Notes under the pieces: generated by a model | Told to the model about the DNA's origin: nothing | Seen by the model: only the letters and a program-made list of their open reading frames with translations | The model's database searches: none | In this document: piece by piece, positions 1 through 49,967 of the stretch | How positions within the stretch are numbered: position 1 is the first letter of the stretch | Layout: each line of letters begins with the position of its first letter | NCBI GenBank assembly: GCA_903854725.1 | Contig: CAINWZ010000011.1 | Location: 1-49,967 of the forward strand | From: an uncultured Bacteroidota bacterium | GTDB taxonomy: Bacteria; Bacteroidota; Bacteroidia; Chitinophagales; Chitinophagaceae | Length of the DNA: 49,967 bases | Reading direction: 5' to 3' | Translations under genes and position numbers: made by a program

Positions 1-166
1 CTAGTATATAAATAACTTATTTTATATTAAGAGGTTGTTCTTACACCTCAAATTATAAATATCTATTATGATTAATTTGGTATTAATACTTAATTTTTTG
101 ATTAAACTTGTTGTAATTTAGTATTTGCAATGAAATTTGTTGGTACAAATCGTAAAATATTCATAC

Positions 167-895
167 ATGAACAAACATATACATGATTTATTGATGAATA
201 TCTTCGGTGGTTTTTTAGTTGTTATTATAGATAGACTAATTATATATTTCCAAAAATATTTCAAAGGACTTGGGTTTAAAAAAATATTTGGAGGTGAAAT
301 TAATGACTATTACATAGTTTATGGGAAAATGATATTAAACCCTGTTTATTCAAGCAAGGATCCATTTCCATATTTAAAGCCCAATTCTTCTGCAATTTTT
401 AATATGACAAATCCGGTTTCATATTCTGAAACTAGAGCATCGAAATATCTATCTATTTCCTTTTTTAATAATTTGAAGTCAAGTCCAAAGCTATTATCTG
501 ACGATGAATTAAATGAGAAATTAGATATTTCATATTGTTCTCTTGGCGGATATAACAATTCTAAAACAATAAGTATTCTAAGTAGTGAGGAAAATAAGTT
601 TTATGCGTTTGAATCGAATAAAATCACTTCAAAAAGAGAAAAGAATAAAACATTTTTTATTGATAGTGAATTTGACTATGCAATAATTATAAAAATAAGA
701 AATAAATATTTTCCAAATAGGGTTCAGATTTGTGTTGCTGGATTAGGAGAGTGGGGTACAAGTGGAGCTTCTTGGTTTCTTGCAAACAAGTGGAAAGAAT
801 TAAAGAAATGTATTAATGGAAAAAACTTTGGAGCTATTATTAGAGTTAGATTTCAAATAGATGAATCTGCGGAATTAGTTGAAGTTTTAGCTTAA
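167..895 (+). CDS. membrane-anchored protein of unknown function (one N-terminal TM helix plus soluble domain)
   Basis: ORF 137..895; ATG at 167 preferred. Hydrophobic segment LLMNIFGGFLVVIIDRLIIYF near the N-terminus, then a soluble region with the motif ICVAGLGEWGTSGASWFLANKWKEL near the C-terminus. Confidence 0.7.
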   Translation: MNKHIHDLLMNIFGGFLVVIIDRLIIYFQKYFKGLGFKKIFGGEINDYYIVYGKMILNPVYSSKDPFPYLKPNSSAIFNMTNPVSYSETRASKYLSISFFNNLKSSPKLLSDDELNEKLDISYCSLGGYNNSKTISILSSEENKFYAFESNKITSKREKNKTFFIDSEFDYAIIIKIRNKYFPNRVQICVAGLGEWGTSGASWFLANKWKELKKCINGKNFGAIIRVRFQIDESAELVEVLA

Positions 896-1063
896 AATAT
901 ATTTGATTTCATCATACACATAAAACCCATTTAGTTAAATCAAAGCATGATTGTATTTTTATCTTTGATTTAAGATGCTGATTATTAGTGTTTTAATCTA
1001 ATATTTTATAAAATAATAATGATCGGTAAATGTTAAATTCGGTTATTGTTCAATTTATTGTTG

Positions 1064-1071
1064 TACTTTTG
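1064..1071 (+). promoter_or_regulatory. candidate Bacteroidota -7 element (TACTTTTG) upstream of the Panacea-domain gene
   Basis: Matches TAnnTTTG, 50 bp upstream of the ATG at 1122; the -33 element is not convincing. Confidence 0.35.
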
Positions 1072-1115
1072 ATTTCTAATTTCAATTCTATAATAATTAT
1101 ATTGCAATTAGAAAT
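1072..1115. repeat. inverted repeat immediately upstream of the Panacea-domain gene (possible operator)
   Basis: ATTTCTAATT (1072-1081) and AATTAGAAAT (1106-1115) are perfect 10-bp inverted arms; an inner palindrome TATAAT-A-ATTATA lies at 1089-1101. Confidence 0.5.
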
Positions 1116-1121
1116 ATTCAA

Positions 1122-1712
1122 ATGAGAGGATTTAACTACAAAAAATCTGTCCAAGCCCTTAACATTTTAGCCTTTAAAAATGGTGGTGTAATCAATAAAA
1201 TGAAAGCTATTAAATTAATTTGGCTTTCTGATAGGTTACATATAAGAAAGTTTGGTAGAACAATTACCGGTGATGATTATTATGCATTACCAAATGGCCC
1301 AGTACCTTCTGCAACGAGAGATATTCTTGAAAGTAGTAATTTTTTAGATGATGTTGCTTCAGATTATGCAAAAGAGTATATAACTGAAATAGATAAATAC
1401 AATTATACATCAGTAATTAAAGCAAATACAAAAGTTTTTTCAATTACTGATATTGAAATTATTAACCAAATATTTGATCATTTTGGTAAAGATGATCATT
1501 TTGACCTATCAAATTTTTCTCATCTTTTCCCTGAGTGGAAAAGACACGAGTCTGCATTAGCAAAGAAATTATCATCAAGGTACCAGATTAATCAACTTGA
1601 CTTTTTTATAAACATCAATGAAAAAAGTGGATTATTTACTGATTCATCAGATTCATTAGATATTGTAAAGCAAATCTTCGAGGAATATCAACTTTTACAG
1701 AATACATTGTAA
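1122..1712 (+). CDS. Panacea domain (SocA/DUF4065-like) protein, putative antitoxin
   Basis: N-terminus NYKKSVQALNILAFKNGGVINKMKAIKLIWLSDRLHIRKFGRTITGDDYYALPNGPVPS is typical of Panacea/SocA-like proteins; overlaps the next ORF by one base (TAATG). Confidence 0.85.
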   Translation: MRGFNYKKSVQALNILAFKNGGVINKMKAIKLIWLSDRLHIRKFGRTITGDDYYALPNGPVPSATRDILESSNFLDDVASDYAKEYITEIDKYNYTSVIKANTKVFSITDIEIINQIFDHFGKDDHFDLSNFSHLFPEWKRHESALAKKLSSRYQINQLDFFININEKSGLFTDSSDSLDIVKQIFEEYQLLQNTL

Positions 1713-2152
1713 TGAAGATACCTTCAGAACTATTTATAAGAGCAATTCAAGAACGAAAGGTTTATTATTTTACATCCGAAAAAATATCTTCTGAAGAACC
1801 ACACCATTTTATTTGTTTAAAAAAAACAGACGAAGATATTTTAATAATGAGTTGTTGTACTTCACAGTATCCTACAATGATAAGACTTCTTGAAAAGAAT
1901 AATCTACCAAATGAAACTATTGTTTGGGTTAGTCCTGCGGACGAAGAGAATCCATTTACTAAAAATACATATGTGAATTGCAATGAATATTTTACGTATA
2001 CAATCGATGAGTTTAAAAATTTGTATGAATCAGATAAAGTAAAATTCACAGGGGAAATTTCCGAGATACATTATGAACAAATTTTGATTGGTATACAAAT
2101 GAGTCCATTAATTGATGATGAGACAAAAGAACTTCTACCAAAACCTTATTGA
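1712..2152 (+). CDS. putative toxin partner of the Panacea-domain antitoxin
   Basis: 146-aa ORF whose start overlaps the antitoxin stop; HHFICLKKTDEDILIMSCCTSQYPT resembles small proteins I recall next to SocA-like genes. Toxin function inferred from context. Confidence 0.6.
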   Translation: MKIPSELFIRAIQERKVYYFTSEKISSEEPHHFICLKKTDEDILIMSCCTSQYPTMIRLLEKNNLPNETIVWVSPADEENPFTKNTYVNCNEYFTYTIDEFKNLYESDKVKFTGEISEIHYEQILIGIQMSPLIDDETKELLPKPY

Positions 2153-2189
2153 AATTAACTTATTCTCAATAGATACCAAGTTCCAATAG

Positions 2190-2222
2190 AAAAGTGGTTT
2201 TATGTCAAAATGACTACTTTTT
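2190..2222 (+). terminator. candidate terminator downstream of the putative TA operon
   Basis: AAAAGTGGT ... ACTACTTTT hairpin (one mismatch) ending in a T run. Confidence 0.45.
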
Positions 2223-2301
2223 CACCCGAATAAAGGCTAGAACTCAAGATATAAAGTTCCTCCAGAAGTTGCAACATTGGTGCGTAAGGGGAGCACAAAA
2301 G

Positions 2302-2339
2302 AAAAGCCTTGTCGCGAGAAATCGGGACAAGGCTTTTTT
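2302..2339 (+). terminator. strong rho-independent-like terminator
   Basis: AAAAGCCTTGTC (2302-2313), 12-nt loop, GACAAGGCTTTT (2326-2337), perfect 12-bp stem followed by Ts. Confidence 0.75.
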
Positions 2340-2464
2340 ATTGGTTATTAGTGAGTTAGGATTTTCTTGTCAGCATATAAATACGCTGTTTTCTATTCAT
2401 TTTCCTTCAGATATTCATTTTTAATAAAGTAGTTGAAATATTTTATTAAAGTTCCATTTTAAGT

Positions 2465-2472
2465 TAACTTTG
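2465..2472 (+). promoter_or_regulatory. candidate -7 element TAACTTTG for the HigBA-like locus
   Basis: Matches TAnnTTTG, ~16 bp upstream of the residual toxin ATG at 2488. Confidence 0.4.
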
Positions 2473-2487
2473 TAAACGAAGGATTCT

Positions 2488-2635
2488 ATGAATCAAGTTA
2501 GAGAGCTGTTTTTTTGATAAAGGGAAAATTGTTATTTTATTAAATGGTTACCAAAAGAAAACACAAAAAACTTCCCTTAAAGAAATTGAGATGGCGAGTA
2601 AATTAATGAAGGAATATTTTAGTACAACTAAATAA
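2488..2635 (+). pseudogene. HigB/Gp49-like toxin remnant with internal deletion and frameshift
   Basis: Frame at 2488 reads MNQVRELFF then stop; frame at 2492 continues FFDKGKIVILLNGYQKKTQKTSLKEIEMASKLMKEYFSTTK*, which matches the HigB-family C-terminus. The middle of a ~110-aa toxin is missing. Confidence 0.8.
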
Positions 2636-2642
2636 ATAAGTA

Positions 2643-2945
2643 ATGGCAAAGAAAGAAAAAAATATTACAAATTTTAATGAGCATTTGACTGGACGTTATG
2701 GTGAAAGAGGTTCAGAGAGGAGAACTGTATTTGAAATTAAAGCAAAAGCCTTTCTTATAGGAGAGTTAATAAAAGAAGAAAGAAAAAATGCTAAAATGAC
2801 GCAAGAACAATTGGCAGATAAGATTGGAGCCAAAAAAAGTTTTATCTCTAGAATTGAAAATGGTAAAACAGATATTCAACTTTCTACTTTATATAGGCTG
2901 CTTGAATTTGGACTAGGTAAAACTGTGGAAGTTTCTGTTAACTAA
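2643..2945 (+). CDS. HigA-like XRE/HTH antitoxin
   Basis: HTH MTQEQLADKIGAKKSFISRIENGKTDIQLSTLYRLLEFGLGKTVEV; directly downstream of the HigB remnant. Confidence 0.85.
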   Translation: MAKKEKNITNFNEHLTGRYGERGSERRTVFEIKAKAFLIGELIKEERKNAKMTQEQLADKIGAKKSFISRIENGKTDIQLSTLYRLLEFGLGKTVEVSVN

Positions 2946-3208
2946 AACTGCTGCATCAAATTATAATATTCAACGCTTTTTTTTATTTTATAAAAAGGCA
3001 GTGTTTCCATTAATACTTTAACCTGCTCCTCTTCTACATCTTTAAAAATTAAGACGGCGCCATTTCTAGCTTGTCTCAAAAATAAATGCTCAAGAATTCC
3101 TTGTTCCTTCCAAACAGCTACAACTTCTTGCTCCTGCTTCAATAATTCAGGAAAATTACCAGGAAGGTTCTCCATATCTAGCGTTAAAATTACCTGTACT
3201 CTGTTCAT
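2942..3208 (-). CDS. small YciI/muconolactone isomerase-like protein
   Basis: 88-aa ORF, small alpha/beta dimeric-barrel-like sequence (MNRVQVILTLDMENLP...AVLIFKDVEEEQVKVLMETLPFYK). Confidence 0.6.
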   Translation of the reverse strand: MNRVQVILTLDMENLPGNFPELLKQEQEVVAVWKEQGILEHLFLRQARNGAVLIFKDVEEEQVKVLMETLPFYKIKKSVEYYNLMQQF

Positions 3209-3265
3209 GTTATTTTATTATACTACCAAAATACTAATTCTTTGCAATTTTTCAAAATCTACCAC

Positions 3266-4129
3266 CTATTTATAAAGTATGCCACAAACTAATACTAGTG
3301 ATGCAGTCTCGCTCTCATTTATAATTACGGTTACATGATCTCCGATTTTTAATATAGATTTTGTAATAATACCTGCTGAATTTCTTATTACAGTTTTTTC
3401 TGTTAGCTTAATTTGCTGATTTTCACCATTCCCCTTTTTACCTTTAATAGTAATGGATAGACTATCCATTGCAACTATTACCCCAGTTCCGCCTGTTCCA
3501 TTACATAGGTCGCAACATTTAGCTGAACCATTTTGAAGGCTTTTAAAATTATCTAAAGTAGTATGATGTGCACCAGCTTCGAAACTTATTGGCAGCGTTA
3601 TATTCTTATAATAGGCGATTATATAAATAGAGGCAATCAATAGGATGATGGTTGTAGAAGTAATAATTAATATTTTTTTAATCAAAGGTGAAAATCTAGA
3701 AAACAGTGTAAAGCACCAATAGCCTATCATTACACCAAGTCCATTGAGTATTACGTCATCAATATCAAATATACCTAGATGTAAAAATGCTTGCATTCCT
3801 TCTATTATAAAACCAGTAGCAATGGAAGTGGCTATTATTTTTTTCCAGGAGGAGTGTACAATAGTTAAAGGGAATAAAAATCCAATGGGTACAAATAAAA
3901 TAATATTTCCTACAATATTTATGCTTGCTATAATTAATCCATTCTTGCCAAGGAAATAAGGTATTATGGTTTTAAAAGGGGTAAGATTAGCTGGGCCTTC
4001 ATGTGTGCCTCCGAAATTCAACATGAGTGTACCTATCCTTACAAGGGGCATATCTTTAAATACCAATATTTTAATGAGAATAATGAAATACAATAATAGA
4101 ATAGCGACAGCTATCAAATGTTTTTTCAT
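3266..4129 (-). CDS. VanZ family membrane protein with C-terminal soluble extension
   Basis: NLTPFKTI...INIVGNIILFVPIGFLFPL and IDDVILNGLGVMIGY VanZ motifs; C-terminal CCDLCNGTGGTGVIVAMDSLSITIKGKKG... extension. Confidence 0.8.
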   Translation of the reverse strand: MKKHLIAVAILLLYFIILIKILVFKDMPLVRIGTLMLNFGGTHEGPANLTPFKTIIPYFLGKNGLIIASINIVGNIILFVPIGFLFPLTIVHSSWKKIIATSIATGFIIEGMQAFLHLGIFDIDDVILNGLGVMIGYWCFTLFSRFSPLIKKILIITSTTIILLIASIYIIAYYKNITLPISFEAGAHHTTLDNFKSLQNGSAKCCDLCNGTGGTGVIVAMDSLSITIKGKKGNGENQQIKLTEKTVIRNSAGIITKSILKIGDHVTVIINESETASLVLVCGILYK

Positions 4130-4139
4130 TAAATATCTT

Positions 4140-5336
4140 TTATTTAATTACCCCTAATTCTTTTCCCACTTCAATAAAGGAGGTAATTGCATGATCTAAT
4201 TGTTCCTTACTATGTCCTGCAGATATTTGTACACGTATTCTTGCTTGACCTTTGGCCACTACTGGGTAATAAAAACCAATTACATAAATTCCTTTCTCTA
4301 ATAGTTTTTCAGCCATTTTTTGAGACACCACTGCGTCATATAACATGATGGGGATGATTGGATGTTCTCCTGGTTTTATATCAAACCCTGCAGCTAAAAT
4401 TTTCTCTCTAAAATATTTTGTATTTTCTTCAAGCTTATCACGTAACGTAGTAGTTTTTGACAATAAATCAAACACTGCAATGGATGCTCCAGTAATGGAA
4501 GGTGCTAAAGTATTTGAAAATAAATAAGGTCTAGATCTTTGTCTTAATAAATCTATAATTTCTTTACGACCCGAAGTAAATCCACCAGAAGCGCCACCCA
4601 AGGCTTTGCCTAAGGTTCCAGTGATGATATCAATTTTACCCATGACGCCTTTTAATTCATGCACACCTCTTCCTGTTTTACCCATAAATCCAGATGAGTG
4701 ACACTCGTCAATCATTATTAAAGCCTCATATTTTTCGGCCAACGCGACAATTTTATCTAATTGAGCAATAGTGCCATCCATTGAGAATACACTGTCTGTT
4801 ACAATCATTTTTTGTTGAGCACCATCTGCCATAGCTAGTTTTAACTTAGCTTCTAAGTCTTCCATAGAATTGTGGTCATACCTATAGCGCATCGATTTAC
4901 ACAATCGAATGCCATCAATAATAGAGGCATGATTCAAAGCATCTGAAATAATAGCATCCTTTTCGCCTAATAATGGTTCAAATACACCACCATTGGCATC
5001 AAAGGCAGCAGCGTATAGGATAGTATCTTCTGTTCCTAAAAAAGTTGAAATTTTTTGTTCTAATGTTTTATGAATATCCTGGGTACCACAAATAAAACGA
5101 ACTGATGACATTCCAAATCCGTGTGTATCGATAGCATCTTTAGCTGCTTGAATTACTTGAGGATGTGAAGAAAGACCTAAGTAGTTATTGGCACAAAAAT
5201 TAAATACTTTTTGTCCGCCTTGTATGGTAATTTCTGCAGATTGTGCTGAAGTGATTACGCGTTCTTTTTTAAATAAACCAGCTTCCTTTATTGATTCTAT
5301 TTCTTTTGTGATGAAAGATTTATATTGTTCGTACAT
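4140..5336 (-). CDS. kbl: glycine C-acetyltransferase (2-amino-3-ketobutyrate CoA ligase)
   Basis: Class II alpha-oxoamine synthase: FNFCANNYLGLSSHP, DECHSSGFMGKTGRGVHE, TGTLGKALGGASGG; next to a threonine dehydrogenase-like epimerase. Confidence 0.95.
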   Translation of the reverse strand: MYEQYKSFITKEIESIKEAGLFKKERVITSAQSAEITIQGGQKVFNFCANNYLGLSSHPQVIQAAKDAIDTHGFGMSSVRFICGTQDIHKTLEQKISTFLGTEDTILYAAAFDANGGVFEPLLGEKDAIISDALNHASIIDGIRLCKSMRYRYDHNSMEDLEAKLKLAMADGAQQKMIVTDSVFSMDGTIAQLDKIVALAEKYEALIMIDECHSSGFMGKTGRGVHELKGVMGKIDIITGTLGKALGGASGGFTSGRKEIIDLLRQRSRPYLFSNTLAPSITGASIAVFDLLSKTTTLRDKLEENTKYFREKILAAGFDIKPGEHPIIPIMLYDAVVSQKMAEKLLEKGIYVIGFYYPVVAKGQARIRVQISAGHSKEQLDHAITSFIEVGKELGVIK

Positions 5337-5345
5337 AATGTATTT

Positions 5346-6305
5346 TTACTTTGTAGTATAATTAAAATATAAGGGCAATTTAGTTAATATTTCAGAAGTC
5401 ATTTTAGAAATATCAAATTGTGCTTTCCATCCCCAATCCTTTTGAGCACAAGCATCGTCAATACTCTTAGGCCAAGTATCTGCAATTTGTTGTCTAAAAT
5501 CGGGTTTGTAATTAATTGTAAAATTTGGATACTGTAATTTTATGCACTCGAAAATTTCTTGAGGTGAAAAACTCATCCCCGATAAATTATAACTACTTCT
5601 AATTTTTATACTTGATGCAGGCGCCGCCATTAATTGCAAAGTGGCATTTACCGCGTCCTCCATGTACATCATAGGCAAATAAGTATCTGATTGTAGAAAA
5701 CAGGTGTAGGCTTCCTCTTTTACTGCTTTATGAAATATGTCCACTGCATAATCGGTAGTGCCTCCGCCTGCCATTGATTTATATCCTATGAGTCCTGGAT
5801 ATCTCAAACTTCTTACATCTACTCCATACTTATTAAAATAATACTCGCACCAATGTTCTCCAGCTAATTTTGAAATGCCATAAACTGTAGTTGGATTTTT
5901 AAAAGCATCTTGGGCTGTATTTATCTTAGGCGAATCTGGCCCAAACACAGCAATAGAACTTGGCCAAAATATTTTACTGATATTGTATTCTCTAGCTAAT
6001 TCTAACACAGTTAACAAGCCACCCATATTCATATCCCATGATTGTATTGGATTTTTTTCGCCAGTTGCCGAAAGGATTGCTGCTAAGTGATATACTTGTG
6101 TTATCTGTTCTTCTTTTATCAAACTTGCAGCAGCTTCCTTATCCATAATATTTAAGACCTTAAAACTGCAATAATCAAATTTGGATCTAGCACTTTCTTG
6201 AAAATCTGTTGCAATGACAGCATTACTACCGTATGTATTTACTAATGCTTTTGTAAGTTCTGTTCCTAGTTGCCCACCTGCGCCTATCACTAATATCTTC
6301 TCCAT
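5346..6305 (-). CDS. NAD-dependent epimerase-family L-threonine 3-dehydrogenase
   Basis: Rossmann motif ILVIGAGGQLGTEL, YGISKLAGE (YxxxK), ATGEKNPIQSWDMNMGG; operon-like with kbl. Confidence 0.88.
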   Translation of the reverse strand: MEKILVIGAGGQLGTELTKALVNTYGSNAVIATDFQESARSKFDYCSFKVLNIMDKEAAASLIKEEQITQVYHLAAILSATGEKNPIQSWDMNMGGLLTVLELAREYNISKIFWPSSIAVFGPDSPKINTAQDAFKNPTTVYGISKLAGEHWCEYYFNKYGVDVRSLRYPGLIGYKSMAGGGTTDYAVDIFHKAVKEEAYTCFLQSDTYLPMMYMEDAVNATLQLMAAPASSIKIRSSYNLSGMSFSPQEIFECIKLQYPNFTINYKPDFRQQIADTWPKSIDDACAQKDWGWKAQFDISKMTSEILTKLPLYFNYTTK

Positions 6306-6395
6306 CTAACTAATGTTTGTTATTGGCTGTAAATTTACCAATGTTGACGTAAATCGTCAAATTTTATATCTAAAAAAGTACTCTCTTTTTTAACC

Positions 6396-6929
6396 TTAAC
6401 CATTATTGAGTGTGAGTTTCATCATGATGTCTATCTGCTTGTCATTGCCCAATTTGAACATATGTTTATCAAATGCTAAAAAGCCATTTTTCTTGTAAAA
6501 TTGCAATGCCCTAAGATTTTGTTCCCAAACACCCAGCCAAATATAATTCACTTTTAATCCCGTTGCTATTTGTATGGCTTTTTCGTAAAGTAGTTGACCT
6601 ACTTTTTTTCCGTGAAATTCTTTCAACACATAAATGCGTTCAATTTCAAGTGTTTGACTGTCTTGAATTTCTGTTTGTGCATCTCCAGTATTTATTTTCA
6701 AATATCCAATTACCATTTCATTATCTATAGCCAAATAAAATATAGACTGCTCATTTGATAATTCTAATTTTATTTTATCGTTTGAAAAACTATCCTTTAT
6801 GTATTTAGACAAATCATCTGCAGTATTATGTTCAGCAAAAGTCTCTGTAAAAGTTTGTATCCCAATTTTTTGTAATTGGGATAGATTGTTCAAGTTTGCT
6901 TTTCTAATTTCAATAGTATGGGAAGTCAT
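6396..6929 (-). CDS. GNAT family N-acetyltransferase
   Basis: IERIYVLKEFHGKKVGQLLYEKAIQIA and WLGVWEQNLRALQFYKKNGF motifs. Confidence 0.9.
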   Translation of the reverse strand: MTSHTIEIRKANLNNLSQLQKIGIQTFTETFAEHNTADDLSKYIKDSFSNDKIKLELSNEQSIFYLAIDNEMVIGYLKINTGDAQTEIQDSQTLEIERIYVLKEFHGKKVGQLLYEKAIQIATGLKVNYIWLGVWEQNLRALQFYKKNGFLAFDKHMFKLGNDKQIDIMMKLTLNNG

Positions 6930-6935
6930 TAAATA

Positions 6936-8336
6936 TTACTTCAATTTCATATTGATGGGATCCCAATGAATAATCTTTTTACTAAAATAACTTTCGTTGC
7001 AAGATAGGGCAGGAGCTGCTGCTCTAAAACCAAACTCAGCATCTTCTATCACTGGCTTTCCTGTTCTTACTGAATCAAAGAAGTTCGTAAAATGATCTAA
7101 ATGATCGTCGTATCCTACTGGAGCTTTGAATACAATATCTTCTTTCGTTTTTCTTTTTCTTTGATCTGCAGTCCATTTTGCATCATAATCTTTTTGCATT
7201 TCTTCTTGCATACTTTTTGAGAAAGTAAATAATGAATCATACCCACCAAAGCCTGGGGCCTCTGGCATTAAGCTATGCTTTACCGTAATATTATTACCGC
7301 TTACTTCTATTAATCCTTCCGAACCCACTAAGCGTATTACTTCTTGACCGCCTGTACCACTAATAAAGTTTACTTGCAATGTCATTAAAAAGGCAGCATG
7401 CTCTTTACTTTTAGGATATTGTAACACACCCGACATTACATCAGGTAAATTTCTACCATCATTCCAATAACTAAATTGACCTGTACTATAAATATTTTCA
7501 GGACCTTTTGAATTAGTTATAAAATGTGACCCACTTAATAAATGAATAAATAAATCTCCTGCTACGCCTGTACCCACTTCCTTAAATGCTCTCCACCAGA
7601 AAAATTTCTTAGCATCAAATGCCATTTTTTCTGTAGCCTCAATAAATGTGTCCCAATGGGTAGTCATTGCATTGGCATCCTTTGGTATCGTATACTCCCA
7701 GGCACCAATAGAGCTTTGTCTGTCATACACGGCATTTACCATATTCAATTGTCCAATTTCTCCTGCAGCTAATAATTCTTTTGCTTTTGCATAGCCAATA
7801 CTACTTACTCTTTGGCTTCCAACTTGTAATACCTTGCCCGATTTTTTTGCTGCTTCCATTACAGGATAACCTTCACTAATTTTATATACCATTGGTTTTT
7901 CACAATACACATGCTTTCCCTTTGCTAATGCGTCTAAAGTAATACGTGCATGCCAAACATCAGTTGTACAAATTAAAACTGCGTCAATATCTTTTTTGTC
8001 TAGTAAATCTTTATAATTATTGGTTGTATACAATTCTTTTCCAAACTGCTCTTTTGCATTTTCTAATCTTCCATTGTATAAATCACAAATGCCCGCTAAT
8101 TCTACACCCGGCACTTTTAGAGCTGTTCTTAAATCAAAATGCCCTTGTACTCCATATCCTATTACGCCAATGCGTATTTTATCGTTAGAAGAAATTTTTC
8201 TGTTATAAGTTAAAATACGTTCTTCGGCATTGGCACTTGCTGCCAAAGAAGAAAATGGCGAAGCGGCTGCTAATAAACTAGTAGCTCCAATTTGTTGTAG
8301 AAATTTTCTTCTTGAATTTGCATTGTCGTTTTTCAT
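6936..8336 (-). CDS. Tat-exported Gfo/Idh/MocA family oxidoreductase
   Basis: NSRRKFLQQIG twin-arginine signal; IRIGVIGYGVQGHFDL; GKHVYCEKPM. Confidence 0.93.
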   Translation of the reverse strand: MKNDNANSRRKFLQQIGATSLLAAASPFSSLAASANAEERILTYNRKISSNDKIRIGVIGYGVQGHFDLRTALKVPGVELAGICDLYNGRLENAKEQFGKELYTTNNYKDLLDKKDIDAVLICTTDVWHARITLDALAKGKHVYCEKPMVYKISEGYPVMEAAKKSGKVLQVGSQRVSSIGYAKAKELLAAGEIGQLNMVNAVYDRQSSIGAWEYTIPKDANAMTTHWDTFIEATEKMAFDAKKFFWWRAFKEVGTGVAGDLFIHLLSGSHFITNSKGPENIYSTGQFSYWNDGRNLPDVMSGVLQYPKSKEHAAFLMTLQVNFISGTGGQEVIRLVGSEGLIEVSGNNITVKHSLMPEAPGFGGYDSLFTFSKSMQEEMQKDYDAKWTADQRKRKTKEDIVFKAPVGYDDHLDHFTNFFDSVRTGKPVIEDAEFGFRAAAPALSCNESYFSKKIIHWDPINMKLK

Positions 8337-8452
8337 TCTATTAATTTTAATATTTTTATATATTTTGTTTTATCGTTATGTCAACTTTTGATAACTGCAA
8401 TTTATTTAAAGCATTAGCAATATAAACAATTAATTAAGTAAATAAAAAGAAC

Positions 8453-9088
8453 TTATTTAAGCTGTTTATGGGAGCCATCGCAGTAGGGCATTTTATTAGA
8501 TAAGCCACAGGTACAATCATTAATTCCTTTCCCATTGATAATCTGTTGCCTGTATTTTTCTATTCTTGTTTCACGCGTGGTCGTTTGTTTTGCTGCAGTA
8601 AAAAACATATTATAAGCTCTTTGCCTGCCTGGCGTTAATGCATGAAAAGCTTTTTTAAAAATGGGGTCCTTTTTAAACTGTCGTACTAATTCTTCAGGAA
8701 TAATAAGCTCCGTATTGATTGGCGCTAGTTTCAAACCTTTCTTTTCTATTTCAATAGCTTCTTTGATATAAGCTTTTAGGGGTGTCTTCATCTTTAGTAT
8801 CTCTGGGACACTCTTAAAACGTATAAGCCTGCCTCCTTGTGTATTCTCTCCGGGTTTAATTAAAATGCCCTTTGCATCTTTAAGCAGGGCGCCTTTGAAA
8901 AACAATAGCCCACAATATTCTTTAAATCCTTGAATGATTAATATGTTTTTATGCTCAAATACATAGCATGGGACACCCCATTTTATTTCTTCAGTAAATG
9001 GAAACTCAAGAAGTATGGCTCTTAATTGCTCCAATTCGGCCTGCCAATGTTTTGCTTTTGATAGTAAAGCAGTAATTTTTTTATTCAT
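8453..9088 (-). CDS. DUF1801/YdeI-like protein with C-terminal CDGSH-type iron-sulfur motif
   Basis: EEIKWGVPCYVFEHKNILIIQGFKEYCGLLFFKGALL and TPGRQRAYNMFFTAAKQTTTRETRIEKY; C-terminus CTCGLSNKMPYCDGSH fits C-x-C-x2-S-x3-P-x-C-D-G-S-H. Start set at MNKKITALLSK. Confidence 0.85.
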   Translation of the reverse strand: MNKKITALLSKAKHWQAELEQLRAILLEFPFTEEIKWGVPCYVFEHKNILIIQGFKEYCGLLFFKGALLKDAKGILIKPGENTQGGRLIRFKSVPEILKMKTPLKAYIKEAIEIEKKGLKLAPINTELIIPEELVRQFKKDPIFKKAFHALTPGRQRAYNMFFTAAKQTTTRETRIEKYRQQIINGKGINDCTCGLSNKMPYCDGSHKQLK

Positions 9089-9089
9089 A

Positions 9090-10334
9090 TTACTTGAACT
9101 GAAATAATATTGGGAATAAGAAAGTAACGAGCGCAGTCCATATTCCATAAATTGGTAAAAATAGTGCAATACTTTTTTCTACTTCTTCTACTTCGGCTTT
9201 TCTAAAAGCGGTTAAAAAAAGTTTATAAGACACCATAAGTAAGTTTATACAAATTAAGAGGTTTCCGCCTAACACCGCTAATCTATTAGGTGTCAGGCCC
9301 CATTCCATAATTCTAAAACCAATGGCTGAAAGGGCTATACCGTTTACAATGATCGTTAATACAGATAACCCAAATAATACCAACAAGTTCATTTTATTGT
9401 CAGATCTTTTACCAGCTTCAGCCACAGAAAATAAAATCAAGGCCATAACTCCCACTAACAAGGCATTAAAAATTAACAATAAATTTCTATCCTGATAGGG
9501 ATATTTTTTAGTGTAGATAATGGCTATTAAATAAATAAACAAATTTATAAAAACTAGCGGTGTAAATATTTTTGCAATGATGGGAGAAACTTTATTAATT
9601 AATTGAGCGTTATTTTGAATTAAATAAGTGCCGGTCATAGGTATGGCAGCTAGCCCCCATATTAAAATATACTGTGTAAAAAATGTTTCAATTTTTATAT
9701 CTATTAAATCGAAAAGTGCAATAGTAATACCTGTAAATAAGATGGTAGACAAAAATATAATGGCTGACATTACTACTAAATCGCCGTTATAACGTAAGTA
9801 GCTTATTCGATGCTGATTGCTATGTAAATTATTTCCTAAAAAAGTATATCCTAAAATGGCCCATAAAAATAAAGGCAAATGAATAAAAGATAAAGTTATG
9901 GAATTGCTTGCTTCATTATTGGGCAATAGGTTTATATATACAACAGCCACTATGGTTGTAATTAGGGGAAATAGCCATTTTTTGAATGACAAGTTTTGTT
10001 TCCAAATAAAATATATACTTAGTAACGGAAAAACAATAAAAGAAATATTTCTGGTTAGAAATTTTGCTTTATCAATACCAGTCAAATTGGGAATATTTGC
10101 TAATAAGCCAGCAAACAAAGCAATAGCCACTACCACCCATACTTCATTTTTTGGTCCAAATGATAATGTATCAGTTTCGAAATTTAACCTTTCGTTCCAA
10201 TAGGTTAGCCCTATATTTTCACGATGCCCTGGATAGATTATATTAAACTCTTTTTTAAAACCGGATTTATTTTGTCTATATAATTTTTCAAGTTCTTTGG
10301 GATTATGTAAGTTATTAAGTATATCGTTTTTCAT
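9090..10334 (-). CDS. DUF4153-like multi-TM membrane protein
   Basis: Many hydrophobic segments and overall composition typical of DUF4153/DUF4173 proteins. Confidence 0.7.
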   Translation of the reverse strand: MKNDILNNLHNPKELEKLYRQNKSGFKKEFNIIYPGHRENIGLTYWNERLNFETDTLSFGPKNEVWVVVAIALFAGLLANIPNLTGIDKAKFLTRNISFIVFPLLSIYFIWKQNLSFKKWLFPLITTIVAVVYINLLPNNEASNSITLSFIHLPLFLWAILGYTFLGNNLHSNQHRISYLRYNGDLVVMSAIIFLSTILFTGITIALFDLIDIKIETFFTQYILIWGLAAIPMTGTYLIQNNAQLINKVSPIIAKIFTPLVFINLFIYLIAIIYTKKYPYQDRNLLLIFNALLVGVMALILFSVAEAGKRSDNKMNLLVLFGLSVLTIIVNGIALSAIGFRIMEWGLTPNRLAVLGGNLLICINLLMVSYKLFLTAFRKAEVEEVEKSIALFLPIYGIWTALVTFLFPILFQFK

Positions 10335-10404
10335 AGTAAAAAATTAGTATAAAGGAGTATATAATGTTCATTGCAAATTAAATGAAAAAATTTATATTTA
10401 GGAG

Positions 10405-10935
10405 ATGAATACACGAATGGAAACAAGTAGATTAGCGCTTAGGCAATGGGAGCCACAAGATATAGTAGCCTGTATTGAAATGAATTTAGATACGGAGGTT
10501 ATGAAGTTTTTCCCTTCTGTTTTAACCAAGGAGCAAACCATTCAATTTTACGATAGGGTTCAAAAACATTTTATAGATAATGGCTTTGGGTTATATGTAG
10601 TTGAAAATAAAGCTACTAAGGAATTCTTAGGGTATACTGGATTCATGATAGCTACATTTGAAGCTGCTTTTACGCCCTGTGTAGAGATTGGCTGGAGGTT
10701 TAAAAAGCAGAATTGGGGGAATGGATATGCTACCGAAGCTGCTACAGCTTGTTTGCAATATGGTATTAATACACTAGGATTTGATAAAATTTATTCTTTC
10801 ACATCTACTCTAAATCTTAAATCTGAAAATGTAATGAAACGCATTGGTATGTCTAAGACGGGCACTTTTAGTCATCCTAAAATTGAGAAAGACCATGCAC
10901 TTAATTTACACGTAATTTACACCTATGAAAAATAA
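10405..10935 (+). CDS. GNAT family N-acetyltransferase (RimJ/RimL-like)
   Basis: METSRLALRQWEPQDI; GWRFKKQNWGNGYATEAATACLQYG; LKSENVMKRIGM. Confidence 0.92.
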   Translation: MNTRMETSRLALRQWEPQDIVACIEMNLDTEVMKFFPSVLTKEQTIQFYDRVQKHFIDNGFGLYVVENKATKEFLGYTGFMIATFEAAFTPCVEIGWRFKKQNWGNGYATEAATACLQYGINTLGFDKIYSFTSTLNLKSENVMKRIGMSKTGTFSHPKIEKDHALNLHVIYTYEK

Positions 10936-11320
10936 TTTCTTAAAAGCCGTTCACCATATTGCTATTATTTGTTCTAATTATGAAAAGTCTAAATTTTTTT
11001 ATACTAATGTCTTAGGTTTTACAATTTTGAGAGAAGTATATAGAGAAGAGCGACAATCTTACAAGTTAGATTTAGCATTAAATGGGCATTATATTATTGA
11101 ACTTTTTTCCTTTCCGAATTCACCTGCTAGGCCTTCTAGGCCTGAATCTTGTGGGTTGAGACATTTGGCATTCTCGGTTGAAAACATTCAAGAAGCTGTA
11201 AATGCATTATCTACTAAAGGGGTAATAATGGAGCCTATTAGAATTGATGAGTTTACGAATAAACAATTCACTTTTTTTGCCGATCCCGACGGACTACCTA
11301 TTGAATTATATCAGTTATAA
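10925..11320 (+). CDS. VOC family (glyoxalase-like) protein
   Basis: VHHIAIICSNYEKSKFFYTNVLGF; FFADPDGLPIELYQL; overlaps the upstream gene by 11 bp. Confidence 0.93.
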   Translation: MKNNFLKAVHHIAIICSNYEKSKFFYTNVLGFTILREVYREERQSYKLDLALNGHYIIELFSFPNSPARPSRPESCGLRHLAFSVENIQEAVNALSTKGVIMEPIRIDEFTNKQFTFFADPDGLPIELYQL

Positions 11321-11340
11321 ATTATAATAGGCGGGAGTTA

Positions 11341-12492
11341 TTATTGAGCAATTAAATTTTTATATAAACAGTTTACAGTATTTCTTATTACAGCATTAAA
11401 GCCATTTTCGTAAGTAGGGTTACAGCCATTGCTTATAACTACAATTCCAAACTTTTCATTAGGTTCAAAAAACATAGCACTATATAAACCATAAGCCGAA
11501 CCGGTATGCCCTGTTAATATTTTTCCTTCTATTAATTTATCTGTTTTTAAAATGGCCAATCCATAATTTTCATCTAATGAAAGAGGTGTTTGCATTTGCC
11601 TTGCACTTTTTTTAGAGATAATTCTTATTCCATTATATTTTCCTAAATTACTATGCATGGTCATATACTTAGCTAAATCGGTTGCAGAAATTTTCATTCC
11701 ACCAGTGGGAGAAAAAATAGGGGTAGTTTTTCCCATTTCATAATGTGCAATCTCTTCACTCCTTGGTGCATAGGCGTTTGGAGAGTATATGAATTTTGCT
11801 GAATCTTTATTGTATTCATATATGGTTGCAAAACGAGATTTATCTAAAGAGTCTACACAATAGCCTCCATAAATACCTAGAGGATCTAAAATATGATGTT
11901 TAACATATTGATCAAATCTTTCTCCAGCGTACTTTTCAATAATAGCACCCGTCATATTGTAATTTAAATTGCAATACATATAGCCAGTACCAGGCTCGTA
12001 ATTATTATAACACTTTGCCCAATCGGGGTTGGTCGCAGGATTAATGGTTTCTAATGAAAAATATCCTTGACTATCGTTTATAGATGAACGGTGCGATAGC
12101 AACATTTTAAGTGTAATTACTTTAGCTGGAAATTTTGGATTTCTTAAAGTGAATCCTACTAAATTACTGGCATCATCTTCTAAAGATAATTTTTTAGCTT
12201 CCACTAATTGCATAATTGAAGTTGCAGAAAAAGATTTTGAAATAGAGGCGATTCTAAAAATGCAATCATCTGTTAACGGTGTTTTTTCTTCTATATTTTT
12301 TACTCCAAATGAATGCGTATAAATTATTTTATTATTTTTTACAACTGCAACAGAAAGACCAGCTACATTAGATTGGTTTATTATTTCTTGAATACCTGCT
12401 TCTGCTGCAGCAGCTTGCCCCATAACCATAGAAGGCGTTAAGAAATAGATAAAACAGACTGAAATTGTTAAAAAGAAGGAATATTTTTTCAT
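11341..12492 (-). CDS. serine hydrolase, beta-lactamase class C-like family
   Basis: RIASISKSFSATS (SxxK), YCNLNYNMTG (YxN), signal peptide. Confidence 0.92.
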   Translation of the reverse strand: MKKYSFFLTISVCFIYFLTPSMVMGQAAAAEAGIQEIINQSNVAGLSVAVVKNNKIIYTHSFGVKNIEEKTPLTDDCIFRIASISKSFSATSIMQLVEAKKLSLEDDASNLVGFTLRNPKFPAKVITLKMLLSHRSSINDSQGYFSLETINPATNPDWAKCYNNYEPGTGYMYCNLNYNMTGAIIEKYAGERFDQYVKHHILDPLGIYGGYCVDSLDKSRFATIYEYNKDSAKFIYSPNAYAPRSEEIAHYEMGKTTPIFSPTGGMKISATDLAKYMTMHSNLGKYNGIRIISKKSARQMQTPLSLDENYGLAILKTDKLIEGKILTGHTGSAYGLYSAMFFEPNEKFGIVVISNGCNPTYENGFNAVIRNTVNCLYKNLIAQ

Positions 12493-12568
12493 ATCAATAA
12501 AATTAATGAATTAAGTTTGTTACTACTATTTATTACTACTAAGATACAAACGTTTAACTTGAATTTAT

Positions 12569-13108
12569 ATGATTAAAAGTATTGCTGTTGATATGGACAA
12601 TGTGCTGGCCGACATTGAGAACCATTTAATTAATTGGTATGAGAAAGAGTATGGAGTTACAGTTGATAGATCTGCTCTTTTGGGTGTGTCAGAAGATGAA
12701 GCTTTCCCTGATAAAACCGCTGCCAGACGCTTTATTCACACCCCTGGTTTTTTTAGAACAGTTCCCTTAATGCCTGGCGCTTTGGAAGCCATTAAAATAT
12801 TAATGCAGTCTTATGAAATTTATATCGTTTCTGCTGCTACAGAATTTCCTATATCCCTTGCCGAAAAACATGCATGGCTTGCTGAATATTTTCCCTTTAT
12901 TAGTTGGAAGAATATGATTTTTTGTGGCAGTAAGAGCGTTATCAAAACCGACTATATGATTGATGATCATTGTAAAAATTTAGATCATTGCTTAGGTAAG
13001 CCAATATTATTTCATGCTTCACATAATGTGAATATAAAACATCATTTTAGAGTAAATGATTGGCAAGAAGTAGTAGCATACTTTGAAAAAGAAAAACAAT
13101 CTATTTAA
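12569..13108 (+). CDS. 5'(3')-deoxyribonucleotidase-like HAD phosphatase
   Basis: IAVDMDNVLADIENHLINWYEKEYG; FRTVPLMPGALEAIKIL; MIDDHCKNL. Confidence 0.9.
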   Translation: MIKSIAVDMDNVLADIENHLINWYEKEYGVTVDRSALLGVSEDEAFPDKTAARRFIHTPGFFRTVPLMPGALEAIKILMQSYEIYIVSAATEFPISLAEKHAWLAEYFPFISWKNMIFCGSKSVIKTDYMIDDHCKNLDHCLGKPILFHASHNVNIKHHFRVNDWQEVVAYFEKEKQSI

Positions 13109-13150
13109 TAACTAGGGATAACAATAAAGTAATAAATAAAAATCGCTTTT

Positions 13151-14338
13151 ATGAAAAAATGGATGCTCTACCTAAGTTTTATTTTACTCATTATTTTTGA
13201 ATGCCTTAGAGTGTATTTAATTATGCCCATGCCTGGTAGTCAACAGTTTAATTCTATCGGGTTGGCCTATTTTTTGGGTAGTAATAAAATGATCATTCGC
13301 ATTATCTTATATTTAATTATTCTTTTTCCCTTACTTACCATATTTAAAGGGAATTCAACAAAAGAAAAAATAGGAGTTAGTTTTCTTTCCATTTTATACA
13401 TAGCCATATTTTATGTTTTTACTTTTATGATGGAGGCGGATAAAATGTTTTATCAACCCACGCATACTTATTTTAATAAAATTGCAGACAATAAAATTCC
13501 GTTGCATAAATTAGTCATTGGAGTGAGTGAAAATGGAATTGCTAAAGCTTTTCCAATTCAATTAATTGGCTACCATCATCAGGTTAGAGATAGTATAGAC
13601 AACAAGCCTATTATGGTAACCTACTGCACCGTTTGCAGAACAGGCAGGGTGTACAGCCCTATGGTAAATGGGAAAGTAGAAACTTTTAGACTCGTGGGCA
13701 TGGATCATTTCAATGCTATGTTTGAAGATGCTACCACTAAAAGTTGGTGGAGACAAGCCACTGGAGAATGTATTGCGGGTCCTTTGAAAGGATATAAATT
13801 AACAGAAATTAAATCGGAACAAGTTAGTTTAGCAGCATGGTTTAGAAAATTCCCACAAACAGAAATTTTACAACCTGATGAAAAATTTGCTGCTACTTTT
13901 GAAAAAATGGATACCTATGACAAAGGAAAGTCTAAAAGTAATTTAACAAAAAGAGATACAGCTTCTTGGCAATTTAAATCTTGGGTGCTAGGTTTTACGA
14001 ATGGTACTACTTCCAAAACATATGATTGGAATTATTTAGAAGCTAATAAAATAATTCAAGATTCATTACCTACTTTACCCTTACTAATTATTTTGGAAAA
14101 CGATAGCGCTTCTTTTCATTCCTACAATAGAACCGTTAATAATTTGACACTTCATTTTAAGAAAATAAATGACTCAATTGTAGATACCTATTCAAATTCT
14201 CTATGGAACTATGATGGTATTTGTATTGATGGAAAATTAAAAGGAGCTTCTTTAACACCTGTTGTAACTTATCAAGAGTATTTACATTCTTGGGAGTTCT
14301 TCCATCCTAATAGCATACGCTATATGCTCAATAAATAA
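13151..14338 (+). CDS. DUF3179 domain-containing membrane protein
   Basis: VIGVSENGIAKAFPIQLIGYHHQVRDSIDNKPIMVTYCTVCRTGRVYSP; N-terminal TM helices. Confidence 0.85.
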   Translation: MKKWMLYLSFILLIIFECLRVYLIMPMPGSQQFNSIGLAYFLGSNKMIIRIILYLIILFPLLTIFKGNSTKEKIGVSFLSILYIAIFYVFTFMMEADKMFYQPTHTYFNKIADNKIPLHKLVIGVSENGIAKAFPIQLIGYHHQVRDSIDNKPIMVTYCTVCRTGRVYSPMVNGKVETFRLVGMDHFNAMFEDATTKSWWRQATGECIAGPLKGYKLTEIKSEQVSLAAWFRKFPQTEILQPDEKFAATFEKMDTYDKGKSKSNLTKRDTASWQFKSWVLGFTNGTTSKTYDWNYLEANKIIQDSLPTLPLLIILENDSASFHSYNRTVNNLTLHFKKINDSIVDTYSNSLWNYDGICIDGKLKGASLTPVVTYQEYLHSWEFFHPNSIRYMLNK

Positions 14339-14370
14339 AGCATTTAATGCCTTGGCTGCTTGATTAGTCG

Positions 14371-14378
14371 TACCTTTG
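14371..14378 (+). promoter_or_regulatory. candidate -7 element TACCTTTG upstream of the DEAD-box helicase
   Basis: Matches TAnnTTTG; TTGG 16-17 bp upstream; 24 bp before the TTG start. Confidence 0.4.
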
Positions 14379-14401
14379 CTACATTATTAAAATAGTGTAT
14401 T

Positions 14402-15592
14402 TTGAAGTTTATCGATTTAGGGCTGGATCAACGTATTTTGGATGGGATTGATGCTATGGGCTATGAAACAGCTACGCCTGTTCAACAACAAGTAATGGTT
14501 CCCATTTTAGAAGGCAAGGACATTATTGCAGCAGCACAAACGGGCACGGGAAAAACAGCTGCCTTTTTATTACCCTTATTACACAGACTACTTACTTCGG
14601 AGCATACAGCTGGCGATATCAATGCTTTAATAATTGTGCCTACAAGAGAATTGGCTATTCAAATTGCCGAGAGTATTGAGGGGCTTTCCTATTTTACCGA
14701 TGTGAGTTCGATTGCCGTATATGGAGGAGGGAATGGAAGTTCTTTTGTAACAGAAAAGAAAGCGCTTACTAGTGGTGTTGATATTGTGGTTTGTACACCA
14801 GGAAGAATGATTGCCCATTTAAATATGGGATATGTAAAGTTAAAAGGACTTAAATATTTAGTTTTAGACGAAGCAGATAGAATGTTAGACATGGGTTTTA
14901 ATGATGACATTGCTAAAATCATTACTTATTTACCAGTGCAAAGACAAAATTTATTGTTTTCTGCAACTATGCCTGCAAAGATGAGAGTGCTTGCAAAGAA
15001 AATTTTACAGCATCCTATTGAAATTAATATCGCAATTTCAAAACCACCAGAACAAATTATTCAAAAAGCGTTTATGGTGTATGAGGCACAAAAAGTGCCT
15101 GTTATTATAGATATGCTTAGTTCTAATAGGTATACTAAAGTGATTGTGTTTTGTTCTAAAAAAGCAAATGTTAAACAATTAGCTTCTAAATTATTACATG
15201 CAAAATTAGCGGTTGCTGAAATTCATTCCGATTTAGATCAAAAGAGCAGAGAACAATTCTTACAGGATTTTAGAAATCAAAAAACAAATATTTTAGTAGC
15301 TACCGATATATTAAGCAGAGGTATAGATATTGACGACATCGATTTGGTTATTAATTTTGATGTACCTAACGATGGTGAAGATTATATTCATAGAATTGGT
15401 AGAACAGCTAGAGCTGCTACTTCCGGCACTGCTTTTACTTTGGTAGGAGAGAAAGAGCAAAGTAAATTTGCTGAAATTGAAGAACTATTAGGAGCGCCAG
15501 TCATCAAAGGCATTGTGCCTGATATGTTTGGTCCAACTCCTACCTATGCACCAAGAGCAAATAACGCAAGAAAATTTACAAGGAAAAGATAA
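14402..15592 (+). CDS. DEAD/DEAH box RNA helicase (TTG start)
   Basis: AAAQTGTGKTAAFLLPLL, PTRELAIQI, VLDEADRMLDMGF, SATMP, HRIGRTARA; begins TTG-AAG-TTT with an in-frame stop 9 bp upstream. Confidence 0.96.
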   Translation: MKFIDLGLDQRILDGIDAMGYETATPVQQQVMVPILEGKDIIAAAQTGTGKTAAFLLPLLHRLLTSEHTAGDINALIIVPTRELAIQIAESIEGLSYFTDVSSIAVYGGGNGSSFVTEKKALTSGVDIVVCTPGRMIAHLNMGYVKLKGLKYLVLDEADRMLDMGFNDDIAKIITYLPVQRQNLLFSATMPAKMRVLAKKILQHPIEINIAISKPPEQIIQKAFMVYEAQKVPVIIDMLSSNRYTKVIVFCSKKANVKQLASKLLHAKLAVAEIHSDLDQKSREQFLQDFRNQKTNILVATDILSRGIDIDDIDLVINFDVPNDGEDYIHRIGRTARAATSGTAFTLVGEKEQSKFAEIEELLGAPVIKGIVPDMFGPTPTYAPRANNARKFTRKR

Positions 15593-15642
15593 AATGTTTT
15601 TAAAAAGGGGCACATTATAATTAAGATATAAAAATATATAAA

Positions 15643-16209
15643 ATGAAATCAACTATTTCAAATAAACTACAAGAAAGATGCGATGGACTATGTGAACTAT
15701 GTAGTACAGAAAAAGCGACTAGCGCTTATGCCGTTAGCCCAAAGAATAATGATAAAATTGAAAATGAAGTTGCTATTTGCGATACATGTTATTCTTTAGT
15801 AGAAAGCAAAGAATCGGGTAATCATTGGCAATGTTTAGCAGGTAGCATATGGAATACAGAGCATAGCGTTCAAGCTTTAAGCTACCGTATTTTATATAGC
15901 TTAAAAGAGAATGAATGGGCAAATGAAATTTTAACTTCAGTTGAATTAGATGAAATAGTTGTTACTTGGGCATTGAGTGCATTTCATAAAGCAGCATTGC
16001 ATGTAGATAGCAATGGTACTGAACTTTTAAATGGAGATACCGTTGTTTTAACACAGGGATTAAATGTTAAAGGAGCTAATTTTATGGCACCTAAAGGCAC
16101 CATTGTTAGAAAAATTCATTTAGTGCCTGATAATCATGAACAAATAGAAGGAAAGGTAAATGAACAAACCATTGTGATACTCACCAAGTTTGTGAGAAAG
16201 TCGGCCTAA
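15643..16209 (+). CDS. PhnA domain protein
   Basis: N-terminal CDGLCELCSTEKATSAYAVSPK zinc-ribbon-like region; C-terminal NGDTVVLTQGLNVKGANFMAPKGTIVRKIHLVPDNHEQIEGKVNEQTIVILTKFVRK. Confidence 0.92.
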   Translation: MKSTISNKLQERCDGLCELCSTEKATSAYAVSPKNNDKIENEVAICDTCYSLVESKESGNHWQCLAGSIWNTEHSVQALSYRILYSLKENEWANEILTSVELDEIVVTWALSAFHKAALHVDSNGTELLNGDTVVLTQGLNVKGANFMAPKGTIVRKIHLVPDNHEQIEGKVNEQTIVILTKFVRKSA

Positions 16210-16285
16210 CTAAGAGTATAATTTAGTGACATATTGGATTAAACTTTCATAAATTGTATTTGTCCAAAATATAATTTACAGAAAC

Positions 16286-17206
16286 ATGGCAAAAAAGGTA
16301 ACATTTACAGTCGCTACGCTTTTATTTGGCCTTATGGCTTTCTCGCAACCCATTAGAAAATCGAAATCAAAAAACGATTCCACCAGTTTTAAAATACAGA
16401 CTAATTATTTAAGTAATTATGTTTACAATGGCAGGGCCGATTCTTTAAAAACACCTTATTTCTATACGAGTGCTACTGTTAATTTTGCCAATGGTATTTA
16501 TGCAAGTTTTAGCCTAAACTATTTAGTAGCTGATGGACAAAATAGATTCGATTTTTCTGAATTAGATTTAGGCTATAATTACACTATAGGGCAAAAGGTT
16601 AGTGGTGAAATTTATGGCTCAAAGTATTTTTATACTAGTCAATCAAATTTATTGAGTGGAAATATTAGCAGCGATATTGGTTTCACCTTTAATTATGATT
16701 TGAATTTTCTTAATTTTCATAATTCTACTGATGTCTTTTTTGCTGATAAAGCAGATTTTCAAATTGTACCAGGGTTGGAAAAAGAAATTATTATTTCTGA
16801 TCATTCTAAAGATATATTCTCAATTACTCCTGGTATATATGGTAGTTTTAGTAGTTTAAATTTTTATGAAAGCACTGTTAGTAGGCGATTAAATGCAATT
16901 AAGGGCCCTAAATTGAAGCAGCCTATCAATACAGGCACATTACAAAGCACTACTTCTGTTAACAACAAAGGATTTAAATTTTTAGATGTCGAACTTTCTA
17001 TGCCTCTTAGTTATGATTATAAAAATTGGAATTTCACTTTAACACCTACTTACGCTATTCCATTTAATAAAATTTACACCACTTCTATTAATACAACTAC
17101 GATTAATGGTATTCCAAAAACCTCAACTTTAAATTCTACACCTTTTTCCGAAAATAATTTAAATAATATTTTCTTCGTTGATTTAGGCATTAGCTTTAAT
17201 TTTTAA
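16286..17206 (+). CDS. secreted/outer-membrane beta-barrel-like protein
   Basis: Signal peptide; alternating hydrophobic/aromatic strands; C-terminal FFVDLGISFNF. Confidence 0.65.
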   Translation: MAKKVTFTVATLLFGLMAFSQPIRKSKSKNDSTSFKIQTNYLSNYVYNGRADSLKTPYFYTSATVNFANGIYASFSLNYLVADGQNRFDFSELDLGYNYTIGQKVSGEIYGSKYFYTSQSNLLSGNISSDIGFTFNYDLNFLNFHNSTDVFFADKADFQIVPGLEKEIIISDHSKDIFSITPGIYGSFSSLNFYESTVSRRLNAIKGPKLKQPINTGTLQSTTSVNNKGFKFLDVELSMPLSYDYKNWNFTLTPTYAIPFNKIYTTSINTTTINGIPKTSTLNSTPFSENNLNNIFFVDLGISFNF

Positions 17207-17208
17207 TA

Positions 17209-17757
17209 ATGAGTTTAAATAAAACAACAAAAATATTATTAATAGCTTCAAGCCTCTGGTATTTTGGAGAAGGGCTGCTAGGCCCCCTTTTTGCCATTTA
17301 TGCAGAAAAGATAGGTGGTGATTTATTAGATATAACATGGGCCTGGGCTGCTTATTTAATGGCCACTGGTTTATTTTATGTTTTAGTGGGTAAGTTTATT
17401 AATAACTCGATTTACAAGAAACAAGTAATGATTTTTGGCTATGCGCTTAACGCCTTACTCACATTTGGCTATATTTTCGTACACAATACACAACAACTTT
17501 TCATACTTCAAATTGGATTAGGTATTGCAGAAGCTTTAAGTGCACCCATTTGGGATTCTTTATTTGCTAGTAATTTAGAAAACAACAATAATACATTTCA
17601 TTGGAGCATCGCTAACGGCCATACCCATTTTGTTTCAGGAGTAGCCATTGCTATTGGCGGTTTAATTGCAAATTTTATATCTTTTGAAGCTTTATTTATT
17701 ACAATGGGTATTATTCAAACTATAGCTACCATCATTCAGGCTAAAATACTATTATAG
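17209..17757 (+). CDS. half-size MFS-like membrane protein
   Basis: 182-aa multi-TM ORF (LWYFGEGLLGPLFAIYAEKIGG), about half a typical MFS transporter. Confidence 0.65.
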   Translation: MSLNKTTKILLIASSLWYFGEGLLGPLFAIYAEKIGGDLLDITWAWAAYLMATGLFYVLVGKFINNSIYKKQVMIFGYALNALLTFGYIFVHNTQQLFILQIGLGIAEALSAPIWDSLFASNLENNNNTFHWSIANGHTHFVSGVAIAIGGLIANFISFEALFITMGIIQTIATIIQAKILL

Positions 17758-17889
17758 CGGTATTTTAAATAGTTTTAAATTTCTTCATTAATGAATGTAG
17801 ATAGTATCAATTTATTTTAATTATACCATAATATTCATACATTACGCAAGGCTTTAAGGAGGCACTCTTTAAATTATCAAATAAAATTC

Positions 17890-18567
17890 ATGAAAAAATA
17901 TTTTTTGTCTTTTGTATTTCTTTTCTCAATCGTTTTTACCAATGCCCAATCAAATGGAAATGTCAAAGCAATTCCTTTTCAAGAGGAGATTAATGCCTTC
18001 ATAAAAAATGATAGTGTGCAAATGCCCGCAGCTAATAGTATTTTATTTGTGGGAAGTTCTTCATTTACCATTTGGAAAGACATTACTAATTATTTTCCTG
18101 GTTATCCTATTCTAAATAGAGGGTTTGGTGGCTCAAGTTTGCCGGATGTAATTCGTTTTAACAAAGAAACCATTGTAAAATACAAACCAAAACAAATTTA
18201 TATTTATTGTGGAGAGAATGATCTTGCAGCTAATGATACCATTACGCCACAAATTGTCTTAGAAAGATTCACTACTTTGTATCATATTATTAGAACCAAT
18301 TTAGGAAATAAAATTCCTGTTATGTTTGTTTCTATTAAACCAAGTGTAGCTAGGTGGAATTTGGAAGATCGAATGGTAACAACTAATACCCTTGTTAAAG
18401 ATTTTTTAGCGACACAAAAGAATACGCATTTTATAGATGTTCATTCAGCTATGTTAGATGCTAATGGAATGGTATTCAAAGATATTTTTATTGCAGATAA
18501 ATTACACATGAATGCAAAAGGCTATGCTATCTGGCAAAAGATAATTGCACCTACTTTGGTGAATTAA
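17890..18567 (+). CDS. secreted SGNH/GDSL hydrolase
   Basis: LFVGSSSFTIWKD; NRGFGGSSLPDV; YCGENDLAAND; DKLHMNAKGYAIW. Confidence 0.92.
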   Translation: MKKYFLSFVFLFSIVFTNAQSNGNVKAIPFQEEINAFIKNDSVQMPAANSILFVGSSSFTIWKDITNYFPGYPILNRGFGGSSLPDVIRFNKETIVKYKPKQIYIYCGENDLAANDTITPQIVLERFTTLYHIIRTNLGNKIPVMFVSIKPSVARWNLEDRMVTTNTLVKDFLATQKNTHFIDVHSAMLDANGMVFKDIFIADKLHMNAKGYAIWQKIIAPTLVN

Positions 18568-18621
18568 TTGCCTTGCTATTTTGGAAGCCTAATTTTTAGA
18601 AAGTTAAAAATCTACTTCTAA

Positions 18622-18783
18622 TCAACTTCCTCTAGAACCGCCTGTTTTAATTGGCTTCTTAGTTGTACCCGTAGACTTAGTGTTGGCTTTAGCTATAAAT
18701 TGAGAACTACCACCTTGAAAGGTAGTTTTTGTTGCTGTGGCAGCTTTTTTATCAGCTACTTTCTTGTTAATATGAAATCCCAT
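18622..18783 (-). CDS. small basic protein, 53 aa (not in the supplied ORF track)
   Basis: Minus strand reads MGFHINKKVADKKAATATKTTFQGGSSQFIAKANTKSTGTTKKPIKTGGSRGS*; Lys/Thr/Ser/Gly-rich. Confidence 0.55.
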   Translation of the reverse strand: MGFHINKKVADKKAATATKTTFQGGSSQFIAKANTKSTGTTKKPIKTGGSRGS

Positions 18784-18915
18784 AATTGATTAATTATAGG
18801 CTAAAAGTAATTAAATTTTGCTAAATAATCTCTTATTTCTATGCAAAGTCAAATAGAAGACTCATTTTTTGAGTAACTTCAGAAAGCAGTAAGTAATTAT
18901 AAAATTAAGCATACT

Positions 18916-19854
18916 ATGAATAATTCATCCCGAGATAATTTTAGTGGTTTATCAAATAATCAATCTATAACCCCGAGACGTGATTTTTTAAAACTGAGCA
19001 GCTTAGGTTTATTGGGGGCAGCTTTGCCAAATTATGCTAGTTCCTTTTTTTCACCTATCCCTAAATACCCTGCAAAACTTTCAGTACAATTATATACGGT
19101 AAGAGATCAATTCTTAAAAGACATTCCCGGCACCCTTAAAAAAATTGCTGATATAGGTTTTAAGTATGTTGAAACTGCTTTTTGGCCTGAAGGAGTTAGC
19201 ATTGAAAAAGCAAGTGAATACTTAAATGATGCTGGCTTGCTTGTTTCTTCTTGTCATGTTGAACTTCCTATAGGAGATAAAAAACAAGTTATGTTAGATA
19301 CTGCCAATGCTTTTGGTTGTAGTAAAATGATTTGGCATGGTTGGCCCGAAGACAAACGTTATAGTAGTGTAGAAGGCACCAAAGAATTAATTGGCATTTA
19401 TAATGAAGCTTCTCGATTTGCTAAGGCGAATGGATTGCAATTTGGAATACACAATCATTGGTGGGAATATAGAAATAAAGTGGGGGGCAGATTTGTGTAT
19501 GAATATTTATTAGAGCAATTAGATAAAGACATTTTTTTTGAAATGGATACCTATTGGGTTAAAGTTGCAGGACAAAATCCTGCAGCTATCATTGCAAAAC
19601 TTGGTAATCGTGCAAAATTCTTACATATAAAAGATGGGCCTGCTTTGTACAATGATAAATTAGCAATAGATAATCCAGATCCTATGACTGCCGTTGGCAA
19701 AGGGACACAAAATTTCCCTGCTATTATTAATGCTTCCACTGGAAACCCAGACTGGATGGTTATTGAAATGGATAAAACTGCAACTGATGTATTCGTTGCT
19801 TTACAAGAAAGCTTTGACTATATGATTACTAATAAACTTGCTATAGTTGGTTAG
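18916..19854 (+). CDS. Tat-exported sugar phosphate isomerase/epimerase
   Basis: PRRDFLKLSSLGLLGAALP signal; KLSVQLYTVRDQF; TIM-barrel motifs IHNHWWEY and LHIKDGP. Confidence 0.9.
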   Translation: MNNSSRDNFSGLSNNQSITPRRDFLKLSSLGLLGAALPNYASSFFSPIPKYPAKLSVQLYTVRDQFLKDIPGTLKKIADIGFKYVETAFWPEGVSIEKASEYLNDAGLLVSSCHVELPIGDKKQVMLDTANAFGCSKMIWHGWPEDKRYSSVEGTKELIGIYNEASRFAKANGLQFGIHNHWWEYRNKVGGRFVYEYLLEQLDKDIFFEMDTYWVKVAGQNPAAIIAKLGNRAKFLHIKDGPALYNDKLAIDNPDPMTAVGKGTQNFPAIINASTGNPDWMVIEMDKTATDVFVALQESFDYMITNKLAIVG

Positions 19855-19862
19855 TAAATCAA

Positions 19863-20978
19863 TTAAGACTCAGATTTTACGTAATGAATATTACGCTCTT
19901 GTAAATATTTAATTATATAGTTGAAACATTTCTCATGCTTTCCAACTAACTCTGGCGGGAAAACGCCTTTTTCTGTAAATAAGTTTTCTATTAACATATT
20001 AAGGGCTGCTGTACAGGTATAGCCAGTGGTTCTACTCATACTACTAGTTTCGCTTGCAGCATCATATTCGTCATACAATTCGTAGCTTATAGTTTTTCCT
20101 TCTCCTGCTATCTTAATAGTCATCAAAGTAAATTCTGCTTCTGTTGCACCTAATTTCCATTGATCAAATAATAAGGCCGATGTAAATCCTAATGGAGAGA
20201 TAGGCTGCCCTTTATATTGAATAGGAGTAGTACTTAAAAATCCTGCTTTAATTAATCCTTGCATTAAATTAATATGTCCTGGATAGCGTAAAGTTTTTTC
20301 TTTCATATTAGGAATATGCCCCATAGTAAATAAAATACTTCTTAGGCCATCTGTATTAAATGATTCAAGTGTACCTACTTTGTCAAAGTCAATTAATTCT
20401 GCATCACTTAATGCTGGCTTAGTGACGATGCAACTATTTTCAACATAACGTGCTGGACGTGTATACTCTTCTAATACATCGATAGGAGAGAATGGTGCTT
20501 TATATTCAAATGGCTGAATTCTTTTTTTAGGTAATCCACCTACCATGCATTCAAAGCTATCAATTTTCATTTTTTCATTATGATAGCCTAAAATTAAATT
20601 ACTCATTCCTGGTGCAACACCGCAATCTACAATGGCAGTAACATTATTTTTTTTAGCCAATTCAGTTAACTGTAAGGCGTCTTCAGGGAAAAACGAAATA
20701 TCTACGACATTTTTTTTAGCATTGATGACAGCTTCTAAAGTTTTGTAGCCCATAAATCCTGGAACTGCTGTAATGATAAAATCAAACTTGCTTAAAAGTG
20801 TTGCATAATTTGCATAATCACTTAAATCTGCTTGAACTGTGGTAACAGCTTTATTCTTATTAGAAAGTATTTGAAGTGATTCCTTGCTTAGGTCGAATGA
20901 CGTTACTGAATACTTTTTTGCAAGGTCAATTGCCATTGCTCTTCCCACCATACCTGCACCTAAAATTGCTATTTGCAT
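19863..20978 (-). CDS. saccharopine dehydrogenase-family protein
   Basis: MQIAILGAGMVGRAMAIDLAK; VDCGVAPGMSNLILGYH; LRYPGHINLMQGLIKAGFL. Confidence 0.9.
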   Translation of the reverse strand: MQIAILGAGMVGRAMAIDLAKKYSVTSFDLSKESLQILSNKNKAVTTVQADLSDYANYATLLSKFDFIITAVPGFMGYKTLEAVINAKKNVVDISFFPEDALQLTELAKKNNVTAIVDCGVAPGMSNLILGYHNEKMKIDSFECMVGGLPKKRIQPFEYKAPFSPIDVLEEYTRPARYVENSCIVTKPALSDAELIDFDKVGTLESFNTDGLRSILFTMGHIPNMKEKTLRYPGHINLMQGLIKAGFLSTTPIQYKGQPISPLGFTSALLFDQWKLGATEAEFTLMTIKIAGEGKTISYELYDEYDAASETSSMSRTTGYTCTAALNMLIENLFTEKGVFPPELVGKHEKCFNYIIKYLQERNIHYVKSES

Positions 20979-20989
20979 AAAATTGTACT

Positions 20990-21202
20990 TTATAAAATTA
21001 TAAATGATAGCCCTGGATGGCTATAAATAGAATTGCAAGGTACTCTAAAGCCATTGGATCGCCTCATTCGATTAGTGTAATTTGAAGTATACAAACCACC
21101 CAGCGCTTGTATTTGACAAGACATTGCCTGACAACATATCTTGTTTAAAATACTGATAATCAATCTTTTGAATTGAGGCTTAGCATTACAATTTTCACTC
21201 AT
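20990..21202 (-). CDS. possible small Cys-containing protein
   Basis: 70-aa ORF ending 12 bp before the saccharopine dehydrogenase-like start; no family recognised. Confidence 0.3.
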   Translation of the reverse strand: MSENCNAKPQFKRLIISILNKICCQAMSCQIQALGGLYTSNYTNRMRRSNGFRVPCNSIYSHPGLSFIIL

Positions 21203-21286
21203 GTAAAAACTCCAAAATCTGCATTTTTAGTTGCTTTTTTTCATAGCTTCAATACGCCCTATTAAATATTAAATTTATTTTTTGTA

Positions 21287-22711
21287 ATGTCTATTTTATC
21301 AAACTATTCAGATGGCTTTTTTGATGTAAGTGCCAAACATGGCTTCTTGCCCACTAAAGCGCCCATGGTAAAACTACCCGCTACTTACAATGATTTACAA
21401 ACTGTATTGGATACAATGCCCGTAGTATTAAGTGAAAATGAGTTTGGTTTATTAAATACGCCCAATGAAATTGTAGCACCTGTTTTAGCTATTAAAAATC
21501 ATGTTGACGAAATTGAGAAAGAAACAGACATTTTTGTTTTACAAGCTTTATTTAGATCTTATAGTTTTTTGGCTTCTGCTTATTTATTAGAGCCCTCTTT
21601 TCAGCAATTTAGAAAAGATGGTAAATATGGTAAAGCCAGAACAACATTGCCTAAAAATATTGCACAACCTTTTTGTAAGGTAGCAGATAAATTAGATGTG
21701 TTTGCATGGCTCGATTATCATTATGCTTATTCTTTAGGTAACTATCAAAAATTAGATGAGAAAGGAGATTTAAATTGGGAGAATATTACCATGTGTAATA
21801 AATTTTCTGGGCAACCCGATGAAGTTGGTTTTATTATGTTGCATGTTGATATCAATCGTTTTTCTGCAAACTTAGTGGGTACTGTTATGCAAACATTGCA
21901 GGCGCTTCATAGCGGAGAGAAAAACGTTTCTCCCTTTTTGGAAAAAAACTGGGAGACGATGAAGCAAATGAATGTACGTAGAAAAGAAATGTGGAAAGCT
22001 TCTAGATGGCAACGCTATAATGATTTTAGAATATTTATCATGGGGGTGAAAGGAAATACAGATTTATTTGGTGATGGTGTTACTTATGAAGGAGTTTGGG
22101 AAGAGCCCAAAGCCTTTAGAGGACAGACGGGGGCTCAAGATGATATTATACCCATGCAAGATATTTTTTCTGGCGTTATCTTTTATTATCCTCAAAATGA
22201 GCTTACCAAATACTTATTAGACCTGCGTTTATATCGTCCAAAATGCGTGCAACATTTTTTCAGCGATTTACAAAATTCAATGAAAGAAGTGCATCCGAAA
22301 GGTTTAATGGGTAAATTATTAGACAATAAAGATGCAACAAGCTTGTGTTTTCTTTTAGGTATTTTAGAAGAAATTTATCATTTTAGAAATGGTCATTGGC
22401 AGTTTGTACAAAAGTATATTATGGCTAATACCAAATATGCTATTGCTACAGGAGGCACACCTATTACATCTTGGATACCCAATCAAATATTATCGGTAAT
22501 TCATCAAATGGAAGATGTGGCGGAAGCTATTAAGACCATCGGCGTTCCTTCTAACAAAGAAGCGTTAGCCATTTTTGAAAAGAATATTTCTTTATTACCT
22601 ACTAAGCGTGGCCTTATTGATGGACAACTTGCGTTAATCCATAAAAATGATTTTTCTGCAGAAGCTGTTTTTGCGTTAAACCAAAAATTTGGATATGATG
22701 ATACTGAATAA
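21287..22711 (+). CDS. indoleamine 2,3-dioxygenase-family haem protein
   Basis: LDYHYAYSLGNYQKLD; DEVGFIMLHVDINRFSANLV; DFRIFIMGVKGN; VTYEGVWEEPKAFRGQTGAQDDIIPMQD. Confidence 0.88.
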   Translation: MSILSNYSDGFFDVSAKHGFLPTKAPMVKLPATYNDLQTVLDTMPVVLSENEFGLLNTPNEIVAPVLAIKNHVDEIEKETDIFVLQALFRSYSFLASAYLLEPSFQQFRKDGKYGKARTTLPKNIAQPFCKVADKLDVFAWLDYHYAYSLGNYQKLDEKGDLNWENITMCNKFSGQPDEVGFIMLHVDINRFSANLVGTVMQTLQALHSGEKNVSPFLEKNWETMKQMNVRRKEMWKASRWQRYNDFRIFIMGVKGNTDLFGDGVTYEGVWEEPKAFRGQTGAQDDIIPMQDIFSGVIFYYPQNELTKYLLDLRLYRPKCVQHFFSDLQNSMKEVHPKGLMGKLLDNKDATSLCFLLGILEEIYHFRNGHWQFVQKYIMANTKYAIATGGTPITSWIPNQILSVIHQMEDVAEAIKTIGVPSNKEALAIFEKNISLLPTKRGLIDGQLALIHKNDFSAEAVFALNQKFGYDDTE

Positions 22712-22780
22712 AAAAAGTAAGAATACGAAATTATAAAATATTTAAATTTCCATAAAACAATTAATATAAATAAAATCAAA

Positions 22781-24361
22781 ATGAAAAAAACAACATCACT
22801 GTTTCTATTATGTTTGTTTGCTTTTTCTACTGCTATTTCTGCACAAGAAAAATTAGACCTAGCAACAATAGATAAGATTAAGGAAGAAGGCTTAAAGCGT
22901 TCTCAGATTATGGACATCATGTTTAATTTAACAGATGCAAATGGTAATAGATTAACCAATTCTCCAGGTTATTTTCGTGCAGCAAATTATGCAAAAGACA
23001 AATTAGCATCCATTGGTTTAACCAATGCTGCATTGGATCCATGGGGTGAATTTGGAAAAGGCTGGGAGCTTGAAAAATCTTACTTAGCAATGACTGCCCC
23101 TTACTATAAAGCAGTATCTAATTATCCTAAAGCATGGACTGGCGGTACAAAAGGTTTAAAAAATGCTGAAGTAATTGCAGTAGTCGTTAAAGACTCTGCT
23201 GGCTTAGAGCAATATCGCGGTAACTTAAAAGGTAAAATTATCATTATTGATAAATTAGAAACTTACAAACAAAGTTTTAAAGCAGATGCGATTCGTTTTA
23301 CAGACGAAGAGTTAGAGAAAATGGCTAATGCAGCTCCTGCACCTCCTCGTGCACAAGGTGGCGCACCTGATACTGCTATGATGAGAAGAATGCAAGCTAT
23401 GCGCGGAAGTGGCAATGTGCTTAATATATTAAAAGCAATGGCTATTAGTGAAGGCGCTGTGGCAATGCTTACAAGTAGCCCACGTTTTCATGATGGTACT
23501 ATTTTTTCTCAAGGTGGTGGTGGATACAAAGGAACAGATCCTGAAAATTTCTTAGATATTGCTATAGGTATCGAAGATTATAATACCATTCTAAGATTAG
23601 TTAAAGCTGGTAAAACTGTTAAGTTAGATGCAGATGTAAAAACTAAATTTTATGACAAAGATTTACAAGGCTATAATGTAATTGCAGAAATTCCTGGTAC
23701 AGATCCGGTATTAAAAGATGAAATTGTAATGATTGGTGCGCATTTAGATTCATGGCATACAGGTACGGGTGCTACTGATAATGCCTCTGGAAGTGCTGTA
23801 ATGATTGAAGCTTTACGCATTTTAAAAACAGTTGGTATAAACAATAAGAGAACTATTCGTATTGGTTTATGGGGTGGAGAAGAAGAAGGCTTATTGGGTT
23901 CAAGAGGGTATGTTAAAAAAACTTTTGCAGATCCAGCTACTATGGAATTATTACCTTCTCATGAAAAATTCTCTTCTTATTTTAATATAGATAATGGTAC
24001 GGGTAAAGTGCGTGGCATTTATTTACAAAATAATGCTGCTGCTAAAGACATCTTTGCGCAATGGTTTGCTCCATTGAAAGATATTACTACGGGTACTATT
24101 ACTATTAGCAATACAGGCGGAACCGATCACCAATCATTTGATGGTGTGGGATTACCTGGCTTTCAATTTATTCAAGATCCTATCGAATATGATACACGCA
24201 CGCACCATAGTAATATGGATGTGCTTGATCACGTAAGTGAAGATGATTTGAAACAAATTGCAACGATTGTTGCTACCTTTGTTTTTGATGCTTCACAAAG
24301 AGATCAAAAACTTCCTCGCAATGAATTACCAAAACCAAGACCAGGTGGTTTAAGGTTTTAG
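22781..24361 (+). CDS. secreted M28 family metallopeptidase
   Basis: Signal peptide; MIGAHLDSWHTGTGATDNASGSAVMIEALRIL; WGGEEEGLLGSRGYV; GTDHQSFDGVGLPGFQFI. Confidence 0.95.
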   Translation: MKKTTSLFLLCLFAFSTAISAQEKLDLATIDKIKEEGLKRSQIMDIMFNLTDANGNRLTNSPGYFRAANYAKDKLASIGLTNAALDPWGEFGKGWELEKSYLAMTAPYYKAVSNYPKAWTGGTKGLKNAEVIAVVVKDSAGLEQYRGNLKGKIIIIDKLETYKQSFKADAIRFTDEELEKMANAAPAPPRAQGGAPDTAMMRRMQAMRGSGNVLNILKAMAISEGAVAMLTSSPRFHDGTIFSQGGGGYKGTDPENFLDIAIGIEDYNTILRLVKAGKTVKLDADVKTKFYDKDLQGYNVIAEIPGTDPVLKDEIVMIGAHLDSWHTGTGATDNASGSAVMIEALRILKTVGINNKRTIRIGLWGGEEEGLLGSRGYVKKTFADPATMELLPSHEKFSSYFNIDNGTGKVRGIYLQNNAAAKDIFAQWFAPLKDITTGTITISNTGGTDHQSFDGVGLPGFQFIQDPIEYDTRTHHSNMDVLDHVSEDDLKQIATIVATFVFDASQRDQKLPRNELPKPRPGGLRF

Positions 24362-24383
24362 TAAATACCTCTTTACATTTTTT

Positions 24384-24421
24384 AAATCAACTACTTATTC
24401 ATTTAGGTAGTTGATTTTTTT
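24384..24421 (+). terminator. rho-independent-like terminator downstream of the M28 peptidase
   Basis: AAATCAACTAC (24384-24394) pairs with GTAGTTGATTT (24407-24417), followed by a T run. Confidence 0.75.
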
Positions 24422-24521
24422 ATGCCTATATCAAACATGATGTAGATCTTATTGGGAGTGATGTCTGTCATGTTTTAAGGATTGCGCAAGCTGTAATTTT
24501 AGGAACATTAAAAATATTTTT

Positions 24522-25274
24522 ATGGGACGTTTACAAAATAAAGTAGTCATCATTACAGGTGCTGCAGGTGGAATGGGAGCTACTGAAGCAAAATTATTTT
24601 CCCAAGAAGGGGCCAAAGTAATTGCTACTGATATTCAAATTGAAAAATTAGAAGCCTGGGTAACTATTGCTAAAAAAGAGGGGTTAACAATTAATTCCAT
24701 CAAACATAATGTAACTAGCGAAGGCGATTGGAAGGATGTAGTTGAACTTGCTATTAAATTATATGGTAGATTAGATGTGCTAATTAATAATGCTGGTGTA
24801 TATCCGGGTTATGTCGATTGCGAGAACACAAGTATTGATCTTTGGGGTAAAGTCATATCCATTAATTTAACTGGTCCCTTTTTAGGTTGCAAAATTTGTA
24901 TTCCTCATTTAAGAAATGCGGGTGGCGGATCTATTGTTAATATTGCTTCCATTGCAGGATTGGTGGGAGGGAATGGCGCCGCTTATTCTGCTTCTAAAGG
25001 AGGGTTACGGTTACTTTCAATGGATTTAGCTGTTTCATTGGCTAAAGATAAAATTCGTGTTAACACAATTTGTCCAGGGGGTGTTTTAACACCAATGACT
25101 GAAGCATTGATGCAAGCGCCGGGCATGACAGATATGATAAAGACTATGTCTCCTCAAGGCCGTATGGCCGATCCTTTGGAAATTGCAATGGGGGCTTTGT
25201 ATTTAGCATCAGATGAATCTTCCTTTGTTACTGGGGTTGATTTAGCCATCGATGGAGGATCTGTCGCTAGATAG
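24522..25274 (+). CDS. SDR family oxidoreductase
   Basis: VVIITGAAGGMGATEAKLF; LINNAGVYPG; YSASKGGLRLLS; ICPGGVLTPM. Confidence 0.95.
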   Translation: MGRLQNKVVIITGAAGGMGATEAKLFSQEGAKVIATDIQIEKLEAWVTIAKKEGLTINSIKHNVTSEGDWKDVVELAIKLYGRLDVLINNAGVYPGYVDCENTSIDLWGKVISINLTGPFLGCKICIPHLRNAGGGSIVNIASIAGLVGGNGAAYSASKGGLRLLSMDLAVSLAKDKIRVNTICPGGVLTPMTEALMQAPGMTDMIKTMSPQGRMADPLEIAMGALYLASDESSFVTGVDLAIDGGSVAR

Positions 25275-25329
25275 CAATTAATTTCGCTATTTTTAAATAT
25301 GGTTTTTAAAATAATTTAAAGATAGTAAT

Positions 25330-26424
25330 ATGAAAAGATTGCAATCACTTGATTTTATGCGTGGCCTTATTATGGTGTTGTTAGCACTAGAAAGCACAGG
25401 CCTTTATGAGCATTTTTTTAAGGCTACAGAAAATACGGCAGTAAATAAATTTTTCTTACAATTTTTTCATCATCCTTGGAATGGTTTACGCTTTTGGGAT
25501 TTAATACAACCTGGCTTTATGTTTATGGCAGGAGTGGCCATGGCGTATTCTTTACATCAACAAAAACAAGATGGAGTTACATGGAATAATTCCTTTCTTA
25601 AAATTTTTAAACGAAGTGGGTGGTTATTTTTTTGGGGGGTGTTAGATTATGCAGTTCGACCAAAAGGTTTGTCATTTGAATTATGGGACGTATTAACACA
25701 ATTATCTTTTACAACCTTAGTTGCATTTCTAATTTTTGAATGGAGTGCTTTATTTCAAATTTTATTTGCTATTGGTTTATTGCTTTTGACAGAGTGTTTA
25801 TATAGGTTTACGCATGTTGTTGGTTTTGATCAGCCCTTTGTAGACCAATTCAATTTTGGAAATTTTATGGACACGGTTCTGATGCATAAAATAAATGCAG
25901 ATGGTTGGGTGGCTATTAATTGTATCCCTACTGCCGTGCATACTATTGCAGGCGCCTTGGCAGGGAAACTATTTTTACAATCAGGCCATAAAGGCGATAT
26001 GAATAAGATTAAAACAATAGTACTGTTTGCTTTGTCTTGTTTAGTAGTAGGGTATGGGTTTGATTATTTGGGGATAACACCTATTATTAAAAGAATTGCA
26101 ACTAGTTCTTTTACCTTGGCATCATTGGGATGGTGTTTGATTGGCCTAGCCATTTGTTACTGGTGGATAGATATACTCAATCACAGAAAGTATCTTTTAT
26201 TTTTCACCATCGTAGGAATGAACTCGCTTTTTATTTATTTATTCTTTGAAATTGTTGGCGCACGCTGGTTTAATGGATATATGACTCAAATTAGCAGCGG
26301 GCTCTTAAATTTGATACAACTCCCTCAATTCCTAGTTCAAACACTTTCATCTCTATCAATTTTTGTCGTGGAATGGAGCATCTGTTATTTCTTATATAGG
26401 AAGAAAATATTTTTTAAAATATAA
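25330..26424 (+). CDS. DUF5009/heparan-alpha-glucosaminide acetyltransferase-like membrane protein
   Basis: KRLQSLDFMRGLIMVLLALEST; WDLIQPGFMFMAGVAMAYSL; multi-TM. Confidence 0.85.
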   Translation: MKRLQSLDFMRGLIMVLLALESTGLYEHFFKATENTAVNKFFLQFFHHPWNGLRFWDLIQPGFMFMAGVAMAYSLHQQKQDGVTWNNSFLKIFKRSGWLFFWGVLDYAVRPKGLSFELWDVLTQLSFTTLVAFLIFEWSALFQILFAIGLLLLTECLYRFTHVVGFDQPFVDQFNFGNFMDTVLMHKINADGWVAINCIPTAVHTIAGALAGKLFLQSGHKGDMNKIKTIVLFALSCLVVGYGFDYLGITPIIKRIATSSFTLASLGWCLIGLAICYWWIDILNHRKYLLFFTIVGMNSLFIYLFFEIVGARWFNGYMTQISSGLLNLIQLPQFLVQTLSSLSIFVVEWSICYFLYRKKIFFKI

Positions 26425-26540
26425 ATCAAATTATTTGCCTGCCATTCATCCATTTTTTAGTTAATAGTAGACCCTAAACGCTAATTTTATACTATTGAAA
26501 TTAGTTGCTAATTTTTTTAAGTGAATCTAAGCTAGATTAT

Positions 26541-29015
26541 ATGCGTATCCCCTTGAAATATTTTTGTTTTATTTTTATCTTCTTTGTTGTAAAACCTACA
26601 AATGCACAAACTAATATTGAAAATACCGATAGTCTTGCAGGCAGATTTATAAGTGATTTAAGGGCATCCACCACAGAAAAATTATTTGTTCAAACAAATA
26701 AAAATATTTTTGCGGCAGGGGAAGAACTTTGGTTTAAAGCTTGGATAGTAAATTCTTTATCACATAAATATTTTTCGCACAGTAAAACTTTATTTGTTGA
26801 TGTAGTTAATGAAAAAGATAGTGCTGTCTCACAATTATTATTAAATATTCCTAGTGAAAAAACAGAAGGTCGTATTAAATTATCAGACTCGTTAAGAGAA
26901 GGATTTTATTGGATGCGATTATATACTGCCACCATTCAAAAATATGATACCAATTCTATTTTTGTAGTGCCTATTTATGTTGTTAGTAAACTACATCCGT
27001 CTAACTTGGAATTTATAACTGAACCGGTAAAGGAAATTAAAACAAGTAATCAACTACCTCGTTTACAATTTTTTCCTGAAGGAGGAGAGATTATTGCTGG
27101 TACTAATTCGACAATTGCTATCAAGGCTGTAGATGAGTTTGGTGCGCCAGTGAAAGTAGAAGGGTATATCAATGATAATATAGATACTTCGGCTTTAACT
27201 TGGTTTACAACAGATAGCGTAACAGGACTAGGCAAAGTTGTTTTCTTTGTATCTAAAAGTAAAAATTATGCAGCTAATTTCAAATGGAGAAATCAAACAT
27301 TTAAATCACTTTTACCTTTTGTTAATCATTATGGCAGTCAAATAGCTATTAAAGATCAAACACCTACTACTATTAAATTAGTTGTTTCACAAGGCGATTC
27401 TTTATATAAAAAAGGCAAACAGTCCTATATATTAGGCTTCAGCAGAGATAGTCTTTGTTTTGCAAGTGTGGGAGTTGATATGTATGAACTTTCTATTCCT
27501 AAATCTAATTTTCCTGCAGGAATTTCTACATTTTTATTGTTTAATGAAGCACAAGAAGTAGTAAGCGAAAGAACAGTATTTATCACGAAACCTAAAGAAG
27601 AGTTATTTATCACCACAGATAAAGAAAATTATTTACCTAGAGAGAAAGTGATTTTAACTTTGTACAAAGGTGACTCTGTATTACATCCTAATTTTACAGC
27701 GCTTTCCGTTGCTGTTACTGATGATAATACAGTGAAAGAACCCAGTGATCTTAATAATGTAGCAAATAATACTTCATTGTTTGAACCTTTTCAAATATAT
27801 GAGGACCTTGCATTATTGACTGCACCCATGATTTTTAAAGGTAAAAATTATAGCAAAGAGTCATTAGCTAATAAAATAGTTATTAAACAATCAGCGCTTC
27901 CAGTTGATACGCTTTTTTCAAATATCAAAGGCCGTATTCTTAATAGAAAAAAAATAGCTGTCGCAAATCGGGTAGTGACTTTATATACTAATAAAAGATT
28001 TTATCTTTTTGATACAGATACTACCAATGCAAAAGGAGAATTTGAATTTAAAGTGCCCCCTTATTTAGACAGTGTTGCTTTTACTTTACAAGTTTCTAAC
28101 TTAAAGGGAAGTAAGATGGATGAAAAGATAATCATCGATGTCAATTCTCCTTTTCCAAAATTTCCAACGCCCATTTCTTTAAAAAAGAAATTTAGTATTG
28201 AAGATAAAGACCTAGTTACTAATTTACGCAATACTGATGTGAAGGATATTTACATGGGAACGGGTAAAGAATGGTTGAAATCCGTTTTTGTTAAATCTAG
28301 TATTAAGGCGAATAGTTACAATACAAGTAAAAGAATAAGTCTTTTCTCTCGCATAATCACTGGAGAAGCCATTCAGCAAATGAACCCAACTGATGCAAGT
28401 ACTGCGATGTTAATGATTCCAGGTCTCCACATGAGGGGTGGCTATTTAACCTTAGGAGGTGTTACTTCATTTACTATAAGTGCTAAAGACGAACCTTTAC
28501 TGATTGTGGATGGTGTAATGGTAGGCGGTGGCAATGGTCCGCAATCAGATACTAATGAAGGCATGTTTATGGGCTTTCAAGGTAGTCCTGTAATGGCAGA
28601 AATGTCAAAAATATCTCCTGATATTATAGATTTTGTAGAAGTTTTAAAAGGCCCTGAAGCAGCTTTTTATGGTTCAAGATCTAGCAATGGAGTTATTCTC
28701 ATTAATACCCAAAGAAAGTCGAATTTCAGAAACCATTTTGAACAATATGGCACTTTAGAGTACTATCCTAACTCATATTATTTAGCCCCTTTATTTAATA
28801 TGCCAGACTATTCCAATCTAGATATTAAAAAAGCTTCCTTCAAGGATAGTAGGTCTACCCTATATTGGAATGGTCATGTATATACTAGTCCTTCAGGTAA
28901 GGCGAAACTTGAATTTTATACAGGAGATCTAAGTACTACCTATACAATCTCGGTTACCGGTATAACGGCAAGCGGGGAAATCATTCAGAAAAAAGCAAGT
29001 ATAAAGAGAAATTAA
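26541..29015 (+). CDS. large secreted protein with MG2-like N-terminal region and C-terminal TonB plug domain
   Basis: Start at MRIPLKYF; EKLFVQTNKNIFAAGEELWFKAWIV; plug motif PLLIVDGVMVGGG...DIIDFVEVLKGPEAAFYGSRSSNGVILINTQ; too short after the plug for a 22-strand barrel. Confidence 0.85.
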   Translation: MRIPLKYFCFIFIFFVVKPTNAQTNIENTDSLAGRFISDLRASTTEKLFVQTNKNIFAAGEELWFKAWIVNSLSHKYFSHSKTLFVDVVNEKDSAVSQLLLNIPSEKTEGRIKLSDSLREGFYWMRLYTATIQKYDTNSIFVVPIYVVSKLHPSNLEFITEPVKEIKTSNQLPRLQFFPEGGEIIAGTNSTIAIKAVDEFGAPVKVEGYINDNIDTSALTWFTTDSVTGLGKVVFFVSKSKNYAANFKWRNQTFKSLLPFVNHYGSQIAIKDQTPTTIKLVVSQGDSLYKKGKQSYILGFSRDSLCFASVGVDMYELSIPKSNFPAGISTFLLFNEAQEVVSERTVFITKPKEELFITTDKENYLPREKVILTLYKGDSVLHPNFTALSVAVTDDNTVKEPSDLNNVANNTSLFEPFQIYEDLALLTAPMIFKGKNYSKESLANKIVIKQSALPVDTLFSNIKGRILNRKKIAVANRVVTLYTNKRFYLFDTDTTNAKGEFEFKVPPYLDSVAFTLQVSNLKGSKMDEKIIIDVNSPFPKFPTPISLKKKFSIEDKDLVTNLRNTDVKDIYMGTGKEWLKSVFVKSSIKANSYNTSKRISLFSRIITGEAIQQMNPTDASTAMLMIPGLHMRGGYLTLGGVTSFTISAKDEPLLIVDGVMVGGGNGPQSDTNEGMFMGFQGSPVMAEMSKISPDIIDFVEVLKGPEAAFYGSRSSNGVILINTQRKSNFRNHFEQYGTLEYYPNSYYLAPLFNMPDYSNLDIKKASFKDSRSTLYWNGHVYTSPSGKAKLEFYTGDLSTTYTISVTGITASGEIIQKKASIKRN

Positions 29016-29722
29016 TTTTTCATCTGAATTTTAGCCATAGGAAATAAAATATTATTTTCAAGGTGAACATGCTGATGCAGGTCTTCTTCAAATGCCTTTA
29101 ATTCATCTAAGCATACACGATGCGTAGTGCAAGCTGTTTCGGGTGCTTTATAATGATTTGTAATTCTTCTTATTTCAAATAATAAATCACCTGCTTTTTC
29201 ATGTTCAATTTCCATTACATTGATTGGGCCGTCAATAAAACCAATTACTTTTTGAGAGGCAATCGCATGCTCATCAGTGCCAAAAATTATTTTTATTCTA
29301 GGAAATAATATTTGTTCTTCCTTTTGCATATGGGGTATTAGTTCATCGGTAACAGCATTAAATAATGCTAAAACTTTTTCCATATGCGGGTATCTTTCAC
29401 CATGCTTTGCAACTACTTTCCCAATATGATTTAATATAGTAGGGATTGCATTTTTAACATAAAAATGGTGATGAATCAAAATATAGGAAATTAATTGATC
29501 TGCAGACATTTCATTAAATGGCATTTGTGCTTTAATGGGTACGCCAGCTTCATTTATTTCTGCTAAAATTGTTTCTAATGATAAATCATTTTCTATACAG
29601 GCTTCTTTCAAAGTTTTTTTTCCACGACAACAAAAATCTAAACTGTATTTTTCTAAAACAGGAATAAATTCAAAATGTTCTAATGCAATACTTTTTAAAG
29701 TTGCCTCTCCTAGGTTTTTCAT
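29012..29722 (-). CDS. ric: RIC family iron-sulfur cluster repair di-iron protein (YtfE/ScdA-like)
   Basis: FIPVLEKYSLDFCCRGKKTLKEAC; hemerythrin-like His spacing HHHFYVKNAIP, HMQKEEQILFP, MEIEHEKAGDLLFEI, HVHLENNILFP. Confidence 0.95.
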   Translation of the reverse strand: MKNLGEATLKSIALEHFEFIPVLEKYSLDFCCRGKKTLKEACIENDLSLETILAEINEAGVPIKAQMPFNEMSADQLISYILIHHHFYVKNAIPTILNHIGKVVAKHGERYPHMEKVLALFNAVTDELIPHMQKEEQILFPRIKIIFGTDEHAIASQKVIGFIDGPINVMEIEHEKAGDLLFEIRRITNHYKAPETACTTHRVCLDELKAFEEDLHQHVHLENNILFPMAKIQMKN

Positions 29723-29752
29723 ATTTATATATTTATGTAAAATTGAATGTAT

Positions 29753-30979
29753 TTAATTTTTACTTTTATGATTGTACTCATTTTGTATATTTATTAATAC
29801 CAATCCCATAAACATGACTATTGCTACTACAAATAAACTCTCATTGATAAAGGGGATACCTATATAATTCATGGCCTCAATACCTTGCACTAATAATAGT
29901 AGTTGATTGATAATGATACCAGTTACAAATACTATACTTCCTATTTTAGTGTAATAATTTATTTTAAATAGGTGACTCGCAAGTATATAACCTAACAAAA
30001 ACAAGGAAATAACGCCTAAAAGCATAAGATGGAGGTATCCAATTACAACAGGTCTAAACCCAAATGCCAATTGACTTAAAAAGGGGATGGTTGAAACTAA
30101 TTGTAATAGTAATTTTATACTTAGTGCTATTCCTGCCAAGTACACTAACCACCTCCCATTATGGTGAATCAATGCCTCAAATTGCTTATTGTTTTTATAG
30201 ATAAGCATTAGGAGCATTCCCCATCCCAAACACTGAGCCAAAGCCGCTAGTACAATTATACAATATCCGATGATGGGTATAGGTAACCAAAGAGCCGATA
30301 AATAATAAGCTGGAATACAAGCTATACTAAATAACCAAAAAATAACCTTTAAATTTTTGGCAATACCTTCTATTTTTTCAATTTGATTTATGAAAAGACC
30401 CATACATGCAAAAAAGAACCAGCCATTATATTGAAAATGTAAAAAAGCATACACTGCTAATAAATAATAGTTTTGATTGATACTATTCTTTGCCATTAGA
30501 AAGGATAGTGTGAATGCACCAACAGAAGAGAGTATGTTAAATATAATGCCTGCTTTATACCACCAATAACTTCTCAAATTTTTATTTGTTTTATTAAGTT
30601 CTCTCCAAACTAATATTCCAAAAACATAGGCATTGATAATAGATAGGGTTGAAAAACTAATGGAGTATACTCCATAGCCCGAAATGGCAAAACTAATAAG
30701 CATTCCATAGGCGGTGAGTAAGTTAATTAACAATAAAGGCTTAAATTTTTTAAACAATTTATTTTCATCATTAAAAGAAATGGAATGAATAATTAAAATC
30801 ATAATTGCCTGATTAATCCAGCCAGCAAAAGCAAAATGAGAATGTCCGTGTAGAAGATGTTTTTGATCAATAAATGGTAATGAAAAAGCAATTTTATACC
30901 TTAGAATGACTCCTACAAATGAAACGATAAGTAAATTAATAATTGAAATTTTGAGCCAATTGTGAGAGGGCTTGCCCAT
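29753..30979 (-). CDS. multi-TM protein with conserved-looking TM histidines, possibly distantly related to haem-copper oxidase subunit I
   Basis: KHLLHGHSHFAFAGWINQAIMILI; FLHFQYNGWFFFACMG; GYLHLMLLGVISLFLLGYI; directly upstream of ric. Confidence 0.7.
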   Translation of the reverse strand: MGKPSHNWLKISIINLLIVSFVGVILRYKIAFSLPFIDQKHLLHGHSHFAFAGWINQAIMILIIHSISFNDENKLFKKFKPLLLINLLTAYGMLISFAISGYGVYSISFSTLSIINAYVFGILVWRELNKTNKNLRSYWWYKAGIIFNILSSVGAFTLSFLMAKNSINQNYYLLAVYAFLHFQYNGWFFFACMGLFINQIEKIEGIAKNLKVIFWLFSIACIPAYYLSALWLPIPIIGYCIIVLAALAQCLGWGMLLMLIYKNNKQFEALIHHNGRWLVYLAGIALSIKLLLQLVSTIPFLSQLAFGFRPVVIGYLHLMLLGVISLFLLGYILASHLFKINYYTKIGSIVFVTGIIINQLLLLVQGIEAMNYIGIPFINESLFVVAIVMFMGLVLINIQNEYNHKSKN

Positions 30980-31023
30980 AGTGTAATTTTGAAAACAAAG
31001 TTATTTATGCTATTGACTTAATT

Positions 31024-31041
31024 TTATGCGTTAAGTCATAG
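31024..31041. promoter_or_regulatory. degenerate copy of TTATGCG-N4-CGCATAA palindrome
   Basis: TTATGCG-TTAA-GTCATAG; 38 bp upstream of the 30979 start; overlaps a perfect 7-bp inverted repeat GACTTAA/TTAAGTC (31015-31037). Confidence 0.4.
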
Positions 31042-31058
31042 TGTGCGTTAAATTATAG

Positions 31059-31655
31059 CTAGTAATAGACCTTGCCTCTTTCAATGACTAAATGGCCTTT
31101 ATCGTGCATGATGCGCATAGAACGAATAACTGTTTCGACACGAAGTCCGGTCATGTCTGCAATTTGTTGCCTTGTTAATTTTAACTGATTGCAATTAGTA
31201 CAGAAATTTTTATTCTCTTTCTTTAGGTAGTTCAGTAATGCGGCAATCCTAACTTCCGGCGCATGATAAGCTATTGATTTCAATAGTAAGAATTTAAAAC
31301 GAACTCTTTTGGCCAATAGTTTTGTGAATGCAAAATGAATTTCATTGTTTTCTTTTATAAGTTGTAAAAAAGTATTTTTACGTAATCTAATTAAGACAAC
31401 TTCTTCGTCAGCTATTGCGGAGGCTGCGTATAGGCCATCGTCAAATAGAGGAAGTTCTCCGAAACATTCACCTGGTTCAATCATAGTTTGTATATATTCT
31501 TTACCCTCTTCATTAATATTTACCCATTTAACTATACCTGATACTAATTGATTATAGTAGCTGCATTCTGCACCTTCTGAAAAGATGATTTCGTCTCGCC
31601 CAACTTTTTTATATACAGCCCCCCAGGCTAATAATGTATTTATGTCTATAATCAT
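31059..31655 (-). CDS. Crp/Fnr family transcriptional regulator
   Basis: cNMP-binding fold GECFGELPLFDDGLYAASAIADEEVVLIRL; HTH KLTRQQIADMTGLRVETVIRSMRIMHDKGHLVIERGKVYY. Confidence 0.95.
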   Translation of the reverse strand: MIIDINTLLAWGAVYKKVGRDEIIFSEGAECSYYNQLVSGIVKWVNINEEGKEYIQTMIEPGECFGELPLFDDGLYAASAIADEEVVLIRLRKNTFLQLIKENNEIHFAFTKLLAKRVRFKFLLLKSIAYHAPEVRIAALLNYLKKENKNFCTNCNQLKLTRQQIADMTGLRVETVIRSMRIMHDKGHLVIERGKVYY

Positions 31656-31716
31656 TTTATTATATAGTTTTTTTATGATTTAGGTACTAAACTATTTTTT
31701 TATATATAATTAAAAC

Positions 31717-31751
31717 ATGACACTTGTCATAAGTTGTATGACAAGTGTCAT
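31717..31751. promoter_or_regulatory. paired palindromic operator: two ATGACA-N2-TGTCAT sites, 21 bp centre-to-centre
   Basis: ATGACACTTGTCAT (31717-31730), 7-bp spacer AAGTTGT, ATGACAAGTGTCAT (31738-31751). Confidence 0.7.
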
Positions 31752-31835
31752 AAAACAACTTTTTCTCACTTAATGTATAGACAATCAATCTTTTAGAATA
31801 CACTATTCACTTTCATTATAGACTATGAATTTGTA

Positions 31836-31853
31836 TTATGAGTGTACGCATAA
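31836..31853. promoter_or_regulatory. near-perfect TTATGCG-N4-CGCATAA palindrome upstream of the cytochrome c/nosZ operon
   Basis: TTATGAG-TGTA-CGCATAA, one mismatch between arms; 55 bp upstream of the ATG at 31909. Confidence 0.6.
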
Positions 31854-31908
31854 AAACTATTTTGAAGCTGTTCTAATCTTGTGGATCATTCATTAAAATA
31901 TAATTAAT

Positions 31909-32376
31909 ATGAAAAAAACATTTGCCATCTTGATGGTTTTATCAATTTTATATGCTTGTGGTGGACAACAAACAGTTGCAACCGACGCAGTTACTGCTTC
32001 TGCAAGCGATCCAAATACTAACCCTACTTATGATCCTCAAAGGGGAGAAGGTAAGTTTACAAAAGTAGAAGTTGGAGCTACCATTGATGAAAAATTAGTT
32101 CAAGCTGGTACAAAAGTTTTTGCTGTTAAATGTAGTGCTTGTCATAAACTTACCGGTGAAAAATTAGTAGGACCCGGTTGGAAAGGGGTTACAGAAAGAT
32201 TCAAGCCAGAGTGGATTATGAATTTCGTAACTAATACAGATGCAATGCTAAATAAGGATCCTAAAGCACAAGCACAATTAGAAATTTGTTTAGTGCGTAT
32301 GCCAAATCAAAATGTTACAGATGATGATGCAAGAAATATTTATGAATTCATGCGTAAAAATGATTCAAAAAAATAA
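31909..32376 (+). CDS. lipoprotein c-type cytochrome
   Basis: Lipobox-like LYACGG; CSACHKLTGEKLVGPGWKGVTERF; C-terminal Met-containing MPNQNVTDDDARNIYEFM. Confidence 0.93.
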   Translation: MKKTFAILMVLSILYACGGQQTVATDAVTASASDPNTNPTYDPQRGEGKFTKVEVGATIDEKLVQAGTKVFAVKCSACHKLTGEKLVGPGWKGVTERFKPEWIMNFVTNTDAMLNKDPKAQAQLEICLVRMPNQNVTDDDARNIYEFMRKNDSKK

Positions 32377-32441
32377 TTCTAAAAAAATAACTGATTTCAA
32401 TTTTGGACAAATATATTTTACTCAACTTCAAATATTCATTT

Positions 32442-34463
32442 ATGAAAAATTTACATTTTAAACATTGGCTATTTATTTCAGTCGCGTTTGTTTTTACTTT
32501 GGCTTCTTGTAAGCCTAAAAATGCAAACAATACTATTAGTGCTGATGCTGCTGCAAAAGTTTATGTAGCTCCAGGTAAGTATGACGAATTTTATAATTTT
32601 GTTTCAGGTGGTTTTAGCGGTCAAATGAGCGCCTATGGTTTACCATCGGGAAGATTATTAAGAGTGATTCCTGTTTTCTCTGTTGATCCAGAAAAAGGAT
32701 ATGGCTTTAGTGAAGAAACGAAACCCATGTTAAATACTTCTCATGGTTTTGTGCCTTGGGATGATTTACACCATGTCCAGTTATCAAAAACAAATGGCGA
32801 TTATGATGGAAAATGGGTGTTTGGAAACGCCAATAATACACCTAGAGTTGCGCGTATTGATTTAAAAACATTTAGGACTGCTGAAATTATCGAGTTGCCT
32901 AATAGTGCAGGAAATCACTCTTCGCCCTTTTTAACAGAAAATACAGAATATGTGGTTGCCGGAACAAGATTTAGTGTTCCTCCAGATGATGTAAATGGCG
33001 ATGTGCCTATCAATACCTATAAGAAAAATTTTAAAGGCACTTTGAGTTTTATTAGTGTTAAAAAAGAGGATGGCAAGATGGAATTAGCTTTCCAAATTCA
33101 ATGTCCTGGTTTTAATTTCGATTTAAGTAGAGCGGGAAAAGGGGTTTCTCATGGTTGGTTTTTCTTTTCTTGTTATAATACCGAGCAAGCCAATACACTG
33201 TTAGAGGTAAATGCTTCACAAAAAGATAAAGATTTTATTTTAGCAGTAAACTGGAAGAAAGCGGAAGAGTATTTAAAAGCTGGGAAAGGGAAAAAGAAAA
33301 GCGTACGTTATGCTCACAACACGTATAATGAAAAAACACATACTGCCACTTCAGAGATAAAAACAGAAGTTATTGTGCTTGATTCAAAAGAGCTAGCCGA
33401 CTTATGTTATTTTATCCCATGTCCTAAATCACCACATGGATGTGATGTGAGTCCTACAGGAGAGTATATTGTTGGAAGTGGAAAATTAGCTGCTGTTATA
33501 CCTGTATTTGGTTTTGATAAAATGCTTAAAACCATACAAGCTAAAGATTTCATTGGCACTTTTGAAGGCATCCCTGTATTGAAGTATGAATCAGTATTGT
33601 ATGGAGAAGTAAAGAAGCCTGGACTAGGGCCTTTGCATACAGAATTTGATAACAAGGGCAATGCCTATACTTCTTTCTTTGTTTCTTCTGAAATAGTAAA
33701 ATGGAATATTAAAGATTTAAAAGTATTAGACAGAGCATCAACTTATTATTCAGTAGGTCATTTAACAGTTGCGGGTGGCGATACAAAAAACCCCAATGGG
33801 AAATATTTAGTGGCGTATAATAAAATTACAAAAGATAGATATTTACCTACAGGTCCAGAGCTTTCTCAAAGTGCTCAACTTTTTGATATCAGTGGCGATA
33901 AGATGCAATTAATTTTAGACTTCCCAACTATTGGTGAACCGCATTATGCACAAATTGCTCCTGCAGAACTTATTAAAAATAATAGTACTAAGTTTTACAA
34001 ACTAGACGACAATAAACATAAATATGCATCCATTGGAGAAGGCGCTACTAAAGTAGTTCGTGAAGGCAAAAATGTTCATGTATATATGACTGCTATTAGA
34101 TCTCACTTTTCTCCAGATAATATTGAAGGGATTAGAATGGGAGACGATGTATATTTCCATGTAACCAATTTAGAGCAGGATTGGGACGTGCCACATGGTT
34201 TTGGAATCAAAGGTGCTGCCAATGCGGAATTACTAATTATGCCTGGCGAAACACAAACATTAAAGTGGACACCAGACCGCGTTGGTATGGTGCCTATTTA
34301 TTGTACTGATTTCTGCAGTGCTTTACACCAAGAAATGCAAGGTTATGTAAGAGTATCTCCTGTTGGAAGCAATGTGCCACTTAGTTATAGTTTAGGCACG
34401 AATATGCCAAAAGTGGAAGGCGATGAAAAAGGGGAGGAGAAAGAAAAGGGTAAGAAAAAATAA
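32442..34463 (+). CDS. nosZ: nitrous-oxide reductase, clade II/Sec-dependent type
   Basis: Lipobox-like signal FTLASCKPK with no twin arginine; SPHGCDVSPTGEYIVGSGKL; CuA region DVPHGFGIKGAANAELLIMPGETQTLKWTPDRVGMVPIYCTDFCSALHQEMQGYVRV. Confidence 0.96.
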   Translation: MKNLHFKHWLFISVAFVFTLASCKPKNANNTISADAAAKVYVAPGKYDEFYNFVSGGFSGQMSAYGLPSGRLLRVIPVFSVDPEKGYGFSEETKPMLNTSHGFVPWDDLHHVQLSKTNGDYDGKWVFGNANNTPRVARIDLKTFRTAEIIELPNSAGNHSSPFLTENTEYVVAGTRFSVPPDDVNGDVPINTYKKNFKGTLSFISVKKEDGKMELAFQIQCPGFNFDLSRAGKGVSHGWFFFSCYNTEQANTLLEVNASQKDKDFILAVNWKKAEEYLKAGKGKKKSVRYAHNTYNEKTHTATSEIKTEVIVLDSKELADLCYFIPCPKSPHGCDVSPTGEYIVGSGKLAAVIPVFGFDKMLKTIQAKDFIGTFEGIPVLKYESVLYGEVKKPGLGPLHTEFDNKGNAYTSFFVSSEIVKWNIKDLKVLDRASTYYSVGHLTVAGGDTKNPNGKYLVAYNKITKDRYLPTGPELSQSAQLFDISGDKMQLILDFPTIGEPHYAQIAPAELIKNNSTKFYKLDDNKHKYASIGEGATKVVREGKNVHVYMTAIRSHFSPDNIEGIRMGDDVYFHVTNLEQDWDVPHGFGIKGAANAELLIMPGETQTLKWTPDRVGMVPIYCTDFCSALHQEMQGYVRVSPVGSNVPLSYSLGTNMPKVEGDEKGEEKEKGKKK

Positions 34464-34491
34464 ATTACTACTACATCTACTAATACTATGC

Positions 34492-34526
34492 ACTAGTGGG
34501 TCTTACTATTTATTAGACCCACTAGT
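34492..34526. repeat. perfect 12-bp stem hairpin between nosZ and the membrane-NosL gene
   Basis: ACTAGTGGGTCT (34492-34503), 11-nt loop, AGACCCACTAGT (34515-34526); no T tract follows on either strand. Confidence 0.85.
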
Positions 34527-34554
34527 TCGTAATGGTAACTTTAATATTATTTTA

Positions 34555-35583
34555 ATGAATTCGAGTAAATTGAATATAAGTAATCGCGTTATATTATTTG
34601 TTTCTGCACTTTTATTAATTGTGGTTTTATATGTACCCATGTGGAGCATAGAATTAAATGCACCTCAGTATCCTGAAGGTTTAGGACTTTCGATATATGC
34701 CAATAAATTGGGAGGAAATGTAGATATTATTAATGGGTTGAATCATTATATTGGTATGAAAACACTTCATGAAAAAGATTTTCCAGAATTTGTGATCTTA
34801 CCATACTGCATTCTCTTTTTTTCCATCTTTTGTATGATTACCGCTTTGTTAGCTCGAAAGAAACTATTGTATACTTTATTGATATTTTTTATCTTATTTG
34901 GCGTTATAGCCATGGCAGATTTTTGGCGTTGGGAATATAATTATGGTCATGAACTCAATCCAGATGCAGCTATTAAAGTGCCAGGCATGTCCTATCAGCC
35001 ACCATTAATAGGCTATAAACAATTATTAAATTTTGGCGCTTATTCGGTTCCCGATATAGGAGGTTGGATTTTTATAGTCGTGGGAATTACACTTTTGACA
35101 CTATCAATTTTGGCCTATAGAAGTAATAGTTCAGTAAAAGTATTTTCAAAAAAAATTATCAAAAGCACAGTAGGGTTACTATTTTTAATGACAAATGCTT
35201 TTGCATGCAATCCTATTCCACCTAATATAAAAATTGGAAAAGATGCTTGCACTTATTGCAAAATGACCATTTCGGATAACCGTTTTGGTGCTGTTTTAAT
35301 TTCGGAAAAAGGGAAAAAATACATTTTCGATGATCCAAATTGTCTTGCTGCTTATTTACATAGCCCTCAAAATAATTCAATAAAGGTTGCTTCAATCTAC
35401 TTTGCCGATTTTATTGGGTCACACTTTCTAATAAATTCAAATGAAGCAATTATTATTAGAAGTAATAACCTACATGGCCCTATGAATGGAACTTTCGCAG
35501 CTTTTTCTATTAAAGACAGTGCGTTGAATTATATATCAGCAAATACAGGCAGTATTGTAACGCTTAAAGAAGTTCTACAATGA
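34555..35583 (+). CDS. membrane protein fused to a C-terminal NosL-like copper-chaperone domain
   Basis: Multi-TM N-terminal half, then CNPIPPNIKIGKDACTYCKMTISDNRFGAVLISEKGKKYIFDDPNCLAAYL (NosL-like). Start moved to ATG 34555. Confidence 0.88.
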   Translation: MNSSKLNISNRVILFVSALLLIVVLYVPMWSIELNAPQYPEGLGLSIYANKLGGNVDIINGLNHYIGMKTLHEKDFPEFVILPYCILFFSIFCMITALLARKKLLYTLLIFFILFGVIAMADFWRWEYNYGHELNPDAAIKVPGMSYQPPLIGYKQLLNFGAYSVPDIGGWIFIVVGITLLTLSILAYRSNSSVKVFSKKIIKSTVGLLFLMTNAFACNPIPPNIKIGKDACTYCKMTISDNRFGAVLISEKGKKYIFDDPNCLAAYLHSPQNNSIKVASIYFADFIGSHFLINSNEAIIIRSNNLHGPMNGTFAAFSIKDSALNYISANTGSIVTLKEVLQ

Positions 35584-36812
35584 AAAAAGCAATACTGATA
35601 TTGATGGCATTGATATTTTGGATAGAAATTTTTGCAAACATAATTTATGTAGGTCCCTTGCAAAAAATAAAATCCATTCGTTCTGCAATACATATTGCAA
35701 ATAAGGGAGATACAATTTTGGTGTCATCTGGAACGTATAAGGAGGGTAATTTGATTATTTCAAAGCAACTTACTCTTATTGGGAAAAAGTACCCCATTTT
35801 AGATGGGCAAAATAAATTTGAGGTAATTTCTATTAAAGCTAATAAAGTTGTAATTGATGGTTTTAAAATTTATCATTCTGGCACTTCTAATTTAGATGAT
35901 TATGCAGGAATAAAAATTTATGATAGTAGGGAGGTTGTAATACAAAATAATATTTTAGACGACACTTATTTTGGTATTTACTTACAATATGCAAAAAACT
36001 GTGTTGTTAAAAACAATCAATTAAAAGCTTACAATAAGGGGGAGCAACAAAGTGGTAATGGTGTTCATTGTTGGAAATCGGACAGTTTGCATATTATTGG
36101 TAATACCATTGATGGCCATAGAGACGGCATCTATTTTGAGTTTGTCACCAATTCTTTAATTAAAGCAAATACTACTACTCATAATATCAGATATGGCTTG
36201 CATTTCATGTTTTCAAATAATGATACTTATCAATCTAACTCATTTATTGCTAATGGCGCTGGTGTAGCTGTAATGTATTCTAATAAAGTTAGCATGCTTG
36301 CTAATAATTTTAAAGAGAATTGGGGTGACGCAGCATATGGCTTGTTATTAAAAGAAATTTCGGATAGTTATATAGTAGGTAATGTCTTTGAAAAAAATAC
36401 GAGTGGTATTTATTTAGAAGGGGCATCAAGAATACAAATGAATCATAATATTTTTAAGAATAACGGATGGGCAATGAAAATTCAAGCCAGTTGCATGGAT
36501 ATTAATGTTGCTCAAAATAATTTTGAGGGTAATACTTTTGATATTGGCACGAATGGAAGCCTTGTCTTGAATACGTTCAATAAAAATTACTGGGATAAAT
36601 ACGAAGGGTATGATTTAAACCGAGATAAAATTGGAGATATACCTTATAGACCCGTGAGTTTGTATTCTATGATTGTAGAACAAAATCCGCCAGCCATGAT
36701 GCTCTTTAGAAGCTTCATTACATCATTATTAGATAAGACCGAAAAATTAATACCAAGCTTAACGCCAGAAAATTTAAAAGATAATACTCCTTTAATGAGA
36801 AAAGCATTTTAA
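35580..36812 (+). CDS. nosD: nitrous oxide reductase maturation protein NosD
   Basis: Right-handed beta-helix repeats, NRDKIGDIPYRPVSLYSMIVEQNPPAMMLFRSF; in the nos cluster. Confidence 0.95.
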   Translation: MKKAILILMALIFWIEIFANIIYVGPLQKIKSIRSAIHIANKGDTILVSSGTYKEGNLIISKQLTLIGKKYPILDGQNKFEVISIKANKVVIDGFKIYHSGTSNLDDYAGIKIYDSREVVIQNNILDDTYFGIYLQYAKNCVVKNNQLKAYNKGEQQSGNGVHCWKSDSLHIIGNTIDGHRDGIYFEFVTNSLIKANTTTHNIRYGLHFMFSNNDTYQSNSFIANGAGVAVMYSNKVSMLANNFKENWGDAAYGLLLKEISDSYIVGNVFEKNTSGIYLEGASRIQMNHNIFKNNGWAMKIQASCMDINVAQNNFEGNTFDIGTNGSLVLNTFNKNYWDKYEGYDLNRDKIGDIPYRPVSLYSMIVEQNPPAMMLFRSFITSLLDKTEKLIPSLTPENLKDNTPLMRKAF

Positions 36813-36822
36813 AATTAATAGT

Positions 36823-37530
36823 ATGATTATTGCAAATAATGTAACCAAACAATACGGAAAACTAAAAGCATTAGATAATGTATCTGTTACCTGTAATAAG
36901 GGAGAGTGTGTTATTTTAATTGGCCCAAATGGTAGCGGCAAAACAACACTCATTAAATGTATTTTAGGAATGGCTATTCCTGATAGCGGTTTTATAACAT
37001 TTGACAAAAAAAATATTAATAAAGATTGGGCCTATAGGGCTGCGATTGGCTATATGCCTCAAATTGGCAAATACCCTGAAAATATGACTATTGGGCAATT
37101 ATTGGGCATGATGAAAGATATAAGAAACACCCAACAAGTATTAGACGAGGATCTTATTGTTGGGTTTAAATTAAATTCCTTGCTTCATAAAAGAATGGGA
37201 ACCTTATCCGGTGGTACTACTCAAAAAGTAAGTGCTGCCTTAGCTTTTTTATTTAACCCAGCAGTTTTAATATTAGATGAGCCTACAGCAGGTTTAGATC
37301 CAATAGCTTCTGAAATATTAAAAGAAAAAATTATTGCGGAGAAAGATAATGGCAAGTTGATTTTAGTGACTTCGCATGTTTTAAGTGATTTAGACGATTT
37401 GGTGACTGAAGTTATTTATATGCAAGAGGGTAAATTATGTTTTCATCAATCTATTGAAATATTAAGACAAAATACAGGGGAAGAAAAATTAGCCAAGGCT
37501 ATCGCAACTATCATGTTAAAAAACGCATAA
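36823..37530 (+). CDS. nosF: ABC transporter ATP-binding protein NosF
   Basis: Walker A GPNGSGKTTLIK; LSGGTTQKVS; Walker B ILDEPTAGLDP; context. Confidence 0.95.
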   Translation: MIIANNVTKQYGKLKALDNVSVTCNKGECVILIGPNGSGKTTLIKCILGMAIPDSGFITFDKKNINKDWAYRAAIGYMPQIGKYPENMTIGQLLGMMKDIRNTQQVLDEDLIVGFKLNSLLHKRMGTLSGGTTQKVSAALAFLFNPAVLILDEPTAGLDPIASEILKEKIIAEKDNGKLILVTSHVLSDLDDLVTEVIYMQEGKLCFHQSIEILRQNTGEEKLAKAIATIMLKNA

Positions 37531-37542
37531 TTATTTTATATA

Positions 37543-38310
37543 ATGAAAAAAATAGTAAAATATATAATGACCGATATTCTTAGAAGTAGAATAATGATTA
37601 TTTACACCATCGTATTATTAGCCACTTCCTTGAGTTTATTTAGCTTAGAAGACAATGCCAATAAAGGGCTATTGAGTTTATTGAACATTATTTTAATTAT
37701 TGTGCCTTTATTTAGCCTGCTATTTTCTACCATTTATATATACAATAGTGCTGAATTTATTGAATTATTAGTGAGTCAGCCCTTACAAAGAAAAAGTATT
37801 TGGTTAAGTTTTTCCGTAGGACTTGCTATTTCATTATCTATGGCCTTTGTAATAGGTATTGGGGTACCCGTTTTATTATTTCAGTTTAATGCTATTGGTT
37901 TTTTATTACTAATTGTAGGAATTTTATTAACTGTCATTTTTGTGGCTATTGCATTATGGGCTGCCGTTCAAATTAGAGACAAAGCCAAGGGAATAGGGCT
38001 GGCCATTTTACTATGGATGTATTTCTCTTTATTATTTGATGGCTTTGTCTTGTTTTTATTATTTCAATTTGCCGATTATCCTTTGGAAAAACCAATGATT
38101 TTAGTAAGTGCCCTTAATCCTATTGATTTAGGCAGGATCCTTATTTTACTTCAGTTAGACATTTCTGCAATGATGGGGTATACAGGGGCTATTTTTAAAG
38201 ACTTCTTTGGAACTATTGCGGGGGTAACCATAGCCTTTATAACATTGACACTTTGGATAATTATTCCCTTATATTTTTCAACGCACAAATTTAATAGGAA
38301 AGATTTATAA
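37543..38310 (+). CDS. nosY: ABC transporter permease NosY
   Basis: Multi-TM with ELLVSQPLQRKSIWLSFSVGLAISL and SALNPIDLGRILILLQLD; follows nosF. Confidence 0.92.
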   Translation: MKKIVKYIMTDILRSRIMIIYTIVLLATSLSLFSLEDNANKGLLSLLNIILIIVPLFSLLFSTIYIYNSAEFIELLVSQPLQRKSIWLSFSVGLAISLSMAFVIGIGVPVLLFQFNAIGFLLLIVGILLTVIFVAIALWAAVQIRDKAKGIGLAILLWMYFSLLFDGFVLFLLFQFADYPLEKPMILVSALNPIDLGRILILLQLDISAMMGYTGAIFKDFFGTIAGVTIAFITLTLWIIIPLYFSTHKFNRKDL

Positions 38311-38355
38311 GGTAAATAATCTGGAACCGCGCTCAATACTTTAATAAAATTAATT

Positions 38356-38763
38356 ATGAAATCCGACATTGATTCAAGAAAAGAAATAATACTTTTAGTT
38401 GATAGATTTTATACCAAAATAAAAGTAGATTTTACATTGGGATATATTTTTAATGAAGTAGCAAACGTCAATTGGGGAAAGCATTTGCCTATCATGTATG
38501 ACTTTTGGGAAAACACTTTGTTTTATACGGGCAGTTATTCTGGCAATCCTATCAACTTGCATACCCATTTGCATCATTTAACTCCGTTAAATAATACTCA
38601 TTTTGATCAGTGGAATAAGTTGTTTGTTGAAACTGTTGATGAAAATTTTGAGGGGCCTAATGCAGCATTAATTAAGCAAAGAGCTATTAGTATTTCAATG
38701 GTTCTGGCACAAAAAATTGCCCAAGCTAAAAGCATGAGCAATTATAAAGAAACCAAAAACTGA
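38356..38763 (+). CDS. group III truncated haemoglobin
   Basis: LVDRFYTKIKVDFTLGYIFNEV; WGKHLPIMYDFWENTLFYTGSYSGNPINLHTHLH. Confidence 0.92.
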   Translation: MKSDIDSRKEIILLVDRFYTKIKVDFTLGYIFNEVANVNWGKHLPIMYDFWENTLFYTGSYSGNPINLHTHLHHLTPLNNTHFDQWNKLFVETVDENFEGPNAALIKQRAISISMVLAQKIAQAKSMSNYKETKN

Positions 38764-38768
38764 AAAAA

Positions 38769-39329
38769 CTATTTTTTCGGCGGAAGTAATACTCCATCAA
38801 TTACATGAATAATACCATTAGAAGATGGAATACTTGCTACTATTTTAGCTGTTCCATTTACATATAATACCCCTTCTTTTTTAGTAATTTTAATATTATC
38901 TCCGTTGACTTGGCCAATGCTTTGACCATCTCTTAAAGCATCTGCTTTATATACTCCAACTGATACATGATATTGTAAAATGTCTACCAACGTCTCCTTT
39001 GATTCAGGTTTTAATAATCCTTCTACCGTACCAGCTGGCAATTTATTAAATGCCTCATTGGTAGGAGCGAAAACCGTAAAGGGTCCCGCATTACTTAAGG
39101 CATCCACTAATTCGCCTGCTTTAATAGCAGTTACTAATGTAGTGTGATCTTTGCTACTAACAGCCACTTGAACAACATTTTTTTGAGAGGCATCGTCTTG
39201 TACACCAGACTGTCCAATTGAAGGACCATTCTCTGTCTTTTCATTTTGCTCTTCTTTTACATCTGCGCTATTACATGCGAATATTGTACTTGTAAGAAGT
39301 ACGATTAAAACTAAATTTATTTTTTTCAT
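38769..39329 (-). CDS. fasciclin domain lipoprotein
   Basis: Lipobox TSTIFACNS; LVDALSNAGPFTVFAPTNEAFNKLPAGTVEGLLKPE; SNGIIHVIDGVLLP. Confidence 0.96.
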   Translation of the reverse strand: MKKINLVLIVLLTSTIFACNSADVKEEQNEKTENGPSIGQSGVQDDASQKNVVQVAVSSKDHTTLVTAIKAGELVDALSNAGPFTVFAPTNEAFNKLPAGTVEGLLKPESKETLVDILQYHVSVGVYKADALRDGQSIGQVNGDNIKITKKEGVLYVNGTAKIVASIPSSNGIIHVIDGVLLPPKK

Positions 39330-39388
39330 ATCATCTATTTATTTGGTTGATTAATGATATGTAAATTTAAAATTACAGTTGCTGTAGC

Positions 39389-39408
39389 TTTATGCGTTGG
39401 CGCATAAA
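39389..39408. promoter_or_regulatory. perfect palindrome TTTATGCG-TTGG-CGCATAAA upstream of the fasciclin gene
   Basis: 8-bp perfect arms around 4 bp; ~60 bp upstream of the ATG at 39329; no other promoter is expected in this gap. Confidence 0.75.
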
Positions 39409-39505
39409 TGTCTTTAATTACCATCCATTATGGTAAAAATATCTATGATTTTGGTCAGCAATTCTAGTTGATGATAACTGATGGCTGTATCTATTTAAAT
39501 AATAA

Positions 39506-40969
39506 CTACAGTTTATTTATTAAGTGCCCCAGTATGTCTTTGAATGAAAATCCTTCTGTCAATTTTTCCTTATTCAATTTTTTATTTTCAACTAAAGCCC
39601 ATAAAATAAATTCCTTCATAAAGTAAGCATCTTCCTTTGTGGTATCAGGAGCATACTTCTTCATAAGTGCATCCAGTGGTTTTACTTCATCTAAAACTTT
39701 CTTATATTGTTTTTCATCAAAATCTTCATATAATTCAAAGCCACCTTCAGCAATAAACCATTCAAGCAATTCAGAATAAGCATTTTTTTCATTTTGCTTT
39801 TCTAGTTTACTAATTTTTGGGAATTGATTTTTAAATAAGGTACTAATTGCCTTTTCAATTAAATGTATAGCAATAACTTCGGCTCCTTCTTGTTCACCTT
39901 CATAAACCAATTCAATTTTTCCTGTAATCGCAGGAATAATGCCCATAAAATCTGATAAGCGAACAGCCGTTTTTGGTAAACTATTTTTTAAGGCTCTTCT
40001 TTCGGCAGCACTAATTAAATTTTCCATAGCACTAATGGTCATTCTCGCACTCACACCACTTTTGGCATCTATGAATTCACTTGACCTTGCTTCAAAACTT
40101 ATTTGTTCAATAATGTCTTTGGCTAAATTAGGGATATATACTATTTCAGACTGTACCGCATTAATTTTAGCTTCTTGTTCTGTAATTTTTTTAGCGACTG
40201 CTATATTTTTAGGATAATGCGTTAAAATTTGTGAACCAATTCTGTCTTTTAAAGGGGTTACAATACTTCCTCTATTCGTATAGTCTTCAGGGTTAGCGGT
40301 GAAAATAAATTGTATGTCTAAATTCATTCTTAATTTAAAGCCTCTAATTTGAATATCACCTTCCTGTAAAATATTAAATAACGCTACTTGTATTCTTGCT
40401 TGTAAATCGGGTAACTCGTTAATTACAAAGATGCTTCTGTTGGCTCTTGGAATCATTCCAAAATGAATCACACGCTCGTCTGCATACGATAATTTCAAAT
40501 TTGCCGCCTTGATAGGATCCACATCGCCAATGATATCTGCAATGGTAACATCAGGTGTAGCTAGCTTTTCAAAGAAACGTTCGTTACGGTGAAGCCATTC
40601 AATAGGAGTAGCGTCGCCTTTCTCTGCCATTAAATCCTTAGCAAATCTTGAAATAGGGGCTAAGGGGTCGTCATTAATTTCAGAGCCAGCCACAAAAGGA
40701 ATATACTCATCTAATAACTGAATCATTAATCGAGCTAGTTTTGTTTTGGCCTGGCCTCTTAATCCCAATAAATTAATATTGTGTTTAGATAAAATGGCTC
40801 TTTCAATTTCAGGAATAACAGTTTCTTCAAAACCATGTATGCCTTCGAATGCAGGTACGCCTTCCTTTATTTTAAGAATTAAATTATCTCTTAATTCGTC
40901 TTTTATACTTTTACTTTGGTAGCCTTGTTTTTTTAAGTCGCCTAGCGTTTTTATTTTGTCAATTTTCAT
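39506..40969 (-). CDS. MoxR/magnesium chelatase-like AAA+ ATPase
   Basis: NLLGLRGQAKTKLARLM; IFVINELPDLQARIQVALFNILQEGDIQIRGFKLRMNLDIQFIFTANPEDYTNRGSIVTPLKDRIGSQI. Confidence 0.92.
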   Translation of the reverse strand: MKIDKIKTLGDLKKQGYQSKSIKDELRDNLILKIKEGVPAFEGIHGFEETVIPEIERAILSKHNINLLGLRGQAKTKLARLMIQLLDEYIPFVAGSEINDDPLAPISRFAKDLMAEKGDATPIEWLHRNERFFEKLATPDVTIADIIGDVDPIKAANLKLSYADERVIHFGMIPRANRSIFVINELPDLQARIQVALFNILQEGDIQIRGFKLRMNLDIQFIFTANPEDYTNRGSIVTPLKDRIGSQILTHYPKNIAVAKKITEQEAKINAVQSEIVYIPNLAKDIIEQISFEARSSEFIDAKSGVSARMTISAMENLISAAERRALKNSLPKTAVRLSDFMGIIPAITGKIELVYEGEQEGAEVIAIHLIEKAISTLFKNQFPKISKLEKQNEKNAYSELLEWFIAEGGFELYEDFDEKQYKKVLDEVKPLDALMKKYAPDTTKEDAYFMKEFILWALVENKKLNKEKLTEGFSFKDILGHLINKL

Positions 40970-40988
40970 AAGGATGTTATTAAACTAT

Positions 40989-42107
40989 TTATTTAAGTTT
41001 CTTTTTTCTATTGGTTTCGTAATCTTCAAAAATCATCTCTCCTAATCCCTTTAATCCTGTGTAAAAGGCTTTCCCTTGATTGGCTTCGGTAAATGCATTC
41101 ACAAATTTTTGCAAATAGGGGTCCTGCGCAATCATGAAAGTGGTAATGGGAATATGTAATTTTCTGGCCATCTTTGCTTGATTGTAGCATTTTTCTACAA
41201 TGTATTGGTCTAGCCCATTACTATTCATATAGTAGTTTCCATCTGGCTCTTTTATACAACTTGGCTTGCCATCTGTAATCATAAATATTTGCTTATTGGT
41301 ATTTCTTTTTCTTCTTAAAATATCCATAGCCAACTGTAAACCCGCCACGGTATTAGTATGATAAGGCCCCACTTTTAAATATGGTAATTCTTGTATAGTA
41401 ATGGTCCAAGCGTCGTCACCAAATACTAAAATATCAATGGTGTCTTTAGGATAACGAGTGGTAATTAATTCTGCCAACGCCATCGCTACTTTTTTAGCTG
41501 GCGTAATTCTATCTTCTCCATATAATATCATGCTATGACTAATATCAATCATTAACACCGTACTCATTTGTGACTTTTGCTCTGTCTCTTCAAGTACTAA
41601 ATCGTTTTCAGTTAAATTAAAGGAATCTATGCCATGATTAATTTGTGCATTCTTAATACTTTCTGTCAAAGAAATATTTTCAATATTATCGCCAAAATTA
41701 AATTCTCTGAATTCACCGTTGCGTTCGTCGCCTTGCCCTAATGTTTTAGTCTTGTGATTTCCGCGTCCTGCTTTTTGTAAGTTGCCAAAAATATTATTCA
41801 AAGCTTGTTGTCTAATAGCCCTTTCTGTTTTAGCCGTTATTTTTGTTTCGCCATCTCCTCCACCATCTTTAATTTCTTGTTTGATATAGCCCTTCTTTTT
41901 AAGGTCTTCAATAAAATCGTCAATGGTATATTTTTCATCAGTTAATTTATATTCCACATCTAATTCACGCATCCAGCTAATGGTTTCGTCAAAATCACCA
42001 GAAGTATGTACAATCAATTCCTTGAATATCTCAAACAATCTATCAAAGGGTGATTGGTCTGGTGCTTGGTATGTTTTAAAGTGAAATCCTTTCATTATTT
42101 TTCGCAA
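40989..42107 (-). CDS. VWA domain protein
   Basis: MIDAS-like MIDISHSMILYGEDRITPAKKVAMALAEL; FMITDGKPSC; paired with the AAA+ ATPase. Confidence 0.93.
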   Translation of the reverse strand: MRKIMKGFHFKTYQAPDQSPFDRLFEIFKELIVHTSGDFDETISWMRELDVEYKLTDEKYTIDDFIEDLKKKGYIKQEIKDGGGDGETKITAKTERAIRQQALNNIFGNLQKAGRGNHKTKTLGQGDERNGEFREFNFGDNIENISLTESIKNAQINHGIDSFNLTENDLVLEETEQKSQMSTVLMIDISHSMILYGEDRITPAKKVAMALAELITTRYPKDTIDILVFGDDAWTITIQELPYLKVGPYHTNTVAGLQLAMDILRRKRNTNKQIFMITDGKPSCIKEPDGNYYMNSNGLDQYIVEKCYNQAKMARKLHIPITTFMIAQDPYLQKFVNAFTEANQGKAFYTGLKGLGEMIFEDYETNRKKKLK

Positions 42108-42246
42108 ATAGGCGGGTGTAAATTTACTTGTAAAAACCCATTTTGGAACAATTTGTTTAAGGTCGGCAAGGACTTAGCTTATTTTTCAAAAACAATCACT
42201 AACTATAAGCCAAGAAGCCCTATTTTTGAGTCCTAAAATTAAAAAT

Positions 42247-42471
42247 ATGGCTACTAAAATTATTATTAACAATAACGGTTCTTTGAAAGTGGAAGGTGAT
42301 TTTACTATTGAAGATCGCGCTGGTAATCAATATGATTTAGCAGGTAGAGAAGTTATTGGTTTGTGTCGTTGCGGCTTAAGTAAAAACAAACCTTTTTGTG
42401 ATGGTGCGCACAATGGCAATTTCACACACGAGGCCACAGCTTTCGCACTTCCTCCAAAAAAGACTGTTTAA
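42247..42471 (+). CDS. CDGSH iron-sulfur domain protein
   Basis: CRCGLSKNKPFCDGAHNGNF fits the CDGSH signature. Start at MATKIIINNNG. Confidence 0.93.
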   Translation: MATKIIINNNGSLKVEGDFTIEDRAGNQYDLAGREVIGLCRCGLSKNKPFCDGAHNGNFTHEATAFALPPKKTV

Positions 42472-42511
42472 ATATGTAGTGTTCAAAAAGGGGAATAGAC
42501 CCAAAAGTTTA

Positions 42512-43561
42512 TTAACTTTTTAAGCTCGCTAAGTCAATTACGAAACGATATTTTACATCGCCTTTCAACATTCTTGTATACGCTTCATTAATACCTTGCA
42601 TAGAAATTATTTCTATGTCAGATACAATATTGTGTTCGGCACAATAATCAAGCATTTCTTGTGTTTCTTGCATACCTCCAATACACGAACCAATTACACT
42701 GCGTCTGTTAGTGACTAAGGAGAAAGGTTGAACCTTTGGCGATTCAATGGGAAGACCTACTACCATTAATTTTCCGTTGGTAGCTAATAAATTCAAATAA
42801 GTTGTAAAATCATGATTGGCAGAAATAGCATCTAAGATGACATCAAAATAGCTATTGTACTTTTTCATTGCTTCTGGATCGGTGCTTAATAAAAAATGAG
42901 TAGCGCCTAATTTTTTTGCATCTGCTTCTTTAGAAGGCGAAGTACTTATAACGGTCACTTCTGCACCAAATGAAACTGCAAATTTTACACCCATATGTCC
43001 TAGTCCACCCAAACCTACTACTGCCACTTTCATACCTTTCTTAACACCTGCAAATACGAGTGGAGAATAAGTAGTGATACCTGCACATAATAATGGTGCT
43101 ACTGCAGCTAAATCTAATTTTGGTGAAACATGTAATGTATATCGTTGATCAACGACTATTTGTGTTGAATAACCTCCCATAGTTATGCCAGATCCGTTTC
43201 TTTCTTTCGCATTATAAGTACCAGTCATTCCTTCGGCACAATATTGTTCTAAGCTCTCTTGGCAATTTTTGCAGGTTCTACAGCTATCTACCATTACGCC
43301 CACGCCAGCTAAATCACCAATTTTAAACTTACTTACATTACTTCCCACTGCACTTACTTTTCCTACTATCTCATGCCCTGGTACCATTGGATAAACAGAC
43401 CCGCCCCATTCGTTTTTGGCTTGGTGTAAGTCGCTATGGCAAACGCCACAATATAATATTTCTACTTGTACATCGTTTTCGCCTAGGGTTCTTCTATCAA
43501 ACGAATAGGCTTCTAATGGTGTGGTAGCGCTTAATGCGGCGTATGATTTGGTATTGGGCAT
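42512..43561 (-). CDS. zinc-dependent NAD(P)-dependent alcohol dehydrogenase (CAD-like)
   Basis: CGVCHSDLHQAKNEWGGSVYPMVPGHEIVGKV; GVGVMVDSCRTCKNCQESLEQYC; VVGLGGLGHMGVKFA. Confidence 0.96.
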   Translation of the reverse strand: MPNTKSYAALSATTPLEAYSFDRRTLGENDVQVEILYCGVCHSDLHQAKNEWGGSVYPMVPGHEIVGKVSAVGSNVSKFKIGDLAGVGVMVDSCRTCKNCQESLEQYCAEGMTGTYNAKERNGSGITMGGYSTQIVVDQRYTLHVSPKLDLAAVAPLLCAGITTYSPLVFAGVKKGMKVAVVGLGGLGHMGVKFAVSFGAEVTVISTSPSKEADAKKLGATHFLLSTDPEAMKKYNSYFDVILDAISANHDFTTYLNLLATNGKLMVVGLPIESPKVQPFSLVTNRRSVIGSCIGGMQETQEMLDYCAEHNIVSDIEIISMQGINEAYTRMLKGDVKYRFVIDLASLKS

Positions 43562-43679
43562 GATTTTATTTTGAGTGCTAAAGTTAAGTAGGTATTTATT
43601 GAGAATCTTGATTTTTAATTATTTTTATACTAAAATCTTATATTAAATTTACCCTACTTTATACTTCAATGAATATCAT

Positions 43680-44342
43680 ATGATTCAACCAACTACCCTC
43701 CAATTTCTAAAGGCACTTAAAAAGAATAATAATAGAGAATGGTTTGAAAAAAACAGACCTAAGTATGAAAGTGCTAAACAAGAGTATTTACAATTTGTAA
43801 CCCAAGTGCTTGACGGCATGAAATTAAAAGATAAGTCTTTGCTAAATCTAGAACCCAAGCAATGTGTTTTCAGAATTAATAGAGACGTTCGTTTTAGTAA
43901 AAACAAAGATCCTTATAAAACTAATTTTGGCGCTAGTTTTAGCAAGGGTGCAAAAAAAATAGATTGTGCAGGGTATTACTTTCATTTAGAACCTGGCGCT
44001 TGTTTTATTGGAGGCGGCTTATGGATGCCTATGGCGCCGGAATTAAAAAAATTAAGACAAGAGATTGATTATTGCTTTAAAGAATTTAAAGGCATTGTGA
44101 ATGAAAAGAAATTTAAAAATAATTACGGCGGATTGAGTGAAACAGATAAATTAGTGAGACCCCCCAAAGGTTATGAGCTAGACAATCCAGCCATTGAATT
44201 TTTAAAACTAAAAAACTTTGTGGCTACTACTGAAATAACAGACGCAGAGGTACTAGACAAAAATTTAGTAAAAAAAGTTATTGCTTGTTTCGAATCTATG
44301 TCGCCACTTATTCATTTTATCAATAAAGCCATCGACTTGTAA
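43680..44342 (+). CDS. DUF2461 family protein
   Basis: FLKALKKNNNREWFEKNRPKYESAKQEYLQFV; RINRDVRFSKNKDPYKTNFGASFS; GYYFHLEPGACFIGGGLWMP. Confidence 0.94.
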   Translation: MIQPTTLQFLKALKKNNNREWFEKNRPKYESAKQEYLQFVTQVLDGMKLKDKSLLNLEPKQCVFRINRDVRFSKNKDPYKTNFGASFSKGAKKIDCAGYYFHLEPGACFIGGGLWMPMAPELKKLRQEIDYCFKEFKGIVNEKKFKNNYGGLSETDKLVRPPKGYELDNPAIEFLKLKNFVATTEITDAEVLDKNLVKKVIACFESMSPLIHFINKAIDL

Positions 44343-44414
44343 ATAGAATCCGTTGTTTTATAGGTGTCAATAAGTAGTAGTTCATTTAAATTCACCCTTG
44401 TTCTATGATAATTT

Positions 44415-45683
44415 TTATTGATTAACAAAAGGACTAGCCCATTTCTTATCTGTATAGACTAAAGTGCCTGATAGCGTCCTCATAAAAGCAATAACTGCAT
44501 CTGTTTCTTCAGTGGTTAAATTTAATTGTTGACCATTGTTATTGGGCTTTAACCTCCCATCTAAATTGGTGTTTCTTGGGTTGTTAGGAATATTATTATA
44601 ATGTCCCATTACTGCACGTAAACTATTAAAAACTCCATTGTGCATCATACGGCTATTCAAACTGCCATCTGTTTTAGTCAAATCTCTAAGGGAAGGGGCT
44701 CTAGTATCATTTAATTCTAAAGCAGTGCTACCTATAATGCCAATAATTCCATTGTTTCTTGAATTGGGATCGATATCAAATTCAGGTGCATTGTGACAAC
44801 CATTACAGCCTAATCCGCCTGCAATTCTGATGCCATTTTGATTAAATACGGGAGGTGTCAAGAATAACCTTTTACCGGTATTTTCAACAACAGAGAAATT
44901 AAGAAATGGATCATTGTCATTGTTAACTTGTGCGCGTCCAATATCATATTTCGAATCAAATGATTGAATACTTCTAACAAACTGAGCCAATGTTTCTTGT
45001 AGTCTAGGTTCTGTAACTATAGTATCTCCATAAACAAATTTGAAAAGCTCTTTGTAATAATTAATTTTTGAAAGTTTTGATAATAAACTTGCCATATTTC
45101 CTCTTCCATTTAAGCCGCTAAATCCCATTTCTAGATGATCTTGAATTGGCATGGTGGTTTGTTGCTCTAGTGTTATAGCACGTTCGTTCCAAAAAAATTT
45201 ACTTTCATTGGCAAACCTTGTATTTATTAATCGCATAGAATGCCTTACTGTTAAACCACCTTCCACGCCATTGCTAATAAGCGCTGTATCACTAAAGGCA
45301 AAATTTTGTTTATGGCAGCTACTGCATGAAATAGTATTTGTAGTGCTTAAATTTTTATCATAAAATAACACCCTGCCTAAAGTTGCTTTTGGATTTGTTA
45401 TATTATTACCCCTCGCATTGTCTTTATTAATATAGTTGGGTTTGATTTGATTGGCATAATTAAGCAAATTAACTGGGTCGATATTATTTCCAAATGCAAT
45501 TTTTACGGCAGCAAATGGGTCTATAATGGCTATAGTAGGCAATTTGACGGGTGCTTTATCTGCAACTATATTGTTATCATTACTATTATTGATGGAAGAA
45601 GTGAGTAGGTCGTTTTTTGAACAACTTGCAATAAGTCCAAATACAAGAATAAGCGAGTAGAAGAGTAGGCTAGTCTTTTTCAT
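44415..45683 (-). CDS. di-haem cytochrome c peroxidase/MauG-family lipoprotein
   Basis: Lipobox LIASCSKN; CSSCHKQNFAFSD and CNGCHNAPEFD haem motifs; LRDLTKTDGSLNSRMMHNG. Confidence 0.94.
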   Translation of the reverse strand: MKKTSLLFYSLILVFGLIASCSKNDLLTSSINNSNDNNIVADKAPVKLPTIAIIDPFAAVKIAFGNNIDPVNLLNYANQIKPNYINKDNARGNNITNPKATLGRVLFYDKNLSTTNTISCSSCHKQNFAFSDTALISNGVEGGLTVRHSMRLINTRFANESKFFWNERAITLEQQTTMPIQDHLEMGFSGLNGRGNMASLLSKLSKINYYKELFKFVYGDTIVTEPRLQETLAQFVRSIQSFDSKYDIGRAQVNNDNDPFLNFSVVENTGKRLFLTPPVFNQNGIRIAGGLGCNGCHNAPEFDIDPNSRNNGIIGIIGSTALELNDTRAPSLRDLTKTDGSLNSRMMHNGVFNSLRAVMGHYNNIPNNPRNTNLDGRLKPNNNGQQLNLTTEETDAVIAFMRTLSGTLVYTDKKWASPFVNQ

Positions 45684-45847
45684 AAAAAAGGGATTAAAAT
45701 TTTAATGCAAATAAGTTTTAATGCGCTTAGGACTTATTTATGCAATAAAGGTTTAATGGAAAATATCCCCTTTAACTTTTTTTTATGAATTGGGCTGTTA
45801 AATACAAGCTAAGTAGATGCAAAATTTTATTTTTTCATACTTTAATT

Positions 45848-47365
45848 TTATGTTAAAATATATTGTTTTGCTAAAGCTGTAAATTTTTCTACTTCCGCCA
45901 ATTCCCAGTTTTTATCTTTGTGTAAATAAGGCGCCATAATGCTTGCCACTAAGGGTGCCGATTCTATGGCTATTCTTGCATCTAAAAAAAGCAATCTAAT
46001 TCTTCTTGCTAAAATATCTTCTATGCACATGGCCATTTCATACTGCACTGCATACACTATTTCTGCTTTTATAAAATGATAGGCTGGATGTATTAATGGG
46101 GACAGTGTTAAATCATTTTTTAAAATAGCTATCATTCGATTTTCTTTTTCTAACTCATCGCCAATTTCAATACTAGCAGTACTAGATTTTTCTTTATTTA
46201 ATTTTCCTACAAATGCGGCATTGTCAATTGCATCTGCAGCCATTTTTCTATAGGTAGTCCACTTCCCACCAGTAATGGTAATAAGGTTACTAGGGGAGAT
46301 GCTTAAATGATGCTCGCGTGAAATAAGTGCTGTACTTCCTTTTACTTTTTGTTTAACAAGAGGCCTTAATCCAACATACACACTATTTACATTAGCTCTT
46401 GTAATAGAGGCGTTACTATATTTATTGAAATGCTTGATAATAAATTCAATTTCCTCTTCTAAAGGGAGGGGCTCAAATGAAGTTGTTTCTATGGGCGTAT
46501 CTGTGGTGCCTAAAACAATTTTATCATGCCAGGGTACTGCAAATAACACTCGGCCGTCGTCTGTTTTTGGAATCATCATGGCATCAACAGTTGGAAAAAA
46601 GCGAGCATCTACTACTAAGTGTATGCCTTGAGAAGGGCTTACTAAATCATGTTGTAATTGATCATCCATTTGCACCACCGCATTGGTAAATACCCCTGTT
46701 GCATTTATAACCACTTTTGTTTGGAGCGCATATTTTTTTGCTGAAAGTATATCAACACATTCAACACCCGTAATTTTTCCATTCGTTTTTGTAAAACCAG
46801 TCGCCATACAATAGTTTAATACGGTGGCTCCTTTTTTTATGGCGGTGGCTGCTATTTCTATTGCCAACTGACTATCATTGAATTGACCATCAAAATAGAG
46901 AATACCACCTGCTAATCTATTTGTATTGATAGTAGGTAAATGTGCTATCGTTTCTTTTTTGGAAAGTATTTGCGTGTCGCCCAAGGATAATTTACCAGAC
47001 AGTAAGTCATATATTTTAAGTCCTAAGCCATAAAATACTTTCTCCCACCAACTAAAAACGGGTACTATAAATGTTTGAATGGAAGTTAAATGCGGTGCAT
47101 TTTTTAATAAGTATCCTCTTTCTCTAAGCGCCTCTCTGACTAATTTTATATTGCCTTGCTGTAAATATCTTACTCCGCCATGTACAAGTTTGGTAGATCT
47201 ACTAGAAGTTCCTTTCGCAAAATCATGTCCTTCAATGAGTAAGGTTTTATATCCTCTTGCTGCTGCATCCAAGGCTGTACCTACGCCAGTAGCGCCACCA
47301 CCAATGACAATAATATCCCAGAGGATCTCATTTTCAAGGGCTTTTAATTGTTCGCTTCTGTTCAT
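45848..47365 (-). CDS. glpD: glycerol-3-phosphate dehydrogenase/oxidase
   Basis: DIIVIGGGATGVGTALDAAARGYKTLLIEGHDFAKGTSSRSTKLVHGGVRYLQQGN; GGKWTTYRKMAADAID. Confidence 0.95.
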   Translation of the reverse strand: MNRSEQLKALENEILWDIIVIGGGATGVGTALDAAARGYKTLLIEGHDFAKGTSSRSTKLVHGGVRYLQQGNIKLVREALRERGYLLKNAPHLTSIQTFIVPVFSWWEKVFYGLGLKIYDLLSGKLSLGDTQILSKKETIAHLPTINTNRLAGGILYFDGQFNDSQLAIEIAATAIKKGATVLNYCMATGFTKTNGKITGVECVDILSAKKYALQTKVVINATGVFTNAVVQMDDQLQHDLVSPSQGIHLVVDARFFPTVDAMMIPKTDDGRVLFAVPWHDKIVLGTTDTPIETTSFEPLPLEEEIEFIIKHFNKYSNASITRANVNSVYVGLRPLVKQKVKGSTALISREHHLSISPSNLITITGGKWTTYRKMAADAIDNAAFVGKLNKEKSSTASIEIGDELEKENRMIAILKNDLTLSPLIHPAYHFIKAEIVYAVQYEMAMCIEDILARRIRLLFLDARIAIESAPLVASIMAPYLHKDKNWELAEVEKFTALAKQYILT

Positions 47366-47453
47366 ATATTTTTTCTAAAGGACGCTGTAAATTTACTTAT
47401 ATTTATTAGTATTAAAAATGTTCTTATTGTAGTAACCCCTTAATCATGATATC

Positions 47454-48380
47454 ATGAAAATATTTCTAAACTTTTTCTTATGTTTCTTTTTTGCTTTTCA
47501 ATTGAATGCACAAATACCCGATGGTAAAGTTGCTATTAGTTCTTTGTATGTATATACGCTTGAAACCGGAAAAGCCGAATTAATACTTCGTGAAAAAAGA
47601 CACTTTGAAGCGCCCAATTGGTCACATGATGGTAAATTTTTATTAATTAATGCATCAGGCATTTTAGAAAGAGTGAGTATAAAGGGAGAAAAATTGGGAG
47701 TACTTCCAACCGGCGATATTCAGAACGCAAACAATGATCATGGCTATACTTTTGATGGTAAAACTTTATTTATTTCTAGCAGCTTACCTACCATTAAAGA
47801 AGGATCCTCGTTTATATTCAAAGTTGCCAGTGAAGGGGGGAGCCCAATGAGACTTACAGCAAATACACCTTCTTATTGGCATGGTGTTTCTCCCGATGGT
47901 AAAACAATTGTTTATTGTGCAGAACGCAATGGCGAATACGATGTGTATGCAATGAGTAGTAATGGAGGAGAAGAAACAAAATTAACAGAGGCAGTAGGTT
48001 TAGATGATGGTCCAGAATATAGTCCTGATGGGAAATTCATTTATTTTAATTCTTTTAGATCAGGGATGATGCAAATTTGGAGAATGCATCCTGATGGATC
48101 TAATCCAGAACAAGTCACTTTTGATAATTACTCAAATTGGTTTGCGCATATTAGCCCTAATAGTAAACAAGCTACTATTATTACCTACTTAGAAGATCAA
48201 GTGCAAAAACATCCATTTGGAAAACAAGTCAAACTAAGATTGGTAAATTTACAAGACAAGTCTATCAAGGATTTAACAGAGCCATTCTTTGGTGGTCAAG
48301 GTACTATCAATGTTCCTTCATGGTCGCCAGATGGCAAGAAATTTGCTTTTGTTAAATATGAATTAGAAGATAAAAAATAA
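47454..48380 (+). CDS. secreted TolB-like beta-propeller (WD40-like PD40 repeats)
   Basis: Signal peptide; repeats APNWSHDGKFLLINA, YWHGVSPDGKTIVYCA, GPEYSPDGKFIYFNS, VPSWSPDGKKFAFV. Confidence 0.92.
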   Translation: MKIFLNFFLCFFFAFQLNAQIPDGKVAISSLYVYTLETGKAELILREKRHFEAPNWSHDGKFLLINASGILERVSIKGEKLGVLPTGDIQNANNDHGYTFDGKTLFISSSLPTIKEGSSFIFKVASEGGSPMRLTANTPSYWHGVSPDGKTIVYCAERNGEYDVYAMSSNGGEETKLTEAVGLDDGPEYSPDGKFIYFNSFRSGMMQIWRMHPDGSNPEQVTFDNYSNWFAHISPNSKQATIITYLEDQVQKHPFGKQVKLRLVNLQDKSIKDLTEPFFGGQGTINVPSWSPDGKKFAFVKYELEDKK

Positions 48381-48407
48381 CCCATTAAGAAAACTTAATA
48401 GGTTATT
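48376..48407. terminator. hairpin between convergent genes, possible bidirectional terminator
   Basis: AATAACC-c-ATTAAG-aaaa-CTTAAT-a-GGTTATT, symmetric imperfect stem. Confidence 0.55.
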
Positions 48408-48427
48408 GCTATTTAATAAATATTTTT

Positions 48428-49819
48428 TTAGACCAACTTCATTCCAATTGGATCCCACAGAATAGGTTTGTTTTGTTGCGCACTTAAATTACATGCAATA
48501 GCAGGAGCTGCAGCTCTCAATCCAAATGAAGCATCTTCATATATCTTAGAACCTGTTCTTATAGCATTAAAAAATACAATCATGTGGTCTAGTCTATCAT
48601 CGTAATTAGTAGGCGCATTAAAAGTGGTTTCTTTTCCTATATCATATCCGCCCTCTGTATCATTGCCGTACTCAGATTGGTACCATTTTTTAAATTCTTC
48701 TTTTTGTTTTTTAGAAAAGCTATCAAAAGAATCATATCCACCATATCCAGGTACAGCTCGTCTTTTCAAGGTTTTAACTACTAAGCCATTACCAAATGAT
48801 TCAATAACACCTTCTGTCCCAATTAATTTTATACCAAAGGGTCCCTTGCCTTCACCATCGGTTAAGTTCACTCTTGTCACCACATGAAAGGCATTATGTT
48901 TCTCAGTGGTTTTATAATCCATTACCGCATTGATGATATCAAAAGCATCTCTTCCATCTTTCCATAATTTTAAATTAGCGATACTCATAATTTTTTCTGG
49001 ACCCACTGCACCTGTTACAGTATGTATACCCGTTAACAAGTGTACAATTAAATCGCCTGCAGCACCAGTTCCGTAAGCACCATAATTACGCCATCTGAAA
49101 AAGCGCTTTGCTTCAAAAGGCACTTTAGGCGCAGTACCTAAGAAGGTATCAAAATCTATTGTTTCAGGTGAAGCGTCTGTTGGGATGGAATAAGCCCAGG
49201 CACCTCTTGCATCGGAACGGTCGCAGAAAGATTCTACCATCGTTAATTCACCAATAGTTCCTGCTGCTAATAATTTCTTTGCTTCTAATATGCCCACTGA
49301 ACTTGCCATTTGACTTCCCACTTGGAATACTTTACCTGTTTCTTTTTGTGCATTGATTACGCCCCAACCTTGTTCAATTTTTTGCACCATAGGTTTTTCA
49401 CAATACACATGCTTGCCTGCACGCATAGCATCTATAGAAATTTTTTGATGCCAATGATCTGGTGTACATATTAAAACAGCATCTACATCTTTACGTGCTA
49501 ATAATTCTCTATAATCTTGTGTAGTGTATATTTGATTGCCCCAGGTTTCTTTCGCACCTTCTAAACGGCCTTTATATAAATCACAAACGGCAACTAATTC
49601 TACACCGGGTACTTTTAAAGCTGTATCGGTATCAAAATGTCCAATGATGCCTGAACCAATTAAGCCAATTCTTATTTTATCGTTCGCACTTACTTTAATA
49701 GTTGAATGTAGTAGAGTTGCTTTGCTAGTCGTGCTACTTGCACTTGCTGCATTACCTACAGCTAATAAAGCCATAGAGCCCCCTATATTTTTTATAAAAT
49801 TTCTACGATTATTACTCAT
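48428..49819 (-). CDS. Tat-exported Gfo/Idh/MocA family oxidoreductase (paralogue of 6936..8336)
   Basis: NNRRNFIKNIGGSMALL signal; IRIGLIGSGIIGHFDTDTALKVPGVELVAVCDLYKGRLE; GKHVYCEKPMV. Confidence 0.94.
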   Translation of the reverse strand: MSNNRRNFIKNIGGSMALLAVGNAASASSTTSKATLLHSTIKVSANDKIRIGLIGSGIIGHFDTDTALKVPGVELVAVCDLYKGRLEGAKETWGNQIYTTQDYRELLARKDVDAVLICTPDHWHQKISIDAMRAGKHVYCEKPMVQKIEQGWGVINAQKETGKVFQVGSQMASSVGILEAKKLLAAGTIGELTMVESFCDRSDARGAWAYSIPTDASPETIDFDTFLGTAPKVPFEAKRFFRWRNYGAYGTGAAGDLIVHLLTGIHTVTGAVGPEKIMSIANLKLWKDGRDAFDIINAVMDYKTTEKHNAFHVVTRVNLTDGEGKGPFGIKLIGTEGVIESFGNGLVVKTLKRRAVPGYGGYDSFDSFSKKQKEEFKKWYQSEYGNDTEGGYDIGKETTFNAPTNYDDRLDHMIVFFNAIRTGSKIYEDASFGLRAAAPAIACNLSAQQNKPILWDPIGMKLV

Positions 49820-49936
49820 GATTTTTGGATTTAAGTGTTTATGTAATCTCTATCATAAATCTATTAATAATATTTTGAATTTTGAAGTAATTTTATTGCC
49901 CATTACATAAGCGGTGTAATAGCCCAATAAATAAGT

Positions 49937-49944
49937 TATCTTTG
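49937..49944 (+). promoter_or_regulatory. candidate -7 element TATCTTTG for a gene beyond the window
   Basis: Matches TAnnTTTG; divergent to the 49819 gene. Confidence 0.35.
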
Positions 49945-49967
49945 CGTCATTACAAGCAATTACATTA

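Follow-up and report, generated by a model that had tools for sequence, protein, structure and literature searches.

A probable PanAT-type toxin-antitoxin operon that pairs a Panacea protein with a predicted, divergent MazF-fold partner in an uncultured Chitinophagaceae bacterium

The SocAB system of Caulobacter resembles the locus analyzed here in possessing an antitoxin with a Panacea/SocA domain; its toxin SocB, an inhibitor of the DNA sliding clamp that needs ClpXP with SocA as the adaptor, differs from the toxin described here (PanT), which has a predicted MazF fold. In MazEF, the antitoxin is the AbrB-type protein MazE, the C-terminal tail of which covers MazF, whereas the antitoxin of the present pair is a Panacea protein (PanA). 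PanT resembles the toxins of MazEF/PemIK (PF02452) in its predicted fold, a colinear profile match, and a threonine at the catalytic position, but lies below the range of Pfam detection, has histidine in place of the catalytic arginine, and, at 146 aa, exceeds MazF (~110 aa), with longer, helix-containing loops.

Pairs of PanA with MazF-like toxins were published in 2022 by Kurata et al., who reported that PanA neutralizes predicted MazF-like toxins of Pseudomonas moraviensis and Bifidobacterium ruminantium, that both toxins inhibit protein synthesis, and that PanA and PanT of the P. moraviensis pair form a complex (PMC8832971). Likened by description, those PanATs and the present locus share a Panacea antitoxin, a toxin with a predicted EndoA/PemK/MazF fold but no conserved-domain match, and the organization as a two-gene operon; seen here, in comparison, are the antitoxin in first place in all sampled pairs, a long PanA tail, and histidine or lysine at the position of the catalytic arginine. 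Given the 2022 publication, the pair is a new, sequence-divergent example of an already known kind of toxin-antitoxin (TA) pair.

Here, we analyze this pair in a contig of 49,967 bases (the window, that is, the whole stretch of DNA under analysis) from a draft genome of 2.29 Mb in 176 contigs, estimated to be 93% complete, which its relatives place in the Bacteroidota. With a probability of about 85%, the locus is a type II TA operon of the PanAT kind, in which a MazF-fold RNase, PanT, is held by PanA. A toxin family that has no name in Pfam, PADLOC, or PHROGs is thereby placed on the predicted MazF fold and assigned its antitoxin.

The gene pair and its conservation

The two ORFs and their one-base overlap, as given in the initial annotation, were borne out (Table 1). 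At the junction, TAATG, the antitoxin stop codon TAA occupies positions 1710-1712, the last of which is also the first base of the toxin ATG, an arrangement that, judged from the sequence, suggests translational coupling of PanA and PanT; the nearest relative (L015) has the identical 1-bp overlap between antitoxin and toxin. The Panacea gene is the single one in the genome, and no second copy of the toxin was found there. A scan for sigma-70-type promoters yielded matches at approximately chance level, and the terminator search run alongside it detected none.

Table 1. Positions of the features discussed, in the window or, where a locus is named, in that locus
Feature	Positions	Strand	Description and evidence
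241-aa protein	170-895	+	N-terminal long helix or membrane segment; conserved GLGExGTxGAxWFL motif
PanA antitoxin	1122-1712	+	196 aa; PF13274, E = 3e-20; alignment; tail analysis
PanA C-terminal tail	1542-1709	+	Proposed toxin-binding element; tail lengths; putative function
TAATG stop-start overlap	1708-1712	+	1 bp common to both ORFs; sequence
PanT toxin	1712-2152	+	146 aa; predicted MazF/PemK fold; AlphaFold2, Foldseek, hhalign
Decayed HigBA	2500-2945	+	XRE antitoxin intact at 2643-2945; toxin fragment just upstream
Membrane protein gene	3266-4129	-
kbl	4140-5336	-	Flank of the accessory stretch 1-4137
L037, Panacea-MazF-like pair	1-4038		Follows terminase and portal-like genes of a phage block (ORFs by eye)
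L038, Panacea-MazF-like pair	2995-4073		In a phage tail region (ORFs by eye)
L039, Panacea-MazF-like pair	2977-5897		Precedes terminase-like phage genes (ORFs by eye)
L080, Panacea	149-757	-	Long-tailed; at contig end

The profile PF13274 (SocA_Panacea) matched residues 31-140 of the upstream protein (E = 3.3e-20; 73.5 bits against a cutoff of 25.7). The domain is thus the core of the protein and reaches beyond the N-terminus, so that the earlier identification of a Panacea/SocA-like domain stands but its restriction to the N-terminal part does not. Neither PanA nor PanT matched any of the PADLOC models.

Searches with the toxin, using both the single sequence and profiles, produced 17 loci: the window, a Chitinophagaceae MAG that carries a close relative of the gene pair (L004), another genome of the same family (L005), the Thermotogota phage Marinitoga camini virus 1 (L007), and other Bacteroidota genomes (L008-L012, L015, and L018-L024). 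A Panacea gene lies directly upstream of the toxin in 16 of these 17, the exception being a truncated ORF of 103 aa (L023). In the reverse direction, when viral contigs were searched with the antitoxin, a toxin homologue was present downstream in 5/5 loci, two of which (L039 and L040) seem to belong to a single lineage. Co-conservation, on which the proposal of a pair had been made to depend, was thus found in both search directions and across phyla, and this refutes the notion that an orphan Panacea gene and an unrelated small gene are neighbors by chance, for which only the partner's lack of named domains had spoken and which we consider virtually impossible.

The order is always antitoxin followed by toxin, the intergenic distance ranging from -68 to +58 bp in 20 pairs. 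Across the same number of pairs, the identity matrices of PanA and PanT correlate (r = 0.71, permutation p = 2e-4); this correlation in part reflects common descent and hence is evidence of joint inheritance, not proof of an interaction. Scans of viral contigs and of plasmids for close relatives of the toxin found nothing, and a scan of phage records with the toxin gave one match, Marinitoga camini virus 1.

Fold and active site of PanT

By sequence, PanT, which has a conserved TYVNCN motif at residues 86-91, matched no Pfam family at E values up to 1, PF02452 included; its relatives, compared with PF02452, lacked a Pfam match as well, and searches of PADLOC and PHROG with PanT gave no match worth naming. 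The NCBIfam model NF045891 (Mbov_0400 family ICE element protein) aligned with residues 61-129 (E = 8.5e-5) but was rejected as the family of PanT, its 22.8 bits being below the family cutoff of 55; a literature search on this model found no paper. The only PDB sequence matches of the toxin profile, to CDC27 (E = 0.003), were dismissed as spurious in view of the fold search, which favors MazF, and one candidate relative (L006, E = 0.006) was discarded given that the match lies inside a 737-aa protein.

The initial annotation had named no fold for the 146-aa protein and proposed structure prediction as a check. The AlphaFold2 model, built from 17 sequences, has a pLDDT of 96.4 and a pTM of 0.89 and displays a MazF/PemK fold. 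In a Foldseek search of the PDB, the best match was MazF 4mzp (E = 4e-5, TM 0.71 normalized to MazF), the top matches were MazF proteins (E = 4e-5 to 1e-3, TM to target 0.61-0.73), and the best 50 consisted of MazF/EndoA proteins and one CptN, which has a related fold, with an identity of only 6-16% between PanT and the MazF structures. The best matches in a viral structure library were PemK-like proteins and endoribonucleases. Comparison with hhalign aligned the toxin-family profile colinearly over 94 columns (E ~1.5e-4) with a canonical Bacteroidota MazF profile made from 14 PF02452 toxins of the same class; in the control, the profile-profile comparison of the toxin family with Panacea gave nothing (E = 0.5). 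In addition, a Panacea gene and a gene for a canonical MazF (PF02452) overlap at one locus (L074), and the toxin profile detects this MazF weakly (E = 5e-4), tying the toxin family to MazF by sequence and demonstrating that a Panacea-MazF pair exists in the same class. From the model and the profile-profile comparison, PanT is predicted to be a divergent protein of the MazF/PemK fold (SH3-like barrel).

In Bacillus MazF, Arg25 and Thr48 are catalytic (PMC7354611), and the profile alignment places H31 and T50 of PanT, respectively, on these positions. Among the 20 aligned members, residue 31 is histidine in 14 and lysine in 6, thus basic in all and arginine in none; residue 50 is threonine in 17, serine in L037, and phenylalanine in L066. 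Since the canonical arginine is absent, the activity or specificity of PanT may differ from that of MazF. The missing arginine, the variation at residue 50, and the low identity to MazF structures would also suit a MazF-fold partner that is not a ribonuclease, but rather acts through another surface or serves as a non-toxic regulator in complex with the Panacea protein. However, the invariably basic residue 31 and the predominance of threonine at position 50 are what one would expect if the active site has been retained, a natural MazF with lysine at the arginine position, MazF4 of Mycobacterium tuberculosis, has been reported (PMC7354611), and broken toxins next to an intact Panacea gene (L018 and L022) are expected if the toxin is selected against. 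We consider a non-ribonuclease partner improbable. The PanAT-like toxin-antitoxin assignment of the initial annotation is well supported by the Panacea domain, the co-conservation, and the predicted MazF fold of PanT.

The C-terminal tail of PanA and a proposed mechanism

Beyond the Panacea core, PanA has a tail of 56 aa (residues 141-196) that carries a conserved DFF motif. A tail of 42-75 aa follows the core in all 21 PanAs that are paired with a PanT-family toxin, and the PanA with the canonical MazF partner (L074) has one of 68 residues; the sampled Panaceas with other or unseen partners have tails of 20-37 residues, with a sole exception of 51 residues (L080), in a sample with shared ancestry, in which HTH fusions of a single type make up many of the tail-less Panaceas and ancestry could account for part of the pattern. 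In this exceptional case, the contig end cuts off the downstream gene, and the Panacea tail is similar to the one in L087, where the toxin is present; from the tail rule, a MazF-like toxin would be predicted in the missing downstream DNA.

A precedent for tail-based neutralization is a PanA in which a Phd-C tail has been shown to neutralize Doc (PMC10440598). By analogy with this element and with the tail of MazE, the long tail of PanA is a candidate for a MazE-like neutralizing element, which we put forward as a hypothesis. A simple testable rule would follow, namely, that the promiscuous Panacea antitoxin might neutralize MazF-like RNases via its C-terminal tail, in parallel with the Phd-C element of the Doc-PanA pair. 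More tentatively, and as something that is quite possible, the toxins could constitute a separate, Panacea-specific MazF lineage with histidine or lysine in place of arginine, the antitoxins a Panacea onto which a MazE-like tail was grafted, and the length of the tail a predictor of the toxin class.

Under the proposed mechanism, PanA would be translated first, in step with PanT through the TAATG overlap, and would bind and inactivate PanT, its tail most likely covering the RNA groove of PanT as MazE does on MazF, and its Panacea core acting as a scaffold or sensor. Loss, inactivation, or alteration of PanA would set PanT free to cleave, most likely, single-stranded RNA (mRNA, possibly tRNA), with catalysis by T50 and the basic H31 that replaces the MazF arginine, and translation would stop. 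The biological role of the pair may lie in element maintenance or in a response to phages.

Genomic setting and biological role

An anti-phage role would take the form of abortive infection, with the Panacea core sensing the phage, the RNase being released, and phage production coming to a halt. Concerned with biological role, this reading is compatible with the type II TA operon favored here. Related TA families act in defense, a sensor role of Panacea is favored in a published analysis (PMC10440598), and relatives of the pair are carried by phages, beside the packaging and portal genes in L037 and in the tail region in L038, where exclusion of other phages would be useful. Conversely, the pair has no PADLOC match, no known defense gene was detected among the neighbors tested, and its sporadic spread (6/396 genomes of the phylum) fits any mobile TA pair; abortive infection is a possible but somewhat doubtful role. 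The phage-borne Panacea-MazF-like pairs (L037, L038, and L039) are possible exclusion modules.

The defense island that had been postulated at the left edge of the window found no support: the neighbors give only generic HTH matches in PADLOC, and the second TA locus on which the proposal drew has lost most of its toxin. At that locus, the XRE antitoxin is intact, as annotated, but the HigB-like (Gp49) toxin is reduced to a remnant of the C-terminal 35 residues (positions 56-90 of PF05973, E = 3e-9), the N-terminal part being lost. Position 1 of the window is the contig end. Beside kbl in four genomes of the same genus, the segment 1-4137 has no counterpart while kbl and its neighbor are conserved, which makes this stretch accessory; such status would be expected for TA loci in general and does not indicate defense.

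The 241-aa protein encoded upstream of PanA has no family match, its AlphaFold2 model is weak (pLDDT 62), and the fold search gave no clear match. It has relatives in 2/249 genomes of the same family (L062 and L063), and all three copies are located at contig ends; as neither relative has a Panacea gene nearby, this ORF was rejected as a third TA component. Elsewhere in the accessory stretch, a membrane protein encoded on the opposite strand resembles, by eye, the VanZ family.
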